Of a stretch of 37,870 bases of DNA, positions 1 through 37,870 are shown one piece after another. Positions within the stretch are counted from its first letter, which is position 1, and each line of letters starts with the position of its first letter. The DNA is taken from positions 1 through 37,870 of IMG/VR virus record IMGVR_UViG_3300037674_000211; one strand, written 5' to 3'. The DNA comes from a virus. The notes under the pieces were generated by a model. It was not told the DNA's origin. It did not search any database and saw nothing but the letters and a program-made list of their open reading frames with translations. The position numbers were made by a program, and so were the translations under genes.

Positions 1-196
1 GGGGTCAAGTCAAGCGTAAAGATACCGCTTGCATTCCAAGTAATTTTGAACGTACCAGACGTAGTAGAAAAATCTCCACCGAAGTCAATAGCACAAATCA
101 AAGGTTTATTAGTGAGATCGTCGTCATAAATCACAGCGTAACGGGCACTCGTAATCGTGCTCCCAGTCCACTCGACATCTGCCGCATCCCAAGTAA
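1..196. repeat. Terminal repeat, left copy
   Basis: Bases 1-196 match 37675-37870 with two substitutions (24 A versus 37698 T; 69 A versus 37743 G). Both are synonymous in the gene that crosses the join (Gly GGT/GGA and Phe TTT/TTC). Seen directly. The simplest reading is a circular or circularly permuted genome opened at an arbitrary point, with the two end copies taken from slightly different members of a population. A true fixed direct terminal repeat is less likely because it would begin and end inside a gene. Confidence 0.9.
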
Positions 197-440
197 TCGT
201 TCCCCCACTCGTAGCGAACGTGATAGAAGTCAACGACTCTCCACCAGCGCTATAACCGGTACCAGACACCTCGTTAGTCACATCAGTCTTGATGGAATGG
301 GTGCTGTAATTCGGTGTCCACGAAGCTGTCGTCAACATACATTTGAAACGATCAGCAGTCGTGTCATTAAAATCGATATTAAAGTTAGCTGTCTGCTCCA
401 AATTGTATTCCATTGGCAAACAGAAAAGGCCACTAGCCAC
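1..440 (-). CDS. Conserved phage virion protein, 5' part (gene split by window ends)
   Basis: The gene starts at GTG 438-440, preceded by GGAGG eight bases upstream, and runs off the left edge. Its last codons and the TAG stop are at 37671-37674, so the joined product has about 147 residues. The C-terminal half carries a beta-rich pattern (SARYAVIYDD, then LICAIDFGG, then GTFKITWNASGIF) that I recognise from a widespread family of phage structural proteins of unknown exact role, often encoded among capsid or fibre genes. It sits between the capsid gene and fibre-like genes, which supports a virion role. ATG at 411-413 is a possible alternative start but lacks as good a ribosome site. Confidence 0.8.
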   Translation of the reverse strand, partial: MASGLFCLPMEYNLEQTANFNIDFNDTTADRFKCMLTTASWTPNYSTHSIKTDVTNEVSGTGYSAGGESLTSITFATSGGTITWDAADVEWTGSTITSARYAVIYDDDLTNKPLICAIDFGGDFSTTSGTFKITWNASGIFTLDLT

Positions 441-507
441 GTTTAGTTCCTCCGGTCCCAGTTATGGGTTTGGGCCGAATCGTTACATCACCGTTTGGCT
501 TTGACAT
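433..507 (-). CDS. Possible 24-residue peptide
   Basis: ATG at 505-507 follows an AAGGAAG purine run at a workable distance and the frame closes with TAG at 433-435, overlapping the GTG start of the next gene. The peptide is rich in Pro, Gly, Thr and Lys. It overlaps the end of the 32-residue basic gene upstream by 20 bases. Function is unknown. I list it because the overlaps resemble the tight packing elsewhere in this operon, but 24 codons cannot establish coding on their own. Confidence 0.35.
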   Translation of the reverse strand: MSKPNGDVTIRPKPITGTGGTKRG

Positions 508-586
508 TCTTTTTCTTCCTTGCGGCAGCAGCAGCCTTTTTACCTTTAGCAGTATAAGGATACTTTTTTCCATTAACGATAGGCAT
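488..586 (-). CDS. Small basic phage peptide (32 aa)
   Basis: The frame from ATG 584-586 to TGA 488-490 encodes a peptide beginning MPIVNGKKYPYTAKGKKAA, followed by an Ala run and a Lys/Arg-rich tail. Very similar short basic peptides (an M-P-x-V-x-G-K-K-x-x-Y-T start) occur next to capsid genes in many aquatic phages, from general familiarity rather than a search. The high positive charge suggests nucleic-acid or capsid-interior contact, but the role is unknown. There is no clear Shine-Dalgarno sequence, so translation may depend on the upstream capsid message. Confidence 0.6.
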   Translation of the reverse strand: MPIVNGKKYPYTAKGKKAAAAARKKKNVKAKR

Positions 587-626
587 GATTGAAATGATAG
601 CAGAGGAAGCGGGGGAGCCGGGGAAA

Positions 627-645
627 GGGGGAAAACCCGACCCCC
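627..645 (-). terminator. GC hairpin downstream of the capsid gene
   Basis: Read on the minus strand, GGGGG (645-641) can pair with CCCCC (631-627) around a nine-base loop, followed by TTTCCCC. It lies just past the capsid stop codon. It lacks a proper run of T, so it may attenuate transcription or stabilise the abundant capsid message rather than terminate fully. Confidence 0.3.
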
Positions 646-669
646 CCACACCTCAATCAGCAACAACTA

Positions 670-1632
670 TCAGGTGTTGTCGCCTATAGATGACGACGAT
701 TCAATTCGTCGCATACATTCCTCGCGGAAAATTCCCCATCCAGCAAGGTGATACCAACCCACAGGGTTGAACCGACGCAGAGTATCGGTCACAGGACCGA
801 ACACGACGTTTGGTTGCTCGCCAAAGCCCGGAGCACGGCTGAAAGCCTTAGCTAGAGCTTGACGACCCGCAATAAGGGTTTGGTAAACATTGGTTGTACT
901 GGTTGCACCAGCATCATCCAATATAGGAGCCCGAGGGTTCTCAATATAGTTGATACCGTTGAACGTGCCGATTGAACCTGCACGAATCGGTGCACCGTCT
1001 TGGTACAACTGGTATTGGATAACGTCAGTTACCGCTGTATCGCCACGGAGGTCATAGGAAACATCCGGGTGGATGATTCCTATATAGTTTCCGTTTTCCC
1101 AGCCGGGAGCGGAGTCGCCACGAAGTTCTGCGACAGCCATACGGCCTTCGGTAGCGCCATAAACGCAGGCGTCGCTGACACCAGTACGGGCAGTTGGGCG
1201 TGAGCCTGACGATCCCTGAGCATAAATGACATTAGTGCCAGCCATAGCAACATCGGAAACAACCTTGTCGATTGAATCGACCATGTTGTAACCAATGATA
1301 TTGGCAGCATCGGCGTCTACGTTAAGGAACGATGTACCACGAACCTTAGCGGTGGTTACCACAGCGTTACCGTACTCTGCAAGAGATACCGTAACCTTTG
1401 TGTCGGTGAGTGCAACAGCAGTCACATCTGATGCTTCAGTGAGCGCTGATGTTGCTTGGGCCATATTGGGGTAGAAGGTAAACTGCACGCCTGAGCCGTT
1501 ATGGCTCTGAGCAGTTGAACGGACATCCGCAATCATCTCATAAAGAGGCTGCGAACGCAGCCCAAAATAAGCGATCTGTTCGAACGCCGTAGTTACCTGA
1601 TCTCCCAAGGTAGATGTAGTTGTATAAGCCAC
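670..1632 (-). CDS. Major capsid protein (N4-gp56 / HK97-fold type)
   Basis: A 320-residue protein with GTG start at 1630-1632. The N-terminal layout (a helix LGDQVTTAFEQIAYFGLRSQ, then a strand GVQFTFYP, TSALTEASDVT, a TVSLAEYGNAVVTT strand and a helix with NMVDSIDKVVSDVAM) is that of the N4-gp56-like major capsid family, and the length fits. It directly follows the probable scaffold gene, as usual. It would form the icosahedral shell. Its leader contains an inverted repeat at 1637-1656 that includes the only candidate Shine-Dalgarno sequence (AGGA), so translation may be modulated. Confidence 0.88.
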   Translation of the reverse strand: MAYTTTSTLGDQVTTAFEQIAYFGLRSQPLYEMIADVRSTAQSHNGSGVQFTFYPNMAQATSALTEASDVTAVALTDTKVTVSLAEYGNAVVTTAKVRGTSFLNVDADAANIIGYNMVDSIDKVVSDVAMAGTNVIYAQGSSGSRPTARTGVSDACVYGATEGRMAVAELRGDSAPGWENGNYIGIIHPDVSYDLRGDTAVTDVIQYQLYQDGAPIRAGSIGTFNGINYIENPRAPILDDAGATSTTNVYQTLIAGRQALAKAFSRAPGFGEQPNVVFGPVTDTLRRFNPVGWYHLAGWGIFREECMRRIESSSSIGDNT

Positions 1633-1636
1633 AGGT

Positions 1637-1656
1637 GAGTCCTATAGTCGGGACTC
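1637..1656 (-). promoter_or_regulatory. Inverted repeat over the capsid gene ribosome site
   Basis: GAGTCC (1637-1642) and GGACTC (1651-1656) are perfect complements separated by eight bases. On the minus strand the downstream arm reads GGACTC and overlaps AGGA, the only plausible ribosome site before the GTG start of the capsid gene. Pairing would hide that site. Whether it forms in the cell is unknown. Confidence 0.35.
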
Positions 1657-1674
1657 CATTGACTTAGCAAAAGG

Positions 1675-2154
1675 TTAGGTAGCTGCGCCCCACATAATCC
1701 CTTGCGACTCTAACAACGCCCGAAGTTCGTCTTCGTTAGTTGTCGCTTTAATTTGAGCCTCAAAGTCAGGCGGTGACACCGGATCTCCACCTTCACCTGC
1801 TGCTTGTATTCGTTGTTCCGCCATTAGAGCATCGTCTAATACAGGGGATTGAGCCATTGGTGGCATATCGTCACCCAGAAAACCAGCTTCAACGGCTTCC
1901 TGACGGATAGCCTCAGCATTAAGTTCACCTTCATAGCCCTTCACGAAATACCTGACACGAGCATCATCAGGATCTAGTCCTGCTGACCTAAATGTGTCAC
2001 GCCGCTCATAACCAGAAGCCCGATTTTCGGCGTCCGAAGCTCTCGCCTCAGCATCCTTCAAACGAGTTTCCATTTCACGTCGCCAGTTTGGTTTCGATTC
2101 GGTTGAACTGCCAGAACCATTTTCACTGTTGCCAGTAGAGTCGGAATCTGTCAT
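1675..2154 (-). CDS. Probable capsid scaffolding protein
   Basis: 159 residues, ATG start with AGGTGAG seven bases upstream. The first 20 residues are Ser/Gly/Asn-rich and disordered. Residues about 25-55 form a charged heptad-like helix (EMETRLKDAEARASDAENRA), followed by an acidic helical C-terminal half with Met/Pro-rich segments. This coiled-coil, low-complexity composition and the position immediately before the capsid gene are typical of head scaffolds, which guide shell assembly and then leave. No sequence family is certain. A small GCCCC/GGGGC hairpin (2223-2235) lies in the 100-base gap upstream. Confidence 0.7.
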   Translation of the reverse strand: MTDSDSTGNSENGSGSSTESKPNWRREMETRLKDAEARASDAENRASGYERRDTFRSAGLDPDDARVRYFVKGYEGELNAEAIRQEAVEAGFLGDDMPPMAQSPVLDDALMAEQRIQAAGEGGDPVSPPDFEAQIKATTNEDELRALLESQGIMWGAAT

Positions 2155-2256
2155 ATGTCACTCACCTATCTATACGCATCCTCAGCGGTGGTACCTTGGA
2201 TGGAGGGGGTATTGAATAGCTCGCCCCGGAGGGGCCAGACAACGTAACTAATATAG

Positions 2257-3447
2257 CTACTTTGCTGCACCAAGTCCAGTAATACCCTCACGAGTAGTTA
2301 AAGCTCCGGTGTCACCAACAAATCCTGCGGTTCGTTGTTGCTGCGAACGTCGTACTTTTGACGCATCACTTGTGGTTCCAAATGCGCCACGCCCTAACAC
2401 TTCACCAGATAAACCACTGTCATAAATTAAATCAGTAGTTAATCCCTGTAGTGGAGACAAACGTGCAGCTACTTCACGGCGTTGTACATTCATACGCTGT
2501 AAATCTTCTGAAAGTTCTTGACTAAATGTTTGTTGTGGGCCAAGTGTTTGTTGTGCTTGGGCTGTTAAACCAGCAGCCCCGTATTGGCGACGGGCATCCA
2601 CAATGTTTTTAGTTTTCGTTGGATCAAGCATCGCTGAAACAATGTCACCATCACCAAATCCATAACGTGTTTGTAGAACAGTTACCGTTTCCTCATCAGC
2701 ACTATTTTTTGCTTCTTCAGCCAGAGCTACACGGTCACGCCACTCGGCAAGAGAAACATCTCCACCAATCAAAGCAGTAATACCAGTTACACCTGTTTCC
2801 ACATCCATGCCAAGGAACTCATTTTCAATTCCTGCTCGATTGGCTATCTGCAAAATGCCTCGTTCAAGGTCAAGGTACTCTGCTTCGTTAATTGCCCGGA
2901 ACCCTCCAGCTTCACGCAATGCCATTGCAGGGAACTTGCCGTCATAAACCTCACGTACAGTTGGATCATTCCCGTAACGCAGTTCTACAAGCATCGCTTC
3001 ATGCGACATGCCTGACTCTGCCCAACCCATAGCGATCCCTGTTAGTTTCCCTAACCCGAATCTTTTTAAAAAGCTCTCGATAACTGCTTTAGCGCCTTTA
3101 ATATTTTCGTCACGCTTCCACCGTTCCCACTTATCATACGGATCTTCTTCGCCGGGGAGCCTATCAATAGGATTAATAGGGTCACCAGAAATATAGGTAT
3201 TTAGACCGGTCGCTGGATCTGTCCAATAACCTGCGCCAAGGTTAGGGTTTTCTCCAGCAGGAAGTGGATCAATCCAGCCTTGCTCCGCTGTCCATCGACG
3301 CATATTAGGAACAAAAGATTGTCCGGTCCCCGGACCTCGCTCTTCTGTCCACCCAATAGCTGCTTTAGCAGCTTCCCGTTCTTCCTTCGAACCTTCTCTA
3401 CGGTCTATTAGGTTGCCTTCTTCGTCCGTATCATAAAACTCAACCAT
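2257..3447 (-). CDS. Probable internal virion protein (396 aa)
   Basis: Not recognised by family. The ATG overlaps the previous stop as TAATG, so it is co-translated with the 640-residue gene. The N-terminus is acidic and rich in Trp and Gly; the middle is mostly helical with alternating charged residues; the last 100 residues are Gln/Arg/Gly-rich and probably flexible (including QQTLGPQQTFSQELSEDLQR). No membrane segment, signal peptide or catalytic motif is evident. Its place in a block of four large genes between portal and scaffold suggests a protein packaged inside the head and ejected with DNA. Confidence 0.6.
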   Translation of the reverse strand: MVEFYDTDEEGNLIDRREGSKEEREAAKAAIGWTEERGPGTGQSFVPNMRRWTAEQGWIDPLPAGENPNLGAGYWTDPATGLNTYISGDPINPIDRLPGEEDPYDKWERWKRDENIKGAKAVIESFLKRFGLGKLTGIAMGWAESGMSHEAMLVELRYGNDPTVREVYDGKFPAMALREAGGFRAINEAEYLDLERGILQIANRAGIENEFLGMDVETGVTGITALIGGDVSLAEWRDRVALAEEAKNSADEETVTVLQTRYGFGDGDIVSAMLDPTKTKNIVDARRQYGAAGLTAQAQQTLGPQQTFSQELSEDLQRMNVQRREVAARLSPLQGLTTDLIYDSGLSGEVLGRGAFGTTSDASKVRRSQQQRTAGFVGDTGALTTREGITGLGAAK

Positions 3448-5369
3448 TATGCAACCTCTCCCATGAGCCTACCCAATCCAGTTACAAGCTCATAAGCATT
3501 ATTAATCCCCCGTGGACTTTGATCGTATTCGTCTGTTTGTCGAAGCCAGCGAGCAAAATCCCCACCAGCCATCTCCATTTGTTCTTGACCTTCTACAGTT
3601 AAACCGCCAAGCTGAACAGCCATATCTTTATGGCGACCATCCCATTGAGGGCTATACCCCATAACAGAACTAAAGATCCCGTTATAAGCACCCACAATCG
3701 AAAGCGGAGTTTTACCAGCTTCAATACGATCTTTCCACGCAGGAAACAGCAAAGCTGCCTGCTCCATCATCTCATCTTCAACCAAATCAACAGTTGTCTC
3801 ACCCGTAAACAGTTGTTGAGAACGCCGTTTCAACAACTCTTCATCCGGGTCCATCAAATACTGGCGGTACAGATCTTTGATACTGCTTCGGAAATCCGAA
3901 ATAGTTCCACCAGCAGGAGCCCCTGCACCAAAATCGAAAAGAGGACTTCCCGTATCTGTTGTCGCTGTAACTAAGAAATCTTTTATTTCGGCAAGGTTTA
4001 GTCCTTGCAAATAGGATTGTTTCGCTAACTCCCAAATCTGGTTGTCGTCAAGGTTTATGTTGGCTTGCCCAAGGATCTGTTCAAGTTGTTCAACCTGATT
4101 GGAGATCAGGTCAAGACGACGAGTAGACCATTGATCTTCACCATCACCAGCACTGTTCCACTGGTATTCTCTGTCTGCTCTACCAACTTCACTGTCTTGA
4201 TAGTGGTCTGTTTGGTAGTAAATACTTTTAATCCATTGCTCCATTTCTGGAGTGCCATCTTCAAGGCCAAGAGGATTCTCTTCAATGAGTTCAACAAGAT
4301 CAACCATTTCACCCGTAATCGGGTGTTCAACTAATACTGAAGGATTTCCTCGTAAGTACTCCCACATCAAAATATCTAGCTTAGATGTCTTGGACTCAAT
4401 GCTTTCTTCTAAATCTTGTTCCGGGTTAGCGAATTGTCCTGACCGATTTGGGTCTTCAATAACTATTTCTTCTTCCCCCATGACAGGCGGAGCATCCGTA
4501 GGGGGGCCTTCGAAACTAGCAGTTTCTCCGACCATAACTTCAGGACCACCAGAAACTATGTTGCCTTGGTCATCATAAATAACTGGCTCAATATCTTCTG
4601 TTTCCGGGCCTAAATTGAACTGTCCTGTTTGCCACGGGTCAGTAACAAAATCAGGGTACATCCGTTTGTAATCATTAAGTGTTTCGGTTATGTCCTCACC
4701 AGTCATATCTTCTGTTTTTTCAATAGCTTCTTGCGTTTCAGTACCATCGAAGCCATCAACCGTTACACCGACAACCGCCTGTATCTCAGCAATACCAGCC
4801 GGGTTGTACCCTATGTTGTCTGGCTTAACAAATTGTTTACGACGGAAAAGCTCTAGATCATCTTCAACGTCCCAATCCGCAGGCAAATACTTATCTGCTA
4901 GATCGCCAAACTCTTGTTGCCAGTTCGGTTGACTATTGTTATCTAATTTCTTTTCGCTATTAACCCATTCATCATATATATTTTGACCTCTGCGCACTCG
5001 CTCGGAAACAACTAATGCAAGTGCACGCAAATTATCATCCACATTATTTAGAAGCGCATCTTTCAGAGATTCTCGGGAACTGAAATCAAGTCCACCCTTG
5101 TCTGTTGTGGGGGCACCCCATCGATAACTTAAATCACGGCCCTGAGGATCTTTATCAGTGACATTTACTTGCCAGAATCCAAGAGAATATTCTCTGTTTT
5201 CAACATCACGAACGGTCTCATGTTGCTTGTCTCTAAGATCAGTCCGCATAGGTGTCAACCAATGCGTTTCTTCTTGGGCAAGCGCCATTAGATGTGGAAT
5301 AATTTCGCCACGAAATCCGAGACTGTAAAGACCCGTGATAACAGCGTGTTGGAGTTCTTTTAGATTCAT
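3447..5369 (-). CDS. Internal virion protein with lytic transglycosylase-like domain
   Basis: 640 residues. The N-terminal 130 residues resemble an SLT-type muramidase: a helix with the candidate catalytic acid (ALAQEETHW, Glu33/Glu34) is followed by YSLGFWQVN (61-69), matching the S-x-G-x-x-Q block of lytic transglycosylases. Around residues 185-220 a short segment (AEIQAVVGVTVDGFDGTETQEAI) resembles a peptidoglycan-binding repeat. The rest is acidic and unassigned. By analogy with T7 gp16-like proteins it probably opens cell-wall peptidoglycan during DNA entry. It overlaps both neighbours through TAATG and TGATG junctions. The catalytic assignment rests on motifs only. Confidence 0.68.
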   Translation of the reverse strand: MNLKELQHAVITGLYSLGFRGEIIPHLMALAQEETHWLTPMRTDLRDKQHETVRDVENREYSLGFWQVNVTDKDPQGRDLSYRWGAPTTDKGGLDFSSRESLKDALLNNVDDNLRALALVVSERVRRGQNIYDEWVNSEKKLDNNSQPNWQQEFGDLADKYLPADWDVEDDLELFRRKQFVKPDNIGYNPAGIAEIQAVVGVTVDGFDGTETQEAIEKTEDMTGEDITETLNDYKRMYPDFVTDPWQTGQFNLGPETEDIEPVIYDDQGNIVSGGPEVMVGETASFEGPPTDAPPVMGEEEIVIEDPNRSGQFANPEQDLEESIESKTSKLDILMWEYLRGNPSVLVEHPITGEMVDLVELIEENPLGLEDGTPEMEQWIKSIYYQTDHYQDSEVGRADREYQWNSAGDGEDQWSTRRLDLISNQVEQLEQILGQANINLDDNQIWELAKQSYLQGLNLAEIKDFLVTATTDTGSPLFDFGAGAPAGGTISDFRSSIKDLYRQYLMDPDEELLKRRSQQLFTGETTVDLVEDEMMEQAALLFPAWKDRIEAGKTPLSIVGAYNGIFSSVMGYSPQWDGRHKDMAVQLGGLTVEGQEQMEMAGGDFARWLRQTDEYDQSPRGINNAYELVTGLGRLMGEVA

Positions 5370-6718
5370 CAGACTGTTATTCCCATCACCTTCGCCAAGG
5401 TGTTAGCTCTACTCAAATTGTTGCTAGTCGCAACTTCGTCAGCAAACTCACCCTCGATGCGTTCCCCGAACATGGTTTGCAACTCTGGTTGAGTAACATT
5501 TTTGCGACCCATTGTTTCCCTTTGAATCTCATCAGTCCACTTTGTAACCAGAGCACGGAACCTCGGATCGTCACCACTCTTACCTGTCAACGTAGCCATA
5601 ACTTTGCTAGCCACAGCATTCCCATAAGACGAACCGATAGACACTACCGCTCCAGCGTTTTTAGCAAGCTGAAACAATTCATCTGAAATGTTTTGGACCT
5701 CTTCAGGATTCCAAACTTCAGGTATGTATTCACCACCCAATCCAGTGAACCCACCTTCAGTAATGTTTGCCATACTTTGTGCATACGACTGTTGCTGAAT
5801 TAAAGCCCTACGAACATTCTCATCTGCATAGATGGCATCCGGGTTAGTGAACATTGTGTCACCAATAGCGGAATACATGAACGAAGTATTACCCGTACCT
5901 AAAGCTAAACCTTCAGCGATACGCTTTTGATTCTCTGGTGTTTGCGCCAAATAGACTTCGTAAGCATTGGTGTAGGTAAACGGGACATCTTCGATGAGAG
6001 CCGGTGAAAAAGACATACCTGCTTCGGGATCATCTGTCCACCGAAGAGACATATAGTCTTCACCCATAACAGATTTCATCATCGGTGACTCCGGGCGAGC
6101 TTCGAACACTTCAAGATCTTGGATACCCATTTGTCCGGTGACTGGAGCCAAGTCATATTGGCCTCGGTCTAATGGTCCTTCTGGTTCACCAAACTCAACG
6201 GGGGTCCACGCAGCCCAGTTCTCTGGGTCAATCTGAGATTGAATGTATGTGTCGGGAACCAGTGAACGGCCAGAACCAGCAGGATCAGGGATACGTTCAA
6301 GATAAGTAGCTTGTTCTCCAGTACGTTCCGGTAAAGGAATGACGTTGCCTTCAGCATCTCGTGGAATGTCTTCGGGAGCTACCCCTTGTTTTTCATAATC
6401 CTCTGTGATTTCTTCAATATCCAAAGGAGTGGGTTCTTCTTCTTCTTCTTCCTCTTCGTCGTCCTCCCTTAAATCGGATATTACCCCTTTGTCAACTGTG
6501 AATTGTTTCCGTATTAGCTCACCCTCCTCCGAATCCCAAGCGTTCTTAAGCCACTCCCATATACCCGAATCATCTTTCACAGCTTCGGCAACAGCGATAT
6601 GAGCTTCAGCTTCAGTCATCTTCCCTTCAGCTTGTAACCGAAAAACTTCAGCGACCACATCGAAAAACGAAAGCATACCTTCTTCTAAGAAATCGGGAAT
6701 CCATCTTTTGCCTGCCAT
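5369..6718 (-). CDS. Probable internal virion protein with poly-Glu tract (449 aa)
   Basis: Not recognised. It starts ATG overlapping the stop of the 2279-residue gene (TAATG). The first 70 residues are helical (FFDVVAEVFRLQAEGKMTEAEA). Residues about 84-94 hold an acidic run of mostly glutamates encoded by a GAA/GAG tract (about 6435-6465 on the plus strand), a likely slippage-prone stretch. Then comes a Pro/acidic linker and a helical C-terminal half. There are no membrane segments. Its position between the giant protein and the transglycosylase protein suggests a partner in the ejected internal complex. Confidence 0.6.
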   Translation of the reverse strand: MAGKRWIPDFLEEGMLSFFDVVAEVFRLQAEGKMTEAEAHIAVAEAVKDDSGIWEWLKNAWDSEEGELIRKQFTVDKGVISDLREDDEEEEEEEEPTPLDIEEITEDYEKQGVAPEDIPRDAEGNVIPLPERTGEQATYLERIPDPAGSGRSLVPDTYIQSQIDPENWAAWTPVEFGEPEGPLDRGQYDLAPVTGQMGIQDLEVFEARPESPMMKSVMGEDYMSLRWTDDPEAGMSFSPALIEDVPFTYTNAYEVYLAQTPENQKRIAEGLALGTGNTSFMYSAIGDTMFTNPDAIYADENVRRALIQQQSYAQSMANITEGGFTGLGGEYIPEVWNPEEVQNISDELFQLAKNAGAVVSIGSSYGNAVASKVMATLTGKSGDDPRFRALVTKWTDEIQRETMGRKNVTQPELQTMFGERIEGEFADEVATSNNLSRANTLAKVMGITV

Positions 6719-9700
6719 TACGCCGCTACCTCATATTCGGTCATTAAACCGGTAGGCAAATTACCTACAGAAATTGAAAGCATGTTACTAAAATACCTGT
6801 CATAGATTGGACCGAAGTTGGGGTAACTTAATACTTCCAACAAGAAAACGTCCCACTCTTGACGAATGTCTTGGTTACCAGAATAACTCATCCGCAAATA
6901 GTTACGGTTGTTGGTACCCTCAGCACGTTTCACCATCTTCAAAGCAAGCTGGTCATGCTTACCAACGAACATTGCGATCTGGGGAATCTCAGGCCGATAC
7001 GCAAACTCTTCTAAAGAAATAAACTCTCGTAAACCGGCAAGAACTTCTTTTTGTACTTGTGGTTGGCTGAAAGTATTGAACTCTTCTAACCAGAAAGAAT
7101 TTTCTCGTCCGAGATCCTCAATAAATTTGCGACGATCTTTCCACAAATCAAAGTTTGAGTTAGCTAAAAGACTTGACGAGCCTCCACCCATTGCACGGTT
7201 ACGAAGTTCGTCGTCCATCGAGTTTCGGAAGACACGCCATTCTCTCCAACCCATACTGACAGACGCATCGGTAAGAATGCCTGCCGGGTCCATGTAATCT
7301 CGACGGCCATCTCGTGCTTCGAGTTCTGCAACTGCACGGTTGTAATTGAATTGGACATCAAGTGCACCGTATTCGCCTCGGACTAGTGGAGCTAGTTGAG
7401 GGTTGTTTTCCATGAAGTCTTGGTGTTCTTTATATTTTTGGTGGCCTTCTAATGTGCCTGCTCTAACTCCTTGGGCCATTGTTGTACGTGCTGTGAATGC
7501 CCACATATCTGGATGATTTTCGAGAAGCCATGCGGTTGCCACATCAGGGCCATGTTCTTCTTGTACTTTCCAATACTCGTTGATGATTCCCCAGTATGGT
7601 GATTGTTGACGGAACGAAACTGGGACGGCTATTGAACGAAGCATCCTTATACCAAAGATTGCTTGTGTGCGCCGATAAACCTCTTCTTCGAATGCAGCTA
7701 ACTCTGTCGCATTTTGTGGAAGTTCTCGTCCTTCTTCAACGTATTGGGTAATCATGTCTTGGGTTACTCTGGCTGCGGTTTGCGCTTTACCGGCATCAGT
7801 CATACCAGTAGCTTTAGCTCCATTACGAATCCAAGACGGAGTATGCGAATTGAGGAATCGTGTATATATCTCTTCGCCTTCTACGAATCCGTAAGGAAGC
7901 ATCCAACCAAGAGATTCATCTAGCTGTGGGTTGCTTACAATCAATTCAGAAACGGAGAATGAAACAAGTGGACCGAAACCGGGAAGAGCGCCGATCATGG
8001 AAGCAGATTCAAGGTTAAGGTTGATCTCTTCGTTCGCTAACTGTGAAAGTTTCCCAAAGAGTCTTATGTCTCCAATCTTGGAGTCAAGGAATCCGGGCAT
8101 TGGCATAACAATGCGAGGGTTACCATCTTCGTCTTCGCCAGTAACAAGGTTCCATGCTCGTAAAGCACGGGCAACGAACACAGGGTTTTCGCCTGCTAGC
8201 CCCATCCATCGTGTCGCTACTTCTTGCCATGCCCCGAGGAACGGGAAAAGTTCTGTAACTATTTCTTCGAACCGTGTACGGTCAGCAAGTTCATACAAAA
8301 TCTTTTTAGTTTCATCTAAAGCGTACCGGCGAGAACGTGTAGCCATTTCTTCTATGGCGTTACCTGCTTCGGGAATTGTGTACGATCCGTCGCTGTTCCG
8401 GTAGCGTTGCATCTCGATTGCCATTTGGCGTTCGTATGCTGCTTCGAACATTGTTCCACGTGAAACAACATTTTCAACTTCTGTCAGGTTTTCAAACCAT
8501 GTGTCAGTTACGTGACGAATAATTTCTTTGGCTTGTTTAATTTGTGTCCCAGTTTTGAGTCCATCCAAATATGAGGAGTCATTAACTGTTTTACCAAAAT
8601 CGATAAGAGGTGCAAGACGATCAGTGAAATCAGTTCGATTGACTCCCCGTAGATCGTCAGCACCAATTTGTTTCCCGATCCCTCGGATTAACTCAATGAA
8701 TTCGAGTTGGAGTACATCTTTTGCCGCATTGGAAACTGCGCTACTCCCCTCCAAGTAAACTGCGTCATCCAACTTGTTTATAACTGCATAGTAAACAGCT
8801 TGATCGACAACGGTTCCTGTCGGAATATCACGTATGTCCCCTGTGTATGCAACTTCATCTAAAATTGTTTTCGCTCGTTCTCCCAAACGATCAACGATAG
8901 GTGCTATATCCCGATTCCATTCAATAAGCTCACCTTTAGCAAGTCGTTCTCGGACAATTGCAAACTCAGGTAAGTCCGGTACAAGACTGTTCGCTTCATA
9001 CCGTGTACGGCGAATCAGTTCCATTCGTGCTTCTGGGCTTCGCCACTCATCAGGTAAGCTATCCAGAACAGGTCGCCCTTCAGTACTCAACCATTCATAG
9101 ATTTCGTCATCTGTTTTGCCGAGCCATTGTTGCCGCCAAAAATCTCTTTGAACTGACTGCCCTGCCATCCCCGGACTACTCGCATGGTTTTGGATGAATG
9201 CGTTGTAAGCTCGCACGAAGGCTTCTGCTTCGTAAGGATCTGCAATGTTGTATTGGTGAGATTCTTCCCACGCTTCGTTTCGCCGCATTTCTGCATTTGT
9301 GTCAGACCAGATTTGGCGTTTCGTGGGGTTAGCACTATTAAGACGTTCGTTTACTGCTCGGACCTGTGGGTTGTCGCCCCACGGATTAGGCATAGCATTC
9401 GATCCGAGCATCGACTGGCCGTACCCTATGTCTCCTAAGAGTTCGGCTGCTTCATCAAATTTGCCTGCAATCTCTGGGTGTTCTTTCCGAAAGTTTTCAA
9501 CCACCATTTTTTGGTAGCTGGTGACTCCTTCGGAACGAGCGGCCAATAGTTTCGCTGCTTCTCGTCTGTCTTTCTTTGCTTGGGCGAGAACTTCGGCCAG
9601 TGTCATATCTGCACCGAGTTTGTTTACTTCTTCAGGAGTTAGGAAATCAAATTCAAGAACCGATCTATCGTCAAGTCCTTCCAATAGTGCACGTTCAGCT

Positions 9701-12700
9701 TGTTCTACTTCATCGACCATATGTTTGGCATCAAGAAGCAACGCTTCGCCGTATCCTGTAGATACTTTACGTCGAGCTAAAAGAACTTGGCTTTTGCGTG
9801 CATGTCGCCCATACATTGCTCCTGATGCTGCTGCGCCTGCTGGTCCTGCGAAGAAAAGGCCGAGTCCAGACATGAATACTGTGCGACGTTTTTGTCTACC
9901 TGCTGCATATTCTTCTCTGATGGTTTCATCCATCAAACCTTCGTAGTTTGTTTCTACTGTTCCTTCGTCATAACGCTTGTTGTATTCCTGAACTTTCTCT
10001 ACAAAGGTAAGCCCTACTCCGTCTTCGCCTAATACTTCATCAACTTTGCCGAGAACAATTCCTTGAACGTCAGTACCAGCACGCTCCAACCAACGAGCCC
10101 GAAGCCTGTCAAGCCTGTGTCCCATACCGGCCATAGAGTCTGCTACTCCGAGATGAGCGAAGTTACGCAACATGGAGTCAACATTGACAACCATTTGCCA
10201 ACGTGGGGTTAAAAGAACTCCTCGTTTCCAAGCAGTACTTATCATTCGTCGTGCTGCTTGCACTTTGGCACGTTCGGGGGCTATGTTGATTTGTTTGGGG
10301 CCGTCTGGTGTGGGAATGGTTTTCATGTCGCCCTTAACCATTTTGACGTAACGATCTATAAGGTCGTAGCGTGGCACCAATGAGGCTTTACGCATTTGGC
10401 TTGGGCTGATTGGGATACGCCGCTTAATTGTTTCGCCTCTGCTTTGTTCCCAGATAACTTCCGTGAAGTCCACGTTGCCAAAGGACCGTTGTGTTTCGTC
10501 GGCGGCTTTATTCAGAATTTCTTTTGCGTCAATGATTTGGCCGTTAAGAATTTGCCGTAAGTCGTCTGCGCCTAAGGTAACTTCAAGGCCGTCGTCAAGT
10601 ATTGGCCCTAACTGTTCAATGATTGTGTCGTTGATTCTTTTTACAACATCATCAAAGTGTGCTGCGAGAGCATTACGGTCGTTGGATTTGTTGAGGAACT
10701 CTATGAGTACGTCGTCGGCGTTAAGGCCAGCAGCTTCCAAAATGTTTCTTTGGGCGTAAGGAACTTCTGTTGCTAGTGCCGCAGGGATGCGTTGCACATC
10801 TCGAAGCATTCGCTCAACTTGTATATAAGCAGCGCTGGGTTGTTGTAGATCAATAATGTTTTGGGCGACTTTATCGACAATCATTTGGACAGCGTTCGTG
10901 CCCCGAACATTTCGATAGGTTCCAGATTTCTCAAAGAAGGTTTTGGCTTTGTAGCCAAGTCTGTTGCTTACACCTAGATAGGGAAGTTGTGCATCTGGAA
11001 GAGTGGGTACTTGGTGTGCATCAAGAATTTCGTCTGCTGCTGCTTTAACAACATTGTTGCCAACTTCGGTAGCGTATTTATCTAAGACTGTGGGCGTGCC
11101 AAATCCGTTGGGAACATCTTTAATGAGTGTTTCTACGATATTGTTTTTAAGGGAAAGAATTGCGTTCCACGGTGTATTCTTTAAATCCCCGAGGTCTTTC
11201 CACATTTGGTTAAACTCGGGTGTCCCCATTTCGGGAGTGCGGAACGATGGGGTATCTATTTGCCCCAAAAGGTTAGCGACACCGGTTTCGCCTTGATTCA
11301 AAGCGTCAGCGACAACTTCCATAACGTCGTCTACAAGTTGAGGATTCGAGTTAGCTAATGCCGCTCTTGCGCTTTCAAGTTCGCGAACCCGGCGAGCTAT
11401 CGTATCGACTTCTTGTAAATCGTTAGTCTGGTTGCTTCGCCGTTCAAGTTCAAGAATCTCGTCGGTCATCCTTTGCATCTCATCTACGAGTGCTCGGCCA
11501 CCGCCAAGGTTGTCTACTTGGAACATGATTGAGGCAAGTAAACCGGCTTGCCGTTCCAATGCCGGGAAGCCACCAGTACCAGCTAAAGCAACCTTCATTA
11601 GATTGTCGAACGGTAACCAACTCTGATTGGTGACTGGTCCGTCGCCTATGACTTTGGCAATCGTTTGTCCCCACGTGTACATATCTTGTGCTGGTCGGTC
11701 CCAGCCTTTGCCAAGGCGTCCTTGTTTGCCTGCGTCGATAAATGCTTTCCCGAACTCGTCTTCAAATCTTGTTGAAGTTTCGACTCTTGTCGGAGTTTCG
11801 ACTCTGGGGCTATCGGCTTTCCTTTCTGTGTCAAGCATCCAATCAATTAATTTGGCTCGATACGCCGGATCTTGTAAACTAGGTTCTCTAAGGGCTGATC
11901 CTTCAGGCCTTTTAGGGAATCTAACCTCGTCGCTCTTATGGTTTTTGCCTGTAGCCTTCTCTGTGTTTCTAACCTCGTCCCACAGTTCTTCTGGAGTTTT
12001 AGCTTCTAATTCTAAACGTCGGGCACGAATAACAGCTTCGGGGCCGGTACGAGGAGCCCTAGTGTCTATTACACGGAACTTGTCTTTAGGGATTCTTATG
12101 AACTTGTCTGGATTATGTGGTCCTTCGAAGGCAACACGATATTCGGAAGTGAAACGAGTATCTTTAATCCCACCAGCGTCTTCAACAATTTGAGACATTA
12201 CAGAAGCATCAATTTCAAAAATAACTCCATCTCCTGTTGACGGACCGTAAAGTGCGCTCTCTGTTCTTTTCGCATAATCAATAGCGGCGTTTATGTCAGT
12301 ACCAAGCGAAATTCCTGATTGTCCCGGTACAGCTTCTCTAGCGTAGAGAATAAGATCACCAGTTTGAGGGTCAAGGTATGTACCTAAATTGCTAGAATCT
12401 GCATGACGTGAACCGTGGTAAAGAACTTCATCCGCAATCGGCCCTCCACCTAATTTCTTTACCTCTGAAAAGCTGAGTTGTCCATAAACTCTTTGATGTA
12501 ATTTGTGACCAATAACATTTTCCGCATCAAGATATATAACTGGATGAACTAAACGATTATCTGGAGCTAAAGCATCAGGATCTCCAGCCCTTTTAGCTCG
12601 AACTTCTTCAGCTATGTTCCAGATTTCTGCACGGAACTTGTCGAACCCTGCACTATTGATTACTTCATCTACAGTGGGTGCGACTGTTTCGTCAAGGAAT

Positions 12701-13557
12701 GTGGGTCGGTAACTCCAGTTTTCCCAGAACGCTTCGTCACGTAAACGTGGCTGTCCTTTACGGTTCGGTTTTATTGGACGAAACTCGAATGGTGCGAGAC
12801 TTGTTTGCAACATCTTCGGGTCATAAACACTGGTCGCCTTATAAGTTTCTTTGGCTCGCCGCATTGCATAACCCCAGCGTGCTGCACGAGCAGTCAAATA
12901 GAGAGGGTCAAGCCCAATGTTCAAGGCAAAGTCAATAATGCCCGACGTTGCGAAATACCAGTCAGTTCCCTTGAACTCTTCAAGAGCTTTCGGGTCCATG
13001 ATGTCTATATGAAACGCAGATAAGGTTAACGCTTGACCTGCACTTCGGCTTTGTGTCACATCCCACGCTTGTTGGTATGTACTCCAGTTGTAGAGTTTGC
13101 TGTCACCCATACCGGGAACGAGTTGTTCGCCAAGGTTGCCGAATCTCTCCAGAATGTTTGTATCTTCGCCACCTATTTCTGAGGAAACCATTCGTTCGAC
13201 TGTGGCAAGTGTCCCGATTGGGCGGTCAATAAAGTTTTTGTAGGTGAACTGCATTGACTCCATGAACGGAGTCCAAATAAGAGTGCTGAACGGGTCACGT
13301 ATAAAACCGGGTAATGCGCCTACTGGTGCACCAATAACCCCTTCCGGCCCCATTAATGCACTTGCAACATTTTTTTCCCCGGTCCCAGTTTCGGACTGCA
13401 TCCCCATAATGTTGTCTTTGAAAGACTCAATGAGAGCATCTATCGGGTTAATGTTTTTTGCTGTGTGAACTGCTGCGTCTACAAAAAAATCAGCGGCCTG
13501 CGCTCCAAGATCAAAAGGAGCATCGACTATTTTGTCGAGCCGTTCGCTGAAACTCAT
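6718..13557 (-). CDS. Giant internal/ejection protein with ART-like domain (2279 aa)
   Basis: The largest gene, about 18% of the genome. It is mostly helical and soluble-looking. Around residues 378-475 there is an ADP-ribosyltransferase-like signature: LYHGSR (His381), SLGTDINAAIDYAKR (Tyr428) and SEYRVAF (Glu473), an H-Y-E arrangement like that of ART domains described in phage polyvalent proteins. Residues about 1229-1250 form a hydrophobic Gly/Ala segment (FMSGLGLFFAGPAGAAASGA) that could enter a membrane. The C-terminal third contains FEEIVTELFPFLGAWQEVATRW, a style I associate with large phage internal proteins. It overlaps the upstream small gene (ATGA). The likely role is to be packaged in the head and ejected with DNA, possibly forming a conduit and modifying host targets; the enzymatic part is inferred. 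Confidence 0.7.
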   Translation of the reverse strand: MSFSERLDKIVDAPFDLGAQAADFFVDAAVHTAKNINPIDALIESFKDNIMGMQSETGTGEKNVASALMGPEGVIGAPVGALPGFIRDPFSTLIWTPFMESMQFTYKNFIDRPIGTLATVERMVSSEIGGEDTNILERFGNLGEQLVPGMGDSKLYNWSTYQQAWDVTQSRSAGQALTLSAFHIDIMDPKALEEFKGTDWYFATSGIIDFALNIGLDPLYLTARAARWGYAMRRAKETYKATSVYDPKMLQTSLAPFEFRPIKPNRKGQPRLRDEAFWENWSYRPTFLDETVAPTVDEVINSAGFDKFRAEIWNIAEEVRAKRAGDPDALAPDNRLVHPVIYLDAENVIGHKLHQRVYGQLSFSEVKKLGGGPIADEVLYHGSRHADSSNLGTYLDPQTGDLILYAREAVPGQSGISLGTDINAAIDYAKRTESALYGPSTGDGVIFEIDASVMSQIVEDAGGIKDTRFTSEYRVAFEGPHNPDKFIRIPKDKFRVIDTRAPRTGPEAVIRARRLELEAKTPEELWDEVRNTEKATGKNHKSDEVRFPKRPEGSALREPSLQDPAYRAKLIDWMLDTERKADSPRVETPTRVETSTRFEDEFGKAFIDAGKQGRLGKGWDRPAQDMYTWGQTIAKVIGDGPVTNQSWLPFDNLMKVALAGTGGFPALERQAGLLASIMFQVDNLGGGRALVDEMQRMTDEILELERRSNQTNDLQEVDTIARRVRELESARAALANSNPQLVDDVMEVVADALNQGETGVANLLGQIDTPSFRTPEMGTPEFNQMWKDLGDLKNTPWNAILSLKNNIVETLIKDVPNGFGTPTVLDKYATEVGNNVVKAAADEILDAHQVPTLPDAQLPYLGVSNRLGYKAKTFFEKSGTYRNVRGTNAVQMIVDKVAQNIIDLQQPSAAYIQVERMLRDVQRIPAALATEVPYAQRNILEAAGLNADDVLIEFLNKSNDRNALAAHFDDVVKRINDTIIEQLGPILDDGLEVTLGADDLRQILNGQIIDAKEILNKAADETQRSFGNVDFTEVIWEQSRGETIKRRIPISPSQMRKASLVPRYDLIDRYVKMVKGDMKTIPTPDGPKQINIAPERAKVQAARRMISTAWKRGVLLTPRWQMVVNVDSMLRNFAHLGVADSMAGMGHRLDRLRARWLERAGTDVQGIVLGKVDEVLGEDGVGLTFVEKVQEYNKRYDEGTVETNYEGLMDETIREEYAAGRQKRRTVFMSGLGLFFAGPAGAAASGAMYGRHARKSQVLLARRKVSTGYGEALLLDAKHMVDEVEQAERALLEGLDDRSVLEFDFLTPEEVNKLGADMTLAEVLAQAKKDRREAAKLLAARSEGVTSYQKMVVENFRKEHPEIAGKFDEAAELLGDIGYGQSMLGSNAMPNPWGDNPQVRAVNERLNSANPTKRQIWSDTNAEMRRNEAWEESHQYNIADPYEAEAFVRAYNAFIQNHASSPGMAGQSVQRDFWRQQWLGKTDDEIYEWLSTEGRPVLDSLPDEWRSPEARMELIRRTRYEANSLVPDLPEFAIVRERLAKGELIEWNRDIAPIVDRLGERAKTILDEVAYTGDIRDIPTGTVVDQAVYYAVINKLDDAVYLEGSSAVSNAAKDVLQLEFIELIRGIGKQIGADDLRGVNRTDFTDRLAPLIDFGKTVNDSSYLDGLKTGTQIKQAKEIIRHVTDTWFENLTEVENVVSRGTMFEAAYERQMAIEMQRYRNSDGSYTIPEAGNAIEEMATRSRRYALDETKKILYELADRTRFEEIVTELFPFLGAWQEVATRWMGLAGENPVFVARALRAWNLVTGEDEDGNPRIVMPMPGFLDSKIGDIRLFGKLSQLANEEINLNLESASMIGALPGFGPLVSFSVSELIVSNPQLDESLGWMLPYGFVEGEEIYTRFLNSHTPSWIRNGAKATGMTDAGKAQTAARVTQDMITQYVEEGRELPQNATELAAFEEEVYRRTQAIFGIRMLRSIAVPVSFRQQSPYWGIINEYWKVQEEHGPDVATAWLLENHPDMWAFTARTTMAQGVRAGTLEGHQKYKEHQDFMENNPQLAPLVRGEYGALDVQFNYNRAVAELEARDGRRDYMDPAGILTDASVSMGWREWRVFRNSMDDELRNRAMGGGSSSLLANSNFDLWKDRRKFIEDLGRENSFWLEEFNTFSQPQVQKEVLAGLREFISLEEFAYRPEIPQIAMFVGKHDQLALKMVKRAEGTNNRNYLRMSYSGNQDIRQEWDVFLLEVLSYPNFGPIYDRYFSNMLSISVGNLPTGLMTEYEVAA

Positions 13558-13952
13558 GGCAACGGTTCATATTTAGCTGGAATAAAGTTTTCCATACGTC
13601 GCACAAATTGGCGAAGAGCCGGATCGGAGTAAGCATTATCAGCGATGCTGTACATCATGTGCATCGCCGGAGCTATAAGCCGTGCACGTTGAGGGGGAAG
13701 ATCAGGGACAGCATCGTCTACAGGCGGTAAAGCGTTTACATCTTCGAGTGTGCGTTCCGACTGACGGAAAGGACTTCCTCGGGAACCTGCCGGTTCTCGT
13801 CGTGGAGCCCGAGTCGGCATTGGTGTTGAAGCAAGTTCATCAGGCAAAGGAGCAATTTGTTGCGCTTGTTCCTGCTGTGTTACTTGACCATACTCTTGTC
13901 CGGTGGCCGCACGAACAGCTTGTCCCTTTTGACCCATTCCTGTTCGTGGCAT
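13554..13952 (-). CDS. Small virion-associated protein after the portal (132 aa)
   Basis: Starts MPRTGMGQKGQAVRAATGQE, with an N-terminal half rich in Gln, Pro, Arg and Ala and predicted disordered. The C-terminal 50 residues could form two helices (LIAPAMHMMYSIADNAYSD and LRQFVRRMENF). Its ATG overlaps the portal stop as TAATG and its own stop overlaps the giant gene as ATGA. Similar short Gly/Gln-rich proteins follow portal genes in other phages; exact function is unknown, perhaps a head assembly or DNA-contact factor. Confidence 0.65.
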   Translation of the reverse strand: MPRTGMGQKGQAVRAATGQEYGQVTQQEQAQQIAPLPDELASTPMPTRAPRREPAGSRGSPFRQSERTLEDVNALPPVDDAVPDLPPQRARLIAPAMHMMYSIADNAYSDPALRQFVRRMENFIPAKYEPLP

Positions 13953-15715
13953 TATAAAGCTCCAAGTAACTCTTCAAGATTTGGTTCGGGAGCAACAGGT
14001 TCTTCAACGGCGACTGCTGCTTCTGCCCCCATACCCGGCATCGCTAATCCCGGTTGCGCTTCAGGAGCCATAGCATCTACCAGTTCAGCTTGCCGTTCTT
14101 GGGCTTCTCGCTGAACTTTTTCTACTGCCCCCGCAAGTTCCATTTGGTCATGCATCACAAGATCCATGATTCGTGCTAAATCGGCGGGAGGAATAGCTCC
14201 TTGGGAAGCCTGCTGTTGGACTGAAGCAAGTAACGCCTGCTCCAACTGTTCTCCAATTACTGTGTCGTGTTCAAATTCAGGATCATCGACCAGTGGGTCG
14301 ATAGCCATGAACGAACGCTTTGACATAGTGCCCATACCAACACGCTGACCACCCCCAATAACAAGATTGTTGATATCAGCCCCCGGATGCGAATAAGAAA
14401 CCACATTATCAGTCGATTCAAAGTTCTCATTAGGAACATAATCTACACGGCCTTTAGCGTTCTTTGTGCTGACGTAAAAACTACGTTTTCTACCACCGGC
14501 ATATCGTTTCGCCATATCTAAAGCTAAACGATTTTCTTCTTCTAATGAACGTGCCATGATTCGTTGTGCTTCTTGAACTGTGAAGTCAACAACCGCAGAA
14601 AGCACCGCATCGCCTCGGCGTCCTGTACGAATATTCGAAGTGGATTCACCACCAAATTCTTGGGGGATACCAGCCGTCAATCGTTGCGCCCGTTCCAACC
14701 GGTCGATTGCCGGGTTTGTCATATATCCGGGCTGTAACGACATATCTTTCAGGTCGCCGCCTCGTATGACACCAACTTCTCCAGTTAAACCATCTGCGGG
14801 ATTAACAATTTGAGGTGTTTCGCCTGCACGACCAACAAGCCATGTATCAGGGAACACACCTTTTTGAACAGCGATAACTTCAAGCGCCATAAGGCGAGCC
14901 TGCATCTGGTACATACCAAGAATGCCATCAAACTGTCCTTGGGCAGAATCAAGATTTATGCGTTGGGCACACACTACTGGTGTTTGACCAAGCGGATTAT
15001 TGACACGTTCTAGTTCAATAATAATACTTTTGTTTTCCGTATTGCCGGGTGTAACAAACATGCTTGTTTGTACTGGGGCACGCATACCGATAAGAACCTG
15101 TTCTTCATCATCGATATACTCGATCAGATTTATTGGTTGATCTTCTGTCGCTGTGCCGTCGCCACCAAATTTGCGTCCCGCTTCTGGATAGTGTTTTTGT
15201 ACCCAACCGAGGGATCGTTCATACGAAAAAATTACATCTCTTGGACGCAGATCATCAACATTAAGTAGCGTCGCCGGATATGTTGTCAACGGGTCACGTA
15301 AATGCCATTCAGGTGCACCTGTTTTGTTGTTGAAACGTAATTGGGTAACTGTTGTGGCGTAACCAATAAGATGTCTTGCTCGTTTAGCAAGCTGTAAATC
15401 CATTCGACTGTTTTCCCACCACCCAAACAATGCTTTGCGTCGTTTCGTGGCATTGTCACGGGACCGTTTTTTAGAGGGGTCCGATGGGGGACAATAAATA
15501 TCGGGAGAAGTTGAAGCTATCCTCATTGCAGTTTGGTCAAGACCTTGTGACAAAAGGTTTGCAACTGCGGATTGTTCGTCAGTATCGAGTTCTGGTAGTG
15601 GTACGATTACATCACCGTTATAATAATCTCGAAGCGTTCGCATTCGCGATTTAGCGCTATCATTTGTGCGGGAACGTGAGGTGTACAGGGAGACAATTTC
15701 ATCGACTGTCTTCAC
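13952..15715 (-). CDS. Portal protein
   Basis: 587 residues starting at GTG 15713-15715, with GAGG seven bases upstream overlapping the end of the terminase gene. It has features of phage portals: an N-terminal charged helix with LRDYYNGD, then VANLLSQGLDQTAMRIAS, WWENSRMDLQLAKRARHLIGYATTV-type helices, a beta-rich wing, and a long C-terminal stem/crown with ERAQRLTAGIPQEFGG and Gln/Glu-rich helices. Position directly after the large terminase and size fit the portal, the dodecameric channel for DNA entry and exit. The call rests on these features and order. Confidence 0.85.
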   Translation of the reverse strand: MKTVDEIVSLYTSRSRTNDSAKSRMRTLRDYYNGDVIVPLPELDTDEQSAVANLLSQGLDQTAMRIASTSPDIYCPPSDPSKKRSRDNATKRRKALFGWWENSRMDLQLAKRARHLIGYATTVTQLRFNNKTGAPEWHLRDPLTTYPATLLNVDDLRPRDVIFSYERSLGWVQKHYPEAGRKFGGDGTATEDQPINLIEYIDDEEQVLIGMRAPVQTSMFVTPGNTENKSIIIELERVNNPLGQTPVVCAQRINLDSAQGQFDGILGMYQMQARLMALEVIAVQKGVFPDTWLVGRAGETPQIVNPADGLTGEVGVIRGGDLKDMSLQPGYMTNPAIDRLERAQRLTAGIPQEFGGESTSNIRTGRRGDAVLSAVVDFTVQEAQRIMARSLEEENRLALDMAKRYAGGRKRSFYVSTKNAKGRVDYVPNENFESTDNVVSYSHPGADINNLVIGGGQRVGMGTMSKRSFMAIDPLVDDPEFEHDTVIGEQLEQALLASVQQQASQGAIPPADLARIMDLVMHDQMELAGAVEKVQREAQERQAELVDAMAPEAQPGLAMPGMGAEAAVAVEEPVAPEPNLEELLGAL

Positions 15716-15717
15716 AA

Positions 15718-17640
15718 TTACCTCACCGATGCTTCGGTTGCACTAGAAATCCAAGTAGGTCGCCACTGGCGATTATTTATTATAGTCGGAACATAGATCT
15801 TTTCTAAGTTATGTTCTAGGAACCATTCTGCCATAACACAGTCGTCTGTGCGAGAACCCGTTCCTTCAGCATTCCAGCGGGTTACTTCGTTGATAAGTAA
15901 AAGCGAATGTGGGCGTGCTTCTGTGTTTCGTTTACCGGGTAAACGCACTCGGCCAACACGCCATAGGGGCGCAAGCATTTGTACTCCATATTTAGGGTCG
16001 CCCTTATTTCTTGAATGTGTGTAATGCGGAATGAGTTGGACGTTACGCAACGCAGCCCACCGTCTGAAATGGTCGTATTGGAGAATGAATTTTTGGGCGG
16101 CGTTTGCTTCGATAATCCAATGAGTTATTGGATGCCCTATGTCGTTACTGATTTGCCACCAGTCTTCTGCTACTCCTGAGAATGATTGTTCTTCGTGACT
16201 CCAATCAAGAAACGCTGGTGCATCCATTTTTCTGCGGTATGACTCTAAAAGGTACCGAAATTCTGTTTCGGGGTTGTAAGCCCAGCATTGAATAGCCCAA
16301 AAGTTTGCTGGCGATGGGTCTGCGGTAGCTACTACAAACATTTCTCCTGAAACATTTTTGGGTAATTCCCAAAGATCTCTGTCATTGTCCCAACATCCGG
16401 GGTGGTGAACACCATCTTTGCCTTGTCCCCCTGATACCCATAGCGGATCTACCAAAACATTGGCAGGGTTTACGTCTGATTGTTGATACAGGACTTCGAA
16501 TCGGTCTGGGGTTTGGGATTTAACGTGTCGGAGTCGTCGCCACGGGAGCCGCCGAGGGTAAAGTAAACACCCTTCGGGCCAAGGTGCGGCGTCAGGTTTG
16601 TGGTCGCCTTCACAACTTTCTTCATAATGCGCTTGATATTTGAGATGAGCGTATTTTCTCCATTCGTCTGGAGCATCTTCGGGATCAAATTCATCTAATT
16701 CGTATTCGTCTGGCGGTGCAACCTTGTCTAATGCATACCGATATATGTCATCAGCAGACATTCTTTGGCCTTGCAAGACTAGCAACCCACCCGGTTCAAG
16801 ACGAGTTTCTGCAACTTCGTCCCACCATCGACGCATATCTTCCCGAGAATCCGCTGACCGCATTTTTCGGGGATCATACACGTCGTCCCATATGACAAGA
16901 TCGAAACGGCCTCCAAGGAAACCGGAATCCATTCCGAAAGCAGACCATGTAGGTTCTTTTTGGGATAACGGTGTGTCGTCTTTCTGTAAAACAGTGAATG
17001 CTTCGGCCCGCCAGATCTCTGTCGAGTCTGGTTTAAACATGCCGAAGTCCTCTTGCAACGTAGCCTCGGCGTCAACCGCCAGTTTTAGTCGAACGTCGTT
17101 CAACTCTGCTTTTACAGGGTGCGCTCGATCAAGTTCGGCACGCAACCTGCGGCAATACCATTCGGCTAGTCGTTGTGTTGAGGAACCGATCATCCCACGG
17201 ATAGCTCGGTTACGCACAGTTGCCCATGCGGGTAATACTTTAGCAAAGAATGTGGATTTTCCGGTACCCGGAGGGGCATTAATTACGACGTACTCTTCGT
17301 ACTCCGTGTCCATGAGCCCCATAATGCGTTCCGTTGCTTCGATCTGCCACGGTTGTAAAATAATTCCAAAATACCTTTTCGCAAAAATCTCGATATTGTC
17401 GTAAGCCGCCTGCGCCTCGGGACAAAGGTCATCATATTGGGGTACCTCCGGTTGAATTGTTTTGCCGAGGGCTTCTTGGGCGGCGATGTAGTTTCTCGGG
17501 GCTTTCCCATTTTCTGCGTCTCGGCAAGCGTGGTAGGAGAGCCCTGTTTGCTTTGAAGCTGCGTAGAGAGATATTCCTTGGCGGCGGAGTGCTTGATAAT
17601 CTGCCCATTTCTCTATTGTTGTCGCTTTACCTGATGGCAT
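15718..17640 (-). CDS. terL: Large terminase with N-terminal HTH
   Basis: 640 residues. The ATPase domain has a Walker A motif at 122-130 (APPGTGKST) and Walker B at 246-253 (FDLVIWDD). The C-terminal RNase H-like nuclease shows the acidic motifs ATADPS, WIIEAN and RTDDCVMAEW. Residues about 15-45 form a helix-turn-helix-like unit (LRRQGISLYAASKQTGLSYH), unusual at the front of a large terminase. No separate small terminase is apparent nearby, so this part may do the DNA recognition normally done by it. It drives ATP-dependent packaging through the portal. AAGGGG lies six bases before the ATG. Confidence 0.92.
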   Translation of the reverse strand: MPSGKATTIEKWADYQALRRQGISLYAASKQTGLSYHACRDAENGKAPRNYIAAQEALGKTIQPEVPQYDDLCPEAQAAYDNIEIFAKRYFGIILQPWQIEATERIMGLMDTEYEEYVVINAPPGTGKSTFFAKVLPAWATVRNRAIRGMIGSSTQRLAEWYCRRLRAELDRAHPVKAELNDVRLKLAVDAEATLQEDFGMFKPDSTEIWRAEAFTVLQKDDTPLSQKEPTWSAFGMDSGFLGGRFDLVIWDDVYDPRKMRSADSREDMRRWWDEVAETRLEPGGLLVLQGQRMSADDIYRYALDKVAPPDEYELDEFDPEDAPDEWRKYAHLKYQAHYEESCEGDHKPDAAPWPEGCLLYPRRLPWRRLRHVKSQTPDRFEVLYQQSDVNPANVLVDPLWVSGGQGKDGVHHPGCWDNDRDLWELPKNVSGEMFVVATADPSPANFWAIQCWAYNPETEFRYLLESYRRKMDAPAFLDWSHEEQSFSGVAEDWWQISNDIGHPITHWIIEANAAQKFILQYDHFRRWAALRNVQLIPHYTHSRNKGDPKYGVQMLAPLWRVGRVRLPGKRNTEARPHSLLLINEVTRWNAEGTGSRTDDCVMAEWFLEHNLEKIYVPTIINNRQWRPTWISSATEASVR

Positions 17641-17649
17641 ATCAGCCCC

Positions 17650-17922
17650 TTATTGACAAGAATCACAAATCTCTGGATTTTCTAAATCACATTCAATTAC
17701 TTCGTCGTCGTCGAAAGGATCTACGTCTGCACGCTCTCCCATGAGTTCAGGGTGTTGTTCAAAAACTTCCATAAGTGTTAGCGGCTCCACATCTACAGAT
17801 TCTGCATAATCAAAACAAAAACAATCTTCGGCACAATCGGGACAATCTTGGCAGGCGCAGTCGTAATGGTAGAAGTGGCAGATGCACTCTTCTTCTTCAC
17901 AGGAGCACCCATAGATAACCAC
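17650..17922 (-). CDS. Cysteine-rich acidic protein, metallothionein-like
   Basis: 90 residues. Residues 6-36 contain ten cysteines, mostly in C-x-C pairs (6/8, 13/15, 22/24, 34/36) plus 27 and 30, with histidines at 16 and 19. More cysteines occur near the C-terminus (ECDLENPEICDSCQ). The remainder is strongly acidic. Such spacing can bind several Zn or other thiophilic metal ions, as metallothioneins do; whether it is structural, regulatory or a metal buffer is not known. It lies four bases after the membrane protein and ten before the terminase, so it is part of the packaging operon. Confidence 0.7.
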   Translation of the reverse strand: MVIYGCSCEEEECICHFYHYDCACQDCPDCAEDCFCFDYAESVDVEPLTLMEVFEQHPELMGERADVDPFDDDEVIECDLENPEICDSCQ

Positions 17923-17925
17923 GAT

Positions 17926-18207
17926 TTAACAATCCAAATCTCGTTTAAGTTTTTCCCAAACAGTCCACTGTTGTTCAGTCCAATTATGATCGATTGTATT
18001 GTAAAGCTGCGAACACTGTGCACCATACCCTGTTCCCTGTAGTAATGGAGGGATCTCAGGTTCGGGGTCTGGTCCGAAAGGCCACCACATTAGTAAAGCA
18101 CCAATAGCGGTAGCTAAAGCAACTATCGCAGCGGTAATCGCTTTAATAATCTTTTTTATTGCTTCTGACCAAGCATCCGCCTTTTCAGCCACATCCTCGA
18201 TTGTCAT
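17926..18207 (-). CDS. Single-span membrane protein, possible holin-like
   Basis: I choose ATG 18205-18207 (93 residues) because it starts eight bases after the stop of the preceding small gene; the frame is open further upstream, with a GTG at 18267 that would overlap that gene. An amphipathic helix (AWSEAIKKIIKA) leads into one hydrophobic segment (ITAAIVALATAIGALLMWWPF), followed by a polar C-terminal domain with two cysteines. This matches a small membrane-inserted protein. It could be a second holin or antiholin, or a membrane-bound regulator; a holin of another type lies at 33422-33625. Confidence 0.6.
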   Translation of the reverse strand: MTIEDVAEKADAWSEAIKKIIKAITAAIVALATAIGALLMWWPFGPDPEPEIPPLLQGTGYGAQCSQLYNTIDHNWTEQQWTVWEKLKRDLDC

Positions 18208-18214
18208 AAGGCAA

Positions 18215-18349
18215 TCAGGAGGGTGAAAACTTCCCGTCATTAATACGGGATTGGTTGCCATCGCCACGCATCAACCGAAAAATCTCTTCGGTAGCTGCCT
18301 GTTCAGCAGCAACACGTTCTGCTTCCGACATATCTTTTCGTTCAGTCAT
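18215..18349 (-). CDS. Small charged protein (44 aa)
   Basis: The frame from ATG 18347-18349 to TGA 18215-18217 encodes 44 residues: MTERKDMSEAERVAAEQAA, then EEIFRLMRGDGNQ and a polar tail. The first 30 residues are a likely amphipathic helix. It begins five bases after the stop of the basic protein gene and ends just before the membrane protein gene, filling an otherwise empty gap in the operon. No family recognised. Coding is supported by position and codon pattern rather than by a strong ribosome site. Confidence 0.6.
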   Translation of the reverse strand: MTERKDMSEAERVAAEQAATEEIFRLMRGDGNQSRINDGKFSPS

Positions 18350-18353
18350 CACA

Positions 18354-18773
18354 CTATTCCCAGTTAGGAGGGTTAGTCATTGAAACGTCAGCATCTCTGT
18401 AAGTCCTTAAGTTGTAGCGCTGAGATCCAAGTCTAGGATAAGGCCCACTGACATAGAGACCCGTCCTCTTAGGATAACCGGGGCTCACATTATCCAATAC
18501 ATCTCTTTTCGAGTAGGTGTGGTCACGTCTATCACGGGCACCCCACTTACCGCTAGTACGAGCCGCAACCGCAGCCGCATGAGCAGGATTTCTTTTAGCC
18601 GAAGGATTACGACGTGCGGTTGACCCAAGTTTGGAGGACCGTCTCTGAGCAGCCGCAGCAGCAGGATTTAGCGTACCTCCTCTTTGACGAGATTGGTGTG
18701 ACCTTATCTTCATATAGATACCCGGTTTGGGCAGGTTCGACCGCTTAGGCGGGTTTTTTCGTCCTTCAGCCAT
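18354..18773 (-). CDS. Basic protein at the head of the late operon (139 aa)
   Basis: ATG at 18771-18773 has GGAG seven bases upstream, so I prefer it to any longer frame. The product is very basic, with Ala/Arg-rich segments (LNPAAAAAQRRSSKLGS and RNPAHAAAVAARTSGKWGARDRR) separated by Pro and Asn, then a Tyr/Arg-rich C-terminus. This suggests nucleic-acid binding, possibly as a packaging or head factor, but no fold is recognisable. It is the first gene of the leftward unit, facing the long non-coding region. Confidence 0.6.
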   Translation of the reverse strand: MAEGRKNPPKRSNLPKPGIYMKIRSHQSRQRGGTLNPAAAAAQRRSSKLGSTARRNPSAKRNPAHAAAVAARTSGKWGARDRRDHTYSKRDVLDNVSPGYPKRTGLYVSGPYPRLGSQRYNLRTYRDADVSMTNPPNWE

Positions 18774-19186
18774 AAAAAATCTCCAAAACAATAAGAAAGG
18801 GAACGCAACCGATGTTACACTACAAACCTACCCGCCGCTAACACCGGTCCGATCGCCCGTCAGAGGGGCTTCAGACTCTATGTCCAGACACGACGGCCCA
18901 ACACAACGAGGGGGCATAGAGCGACCAGCACAGAGAGGCTCGGTCAAGGCAAGAGAGGCCCCAACACTCGGAGGACACCAAGGACATAACCAACACAACC
19001 CCCAAACAACTGAACCAAACTCCCCAAAACACTGATATTCATATATATGTGTGGGGGTGGCTCGGCACATCCCCCTGTACGCCGGGAATAAACCAACCAG
19101 ACCACGCAAGGGGAGTGAGACTAAGTTTGTTGTGGGGGGGATATGCCTTATCCTGAGCTTTAACGACAACGATTAACGATTAACGA
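18774..19186. other. Non-coding divergent region, left part
   Basis: No convincing gene on either strand. The plus strand is strongly T-poor from about 18883 to 19031 (about 5% T; A/C-rich with a few G blocks). CTCTATG (18876-18882) and CATAGAG (18915-18921) are perfect complements, as are CCGTC (18857-18861) and GACGG (18892-18896). CATATATATG at about 19040 is a palindrome, followed by a GGGGGTG...CATCCCCC hairpin. A weak rightward promoter-like pair, TTGTTG (19127-19132), 16 bases, TATCCT (19149-19154), lies just before the structured RNA. The leftward late promoter must be near here but I cannot identify it. Confidence 0.5.
19161..19169 (+). repeat. TAACGACAA motif, first of three
   Basis: TAACGACAA occurs at 19161-19169, 19696-19704 and 20700-20708, all on the plus strand: just before the structured RNA, just after it, and directly before the gene at 20720. 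The third copy runs into an AAAGGAG ribosome site. A tandem GATTAAC repeat follows the first copy. It could be a regulator or antiterminator signal, or a leader element shared by early transcripts. Function is not known. Confidence 0.45.
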
Positions 19187-19694
19187 GCGGCTTGGGGCCG
19201 CCATCGACAGGCACCGCTAGTGCGGTGCATTCCTGTCGAAACGTGTACGCCGAGATCACGGCTCTGCGCCGTGATTACCCAAGCAGAGCTTGGCTCTTGC
19301 TGGAGTACTCAGTGTCGTAACAACCACTCTCGATGGATCGGAGCGATCCACTTCCACGCAGGGAACGTGGAAGCGAGAACCACCCGACTCGGGTCGGGCG
19401 GTCGAGAGCACCCTAAATCCGCAAGCGAGCGGATTTGCCACCCCTGTGGCCGGGTGTCATAAATTTCCATCGCCCAAGGCGATACGGGAAATTGATGATG
19501 GAATAGGCAGACCGGCGGGCGCTGCGTCAAGAGAGCCTCGGCCCAAGGGCCGACCGCCCACATCATAGATGTGTCAGTTCCGTTACGAAGAAACCCGTTT
19601 CGTAACACAACTGATTCGGCGGCTTCGGGATCTTGACCCTACGCCCACTCGGCCTGCCTGTTCTGACACTTAACTGAGTAGAGGAACTCTGCTC
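19187..19694 (+). ncRNA. Large ornate structured RNA candidate
   Basis: Hand pairing gives nested helices. The 5' part has 19187-19191/19197-19201; 19205-19211/19232-19238 extended by 19212-19217/19222-19227; 19255-19262/19268-19275; and 19279-19284/19288-19293. A long-range helix 19306-19313/19673-19680 encloses four domains: 19327-19333/19402-19408 (holding 19334-19350, 19351-19373 and 19383-19398 hairpins), 19409-19413/19452-19456 (holding 19415-19436 and 19437-19450), 19462-19493, and 19505-19510/19654-19659 (holding 19514-19558, 19559-19573 and 19574-19614). Several helices abut with no spacer, as in coaxial stacks. The last hairpin, 19676-19694, has a U-G wobble that pairs only on the plus strand. 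No reading frame here has a ribosome site. Size and phage setting recall GOLLD and ROOL RNAs; class unassigned. Confidence 0.8.
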
Positions 19695-19723
19695 CTAACG
19701 ACAAAGAAAGAAGAAAAGTAAAC

Positions 19724-20524
19724 ATGTTGGATAATAAAAGTTCAGATACACAAATAGCGAACGCAATGGGGACCGACAACCCAGAGCTAATAGCCAAGGT
19801 TAAGGGAGGCCTAGCCAAGAGAAACAGTAGCAAAACCAGATCAGTTCACACCGGCGAGATGGTGGAAGTCCAAGAGCAAAACTCCGGGCATAACAGTGTC
19901 AACGCTACTGAAAGCCACTGGGTTGATGCGCTGAAGTCAGCGTGGGAAGACCTAGACAACAGCAGACCGGGCAAGGTCATCACTTTCTACACCGGTGACA
20001 ATCCGCCTCTGCATGATGACAGGGCAATACTCAACATTATGAACGACTGGGGTGCCAACAAAGTTGCCCAGTCGGAGGTGAAGGAAGACCAAGCGTACTT
20101 CAATGACACCTACCTGTACCCAGTGTTGGAACAAGCACACTGGACAGCAGTTCACAAGTTGAGCAGCGCTGGTTCGTCGACGCCGGAGGACCGCAACACA
20201 CGTGCACGGGACGACGAGAACTTTGGCCGTTTCGTGTTTATCACACGCTACGAGTGGACAGATGGTGCACGCTACTACGAGGTGCACATGACCAAGAACG
20301 ACAGCCGTCGTTACCGTGTCCATCAGTTGGTGCAGCTTGACGCCGATTGGGGCGATCAGCAGACACTTGACCGGCAGCGGATCTACAAGGTAATCAACGA
20401 TTACCAATGGAAGATCGCCGCACCGAAGTTGGCTAAGACCCGTGAGGGTAAGGTTGAAGCCTCGCAGAATGACGAGAACGTCAGCGGCGACGCAGGTGCA
20501 GCAGCACCCAGCGACTGGGCCTAA
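19724..20524 (+). CDS. Early protein of unknown function (266 aa)
   Basis: First gene of the rightward unit, starting 29 bases after the structured RNA; only a purine-rich stretch (AAAGAAAGAAGAAAAG) serves as ribosome site. The N-terminus (DTQIANAMGTDNPELIAKVKGGL) has a helix-turn-helix-like look. The middle is a mixed alpha/beta domain with many aromatic residues (RFVFITRYEWTDGARYYEVH), ending in a disordered Asp/Ala/Gly tail. No family recognised. It is followed by a strong terminator, so it forms a separate transcript, perhaps made early and abundantly together with the RNA. Confidence 0.75.
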   Translation: MLDNKSSDTQIANAMGTDNPELIAKVKGGLAKRNSSKTRSVHTGEMVEVQEQNSGHNSVNATESHWVDALKSAWEDLDNSRPGKVITFYTGDNPPLHDDRAILNIMNDWGANKVAQSEVKEDQAYFNDTYLYPVLEQAHWTAVHKLSSAGSSTPEDRNTRARDDENFGRFVFITRYEWTDGARYYEVHMTKNDSRRYRVHQLVQLDADWGDQQTLDRQRIYKVINDYQWKIAAPKLAKTREGKVEASQNDENVSGDAGAAAPSDWA

Positions 20525-20540
20525 GGCACACCGGGAAATT

Positions 20541-20580
20541 GGGAGTCAGGCGTGCAAGTCACGCTTGGCTCCCTTTTTTT
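20541..20580 (+). terminator. Rho-independent terminator
   Basis: A 14-bp stem (20541-20554 with 20560-20573, including two G-U pairs) with a CAAGT loop is followed by seven T (20574-20580). It closes the transcript carrying the structured RNA and the 266-residue gene. Confidence 0.93.
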
Positions 20581-20642
20581 GGTCGACTTACCCCAAGTCT
20601 TAACGAAAAACCACCCCAACACCAGAGTTGGTGTATGCAACG

Positions 20643-20663
20643 AAATGAAACCGGGTTTCATTT
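20643..20663. promoter_or_regulatory. Interrupted palindrome, operator candidate
   Basis: AAATGAAACC (20643-20652), one central G, then GGTTTCATTT (20654-20663): a perfect 10+10 inverted repeat. It lies about 57 bases upstream of the gene at 20720 and after the terminator, where a promoter for the next transcript is expected. No T-run follows, so a terminator is unlikely. A dimeric repressor or activator site is the plainest reading. Confidence 0.5.
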
Positions 20664-20719
20664 ACCCAACTAACTGCTACATAGGTTCAACAATTTAATT
20701 AACGACAAAGGAGTTTTAG

Positions 20720-21169
20720 ATGAAACAGAAGGAATGGGTACGTTCAGAAAGACGCCGGTTACACCGATCAGAAAGGCGTCTGCAAATACTTTCAGCGTTC
20801 GCTCTTTCTGGAGGCGAATCGCCGTTCAGCAAAGAAAAGACTTGGATTGATTTGGTCGCAAGAATGAGGCACTACTTTACGCTTCCCGTTGTCTTGTGTC
20901 ATGCCCCATGTATGACATGCGGTAACGATACAGAACCTAATGTTTACGGATTCGGTGGCGTTGGGGCAATCGGCTATGGAGCAAAAGAGAAATGCCTGCG
21001 CCGCATGATAGATGATGGATTGCTAAGGCTTGACGAGAAGTTATCGGGATGGCAGCTACGTGATACGGCCACTGGTCGAGCGTATTTAAGCAACTATCTC
21101 GGCGCTGTTGATGTTTTTATAGATCTCAAAAATAATAATGAAAGGGGCTTCAATGCCTACGAAAGCTAA
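20720..21169 (+). CDS. Putative winged-helix-like early protein (149 aa)
   Basis: Good ribosome site AAAGGAG with the ATG eight bases on. The N-terminus is very basic (RSERRRLHRSERRLQ). The C-terminal half has a wing-like arrangement: KCLRRMIDDGLLRLDEKLSGWQLRDTATGRAYL, reminiscent of MarR/PadR-like winged helices. Two C-x-x-C-like cysteines occur at HAPCMTCGND. A DNA-binding regulator is plausible but unproven. It overlaps the next gene by 17 bases. Confidence 0.7.
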   Translation: MKQKEWVRSERRRLHRSERRLQILSAFALSGGESPFSKEKTWIDLVARMRHYFTLPVVLCHAPCMTCGNDTEPNVYGFGGVGAIGYGAKEKCLRRMIDDGLLRLDEKLSGWQLRDTATGRAYLSNYLGAVDVFIDLKNNNERGFNAYES

Positions 21170-21854
21170 GAAATCTGCTGCGAAAGCGGTACCTGTTCAT
21201 CAACCAGAGCCTGAAGTAATTAGGCTCAGGATTTTAGAGGAGCGTGAACTTGTTATCCCTATTGAGGGTGTTACGCCTTTGATTATGAATGAGTTTGGTC
21301 ATAAGTCAAAGCAACAAATGCTCGAATCTATGCAGGGTAAGAAGGTCAACACTAAAGAACGTCCACCTAAAGATCCTTTAGAGGACTATAAACATGCACG
21401 TATTATGTTACCTAAGCCTGTCACTATTGGTGGCGTTAAGTGTACTGATGGTATTAAAGCGGCAGCGTTTAAAGCTGCCACTGTTACTGCTGCTAGGGCG
21501 TTTGAACAGATGACGTTAGTGTTAGCTAAGACACAGATCTTTGTGCGTGGTACTGCACCGGGTGATCCTGATTTGATACCGATTATTGGTAAACCGAATA
21601 TGCGTACTGATTTGGTGCGTAATGCTAATGGTTCTCCTGATTTGCGTACTCGTGCTGAGTATAAAGAGTGGGCTGCTATTTTGCATGTGCAGTATCAGCC
21701 TGATGTGATGGATGCCGATTCGGTGTTGGCATTGGTTATGCAAGGTGGCCGTGGTGGTGTTGGTGAATGGCGTGCGGCTGCTCCTAAGTCTTATAGCGGT
21801 AGCTATGGGAAATACAAAATAGATGAGAAGAAAGTGGAAGAACATGGTATCTAA
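21153..21854 (+). CDS. Conserved phage early protein (233 aa)
   Basis: The start ATG 21153 is chosen for AAAGGGG six bases upstream rather than the in-frame ATG 21138, which would contain that site. The body begins with a basic Lys/Ala linker and then VIPIEGVTPLIMNEFGHKSKQQML, a block I recognise from phage proteins of unknown function located beside recombination genes. The rest is alpha/beta with DGIKAAAFKAATVTAARAFEQM. No catalytic motif is visible. Its linkage to the next gene suggests that the two work together. Confidence 0.7.
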   Translation: MPTKAKKSAAKAVPVHQPEPEVIRLRILEERELVIPIEGVTPLIMNEFGHKSKQQMLESMQGKKVNTKERPPKDPLEDYKHARIMLPKPVTIGGVKCTDGIKAAAFKAATVTAARAFEQMTLVLAKTQIFVRGTAPGDPDLIPIIGKPNMRTDLVRNANGSPDLRTRAEYKEWAAILHVQYQPDVMDADSVLALVMQGGRGGVGEWRAAAPKSYSGSYGKYKIDEKKVEEHGI

Positions 21855-22314
21855 GGTTAAAGAAATACAAGAGCCAGATACTCCTGAGTACATGGAGTTG
21901 ATGGAACTTTATGACAACACGGGTGAGCTAACAGCTAAAGCTGTTGTTGCTAAAGCCCGTAACCCTAAGTCTGCGTTGCATTCTAAGTTTGAATGGGATG
22001 ACAGTGTAGCTAGTGAAAAATATAGGGAAGCACAAGCGTATCGGCTTATTAATCGATACCAAATTAAAGTTGTTCGCACCGGTCAAGAAATACCTGTACC
22101 GATGAAGGCGTTTATGATGCCTCAAAGTGGTAGTGGTACTGGTGCAGCACAAAGTCATCATCCTTCTGTTGTTGTGTTGGACGATGATTGGAAATACAAC
22201 AAGCAACTTGTTCGTCTTGAAACTAAGTTGCTTAACTTACAACAGGAAATAGATGGGTTCACTGAACTTAAATCTGTTTCAACTGCTATTAAGAAATACT
22301 TTTCACGGCAGTAA
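21844..22314 (+). CDS. Conserved phage protein with C-terminal coiled coil (156 aa)
   Basis: I take ATG 21844 with GGAAG just upstream; ATG 21823 is possible. The core AKARNPKSALHSKFEWDD, followed by EKYREAQAYRLINRYQI, matches a pattern common in phage early proteins of unknown function. Residues about 112-150 form a helical coiled-coil-like end (LVRLETKLLNLQQEIDGF). It overlaps the previous gene by 11 bases. A role in replication or recombination is only suggested by its neighbours. Confidence 0.7.
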   Translation: MVSKVKEIQEPDTPEYMELMELYDNTGELTAKAVVAKARNPKSALHSKFEWDDSVASEKYREAQAYRLINRYQIKVVRTGQEIPVPMKAFMMPQSGSGTGAAQSHHPSVVVLDDDWKYNKQLVRLETKLLNLQQEIDGFTELKSVSTAIKKYFSRQ

Positions 22315-22583
22315 CGCTATGGCACGGAGAGTTGTGTCATCCTACGCAATGCTAAGGCAGTAGAGTTATGGACTGTCAAGCTAAGGCGGGGACTGTTGGG
22401 TTCTGCTCTGTAATGTTCAGTCACGGCAGTCAAGGCGGCCAGAGGTCCGGCGGGTTTTGCATAGCCAAGCCTCGTCAGGTTACGGCAGTTAAGTTAAGTC
22501 ATGGGAGTTTCGATGTGTTATGTCACAATCAGTCACGGAACGGCAGCCACATCTGATATAATTAAACTAAACGAAAGGGAAGC
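22315..22583 (+). repeat. Non-coding stretch with short direct repeats
   Basis: About 270 bases without a supported gene. ACGGCAG(T) recurs at 22305-22312, 22423-22430, 22482-22489 and 22540-22546, with a weaker AAGGCAGT at 22354-22361. TCAGTCACGG occurs at 22417-22426 and 22529-22538. GCTAAGGC is followed by GACTGT twice between 22351 and 22396. Such iteron-like repeats suggest a replication origin, a protein-binding array or a leader RNA; I cannot choose. Confidence 0.5.
22554..22562 (+). promoter_or_regulatory. Extended -10 promoter candidate
   Basis: TGATATAAT is a perfect extended -10 (TGn plus TATAAT). No good -35 is visible, as is usual with extended -10 promoters. It lies 22 bases before the ATG at 22584 and would give a short leader that still carries the AAAGGGA ribosome site. 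Confidence 0.6.
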
Positions 22584-22862
22584 ATGAAAATACATGCGAA
22601 GACTATAAGGATTCCTGATTGCAGTACAGCAGAGGGAATCAGACTTTATATCCAACAAAGATTAGAAGATCTGGCAGAAAACGGTGACGCTGATCGGGGT
22701 ACTTACTTTGAGTTGCTTGCTTTAGACAACCATATTGATGACGATATCGGGTCCATGCTTGATGACATGGAACGTGAAGCTGAAGAACGTGCCAAAGAAA
22801 TAGCAATCAAACTATTGGACGCAGGCGTGACCGAAGAAATGTGGAAGGATCGCCGCTTCTAG
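22584..22862 (+). CDS. Small acidic helical early protein (92 aa)
   Basis: AAAGGGA precedes the ATG. The product is acidic and mostly helical: GIRLYIQQRLEDLAENGDAD, then IDDDIGSMLDDMEREAEERAKEIAIKLLDAG. No family, metal site or membrane segment recognised. It is the first gene behind the extended -10 promoter, and a structured leader follows it, so it may be transcribed with the DUF932 gene. Confidence 0.68.
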   Translation: MKIHAKTIRIPDCSTAEGIRLYIQQRLEDLAENGDADRGTYFELLALDNHIDDDIGSMLDDMEREAEERAKEIAIKLLDAGVTEEMWKDRRF

Positions 22863-22938
22863 GACGTAGCTATTGGATGTTCGCACCACGAATGCCGAAG
22901 GGTATACATGGGGCGCTACCTGATTAGCTGCAAGAAAG

Positions 22939-22984
22939 GGAGAGGGGAGCTTCCCTCCCTGATAAATGACAAGCTCCTCTCTCC
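22939..22984 (+). promoter_or_regulatory. Leader hairpin with alternative pairings before the DUF932 gene
   Basis: 22939-22952 pairs with 22971-22984 over 14 bp with one G-U, around an 18-base loop. The left arm can instead pair with the loop itself (GGGAG 22938-22942 with CTCCC 22955-22959, or AGGG 22943-22946 with CCCT 22953-22956). The structures exclude each other, and the ribosome site of the next gene lies about 16 bases after the hairpin. No T-run follows, so RNA stability or translational control is more likely than termination. Confidence 0.55.
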
Positions 22985-23011
22985 TGAAGATCTCAATAAA
23001 GGAGAAATAAA

Positions 23012-24049
23012 ATGTCACATAGGATGACAGAGTTAGATGCCAAGCACGCTTTATATGCGTTGACTCCTTGGCATAAGTTAGGGAATGTAGGTCACATCAC
23101 TTGGGAGAAAGCTCGTGAAGCTTTTGACTGGACAGAGGTGGAACGTACACCCATATTAATTCAGCATCATGGAGTAGAAGAAATTCTTGAAGGCAGAAAT
23201 GTTTTGAAGATGGTCAACTATCCGTTTGCTCATGCTGAAATAAGTAGTCGATACCAGATAGTTCAGCATCGGTTTATGGTTGATGAACTAACAGGTTTAC
23301 TTATCGACACTGGACTAGTGGAGACTATCGAATCGGTTGGTACCTACGACAATGGTGCTGTTGGTTATGTGTCTCTAAAGTTCAAGGAAGGAATAGAGAT
23401 ACCGGGTTGGTCGAAGGTCGAGTCGATGTTCAACATTGGCAATGGTCACGACAAGCATGTGCCGTTGATTGCTAGTCAATCAGCAACAGCCGTTGTCTGT
23501 GCGAATACTTTTAAGTGGAATATTTTGGATGCGGAAGCTGTCTTCAAATTCAAGAAGATGGGTGATCCGCAAGGCATGATGCAAGAAGCTGTTAAAGCTT
23601 TGTGCGACGGTTATGAACGCCATGAAGAATATGCTGCACAGATTGAGCGGATGGCTAACCAAGAGTTTGTCGATCAGCAATGGGACGAGTTGGTTGTGGA
23701 TCTGATTGGGCCCATGCCATCATTCAATCCAGAGGCACCGGCCTTCAATCCAGTGGCACTAGCTCACATAGCTAATAAACAAAATCAGCAGGGTTATTAC
23801 AACAAGCTAACTCGATGGTCTAACACTAAAGCTGATCTAAACAATCGGTTCCATATCGATGAAGACATAGCTGGAGTGCGTAACACTAAGTGGGGTGCAC
23901 TCATGGCTGTCCAAGCGTGGGAACAAAAAGATAAATCAGTTAAAGGTATTAAGAGCAGTCGAGATCGTACTCGCAGACATCAAGCAAACGTGATCTTCGG
24001 GAAGTTGCCGATGACTGAGAAGGCAGCAAAGGTACTGGTGAATGCATGA
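23012..24049 (+). CDS. DUF932 phage/plasmid-like protein
   Basis: 345 residues with GGAG before the ATG. It shows the DUF932 layout: an N-terminal TPWHKLG, a WEKAREAFDWTEVERTP strand-helix, YQIVQHRFMVDELTGLL, and ASQSATAVVCANTF in the middle, then a helical C-terminus. The family is common in phages and plasmids and lies near recombination genes, but its biochemical role is not known. It is the first gene of a tightly packed block; its stop overlaps the next start as ATGA. Confidence 0.82.
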   Translation: MSHRMTELDAKHALYALTPWHKLGNVGHITWEKAREAFDWTEVERTPILIQHHGVEEILEGRNVLKMVNYPFAHAEISSRYQIVQHRFMVDELTGLLIDTGLVETIESVGTYDNGAVGYVSLKFKEGIEIPGWSKVESMFNIGNGHDKHVPLIASQSATAVVCANTFKWNILDAEAVFKFKKMGDPQGMMQEAVKALCDGYERHEEYAAQIERMANQEFVDQQWDELVVDLIGPMPSFNPEAPAFNPVALAHIANKQNQQGYYNKLTRWSNTKADLNNRFHIDEDIAGVRNTKWGALMAVQAWEQKDKSVKGIKSSRDRTRRHQANVIFGKLPMTEKAAKVLVNA

Positions 24050-24480
24050 GTGGTCAACAAGAACGTGACCGGGGCATGGCGATAGTAGAAACCTATGCTA
24101 AATCATCTCAAAAATTTTCTGCAAATAGGGCGATCAAGAAATGTGTCATCAAAAATGGTCCTTGGGAAACATGGACTACTGATGAAGTTCACATTGAATT
24201 AAAAAAGATGGGAGTCAAGTTAGATAATGCTCGCCTCTTAGGTCCATTGATGAAGCGAGCGCAGAAGGCTGGAATGATTGAGCCTGTTGTGTGTGGGTCA
24301 TGCAATAGGCAGGAGACTCGGTTGTCGAAACGTAAGGAACGACATGCAGGTCCACAGTATCTATGGCGAAGCACACCTGAGTATTATCACCAATATTGGG
24401 AGCATGATGAAAATGTCGATGCCTTCTACACAGAAGAATGGCCTTATGTTCCTGACCCAGAGCTAGGAGGAGAAGGATGA
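24046..24480 (+). CDS. Putative winged-helix DNA-binding protein (144 aa)
   Basis: The middle WTTDEVHIELKKMGVKLDNARLLGPLMKRAQKAGMIEPV looks like the winged-helix unit of many phage replication or repair accessory proteins, followed by two cysteines (CGSCNRQETR) and a basic run ending GPQYLWRSTP. The C-terminal 35 residues are acidic and aromatic. It probably binds DNA, possibly as an accessory of the neighbouring nuclease and annealing proteins. It is coupled to both neighbours by ATGA overlaps. Confidence 0.65.
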   Translation: MSGQQERDRGMAIVETYAKSSQKFSANRAIKKCVIKNGPWETWTTDEVHIELKKMGVKLDNARLLGPLMKRAQKAGMIEPVVCGSCNRQETRLSKRKERHAGPQYLWRSTPEYYHQYWEHDENVDAFYTEEWPYVPDPELGGEG

Positions 24481-24692
24481 CACGAACATTTGAAGTTGAG
24501 ATAGGTCAAACCTTGTATTGGTTGGTCACTATTAACTCTGAAGAAGAAGAGTTAGATGATGCAATCGATGAGGTAATCATGGCATGTGAGAGTGATGATT
24601 TGCCTGAGTTAAATGAGCATTGGACGTTTGCTGCTAACGAAGTACGCAATGCCAAAGTCTTATCTATAGATGGTGAAAGGTTTGAGGCATGA
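24477..24692 (+). CDS. Small acidic early protein (71 aa)
   Basis: It starts inside the preceding stop (ATGA). The first 20 residues are beta-like (FEVEIGQTLYWLVTIN), followed by a strongly acidic helix (SEEEELDDAIDEVIMACESDD). No family recognised. It resembles the small acidic host-modulating proteins common in early phage regions, but nothing specific supports a function. Confidence 0.62.
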   Translation: MTRTFEVEIGQTLYWLVTINSEEEELDDAIDEVIMACESDDLPELNEHWTFAANEVRNAKVLSIDGERFEA

Positions 24693-24829
24693 TTTATTTG
24701 AGTGATGATCCACCTGATGATCCTTATGCAGATCTTGATGATGAGGAGTATGAGGAAATGCTTCAGGCCCAAGCCAATGCGGAAACATTGTATTGGGATC
24801 AGAAGATAGATGAAGCCAGAGGGAACTGA
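24689..24829 (+). CDS. Very small acidic protein (46 aa)
   Basis: ATG 24689-24691 overlaps the previous stop as ATGA and the frame ends TGA 24827-24829. The product begins MIYLSDDPPDDPYADLDDEE and is extremely acidic with several tyrosines and Met/Gln near its end. It fills a gap in an otherwise continuous gene chain, which supports coding. Function unknown; DNA mimicry is a possible but unsupported idea. Confidence 0.6.
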   Translation: MIYLSDDPPDDPYADLDDEEYEEMLQAQANAETLYWDQKIDEARGN

Positions 24830-24853
24830 TAAACTGATACGAGAAAGGTGAAT

Positions 24854-25669
24854 ATGCAAGAGATAGAGATGGCTCGATGGGCCATAGCTGATCTCGGCAT
24901 GGCTGATGAGATAAAGCCCACAGCAGATGGGTCTTTTCTTAGAGCTTCAAGTGTCGGATCATGTATTAGAAAACAAATCTATGATGGGCTTCGACTACCA
25001 GCTTCGACAGTTGACTATGACAATGCAGTCAATGGACTAGTAGCTAGAGAAATTGGTAACACGTTGCATCACCAGATCCAATGTGCTCTGCAACAAAGCG
25101 AATCGTTTAAAGATTTTATTGCTGAAGTACCTGTGTCAATGCCGGAGTACATGAGATCAGGCCACACCGATGGTATCTATACAGATAACAGTAGCCAACG
25201 GGTAGTCATCGAAATAAAAACCATGAGGAACTATGGGTTTCGAATGGCTCGACGTGACGGTCCGAAAGAAGAGCATCTGTTACAAGCTGCTGCGTATGCT
25301 ATGGGGTTGGAATACAATTTCATCCACATAATTTATGTGTGTACTGATGCTACACCGGGCAAGTGGAAAGATAGTGCTCGTGCTGGTGACATGGTTGAAT
25401 GGATAATAGATATTGACGATGTTATTGAGCAGAGTGGTGCGACGTTAAGGCAGATCACAAACTTTGTTATGTCTGAAGAAGCGCTACAAGCTGGAACTTC
25501 TTTAGCTACTAATGAAATACCTGAAGGGTTAAGGGCTCTTTGGAATGATGAAGAACTTCCTTGGGAATGTAACTATTGCTCTCACCGTTCACTATGTGAG
25601 ATCCCAATGGGAGATTCGATAAGCGAAATACTTAAAACAAAAGGAGAATATTATGAGTCAGCTATCTAA
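24854..25669 (+). CDS. Cas4-like Fe-S PD-(D/E)XK nuclease
   Basis: 271 residues from ATG 24854 (AAAGGTG just upstream; GTG 24848 also possible). It has the Cas4/RecB-nuclease layout: SSVGSCIRKQIYDGL with Cys37, a His72 helix, Asp106 in GHTDGIY, E120-x-K122 in VVIEIKTM, and Q144-A-A-A-Y148. Three C-terminal cysteines (239, 242, 248 in WECNYCSHRSLC) with Cys37 would hold an Fe-S cluster. Such enzymes resect DNA ends. With the adjacent Rad52-like annealing protein it forms a plausible exonuclease-annealase pair. There is no CRISPR here. Confidence 0.85.
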   Translation: MQEIEMARWAIADLGMADEIKPTADGSFLRASSVGSCIRKQIYDGLRLPASTVDYDNAVNGLVAREIGNTLHHQIQCALQQSESFKDFIAEVPVSMPEYMRSGHTDGIYTDNSSQRVVIEIKTMRNYGFRMARRDGPKEEHLLQAAAYAMGLEYNFIHIIYVCTDATPGKWKDSARAGDMVEWIIDIDDVIEQSGATLRQITNFVMSEEALQAGTSLATNEIPEGLRALWNDEELPWECNYCSHRSLCEIPMGDSISEILKTKGEYYESAI

Positions 25670-26072
25670 GTTAGCTACTCCATTTTCAGATCGGTATGTG
25701 GAAACTAAACCGGGCAAGTTCGCAGCAGCATATGTGCCACACGGAATAGTTACACAGTTTCTATTAGGAATATTGGGACCATATGATTTTCATATTAATG
25801 ATGTTGTTAGGGATGCTGATGGTACTCTCACTGGTTGCCTTTGCACTCTTACTGTTGAGATTGATGGACGAGTTACCTCGGTACAAGAGGTTGGTGAGTG
25901 CGAGAATCCGAGCAACTGGAAGACAGATGGAGCACGTTTGAAAGCGTGTGCATCGGATGGAATTAAAAGGTGTGCTATGAGAGTTGGCTTAGGTCTGCAT
26001 CTCTGGCATAAGAAAGACGGGAACTATGTTCTCGCAGATATTCTCGAAAAGAGAAAGGAAAACAATGAGTGA
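25653..26072 (+). CDS. Rad52-like single-strand annealing protein
   Basis: 139 residues with an AAAGGAG ribosome site. The pattern fits Rad52/22-type annealases: an N-terminal helix, YVPHGIVTQFLLGILGPYDFHIND, a beta hairpin with TGCLCTLTVEIDGRVTSVQEVGECE, and the hallmark WKTDGARLKACASDGIKRCAMRVGLGLHLW (the A-x-S-D-x-x-K-R-x-A-x-x-x-G block, changed here at two small residues). It is shorter than many relatives. It would coat and anneal single strands produced by the neighbouring nuclease, with SSB encoded next. Confidence 0.72.
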   Translation: MSQLSKLATPFSDRYVETKPGKFAAAYVPHGIVTQFLLGILGPYDFHINDVVRDADGTLTGCLCTLTVEIDGRVTSVQEVGECENPSNWKTDGARLKACASDGIKRCAMRVGLGLHLWHKKDGNYVLADILEKRKENNE

Positions 26073-26463
26073 GATCACCATTGCAGGAAATATAGGACAA
26101 GCACCCGAGCTACGGTTCTCTAAACAAGGGACAGCTAACGTAATGTTTTCCGTAGCTGTAACAACAGGCCGGGACGACACTAAAGCTACTCACTGGTTCG
26201 ATGTTAAATGTTTCAATACATTAGCTGAACGCATATCAGAGCTAGCTAAAGGCGAACGAGTCATAGTTAAAGGACGCATGAAGGAAGATGAATGGACCAG
26301 CAAGGAAGGCAAAACTGTTAAGAAGTTACGGTTATATGCCGATGATGCTGGCCCTTCATGGAGATGGGAACCGAGAGGTTCTCGGAGTGATACGGTACAA
26401 GAACATGCAGTTTCGGCTGTGCAAAAAGGGTTCGAAATCGAGGATGATACGGAGCCTTTCTAA
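26065..26463 (+). CDS. ssb: Single-stranded DNA-binding protein
   Basis: ATG 26065 with GAAAGGAA upstream. It has a typical OB-fold SSB: ITIAGNIGQAPELRFSKQGT, ANVMFSVAVTT, THWFDVKCFNTLAERISEL and KGERVIVKGRMKEDEW, and then a short linker. It ends DDTEPF, a conserved acidic tip like that used by cellular SSB to recruit partner proteins. It protects single strands during replication and recombination. It overlaps the annealase gene by eight bases. Confidence 0.93.
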   Translation: MSEITIAGNIGQAPELRFSKQGTANVMFSVAVTTGRDDTKATHWFDVKCFNTLAERISELAKGERVIVKGRMKEDEWTSKEGKTVKKLRLYADDAGPSWRWEPRGSRSDTVQEHAVSAVQKGFEIEDDTEPF

Positions 26464-26723
26464 TGGATAAACATAGCATTCTGATACCGATATTGAATGA
26501 AGATGTAACTATCTTTTCAGTAGTGGTACCTAAAGAATTTGCAGATCAATTTGATTTAGAAGCTATGAAAATGGTCGAACAGTTTGACCGTCATCCTTCC
26601 GGCTACAACATGGATCCCAACAATAAGTTACAGCAAGCCCGTTCCTTTTTACTACAGAATGGTATGCAGCTTTTCTTTATGGATAACGACCGTGAAGAAT
26701 ACTTGCCTGACGATTTGAATTAA
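26463..26723 (+). CDS. Small early protein (86 aa), unknown
   Basis: Coupled to SSB through a TAATG junction and to the next gene in the same way. It begins with hydrophobic strands (SILIPILNEDVTIFSVVVP), then an acidic helix and a C-terminal helix with LQQARSFLLQNGMQLFFMD. No family recognised. The position between SSB and the resolvase-like nuclease suggests an accessory to recombination. Confidence 0.65.
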   Translation: MDKHSILIPILNEDVTIFSVVVPKEFADQFDLEAMKMVEQFDRHPSGYNMDPNNKLQQARSFLLQNGMQLFFMDNDREEYLPDDLN

Positions 26724-27112
26724 TGAGCAAATCAAAACAGAAGGGGACAGCTTGGGAAACCGAATGTGTTCGGTATCTTCAGAGCTACACAAAGCATGAG
26801 TTTATGCGCCTTCCTCTTGTCGGTACTAAAGATGTAGGTGATATAAAGTGTCTCGATCTTCCTGAGTTTGTGTTCGAATGCAAAAACAGGAAGGATGCTT
26901 TGTCTTCTTTGTCTCAAATAATGAAAGAGACAGAGCAAGAAAGGGTAAACGCTGACGCACAGTTCGCTGCTGCTTTAGTGAAGCGCCGAAACTTTGGGAC
27001 AGGCGGAGCCTATGTCGTCATGGAATTGCACAACTTTGCACAACTCATTAAGGAGAGAATGAATGGGGGAGCTAATCAAACTGAAGGTGGTACAAGCCCC
27101 AGCTTTTACTGA
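26723..27112 (+). CDS. Holliday-junction-resolvase-like nuclease
   Basis: 129 residues. It shows the archaeal Hjc-like/PD-(D/E)XK core: KGTAWETECVRYLQ (Glu12), GTKDVGDIKC (Asp40) and FVFECKNRK (Glu52-x-Lys54), followed by a helix with Gln and Glu and a VVMELHNFAQLI strand-helix. It would cut branched recombination intermediates, which also helps DNA packaging. Its 3' end overlaps the next gene by 50 bases. The Ser/Gly-rich tail after the core is dispensable-looking. Confidence 0.75.
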   Translation: MSKSKQKGTAWETECVRYLQSYTKHEFMRLPLVGTKDVGDIKCLDLPEFVFECKNRKDALSSLSQIMKETEQERVNADAQFAAALVKRRNFGTGGAYVVMELHNFAQLIKERMNGGANQTEGGTSPSFY

Positions 27113-27407
27113 CACTACCGAGATGTTAAATAGTTGGTGGAAAACACAGAAAGCAAAACCTTTAGTTAAACCAGCACGGATTAGACATATAGTCGAACTG
27201 GCTATTAATGCAGGCTGGACATTAGAAGACTGTTACTCGGCACTCGATACGACGTGGGCTTTCACTGAGTCTGCGTTCGAAACGGCGTTAAGGAAACAGA
27301 AAGAAGAACAAGAAGAAAAGTATGGCAAGTTAGGCAAACGTATTCTCAAACTGAGAAAGGAAAGAAAGGGTGAGAAACAAATGCAAGGGGAAACCCTCTG
27401 CGAATAA
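27063..27407 (+). CDS. Lys-rich helical early protein (114 aa)
   Basis: ATG 27063 follows AAGGAGAGA; it overlaps the resolvase-like gene by 50 bases in another frame. The N-terminus has an APAFTDTTEMLNSWWKTQKAKPL segment and LEDCYSALDTTWAFTESAFETAL, then a very basic C-terminal helix (KLGKRILKLRKERKGEKQ). Similar Trp- and Lys-rich small proteins occur near phage replication genes. Function unknown, possibly DNA binding. Confidence 0.65.
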   Translation: MGELIKLKVVQAPAFTDTTEMLNSWWKTQKAKPLVKPARIRHIVELAINAGWTLEDCYSALDTTWAFTESAFETALRKQKEEQEEKYGKLGKRILKLRKERKGEKQMQGETLCE

Positions 27408-27567
27408 CTACTCCAATGGATGTAGGTGTGCCGGGTGTAGACATGCATGGCGGACACATGGTGAAGAAGACAGGGTAAAGAAACGAAAGGGAACTAAACG
27501 TGATACTCCTGTGGTGGAACATGATGCATTTACTAGAGAACAAATCCTTAGAGCGAGGGCATCGTGA
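27370..27567 (+). CDS. Small cysteine-motif protein (65 aa), first of two
   Basis: GTG start at 27370, overlapping the previous gene. It contains NYSNGCRCAGCRHAWRTH, a C-x-C-x-x-C motif in a basic context, plus Cys5, so it may bind zinc. A related motif (GKCRCKKCAARI) occurs in the protein at 28376-28534. I recognise the G-C-R-C-x-x-C-R pattern from small phage proteins near replication genes. Nucleic-acid binding is likely but unproven. Confidence 0.62.
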   Translation: MRNKCKGKPSANNYSNGCRCAGCRHAWRTHGEEDRVKKRKGTKRDTPVVEHDAFTREQILRARAS

Positions 27568-27773
27568 GCATTGAAGCGAGCTTAAACTATGACCGATGGG
27601 GAGAGAACCCCGAGCTTACAGATCCTCGTGTTGTGCTGATAGGTAATCTAAGTGAAGGCTATGAAGTTCATGGGCCTTTCAATGGGTTTGATTCTGCTGC
27701 TGATTATGCAGAACATTTCATGCCAACACCGACGTGGATCATGCGACTAGAGGAGCCGTCACTACATGAATGA
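27564..27773 (+). CDS. Small early protein (69 aa), unknown
   Basis: GTG start overlapping the previous stop as GTGA. The product has a beta-like middle (DPRVVLIGNLSEGYEVHGPF) then FDSAADYAEHFMPTPTWIMRLEEP. It resembles short phage proteins of unknown function in early operons. No catalytic or metal motif. It overlaps the start of the next gene by eight bases. Confidence 0.6.
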   Translation: MSIEASLNYDRWGENPELTDPRVVLIGNLSEGYEVHGPFNGFDSAADYAEHFMPTPTWIMRLEEPSLHE

Positions 27774-28086
27774 TGATGAAGCTGACGAAGTATTGTTGTT
27801 GATGTCCCAGTTGTGGTGGAAGTCAAGTCGAGTGCCTGAAGGGACACTGAAGATCTGGCATTCATCTTTGATGAGCCTAGAGAAAACCGCAGTTACCCAA
27901 TGCATTAATGAACTTGTGCGTGACTATCCGTATTGGCCTGCAATTTCTGAGTTTCGTCAAGTGTATGACGCTATGATTCGGAGAGAGAAGATGGAAGTAA
28001 AACCGATCCAACGGGAGTACCTTCCACGAGATGAGAACATTAAAAGACTACGTGAATTGCGAGCTAACTTGAACGCTAAGGGCTAG
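27766..28086 (+). CDS. Helicase-loader-like protein (G39P type)
   Basis: 106 residues: an N-terminal acidic segment, VLLLMSQLWWKSSRVPEGTLKIWHSSLMSL, EKTAVTQCINELVRDYPYWPAISEFRQVYDA, and a basic C-terminus. The W-x(n)-W helix pair followed by a Pro-x-Ile-x-x-F block is the pattern of phage helicase loader/inhibitor proteins (G39P-like). No helicase is encoded here, so if correct it would recruit the host replicative helicase. Last gene before the hairpin at 28107-28147. Confidence 0.55.
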   Translation: MNDDEADEVLLLMSQLWWKSSRVPEGTLKIWHSSLMSLEKTAVTQCINELVRDYPYWPAISEFRQVYDAMIRREKMEVKPIQREYLPRDENIKRLRELRANLNAKG

Positions 28087-28106
28087 CCGGTGTCGTTACC
28101 GGTAAT

Positions 28107-28147
28107 GGGACATCGGGGCCTTTCTCTCCTTTCTACCCCGGTGTCCC
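28107..28147 (+). terminator. Strong hairpin after the early block
   Basis: 28107-28118 pairs with 28136-28147 over 12 bp with one G-U pair, around a 17-base pyrimidine-rich loop. Only GCCCTTT follows, so the U-run is poor. A smaller CCGGT/ACCGG stem precedes it. It probably ends or attenuates the early transcript just before the next promoter. Confidence 0.6.
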
Positions 28148-28167
28148 GCCCTTTACACCACTCAACG

Positions 28168-28176
28168 TGGTAAAAT
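28168..28176 (+). promoter_or_regulatory. Extended -10 promoter candidate
   Basis: TGGTAAAAT is an extended -10 (TGn plus TAAAAT), just after the hairpin and 30 bases before the ATG at 28206. TTTACA (28152-28157) stands upstream but 13 bases away, too close for a standard -35. It matches the style of the element at 22554. Confidence 0.5.
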
Positions 28177-28205
28177 AGATTACGGCATCGTGATTGGAGA
28201 TAACG

Positions 28206-28376
28206 ATGGATGTAACAATCGAAGAAACGCCAGCCCGGATAGTCGGAGGACCGACCATCAATGGGTATGCAGTAATCTGCGACAAAGCTATAAGGGAATG
28301 GGTACTCGATAAAGATACAGCGACTCGTATAGCAGAACAACTAAAGAGAGATTCTCAAAACCCTGAAGATTACTGA
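28206..28376 (+). CDS. Small early protein (56 aa), unknown
   Basis: ATG 28206 has GGAG seven bases upstream, so I prefer it to the in-frame TTG 28194. It starts MDVTIEETPARIVGGPTING, then a strand AVICDKAIREWVLDKDT and a helix TRIAEQLKRD. No family recognised. It follows the extended -10 promoter and overlaps the next start (TGATG). Confidence 0.62.
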   Translation: MDVTIEETPARIVGGPTINGYAVICDKAIREWVLDKDTATRIAEQLKRDSQNPEDY

Positions 28377-28534
28377 TGAAGGTAAACGAACGGGGATGGA
28401 CTGAATGGGAACAGTCTGATTTTAAACGTCACGGGTTTCTTGCTACTTACCTGATCGGTAAATGTCGGTGCAAGAAATGTGCTGCTCGTATTAAACAGGC
28501 AGATCCAGAGCGTCCGTTAAGACCTAGAGATTAA
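28376..28534 (+). CDS. Small cysteine-motif protein (52 aa), second of two
   Basis: ATG 28376-28378 overlaps the previous stop and the frame ends TAA 28532-28534. It contains FKRHGFLATYLIGKCRCKKC (C-x-C-x-x-C, Cys30, 32, 35) and a basic tail. The same pattern with an upstream His/Tyr spacing occurs in the product at 27370, so the two are probably related. Last gene of the rightward unit; its stop overlaps the stop of the convergent exonuclease gene. Confidence 0.65.
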   Translation: MKVNERGWTEWEQSDFKRHGFLATYLIGKCRCKKCAARIKQADPERPLRPRD

Positions 28535-28548
28535 ACAACTTCAGGTCT
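28520..28548. terminator. Weak inverted repeat across the convergent stop codons
   Basis: AGACCT (28520-28525) and AGGTCT (28543-28548) are complementary around a 17-base loop that contains both stop codons. The stem is only 6 bp with no T-run, so termination is doubtful; nothing better separates the two converging units. Confidence 0.28.
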
Positions 28549-29286
28549 AACAGCGGGTACCGCTAAACGGGATCGGCAATAAGACAAACATTCTTTGCAT
28601 TGGTACTGTTGGTAAATCATTGTTTGAGTTACCCGTGTACCACGTTTCATTAGTTTGTTGCTGCTACAGGTGGGACATGCATGGGTTGTGCCGTCGAGAA
28701 CATTTTTGTTTGGATGGGTAGTTGCCCACGGTCTTAATCGTTTGTACACATCGATTAAAAGATCAACGTCTTTCTTGGCGTACTTTTTCATTATGGTCCA
28801 TGCTTTGTTGTCGCCTCGCATACACCCGGCCCATGTTTCGAATCCGCCTGTGTCTTCTTTGCCTCCAAGGTTTAGGTGTTTGCCTAAATCTCCGAGTCTG
28901 TTGCTGTTGAATTTGAAGTGGCGGCGTGCCATTTTCAGTGTGTCAACTGTTCTGTATGGGGTGGGAGGTCCGAAGTCGTGGTATGCGAATCGGGCGTTAG
29001 CTTTTTTTATGTCGAAAGCATCGGAGTTGTGTCCGATTACGATGTCAGCTTCGTCTAATAGTTCCCATAGTGCATGGACTACTCGGTTGTCGTTTTCTGG
29101 TTGGGTTTCGTAAAGATCAAAGTCGGTTAAAGAAACAACGTGAGTAGATTTTTGGTGTTCCCATTTGTAACTAAAACAAAGTATGTACCATTCTCGGACA
29201 TGAGCTATGGCGTTTTGTTGCCATTGACCCCAAATGTAAGACATGTTGGGTGCTGTTTCTATGTCAAAGAATAATGTTTTAGTCAT
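28531..29286 (-). CDS. DnaQ-like 3'-5' exonuclease (DEDDy) with zinc ribbon
   Basis: 251 residues. The exonuclease motifs are D8-I-E10 (LFFDIETAPN), D92 in VIGHNSDAFDIKKA, and Y169-x-x-x-D173 in KKYAKKDVDLLIDVY, a complete DEDDy set. The C-terminus has a zinc-ribbon-like end (HACPTCSSNKL, then YQCKECLSYCRSR). There is no DNA polymerase to proofread for, so it may process single strands or host RNA/DNA. It is the last gene of the late unit, convergent with the early unit. Confidence 0.85.
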   Translation of the reverse strand: MTKTLFFDIETAPNMSYIWGQWQQNAIAHVREWYILCFSYKWEHQKSTHVVSLTDFDLYETQPENDNRVVHALWELLDEADIVIGHNSDAFDIKKANARFAYHDFGPPTPYRTVDTLKMARRHFKFNSNRLGDLGKHLNLGGKEDTGGFETWAGCMRGDNKAWTIMKKYAKKDVDLLIDVYKRLRPWATTHPNKNVLDGTTHACPTCSSNKLMKRGTRVTQTMIYQQYQCKECLSYCRSRLAVPAVRPEVV

Positions 29287-29295
29287 AGCCCTTTG

Positions 29296-31227
29296 TCAGA
29301 CTGGAACAGTAAGCAGTCTTGCTACAAGGGTACCTTCCCACCAGCTTCCATCGTCGGATAGCCGTTCGGGTTGCATTTCAAGTCGTTCGACAGTCACGGT
29401 ATCGCTGCGATTGCCTTCGTTGTATGTAACAGCGGTACCGTTTTCCATTACAGCACGTAAGTTAGTGAATGTTGTGCCTGCTGCTAATGCTGTGGGGGCT
29501 CCAGAGTTTCTTGATGTGAGTACATCACGTCGGAGAACGATGGGGAGAATGATTTCGTCTATGCGTCTTGGTACTGCGACTGCTGTTAGCTGCCAGTCGT
29601 GAAGGATGGGGGCAAGTGTTGTATCTGAAGCAGATCTGAGTAATGTAACTGTCAAGTCATAGGTAACTGCGGTATCTATACCGTCGCTGAAACTAAATGT
29701 TTGCGGTATTGCGGTAGCCATGTTACTTAAAGTTGATGTTGTATTAGCGTTGTTGGTTGCTGTTAATCGGATTTCCCCAACAGGGGTAGTTGTTGCTGGA
29801 CCGAACCTGTATGTGTAAGTGCTTTCCGGGTATGGGATACCTGCTGCACGATAGTCAGTAGTTTCTCGTTCGAATTGGGAACGATCTAAGTCGATGACAC
29901 CTGAACGTAAGAGTTTGGGTACGACTGTTGACCAAGTTATTTCGCCAGCGGTAAGGGTGCCACTTGCAACTTTTATATCGGTTCGAGATTCACGTTGTAA
30001 TACTGCTGTCGCAGAGGCTTTCTTAACTCCAAGAAACATTTTGGGGGTACCAGAATTATTGATACGAGTAATGCTGCCAACTAAGTCTGTTGAAGAAGCT
30101 GAAGCCGCAGAAACTAGATCAGATGCGTAAGCTGGGACGAGAGTGTCGGTGAACCGGGTAAGGTCGGCACGGAAAAGATTTCCGTAAGCTGCTCCCCACC
30201 AGACGAAACGACCGTCAGCTTCAAGTGAATAGGCTTCGCCGCCGGTATCGATAACGGGGCCAATGGTTATCGCATTGGATTGGGTATCTATGAGTGCTGT
30301 TCTGAATCCTTGTGATGTGGCTAAACATAAGACCGGGCCGTAGGAAAGAATCGCATTTATTGATTCGTTGCGAGGCAAACTACCTGAAACAACAGGAGAA
30401 TTAAGAGTGCCACTTGAACTGTCTACACCTATATAGTAAACGGTTCCTGTTTGGTCTGTGTTTTCTGCTGCATAAATGCCGTTAGGAGAACCAGCGACAT
30501 CAATCCATTCGCTGTTCGATAGAGGTAACGAATAATCTAATGACGAAGATGCTTTACTTCCTGCTGCATCGAGTTCGTAAATAGAATTATCTTTAGCTCC
30601 GATCAGTCTGCCTGCGGTAACCCAAATACGGTTGACATCTTGTACTGATCCGGACCAACTACCTGAAGCGGTACCTATAGCTAAACGCTCAGGCAATGTT
30701 GTGCCATCAGAGGCAACATAAACATATTCACCATCGCTAGCAAAACTAGTTACGTTTGTAGTACTGGTAAAAGAAGTTGCCCATGTTGGAGAAGCTGCTA
30801 CTGGATCTGACGTGTATGACAATAAAGAACCATTAGCAGCATACAAATATTCTGTACCGTCAGATGATTTGACTACTCTGTCAATATTTATTTCGCCTGT
30901 TGTTAAAACTGGGGTTGCTCCGAGAGCTTCGGTAATAGGAAGCAATGTTATTTGTCCCCGAGTCCAAATATCAACTCCAACAGATTCATAGAACCGTCGC
31001 CTATCCGAATCCTGATTATCTAAATACAGTTGTCCAGCGCCGTATGACCAATCAGTTTGTGATCGCACCCATGCACCAGTGGTATCTAAAGTGTTTTCAC
31101 CGGGTTCAGCGCTGTTGTCACGTTGCTGACGTGAGACAGGAATAGTTGTCCGCCGGTAGGCGGTCGTGTCTATCAGGTACGAGGTACCATTTAGTTGGAC
31201 GGGCAACGATTCGGCATTGAAACTCAC
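29296..31227 (-). CDS. Tail protein, beta-propeller-like (643 aa)
   Basis: GTG 31225-31227 overlaps the previous stop (GTGA); ATG 31242 gives five more residues. The N-terminal region has SQTDWSYGAGQLYLDN, a motif I associate with phage tail proteins that follow adaptor genes. The middle has several beta repeats (EYLYAANGSLLSYTSD, GEYVYVASDGTTLPER, GRFVWWGAAYGNLFRAD) as in a propeller, then beta-sandwich-like strands. It probably forms the distal tail or nozzle. No enzymatic motif seen. Confidence 0.65.
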   Translation of the reverse strand: MSFNAESLPVQLNGTSYLIDTTAYRRTTIPVSRQQRDNSAEPGENTLDTTGAWVRSQTDWSYGAGQLYLDNQDSDRRRFYESVGVDIWTRGQITLLPITEALGATPVLTTGEINIDRVVKSSDGTEYLYAANGSLLSYTSDPVAASPTWATSFTSTTNVTSFASDGEYVYVASDGTTLPERLAIGTASGSWSGSVQDVNRIWVTAGRLIGAKDNSIYELDAAGSKASSSLDYSLPLSNSEWIDVAGSPNGIYAAENTDQTGTVYYIGVDSSSGTLNSPVVSGSLPRNESINAILSYGPVLCLATSQGFRTALIDTQSNAITIGPVIDTGGEAYSLEADGRFVWWGAAYGNLFRADLTRFTDTLVPAYASDLVSAASASSTDLVGSITRINNSGTPKMFLGVKKASATAVLQRESRTDIKVASGTLTAGEITWSTVVPKLLRSGVIDLDRSQFERETTDYRAAGIPYPESTYTYRFGPATTTPVGEIRLTATNNANTTSTLSNMATAIPQTFSFSDGIDTAVTYDLTVTLLRSASDTTLAPILHDWQLTAVAVPRRIDEIILPIVLRRDVLTSRNSGAPTALAAGTTFTNLRAVMENGTAVTYNEGNRSDTVTVERLEMQPERLSDDGSWWEGTLVARLLTVPV

Positions 31228-32150
31228 CGCACATAACCCCATGACTGGCTACGAACAGCAGCATGACGGGACCATTGTTGTGGGTATTGAGCAGCTAACC
31301 GTGCAGATTCAGATTCCAGTCTTTCTCTACGCCGCCCCATAAGGTCCCTGAAGGACGCTGAGATAGCTCCGGGGGGTACCTCTGCGCCCATACGTGACGT
31401 GCCCTGTGCGTCAAGGAACTCACGTCTGATGGGACGTGTAGTCATCAACGCCATAGCCGCACCCAAGGGTGGCAGATCGTAAGCCGTGGCAGCTAGTCCT
31501 GTTGCGGAACGAGAAGTAGTGCCATCTGTTATAGAGGTAAGAGGTGACTTGTATAAAACTCGTACTGTTTTACCGGGAACAGCGCCATCATAAAGAATCA
31601 AAGCATTGCCACTGGTAAACGAACCAGTATCACGATCTCGTTTGAGTCGCCACGAAATTATTTCGGGCTCGTTAGCTAAAGAACCAACCGCTGCATGGGT
31701 TACTTCATAAACAGAATCAACAACATTAGATCCAGTATTCAAGTTGTAGCCTGCTACTCCACCATTATAAGTAAATGTAGTAGTAAGCATCTGGAACATG
31801 CCATGAGCCGGGGATGAAATATCAGAAAGATCTGCATTGATAGCTGAAATGATTCGATGTGTCGGAAACTTAGGTGACACACGAACAATATCGTTGGCTA
31901 CGTGAGTAGCAGCAGTCGAACCAGCGTATCCTCGCATAACCGAAATTGTCGTAGATGAAACATCTGTGACATACATCAACTCTGAATTAACTTCAACAAC
32001 GACACCCTTAACAATCGAGTTTGCTATTCCCTGCACAACCATAGAAGTACCAGTGGTAGTAGTGGGTGGTGTGGTTATCAAATCGAGATCTTCGACATAG
32101 CCAGACAAAAGCATGTCACGAGTATCATCGATCCATATTTGGGCTGTCAT
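31224..32150 (-). CDS. Head-tail adaptor-like protein (308 aa)
   Basis: The N-terminal 120 residues are beta-rich with SMVVQGIANSIVKGVVVEV, LMYVTDVSSTTISVMRGYAGSTAATH, typical of small beta-barrel tail/adaptor modules, then FPTHRIISAINADL, and a helical C-terminal part (MALMTTRPIRREFLD, RDLMGRRRERLESESARLA). The combination suits an adaptor between portal and tail. It overlaps the FmdB-like gene (ATGA) and precedes the propeller-like tail gene. Confidence 0.6.
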   Translation of the reverse strand: MTAQIWIDDTRDMLLSGYVEDLDLITTPPTTTTGTSMVVQGIANSIVKGVVVEVNSELMYVTDVSSTTISVMRGYAGSTAATHVANDIVRVSPKFPTHRIISAINADLSDISSPAHGMFQMLTTTFTYNGGVAGYNLNTGSNVVDSVYEVTHAAVGSLANEPEIISWRLKRDRDTGSFTSGNALILYDGAVPGKTVRVLYKSPLTSITDGTTSRSATGLAATAYDLPPLGAAMALMTTRPIRREFLDAQGTSRMGAEVPPGAISASFRDLMGRRRERLESESARLAAQYPQQWSRHAAVRSQSWGYVR

Positions 32151-32545
32151 TCTAAGATCTCCTGTAACTGGGATTCGGTTCTTTTACGGGTTGCATCTTG
32201 CATTATGTGTCCCGCTCCAACTTCGTGTTTACTTCCGGCGTGCTTTTCAAGATGGGCAGACCCGTCAATAGACGGTGGCTGAAGACCTTCAGATCGGAGT
32301 CGTTTGTAGGCCGCCATATCCCTTTCTTTGTTTCTTTCTTTAGTTTTAGTCCCATCCCAATCAATTTCTTTTCCATGATGCACCCCACGAGTAGGTGTAG
32401 CTGATGCAGCTATGTGCACTTCACCAAAATATTTACGGACAACTCCCATACACCCGTCACAATGACCACTATAAGTTTCATCAAATCCATGACGAATCTC
32501 ATGTGATAATCCACAGTCAAGACAACGGTACACATATATGGGCAT
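32147..32545 (-). CDS. FmdB-like zinc-ribbon protein (132 aa)
   Basis: It opens MPIYVYRCLDCGLSHEIRHG and has C8-x-x-C11 and C28-x-x-C31, the classic FmdB-type zinc ribbon. The remaining 90 residues are basic and disordered. In bacteria this family is thought to be regulatory; phages often carry it among tail genes, where its job is unknown. The TAATG and ATGA junctions couple it to its neighbours. Confidence 0.78.
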   Translation of the reverse strand: MPIYVYRCLDCGLSHEIRHGFDETYSGHCDGCMGVVRKYFGEVHIAASATPTRGVHHGKEIDWDGTKTKERNKERDMAAYKRLRSEGLQPPSIDGSAHLEKHAGSKHEVGAGHIMQDATRKRTESQLQEILE

Positions 32546-33405
32546 TAGGTTCCTGCTCCTACATCAATCGAATAACCATCAGCTATTAGTAATGCTATCT
32601 CACTAGCCGTAAGGTCTTTGGGTGATTCGTGACCTCCGTATAGCCAGCGAGTAACTGTTTTTGTATCGACTGGAAGATAGTTTTGTATTGACGTTCCATT
32701 AATAATAAACAAATTGTCGCCTCGTGCCCGTGGTTTGTAGTGACGCATCAAAGCGTAAGCAGCGGGAGTGGGGACATTACGCAACCCGACAGGGGGAACA
32801 ATATCGGTTGTTGGGATAGTGAATAGTTCATAAATTGATTCTGACCCGACGGTGCTGGTACAAGCAATAGTGCCGGGAAAGATATGCCATTCCCGTGTCG
32901 GATCTGGGACAGCGCCGACACCGGTGATCGTTGCAGGCGTAATAATGTTGACACCCGTGATGGGATCAACGCCGCCGACACCAGCAATCGTGGCTGGAGT
33001 CATCAACGCCCCAGTTACGACCGTTGCGGCAGGCAAACTCGCTGTGGCAGCTATACCCGTGTCAACGTGAACGTAGTTAGCGTCAATATCGACAGCAGGA
33101 ACAGCCGCTACAGCAGCAATAGTCGCCGGGCTAACCGTGATCGGTATTCCACCGGTCGCCGTAATCGAAGTGGTGACACCTACCGGGGCAGGAGTAGCAA
33201 CAACCAGATAAGTGTTGCCAGATATAAGCGCTTGGCGATAGTCGTAACTGTTTCTATAAGCCTGCCCAGATTGACGATACTCAAACTGGAAATTAGTAGG
33301 GATGGTTGCTGTGGCCGCAATCGTCGCCGGAGTAATAGTTGTAGGCGTCCCATAAGCGACGCCTGATTCCCTATATTCGACCCCCGACTGACGATATTGC
33401 GTCAC
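32545..33405 (-). CDS. Repeat-containing tail protein (286 aa)
   Basis: GTG start. The N-terminus repeats YRQSGVEYRESGVAY and EYRQSGQAYRNSYDYRQ. The middle has five repeats of a T-P-A-T-I-A-x-V-x-x-V-P type (ITPATIAATATIP, VSPATIAAVAAVP, MTPATIAGVGGVDP, ITPATITGVGAVP, FPGTIACTSTVG), like a beta-solenoid or collagen-free fibre. The C-terminus ends with a compact domain (LFIINGTSIQNYLPVDT, SEIALLIADGYSID). A fibre, spike or decoration protein is likely. Confidence 0.62.
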   Translation of the reverse strand: MTQYRQSGVEYRESGVAYGTPTTITPATIAATATIPTNFQFEYRQSGQAYRNSYDYRQALISGNTYLVVATPAPVGVTTSITATGGIPITVSPATIAAVAAVPAVDIDANYVHVDTGIAATASLPAATVVTGALMTPATIAGVGGVDPITGVNIITPATITGVGAVPDPTREWHIFPGTIACTSTVGSESIYELFTIPTTDIVPPVGLRNVPTPAAYALMRHYKPRARGDNLFIINGTSIQNYLPVDTKTVTRWLYGGHESPKDLTASEIALLIADGYSIDVGAGT

Positions 33406-33421
33406 AGAACAATCTCATTTC

Positions 33422-33625
33422 TTAACTAGTAACTGATGCCGTTTCAGGATCGCCCACTTTTCGAGCAGCAACAGCCTTGGCAATAGCGATAAGCGCCGCA
33501 ACTCCGGCGATCTTAAAGGAATCACTCCAGTCAGGTCCGGGTACAGCCATAGCTGCGGCCCATGCCTGAGCAAAGGTCGAAATTCCACGCTCTAATGAAT
33601 CTTTAATAAAACGCTGGTTGAACAA
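33422..33625 (-). CDS. r1t-type holin
   Basis: I choose TTG 33623-33625 (67 residues): GGAG lies eight bases upstream and the product then starts like known r1t holins, FNQRFIKDSLERGISTFAQAW, followed by a hydrophobic stretch (FKIAGVAALIAIAKAVAA). It overlaps the amidase end by 23 bases. The in-frame ATG 33670 would run deep into the amidase gene. The holin would perforate the membrane so that the amidase reaches the wall. Confidence 0.75.
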   Translation of the reverse strand: MFNQRFIKDSLERGISTFAQAWAAAMAVPGPDWSDSFKIAGVAALIAIAKAVAARKVGDPETASVTS

Positions 33626-34415
33626 CTTCTTGTCTCCGTATCTGCATAGCCACCCAAGTCTTTGGACCAACTACGCCATCTGCAACAAGCCCTTTAGCTC
33701 GCTGCCATTGTTTTACTTTGGCGAGTGTACCACGCCCATATATTCCGTCGGCTAACGCTCCGACTACTCGTTGAACATGAACAACCGCTTGGCTACGTGA
33801 GCCTTTACGAAGGGTTCCGGGGAATAGAACAAGCCCGTCCTCTGGTTCTTTAGGTAAAGTCATTACAGGGATGCTTGTAACCATACGTCGTTGGATCATT
33901 CCTCGAAGTTCACTCATTGAGAATGAGGGATCTACCTTACGTGAAGTCCATTCTTTGTGACCTATCACGGCACAATCGGGATTCCATTTATGCCCGTCGC
34001 ACAGAAAGGCGCACAAATCTACGAGTGCGTCCATCTGAGCCTCGGGTATATCTTCCCCCAACCCGTCATTAATAAGAGAAACACCTATTAAACGAGAGTT
34101 GGCGCTGATCTTACCGGCACTAGCAGCGTCACCAGTAACAGGATTGTTCTGCTGCATCCGTGTCAACACTGACTGTAAGCCACGACCAGCATGGTTAGCT
34201 TTAACATTACTAGCAGTTAACTTGACAATGGTACCATCACGTTTGATGATGTAGTTGTATAAAGGTCCGGGAACTTTGTTGACGCCACGTATACACATGG
34301 CGACTACGTTGTCGGGGTCTGCGTTGCGGTTGGAGGCGGTGTGGTGTACGACTATGCCGAAGGGTTTGAGTGGCCGTCCGGTAGTGACTTTGTTGGGGGC
34401 GTCTACGATGTTCAT
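33603..34415 (-). CDS. N-acetylmuramoyl-L-alanine amidase (endolysin)
   Basis: 270 residues. The Amidase_2 domain has the zinc ligands His24/His25 (GIVVHHTAS), His153 and Asp162 (VIGHKEWTSRKVDP) with Lys160 as the usual catalytic helper. Residues about 200-265 are a PG_binding_1 module (LRKGSRSQAVVHVQRVVGAL, IYGRGTLAKVKQWQRAKGLV, DGVVGPKTW). It cleaves the bond between MurNAc and the stem peptide at the end of infection. The holin follows immediately. There is no signal peptide, so a holin is needed. Confidence 0.93.
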   Translation of the reverse strand: MNIVDAPNKVTTGRPLKPFGIVVHHTASNRNADPDNVVAMCIRGVNKVPGPLYNYIIKRDGTIVKLTASNVKANHAGRGLQSVLTRMQQNNPVTGDAASAGKISANSRLIGVSLINDGLGEDIPEAQMDALVDLCAFLCDGHKWNPDCAVIGHKEWTSRKVDPSFSMSELRGMIQRRMVTSIPVMTLPKEPEDGLVLFPGTLRKGSRSQAVVHVQRVVGALADGIYGRGTLAKVKQWQRAKGLVADGVVGPKTWVAMQIRRQEVVQPAFY

Positions 34416-35057
34416 TTACTTGAACGGTGGTCCTGAGATCCAACCAACGAGGCTGTAACGGGTGCCTTTGGTGACTGGGGTGACTCGGTGCATGGTCCAA
34501 CTCGGGAACACCGTCATCATTGACTGATCTCGCTTGGCTTTCATTGGTTCAGGTCCCCAGCAAAGTTCGAGGTCGCCGCCTTCGTAGTCGTCGGGGTCTG
34601 AGAGTTGGACAGTGAGTGAGAGTTTTCTTTGGCCGGTCATCATTCCGCTGTCAGTGTGCCAGTCATAGTGCTCGCCCGGTGCGTCGTAGCGAGTGAATTG
34701 CAGACCTTGGTCAAAGCCTGAAAGGTCGAAGCCCCAATATCGGGCGTTCATTTCGTTGACAATACCGGAAAGTTTCTGGAAGATCCATGTCGTAGTATCG
34801 TTCGGGAATAGGAACTGGACGAAGGAGTCTCTGATCTCCGTCGGTTGTTTGCCGCCGGTTCGTCCTTTGTCGAGATCGTTTGCTTCACCGATGGCGATGA
34901 TGGCTTTAATTTCGGTGGGCGTGAACACGTTTTGCATCCATGCCCACTCCTCTTGGCGGTTGGGTTGCAAAGGCCAACCACCACCGCCTGTGTCGATTTT
35001 CTTTAGCGGTAGGAAGTCAAGGTCGAGATGGACTGGCTCCTCAGTCAAGTGAGCCAT
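34416..35057 (-). CDS. Fe(II)/2-oxoglutarate oxygenase, PKHD-hydroxylase-like
   Basis: 213 residues. The iron ligands are His134-x-Asp136 (HYDWHTDSG) and His190 (SWTMHRVTPV), with Arg200 (GTRYSLVGWIS) to bind 2-oxoglutarate, the full double-stranded beta-helix set. The C-terminus matches PKHD-type hydroxylases. The substrate is unknown; it may modify virion proteins or host targets. It overlaps the second oxygenase gene by 17 bases. Confidence 0.88.
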   Translation of the reverse strand: MAHLTEEPVHLDLDFLPLKKIDTGGGGWPLQPNRQEEWAWMQNVFTPTEIKAIIAIGEANDLDKGRTGGKQPTEIRDSFVQFLFPNDTTTWIFQKLSGIVNEMNARYWGFDLSGFDQGLQFTRYDAPGEHYDWHTDSGMMTGQRKLSLTVQLSDPDDYEGGDLELCWGPEPMKAKRDQSMMTVFPSWTMHRVTPVTKGTRYSLVGWISGPPFK

Positions 35058-35652
35058 CGAATGCCTCTGGTACGAAATGGAAGAACGCTAGGTCAGCGGT
35101 GCCAGATGGGATGCGGTCCCGGTAGTGCCATTGATGTGTCCCTGAGTAGAGCACAGCGTCGTTGGGTTGCATTTCCACGGTAGTAAACTTCTGTTTGGCT
35201 TTGATCCGTTCAATGTCTTTGTCGTCTTTCGGGTACATCAAGTTTTTGCTCCCGAAGTTGGCCCTGTCCTTGTCGCTCATTGGGTCGCCGATGTAGATGG
35301 GCCACGGTTCTTTCCGGTCTTGTCGGATTAGATAGTCGATGGTGTAGCGACACTGGTCCCGATCTATGTGCAGAGGGCAAATGCCGTTGTCCTCGTACAT
35401 CGACAGGAATGAGTAGGAGGGTTTGACCTTCTCACCAAACTGTTCGGAAGCAAAGTCGGTGAGTTGGTTGTGGAGATGTTGGAAGATGCTGACGTTGTGA
35501 GCGCAGCGTCGAGAGAAGACATCCTCGTCAAGAACCAAAGGAAGGAATTTGGTCCGCTGTTCAACAAACTCAACGAGAGTCTGATGGGCTTCCTCAGTGA
35601 ATAACTGGTGAGCGACTTGGGTTAGCTCTCTTGTTTTGGTTGCACTCCACAT
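35041..35652 (-). CDS. Second Fe(II)/2-oxoglutarate oxygenase-like protein
   Basis: 203 residues. The iron ligands would be His95-x-Asp97 (PLHIDRDQ) and a distal His173 or His176 (SGTHQWHYRDRI), with an arginine (178 or 180) near. Strands around it (SYSFLSMYEDNGICPLHID, FFHFVPE) suit the same fold. It differs strongly from the neighbour oxygenase, so it is not a recent duplication. It overlaps the gene upstream by 31 bases and has GGGAA before the ATG. Confidence 0.72.
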   Translation of the reverse strand: MWSATKTRELTQVAHQLFTEEAHQTLVEFVEQRTKFLPLVLDEDVFSRRCAHNVSIFQHLHNQLTDFASEQFGEKVKPSYSFLSMYEDNGICPLHIDRDQCRYTIDYLIRQDRKEPWPIYIGDPMSDKDRANFGSKNLMYPKDDKDIERIKAKQKFTTVEMQPNDAVLYSGTHQWHYRDRIPSGTADLAFFHFVPEAFDGSLD

Positions 35653-36029
35653 GAGTTCCCTTCTTCGTCAAAGACTTCTTCGAGTTCGATCCACTCGCTG
35701 TTTTCTTGATCCCAAGACCACAATCCGCCGTCGGGTTTGGGTACTGGTGGAACCCATTGGAACCTGTCGTCAAGCACCCAGTTGTCGTACGGTTTCGGGT
35801 CAAGAAAGACATCGTTTTCGGGGTCGTAGGTTCCGCTAGGTCCGGCGTAGTTGGCGCGAATACTGTCGTTGTAGCTGGTCTGAAGCCACCTGCCTCCGAG
35901 AAGGTTCTCGCAGAAGGCGATGCCGATGGCTTCGACTTCGTTGCCTTCTTCGTCGGTGATGTCTTTGTTGTCGACCACGATGACTCGGAGCACGATGTTG
36001 TTGTCGTCTATTTCAGCGAAGTGAGCCAT
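35622..36029 (-). CDS. Conserved fibre-region protein (135 aa)
   Basis: It begins MAHFAEIDDNNIVLRVIVVD and continues ENLLGGRWLQTSYNDSIRANYAGPSGTYDPENDVF and FQWVPPVPKPDGGLWSWDQE, a pattern I know from fibre-adjacent proteins of many aquatic phages. Its role is unknown, perhaps a receptor-side cap or chaperone for the fibre. Ribosome site AGG six bases from the ATG. It follows the Gly-rich fibre-like gene. Confidence 0.72.
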   Translation of the reverse strand: MAHFAEIDDNNIVLRVIVVDNKDITDEEGNEVEAIGIAFCENLLGGRWLQTSYNDSIRANYAGPSGTYDPENDVFLDPKPYDNWVLDDRFQWVPPVPKPDGGLWSWDQENSEWIELEEVFDEEGNSCGVQPKQES

Positions 36030-36030
36030 A

Positions 36031-36963
36031 TCAACCTGCCGTCAAGTAGCGAACGATGACGATGCCTGAGCCGCCTGAGCCGTAGTTGGTACCTGTTGGA
36101 GAAGCTCCACCGCCACCAGCGCCTCTGTTGGCTGTTCCGTTGCCGCCGCTAGCAATAGGAGTAGCGCCGCCTCCGCCTCCGCCTGGACCTCCCGAACCGG
36201 CTCTCGGTCCGGGGCTGAAAATGCCGCTACCGCCGCCGCCTCCACCTGCGTAGGTGACAGACGAGCCCGGATAAGAGTTAGCCAGACCTGAACCGCCAGC
36301 GCCGCTCTGCACAGTGGTGTAATCACCGGGTTGCGTTCCGTTGCCGCCGCTACCGCCGCCGCCACCGCCGCCACCTGAGGCACTGTTGCGAGTTGGGTCT
36401 GGTTGGACACCGTTGCCGCCGCTACTGCCTTGCCCCCCTGTACCGCTTCCACCAGCGACCAGAGGAGGGACAGCGGAGCCAGAACCCGGAATAAACGCTG
36501 TGCCGCCTCCACCTGAGCCGCCGCTCGCTGCGACAGCGTAGGCATCACCGGGGTAGTAGGCAGGGAACGCTGCCCAGCCAGCATGACCGCCGCCGGTTGA
36601 GGTTGTGGGGCCAAATGATGAGTTGGTGCCGCTGCTGTTGTAGGCGGACGAACCGCCGCCGATGGTGACGGTGTAGTCGCCGACTTCGACTGCTATCCCT
36701 GTGGTCGCCTTTGCGCCGCCAGCGCCGCCCCCACCGCTGACAATCCAGTTTGAGGCACTCCAGCCGCCGCCTGCTGCTCCGCCAGCAACGACGAAGACAT
36801 CAACGTCGCCTGCTCCAGCGGTCACCTCAAAGGTGCCGCTGCCGGTGAAGGTGTGGATCGTGTAATCACCTGACGTTGAAGTGGTGCCGCCCGTCGCTTC
36901 GATAGGAGCAGCGCCACCACCAGCAGCACCCAACAACGCAACTTTTTCAACCCCGAAAGGCAT
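36031..36963 (-). CDS. Glycine-rich tail-fibre-like protein (310 aa)
   Basis: I choose ATG 36961-36963, which overlaps the upstream stop as TAATG. The N-terminus is FGVEKVALLGAAGGGAAPI, then a beta domain with YTIHTFTGSGTFEV, and then very Gly-rich blocks (GGGGGGGGSGGNG and others) separated by short hydrophobic strands, ending SGGSGIVIVRYLTAG. This resembles glycine-rich fibre tips found on phages, with a polyglycine-II-like or receptor-binding end. The high-GC codons are due to Gly bias. Confidence 0.75.
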   Translation of the reverse strand: MPFGVEKVALLGAAGGGAAPIEATGGTTSTSGDYTIHTFTGSGTFEVTAGAGDVDVFVVAGGAAGGGWSASNWIVSGGGGAGGAKATTGIAVEVGDYTVTIGGGSSAYNSSGTNSSFGPTTSTGGGHAGWAAFPAYYPGDAYAVAASGGSGGGGTAFIPGSGSAVPPLVAGGSGTGGQGSSGGNGVQPDPTRNSASGGGGGGGGSGGNGTQPGDYTTVQSGAGGSGLANSYPGSSVTYAGGGGGGSGIFSPGPRAGSGGPGGGGGGATPIASGGNGTANRGAGGGGASPTGTNYGSGGSGIVIVRYLTAG

Positions 36964-37661
36964 TAGCTCATATCCTGCCCAGCGACAAACCCATACCAAG
37001 TAGGTGTAGCGCCGCCATCAATGGTCATAAACGTAAGAATATCTATGTCGGCAGCCCCCGTACTTAATGTCGGTGCAGTACCGCCAGCCCATTTCACGAG
37101 AGTAGTAGCACCACTCACCTGAAACACGCCAGCACGAGAACCCGAACCGTCCTGAGTTAAAATCAGGGTAATGCTCGTACCGGCTTGAAGACCGGAAGCG
37201 GCAGGCAACGCAAAGGTCGCTGTCGCAGCATTCAAAGTCCACGTTTGGACGTTGCCGTTAGTCTCAGCAATCGCCGGTGTAGCACCAGTGTTCCCACCGG
37301 CGTACACGGTTTCGGAATAATCCTTGTGAGTAACCGCCGACATCACTTGGTCGGCACCAGTAACAGCACCAGACAAAGTGGCTCCGGCAAGAGTCATTGA
37401 CGTAAGCGTCGAACCCCACGTAGTAGCAGAAGCACCAGTTCCTACAAGAACCTGATTCGCCGCAGCATTAGAGTCCGTATACCCAAGTTTCGTTTGCAAC
37501 GCCACAACAGTTTTCGACAGATTCGTATGCAACAAATCGTGCTCGACGTTTGCTGCATCTAAATCCGTTGACGAGCCCGGTTGAGGAAACTCAATCGTTG
37601 CGCCGGGTGAAGCATTCGTATCATCAAGAGAGGTGGGATACCCGGTAGCTGGAATCGTCAT
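36963..37661 (-). CDS. Fibre-like virion protein (232 aa)
   Basis: ATG 37659-37661 with GGAG six bases upstream. The N-terminus has an acidic start and a helix (ANVEHDLLHTNLSKTVVALQTKLG), a trimerisation-like segment, then ATTWGSTLTSMTLAGATLSG and ETNGNVQTWTLNAATATFAL, a beta-rich domain with a motif common in fibre proteins, ending in MTIDGGATPTWYGFVAGQ. Likely the fibre shaft or base. Upstream is the split virion gene, downstream the Gly-rich fibre. Confidence 0.7.
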   Translation of the reverse strand: MTIPATGYPTSLDDTNASPGATIEFPQPGSSTDLDAANVEHDLLHTNLSKTVVALQTKLGYTDSNAAANQVLVGTGASATTWGSTLTSMTLAGATLSGAVTGADQVMSAVTHKDYSETVYAGGNTGATPAIAETNGNVQTWTLNAATATFALPAASGLQAGTSITLILTQDGSGSRAGVFQVSGATTLVKWAGGTAPTLSTGAADIDILTFMTIDGGATPTWYGFVAGQDMS

Positions 37662-37670
37662 GGTTTACTC

Positions 37671-37870
37671 CTACGGGGTCAAGTCAAGCGTAAAGATTCC
37701 GCTTGCATTCCAAGTAATTTTGAACGTACCAGACGTAGTAGAGAAATCTCCACCGAAGTCAATAGCACAAATCAAAGGTTTATTAGTGAGATCGTCGTCA
37801 TAAATCACAGCGTAACGGGCACTCGTAATCGTGCTCCCAGTCCACTCGACATCTGCCGCATCCCAAGTAA
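37671..37870 (-). CDS. Conserved phage virion protein, 3' part (gene split by window ends)
   Basis: The last codons (ending in Leu-Thr-Pro) and the stop TAG (37671-37673) of the gene that begins at 440. Bases 37675-37870 repeat 1-196, so most of this part duplicates the left entry. Only the two third-codon positions at 37698 and 37743 differ. Joined product about 147 residues. The start of the next gene follows nine bases after the stop. Confidence 0.8.
   Translation of the reverse strand, partial: TWDAADVEWTGSTITSARYAVIYDDDLTNKPLICAIDFGGDFSTTSGTFKITWNASGIFTLDLTP
37675..37870. repeat. Terminal repeat, right copy
   Basis: Second copy of bases 1-196, differing at 37698 (T) and 37743 (G). See the left copy for the interpretation. 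Confidence 0.9.

Follow-up and report, generated by a model that had tools for sequence, protein, structure and literature searches.

What is encoded in the gap of about 1.4 kb that separates the minus-strand and plus-strand gene groups of this phage? The window, meaning the whole stretch of 37,870 bases analyzed here, is a virus record; contigs from marine samples are its close relatives. Left of the gap, minus-strand genes code for the major head protein, the terminase and a 2,279-aa protein; the last of these is a single gene (6718-13557) that lacks a Pfam match and might encode a giant virion protein. Directly to the right, plus-strand genes code for a DUF932 protein, a Cas4-like exonuclease, a Rad52-like annealing protein and SSB. 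No tRNA was found within the window, and PHROG and Pfam scans of the window proteins revealed neither ParA nor ParB, nor was a parABS system found. The right half of the gap holds the ornate RNA that the original prediction placed at positions 19187-19694. A structured region does exist there, but it makes up just the variable 3′ portion of a longer leader, and the prediction included neither the conserved 5′ core nor the promoter nor a link to RNA origins, which alter the interpretation. The RNA unit most likely starts near position 18828 on the plus strand and is predicted to end at a terminator at position 20580. We consider it probable that the locus serves as an RNA-based replication origin and that its transcript runs on through the ornate domain and a gene for a 266-aa protein to the terminator.

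The proposal of a large structured RNA was borne out for the ornate 3′ domain (19187-19694, plus strand), which we call family A. The segment from 19160 to 19723 folds at -253.1 kcal/mol, compared with a mean of -186.8 for dinucleotide-shuffled sequences (z of -9.4), and none of 100 shuffles reaches this value. Homologues of the ornate region are present in four further distinct phages (L120/L083, L101/L012, L003 and L116), such that five distinct loci, including L034/L081, could be compared. When the structure predicted from the window (135 pairs in 20 helices) is placed on these loci, 87.4% of the cells pair, a fit that is favoured by the derivation of the structure from one of the five sequences, whereas slid controls pair at 33-44%. 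Changes on both sides are observed for 23 pairs, a number reached by none of 500 shuffles, and they are not explained by derivation from a single sequence alone. Examples of compensatory swaps include CTCTCG/CGAGAG to TGCTCA/TGAGCA, CCCGAC/GTCGGG to CCGGCC/GGCCGG, and CACCC/GGGTG to CAACC/GGTTG. Thus, the helices are kept with compensation in viral homologues. The preference for the plus strand had been argued from a single wobble pair. Folding energy alone favours the minus strand (z of -11.8), but the homologues carry 34 G-U versus 13 A-C cells when read on the plus strand, and a promoter-like element lies upstream in this orientation.

Two helices near the 3′ end deserve separate mention. 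A long-range 8-bp helix (19306-19313/19673-19680; TACTCAGT/ACTGAGTA) was recognized by reading the sequence and in the alignment, and because none of the five loci deviates from its CTCAGT/ACTGAG core, it is uninformative with regard to covariation. The terminal hairpin (19676-19683/19687-19694), which closely precedes the ribosome-binding region of the following gene, is kept in the homologues with one compensatory change from A-U to G-C. Both had been listed in the original prediction, which held that all helices nest without conflict. Both are indeed present on the plus strand, but they cannot form together because each uses nucleotides 19676-19680. The two helices are therefore alternatives that adjoin the start of the downstream gene.

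That gene (19724-20524, plus strand) codes for the 266-aa protein and is found only adjoining family A RNAs. The protein family is encoded directly behind the RNA in five distinct loci, with identities down to 27%, and neither RNA nor gene is found alone. No Pfam or PHROG match was obtained for the protein, and its structure model is of low confidence and has no significant match in the PDB. An intrinsic terminator with a 14-bp stem and seven T nucleotides (20541-20580, plus strand) closes the unit formed by the RNA and the gene, and its bases are changed with retention of the stem in all five loci. No terminator was found between the ornate domain and the gene. It is possible that the ornate RNA and the 266-aa protein act as an RNA-protein pair. 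Our leading guess is that the domain regulates either processing or the next gene through its mutually exclusive helices. In a more specific version, the ornate domain would chiefly serve the 266-aa gene as an autoregulatory leader and be independent of the core, which would be compatible with an origin function for the latter. The strict co-occurrence, the shared terminator and the placement of the exclusive helices beside the ribosome-binding region all speak for this arrangement. Nevertheless, it is documented by five loci only, approximately 500 nucleotides and 20 helices would be large for a leader, and the fold of the protein is available only as the low-confidence model, and so we view this explanation as possible, if on the doubtful side.

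A search with Rfam models, including those for GOLLD, ROOL and other families, gave no match for the RNA at the gathering threshold (the sole hit was a tRNA in another contig), and the GOLLD and ROOL models were absent even at E-values up to 10. All Rfam families were consequently rejected as candidates for this RNA. The suggestion of a divergent GOLLD or ROOL member is thus not supported, given also the lack of a tRNA in the window, whereas the alternative suggestion of a new class is borne out as far as the RNA fold is concerned.

The best-conserved DNA of the gap lies 5′ of the ornate domain. A joint search with the terminase and the ornate region revealed that about 20 marine relatives retain positions 18765-19124 at roughly 75-90%, while their sequences farther 3′ differ. 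No full-length sequence homologues of the gap region were found in named phages, where only a short core was matched. This core RNA (18834-18945) forms four hairpins, plus a pseudoknot that extends to 18969, and is located about 220-360 nucleotides upstream of the ornate domain. It resides behind an extended -10 promoter and is common to about 40 distinct marine, freshwater and actinobacterial phages. The promoter element (TGTTACACT; 18813-18821, plus strand) is positioned about 6-8 nucleotides before the likely RNA start at around 18828, and 21 of 47 distinct loci have a TGnTAnnnT sequence 32-48 nucleotides ahead of the core (mean of 0.4 for shuffled sequences). The fixed distance of this element and the covariation of the core hairpins are the basis for the predicted start and strand. 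A 9-codon ORF (18812-18841) that is conserved in marine relatives was rejected as a peptide gene, because it coincides with the extended -10 element and P1 and its reading frame is not kept elsewhere.

The substructures of the core, all on the plus strand, are as follows. P1 (18834-18837/18845-18848) carries a 7-nucleotide loop, CUAACAC, and P2 (GCCC-GUCAGAG-GGGC; 18855-18869) is nearly invariant and served as a search motif, although its GCCC/GGGC stem is replaced by GCCG/CGGC in phages Alma, Gladiator and Benvolio. The long helix P3 (18876-18885/18912-18921) has two-sided changes at six of its ten pairs in the mostly marine set, and the P4 hairpin (GACCAGC paired with GCU-bulge-GGUC; 18923-18945) was defined from the core alignments. 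The P5 hairpin (18948-18969) contributes a pseudoknot (18953-18957/18965-18969) with two-sided changes at four of five pairs in the marine set. An invariant piece of the core, GATCGCCCGTCAGAGGGGC, is found in 37 viral contigs, whereas a looser form, TCGCCCGTCARANGGGCWTC, occurs in 76, of which five are chance matches to coding sequences; these five and a few weakly aligned matches were excluded from the counts. Among five matches in genome contigs, four were dismissed as chance and the fifth is a phage contig in a marine MAG. True members almost universally display P1 (usually with a 7-nucleotide loop), the nearly invariant P2, the long P3 and the P4 hairpin.

Covariation is evident in each set of sequences examined, wherein related sequences are counted as separate: the pairs altered on both sides number 14 of 25 in ten freshwater loci, 14 of 33, including some of the pseudoknot, in 16 mostly marine loci, and 21 of 24 in the model for 31 diverse loci. 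The alignment of the 31 loci was fitted to the model, with P1 and P2 being short and essentially ungapped, and its covariation score is 0.393 compared with 0.078 after shuffling. All five model pairs of P1 show two-sided changes in this set. Within the freshwater group (L092-L185, for example L151, L160, L174 and L178), the P2 loop GUCARAN and the P4 loop GAMCAGMCAA are nearly fixed on stems that vary freely, which suggests a conserved binding partner. The P2 loop strand resembles the decoding region of 16S rRNA, a likeness that we judged to be due to chance in all likelihood.

These data also bear on whether the hairpins act in DNA, for example as a single-strand initiation or packaging site. 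Both strands fold well and the large terminase gene is about 1.5 kb from the RNA locus, as might be expected for such an element. However, G-U cells outnumber A-C cells on the plus strand not only in the ornate domain but also in the mostly marine core set (32 versus 11), although the small freshwater set shows the reverse (2 versus 8). Moreover, the promoter-like element is held at a fixed distance, and related regions are transcribed. A DNA-level function is thus very improbable.

Conservation between phages extends to the core but not to the ornate body. Across the class as a whole, leaders barely differ from control windows in their folding (mean z of -1.6 versus -1.3, no clear excess), and so ornate bodies were rejected as a class-wide feature. 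The slot after the core shows no unusually good folding in freshwater and A4 members, and unrelated hairpin-rich stretches occupy it in other marine members, which indicates that the ornate domain is a lineage-specific addition. Among the latter stretches are a long interrupted hairpin about 600-900 nucleotides after the core in L037/L038, GCTTTTATGTTACA...TGTAACATAAAACC hairpins between the core and the first gene in L006/L016, and a structured segment (z = -10.6) about 450 nucleotides after the core in L140.

The identity of the core is suggested by its relatives in named phages. A covariance model (R1) built solely from ten freshwater contigs recognizes, in the right orientation, the proven prophage origins of RedRock (E-value of 4.9e-7), Alma (1.7e-6), Gladiator (6e-6) and LadyBird (9e-6), these E-values being rough due to a short calibration and the scan covering four of five proven origins (the fifth being that of Et2Brutus). 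The window is recognized by the same model at E-values between 0.0024 and 0.0074, whereas about 30 more distant TerL relatives that lack the core gave no hit. The RedRock core (27564-27591) is on the strand opposite to parA and inside the region 27232-27897, which is an RNA-based prophage origin (PMC7157519). The motif led to RedRock, whereas Alma and LadyBird were found via sequence outside of it (BLAST matches begin after the core), and therefore provide an independent check. For five such phages, an origin region of about 600 bp is enough to let a plasmid replicate in M. smegmatis (Wetzel et al. 2020, PMC7157519). These regions produce an RNA transcribed in the opposite orientation to parA, work without any protein, and do not require the adjacent parABS (PMC7157519). 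There is strong evidence of kinship, and the core appears by covariance modelling to adopt the same fold as these RNA-only cluster A prophage origins.

Other named carriers of the core are the Gordonia phages Coeur, Rahul and GMA5 and the Curtobacterium phage Sunfish. All named carriers infect Actinobacteria, which provides only a hint regarding the host of the window phage. The 90-kb Gordonia phage Daredevil (L195) has a RedRock-type origin RNA near its left end (3507-3619; R1 E-value of 9e-6), and the 1.3 kb inspected contain no annotated parA. A 48-nucleotide core query additionally matched more than 160 Mycobacterium phages, nearly all of subcluster A4, where the core is located in an unannotated leader of about 600 nucleotides at the right genome end. 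Model R1 likewise recognizes the fold in this A4 leader.

The A4 association raises the prospect that the RNA is free-standing and abundant, and acts in trans on the host like the toxic Pleft RNA, with the ornate domain as its working body. In Kampy, which carries the core, the A4 leader region accounts for 41% of phage transcription at 5 min and 51% at 15 min (PMC4626039), far more RNA than a primer would need, and this abundance argues against the origin model. Similarly, D29, L5 and StarStuff, all cluster A phages, make a Pleft RNA that is reported to be abundant, stable and toxic, with an unclear role, the L5 locus being toxic (PMC5712189). However, D29 lacks the core, as R1 found no match at its right end, and it is the origin-like core rather than the ornate body that is conserved between phages. 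In the window, furthermore, the RNA runs straight into a gene without an intervening terminator. A trans-acting function is therefore quite unlikely.

Between the core and the ornate domain are several further elements. A second promoter-like element, CTGAAC-18 nt-GATATT (19010-19039, plus strand), was read by eye; it is conserved in marine relatives, most of which carry GATAAT, although a promoter scan did not pick it up. It could be a second promoter or an AT-rich unwinding site. A hairpin, GGGGG...UCGGCACA...CCCCC (19053-19075, plus strand), is conserved in marine relatives as well, nearly all of which present TGAACCAAAC...GATAAT followed by this hairpin (19010-19075 in the window). The transcript then carries a run of seven G nucleotides (19134-19140). 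Runs of at least six G nucleotides occur 100-500 nucleotides after the core in 32 of 52 loci versus 2.6% of control windows, but C runs are likewise enriched and the mycobacterial members and origins examined lack G6 runs, and so this signal is only suggestive. The cumulative GC skew reaches its minimum 251 nucleotides after the core (245-323 in four relatives), where it coincides with the switch in gene direction. The promoter scan found no promoter-like site on the minus strand.

On the favoured reading as an RNA-based origin, transcription from the extended -10 promoter would generate a plus-strand RNA whose first ~140 nucleotides fold into P1 through P4 (and the pseudoknot in the marine group), as in the cluster A prophage-origin RNA. 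The core hairpins would hold this initiator RNA in its active form, in which it might open the duplex and supply a primer for extension by host enzymes. Downstream G runs might aid a persistent hybrid that provides the primer, as in ColE1 RNA II. The transcript would then cross the ornate domain and the 266-aa gene to the terminator, and the ornate domain might tune processing, stability or gene expression, perhaps via the switch between the long-range helix and the terminal hairpin. Our proposal that the phage replicates from this locus with its RNA as primer comes from sequence comparisons. Points against it are that neither a parABS system nor a sign of an antisense RNA I was found, that the mycobacterial origins examined lack G runs, that D29 with its abundant Pleft RNA gave no match to R1, and that ornate domains are not general in the class.

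Some features of this arrangement are reminiscent of antitermination sites such as HK022 put and lambda nut, which modify RNA polymerase. The core hairpins, being tandem structures with conserved loops that immediately follow a promoter and precede the early operon, might act in cis on the polymerase and permit it to pass the strong conserved terminator that separates the first gene from the rest, and thereby to read the early operon. However, the fold in RedRock, Alma and LadyBird belongs to a small noncoding unit with no operon behind it, and the region is needed for replication and not for lytic growth. About 90% of the L5 Pleft transcripts also end after about 500 nucleotides (PMC5712189). 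An antitermination leader is thus unlikely. Deletion of the origin in Alma and LadyBird destabilizes the prophage but leaves lytic growth normal (PMC7157519), and therefore the RNA is not the lytic origin in these two phages.

RNA-only prophage origins were described in 2020 in a handful of cluster A phages and without a structural model (PMC7157519). The common fold predicts the important stems and loops, and the mechanism can be tested by simple plasmid assays. It also joins these origins, for subcluster A4, with the abundant right-end RNA, and brings phages of Gordonia, Curtobacterium and uncultured aquatic hosts into the class, while the ornate domain represents an RNA family without an Rfam entry. 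Our findings suggest that an RNA-based replication origin, not previously described as a common RNA fold, is widespread among phages of oceans and lakes, many of which would have it in common. We give about even chances to the broader view that the P1-P4 class is the RNA-only origin of actinobacterial and uncultured marine and freshwater phages, lytic and prophage alike, with the abundant A4 right-end RNA as its lytic version and exchangeable ornate domains added by marine lineages. No description of the fold, or of a link between the A4 leader and prophage origins, was found in the open-access journal literature searched.

Among known systems, GOLLD and ROOL are also large, many-helix RNAs borne by phages, and GOLLD likewise has one conserved and one variable half. 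The conserved half of GOLLD is at the 3′ end (PMC12286853), whereas that of the RNA described here is at the 5′ end, and the present RNA differs further in having no Rfam match and no tRNA island, the latter being frequent but not strict for GOLLD and ROOL. The likeness to ColE1 RNA II concerns the proposed logic only, namely a structured transcript that primes replication and has G runs downstream, and no sign of an antisense RNA I was seen here. The A4 leaders of Kampy, Eagle and Wile (the Pleft region) resemble this locus in placing the core soon after a promoter within a long noncoding leader, and they are heavily transcribed early. They differ in that, judged by eye, the leader closes with a terminator-like end of its own and another promoter-like element precedes the first gene, and they lack an ornate domain as judged by folding score. 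RedRock-type origins also lack the ornate 3′ domain, whereas the RNA in the window has no parABS beside it, has a leader that enters the early operon, and has an origin role predicted from sequence. Nevertheless, the closest counterparts are the non-RepA prophage origins of the cluster A phages RedRock, Alma, Gladiator and LadyBird, which share the core fold and its orientation according to the covariance model, and which are noncoding, transcribed and independent of any replication protein.
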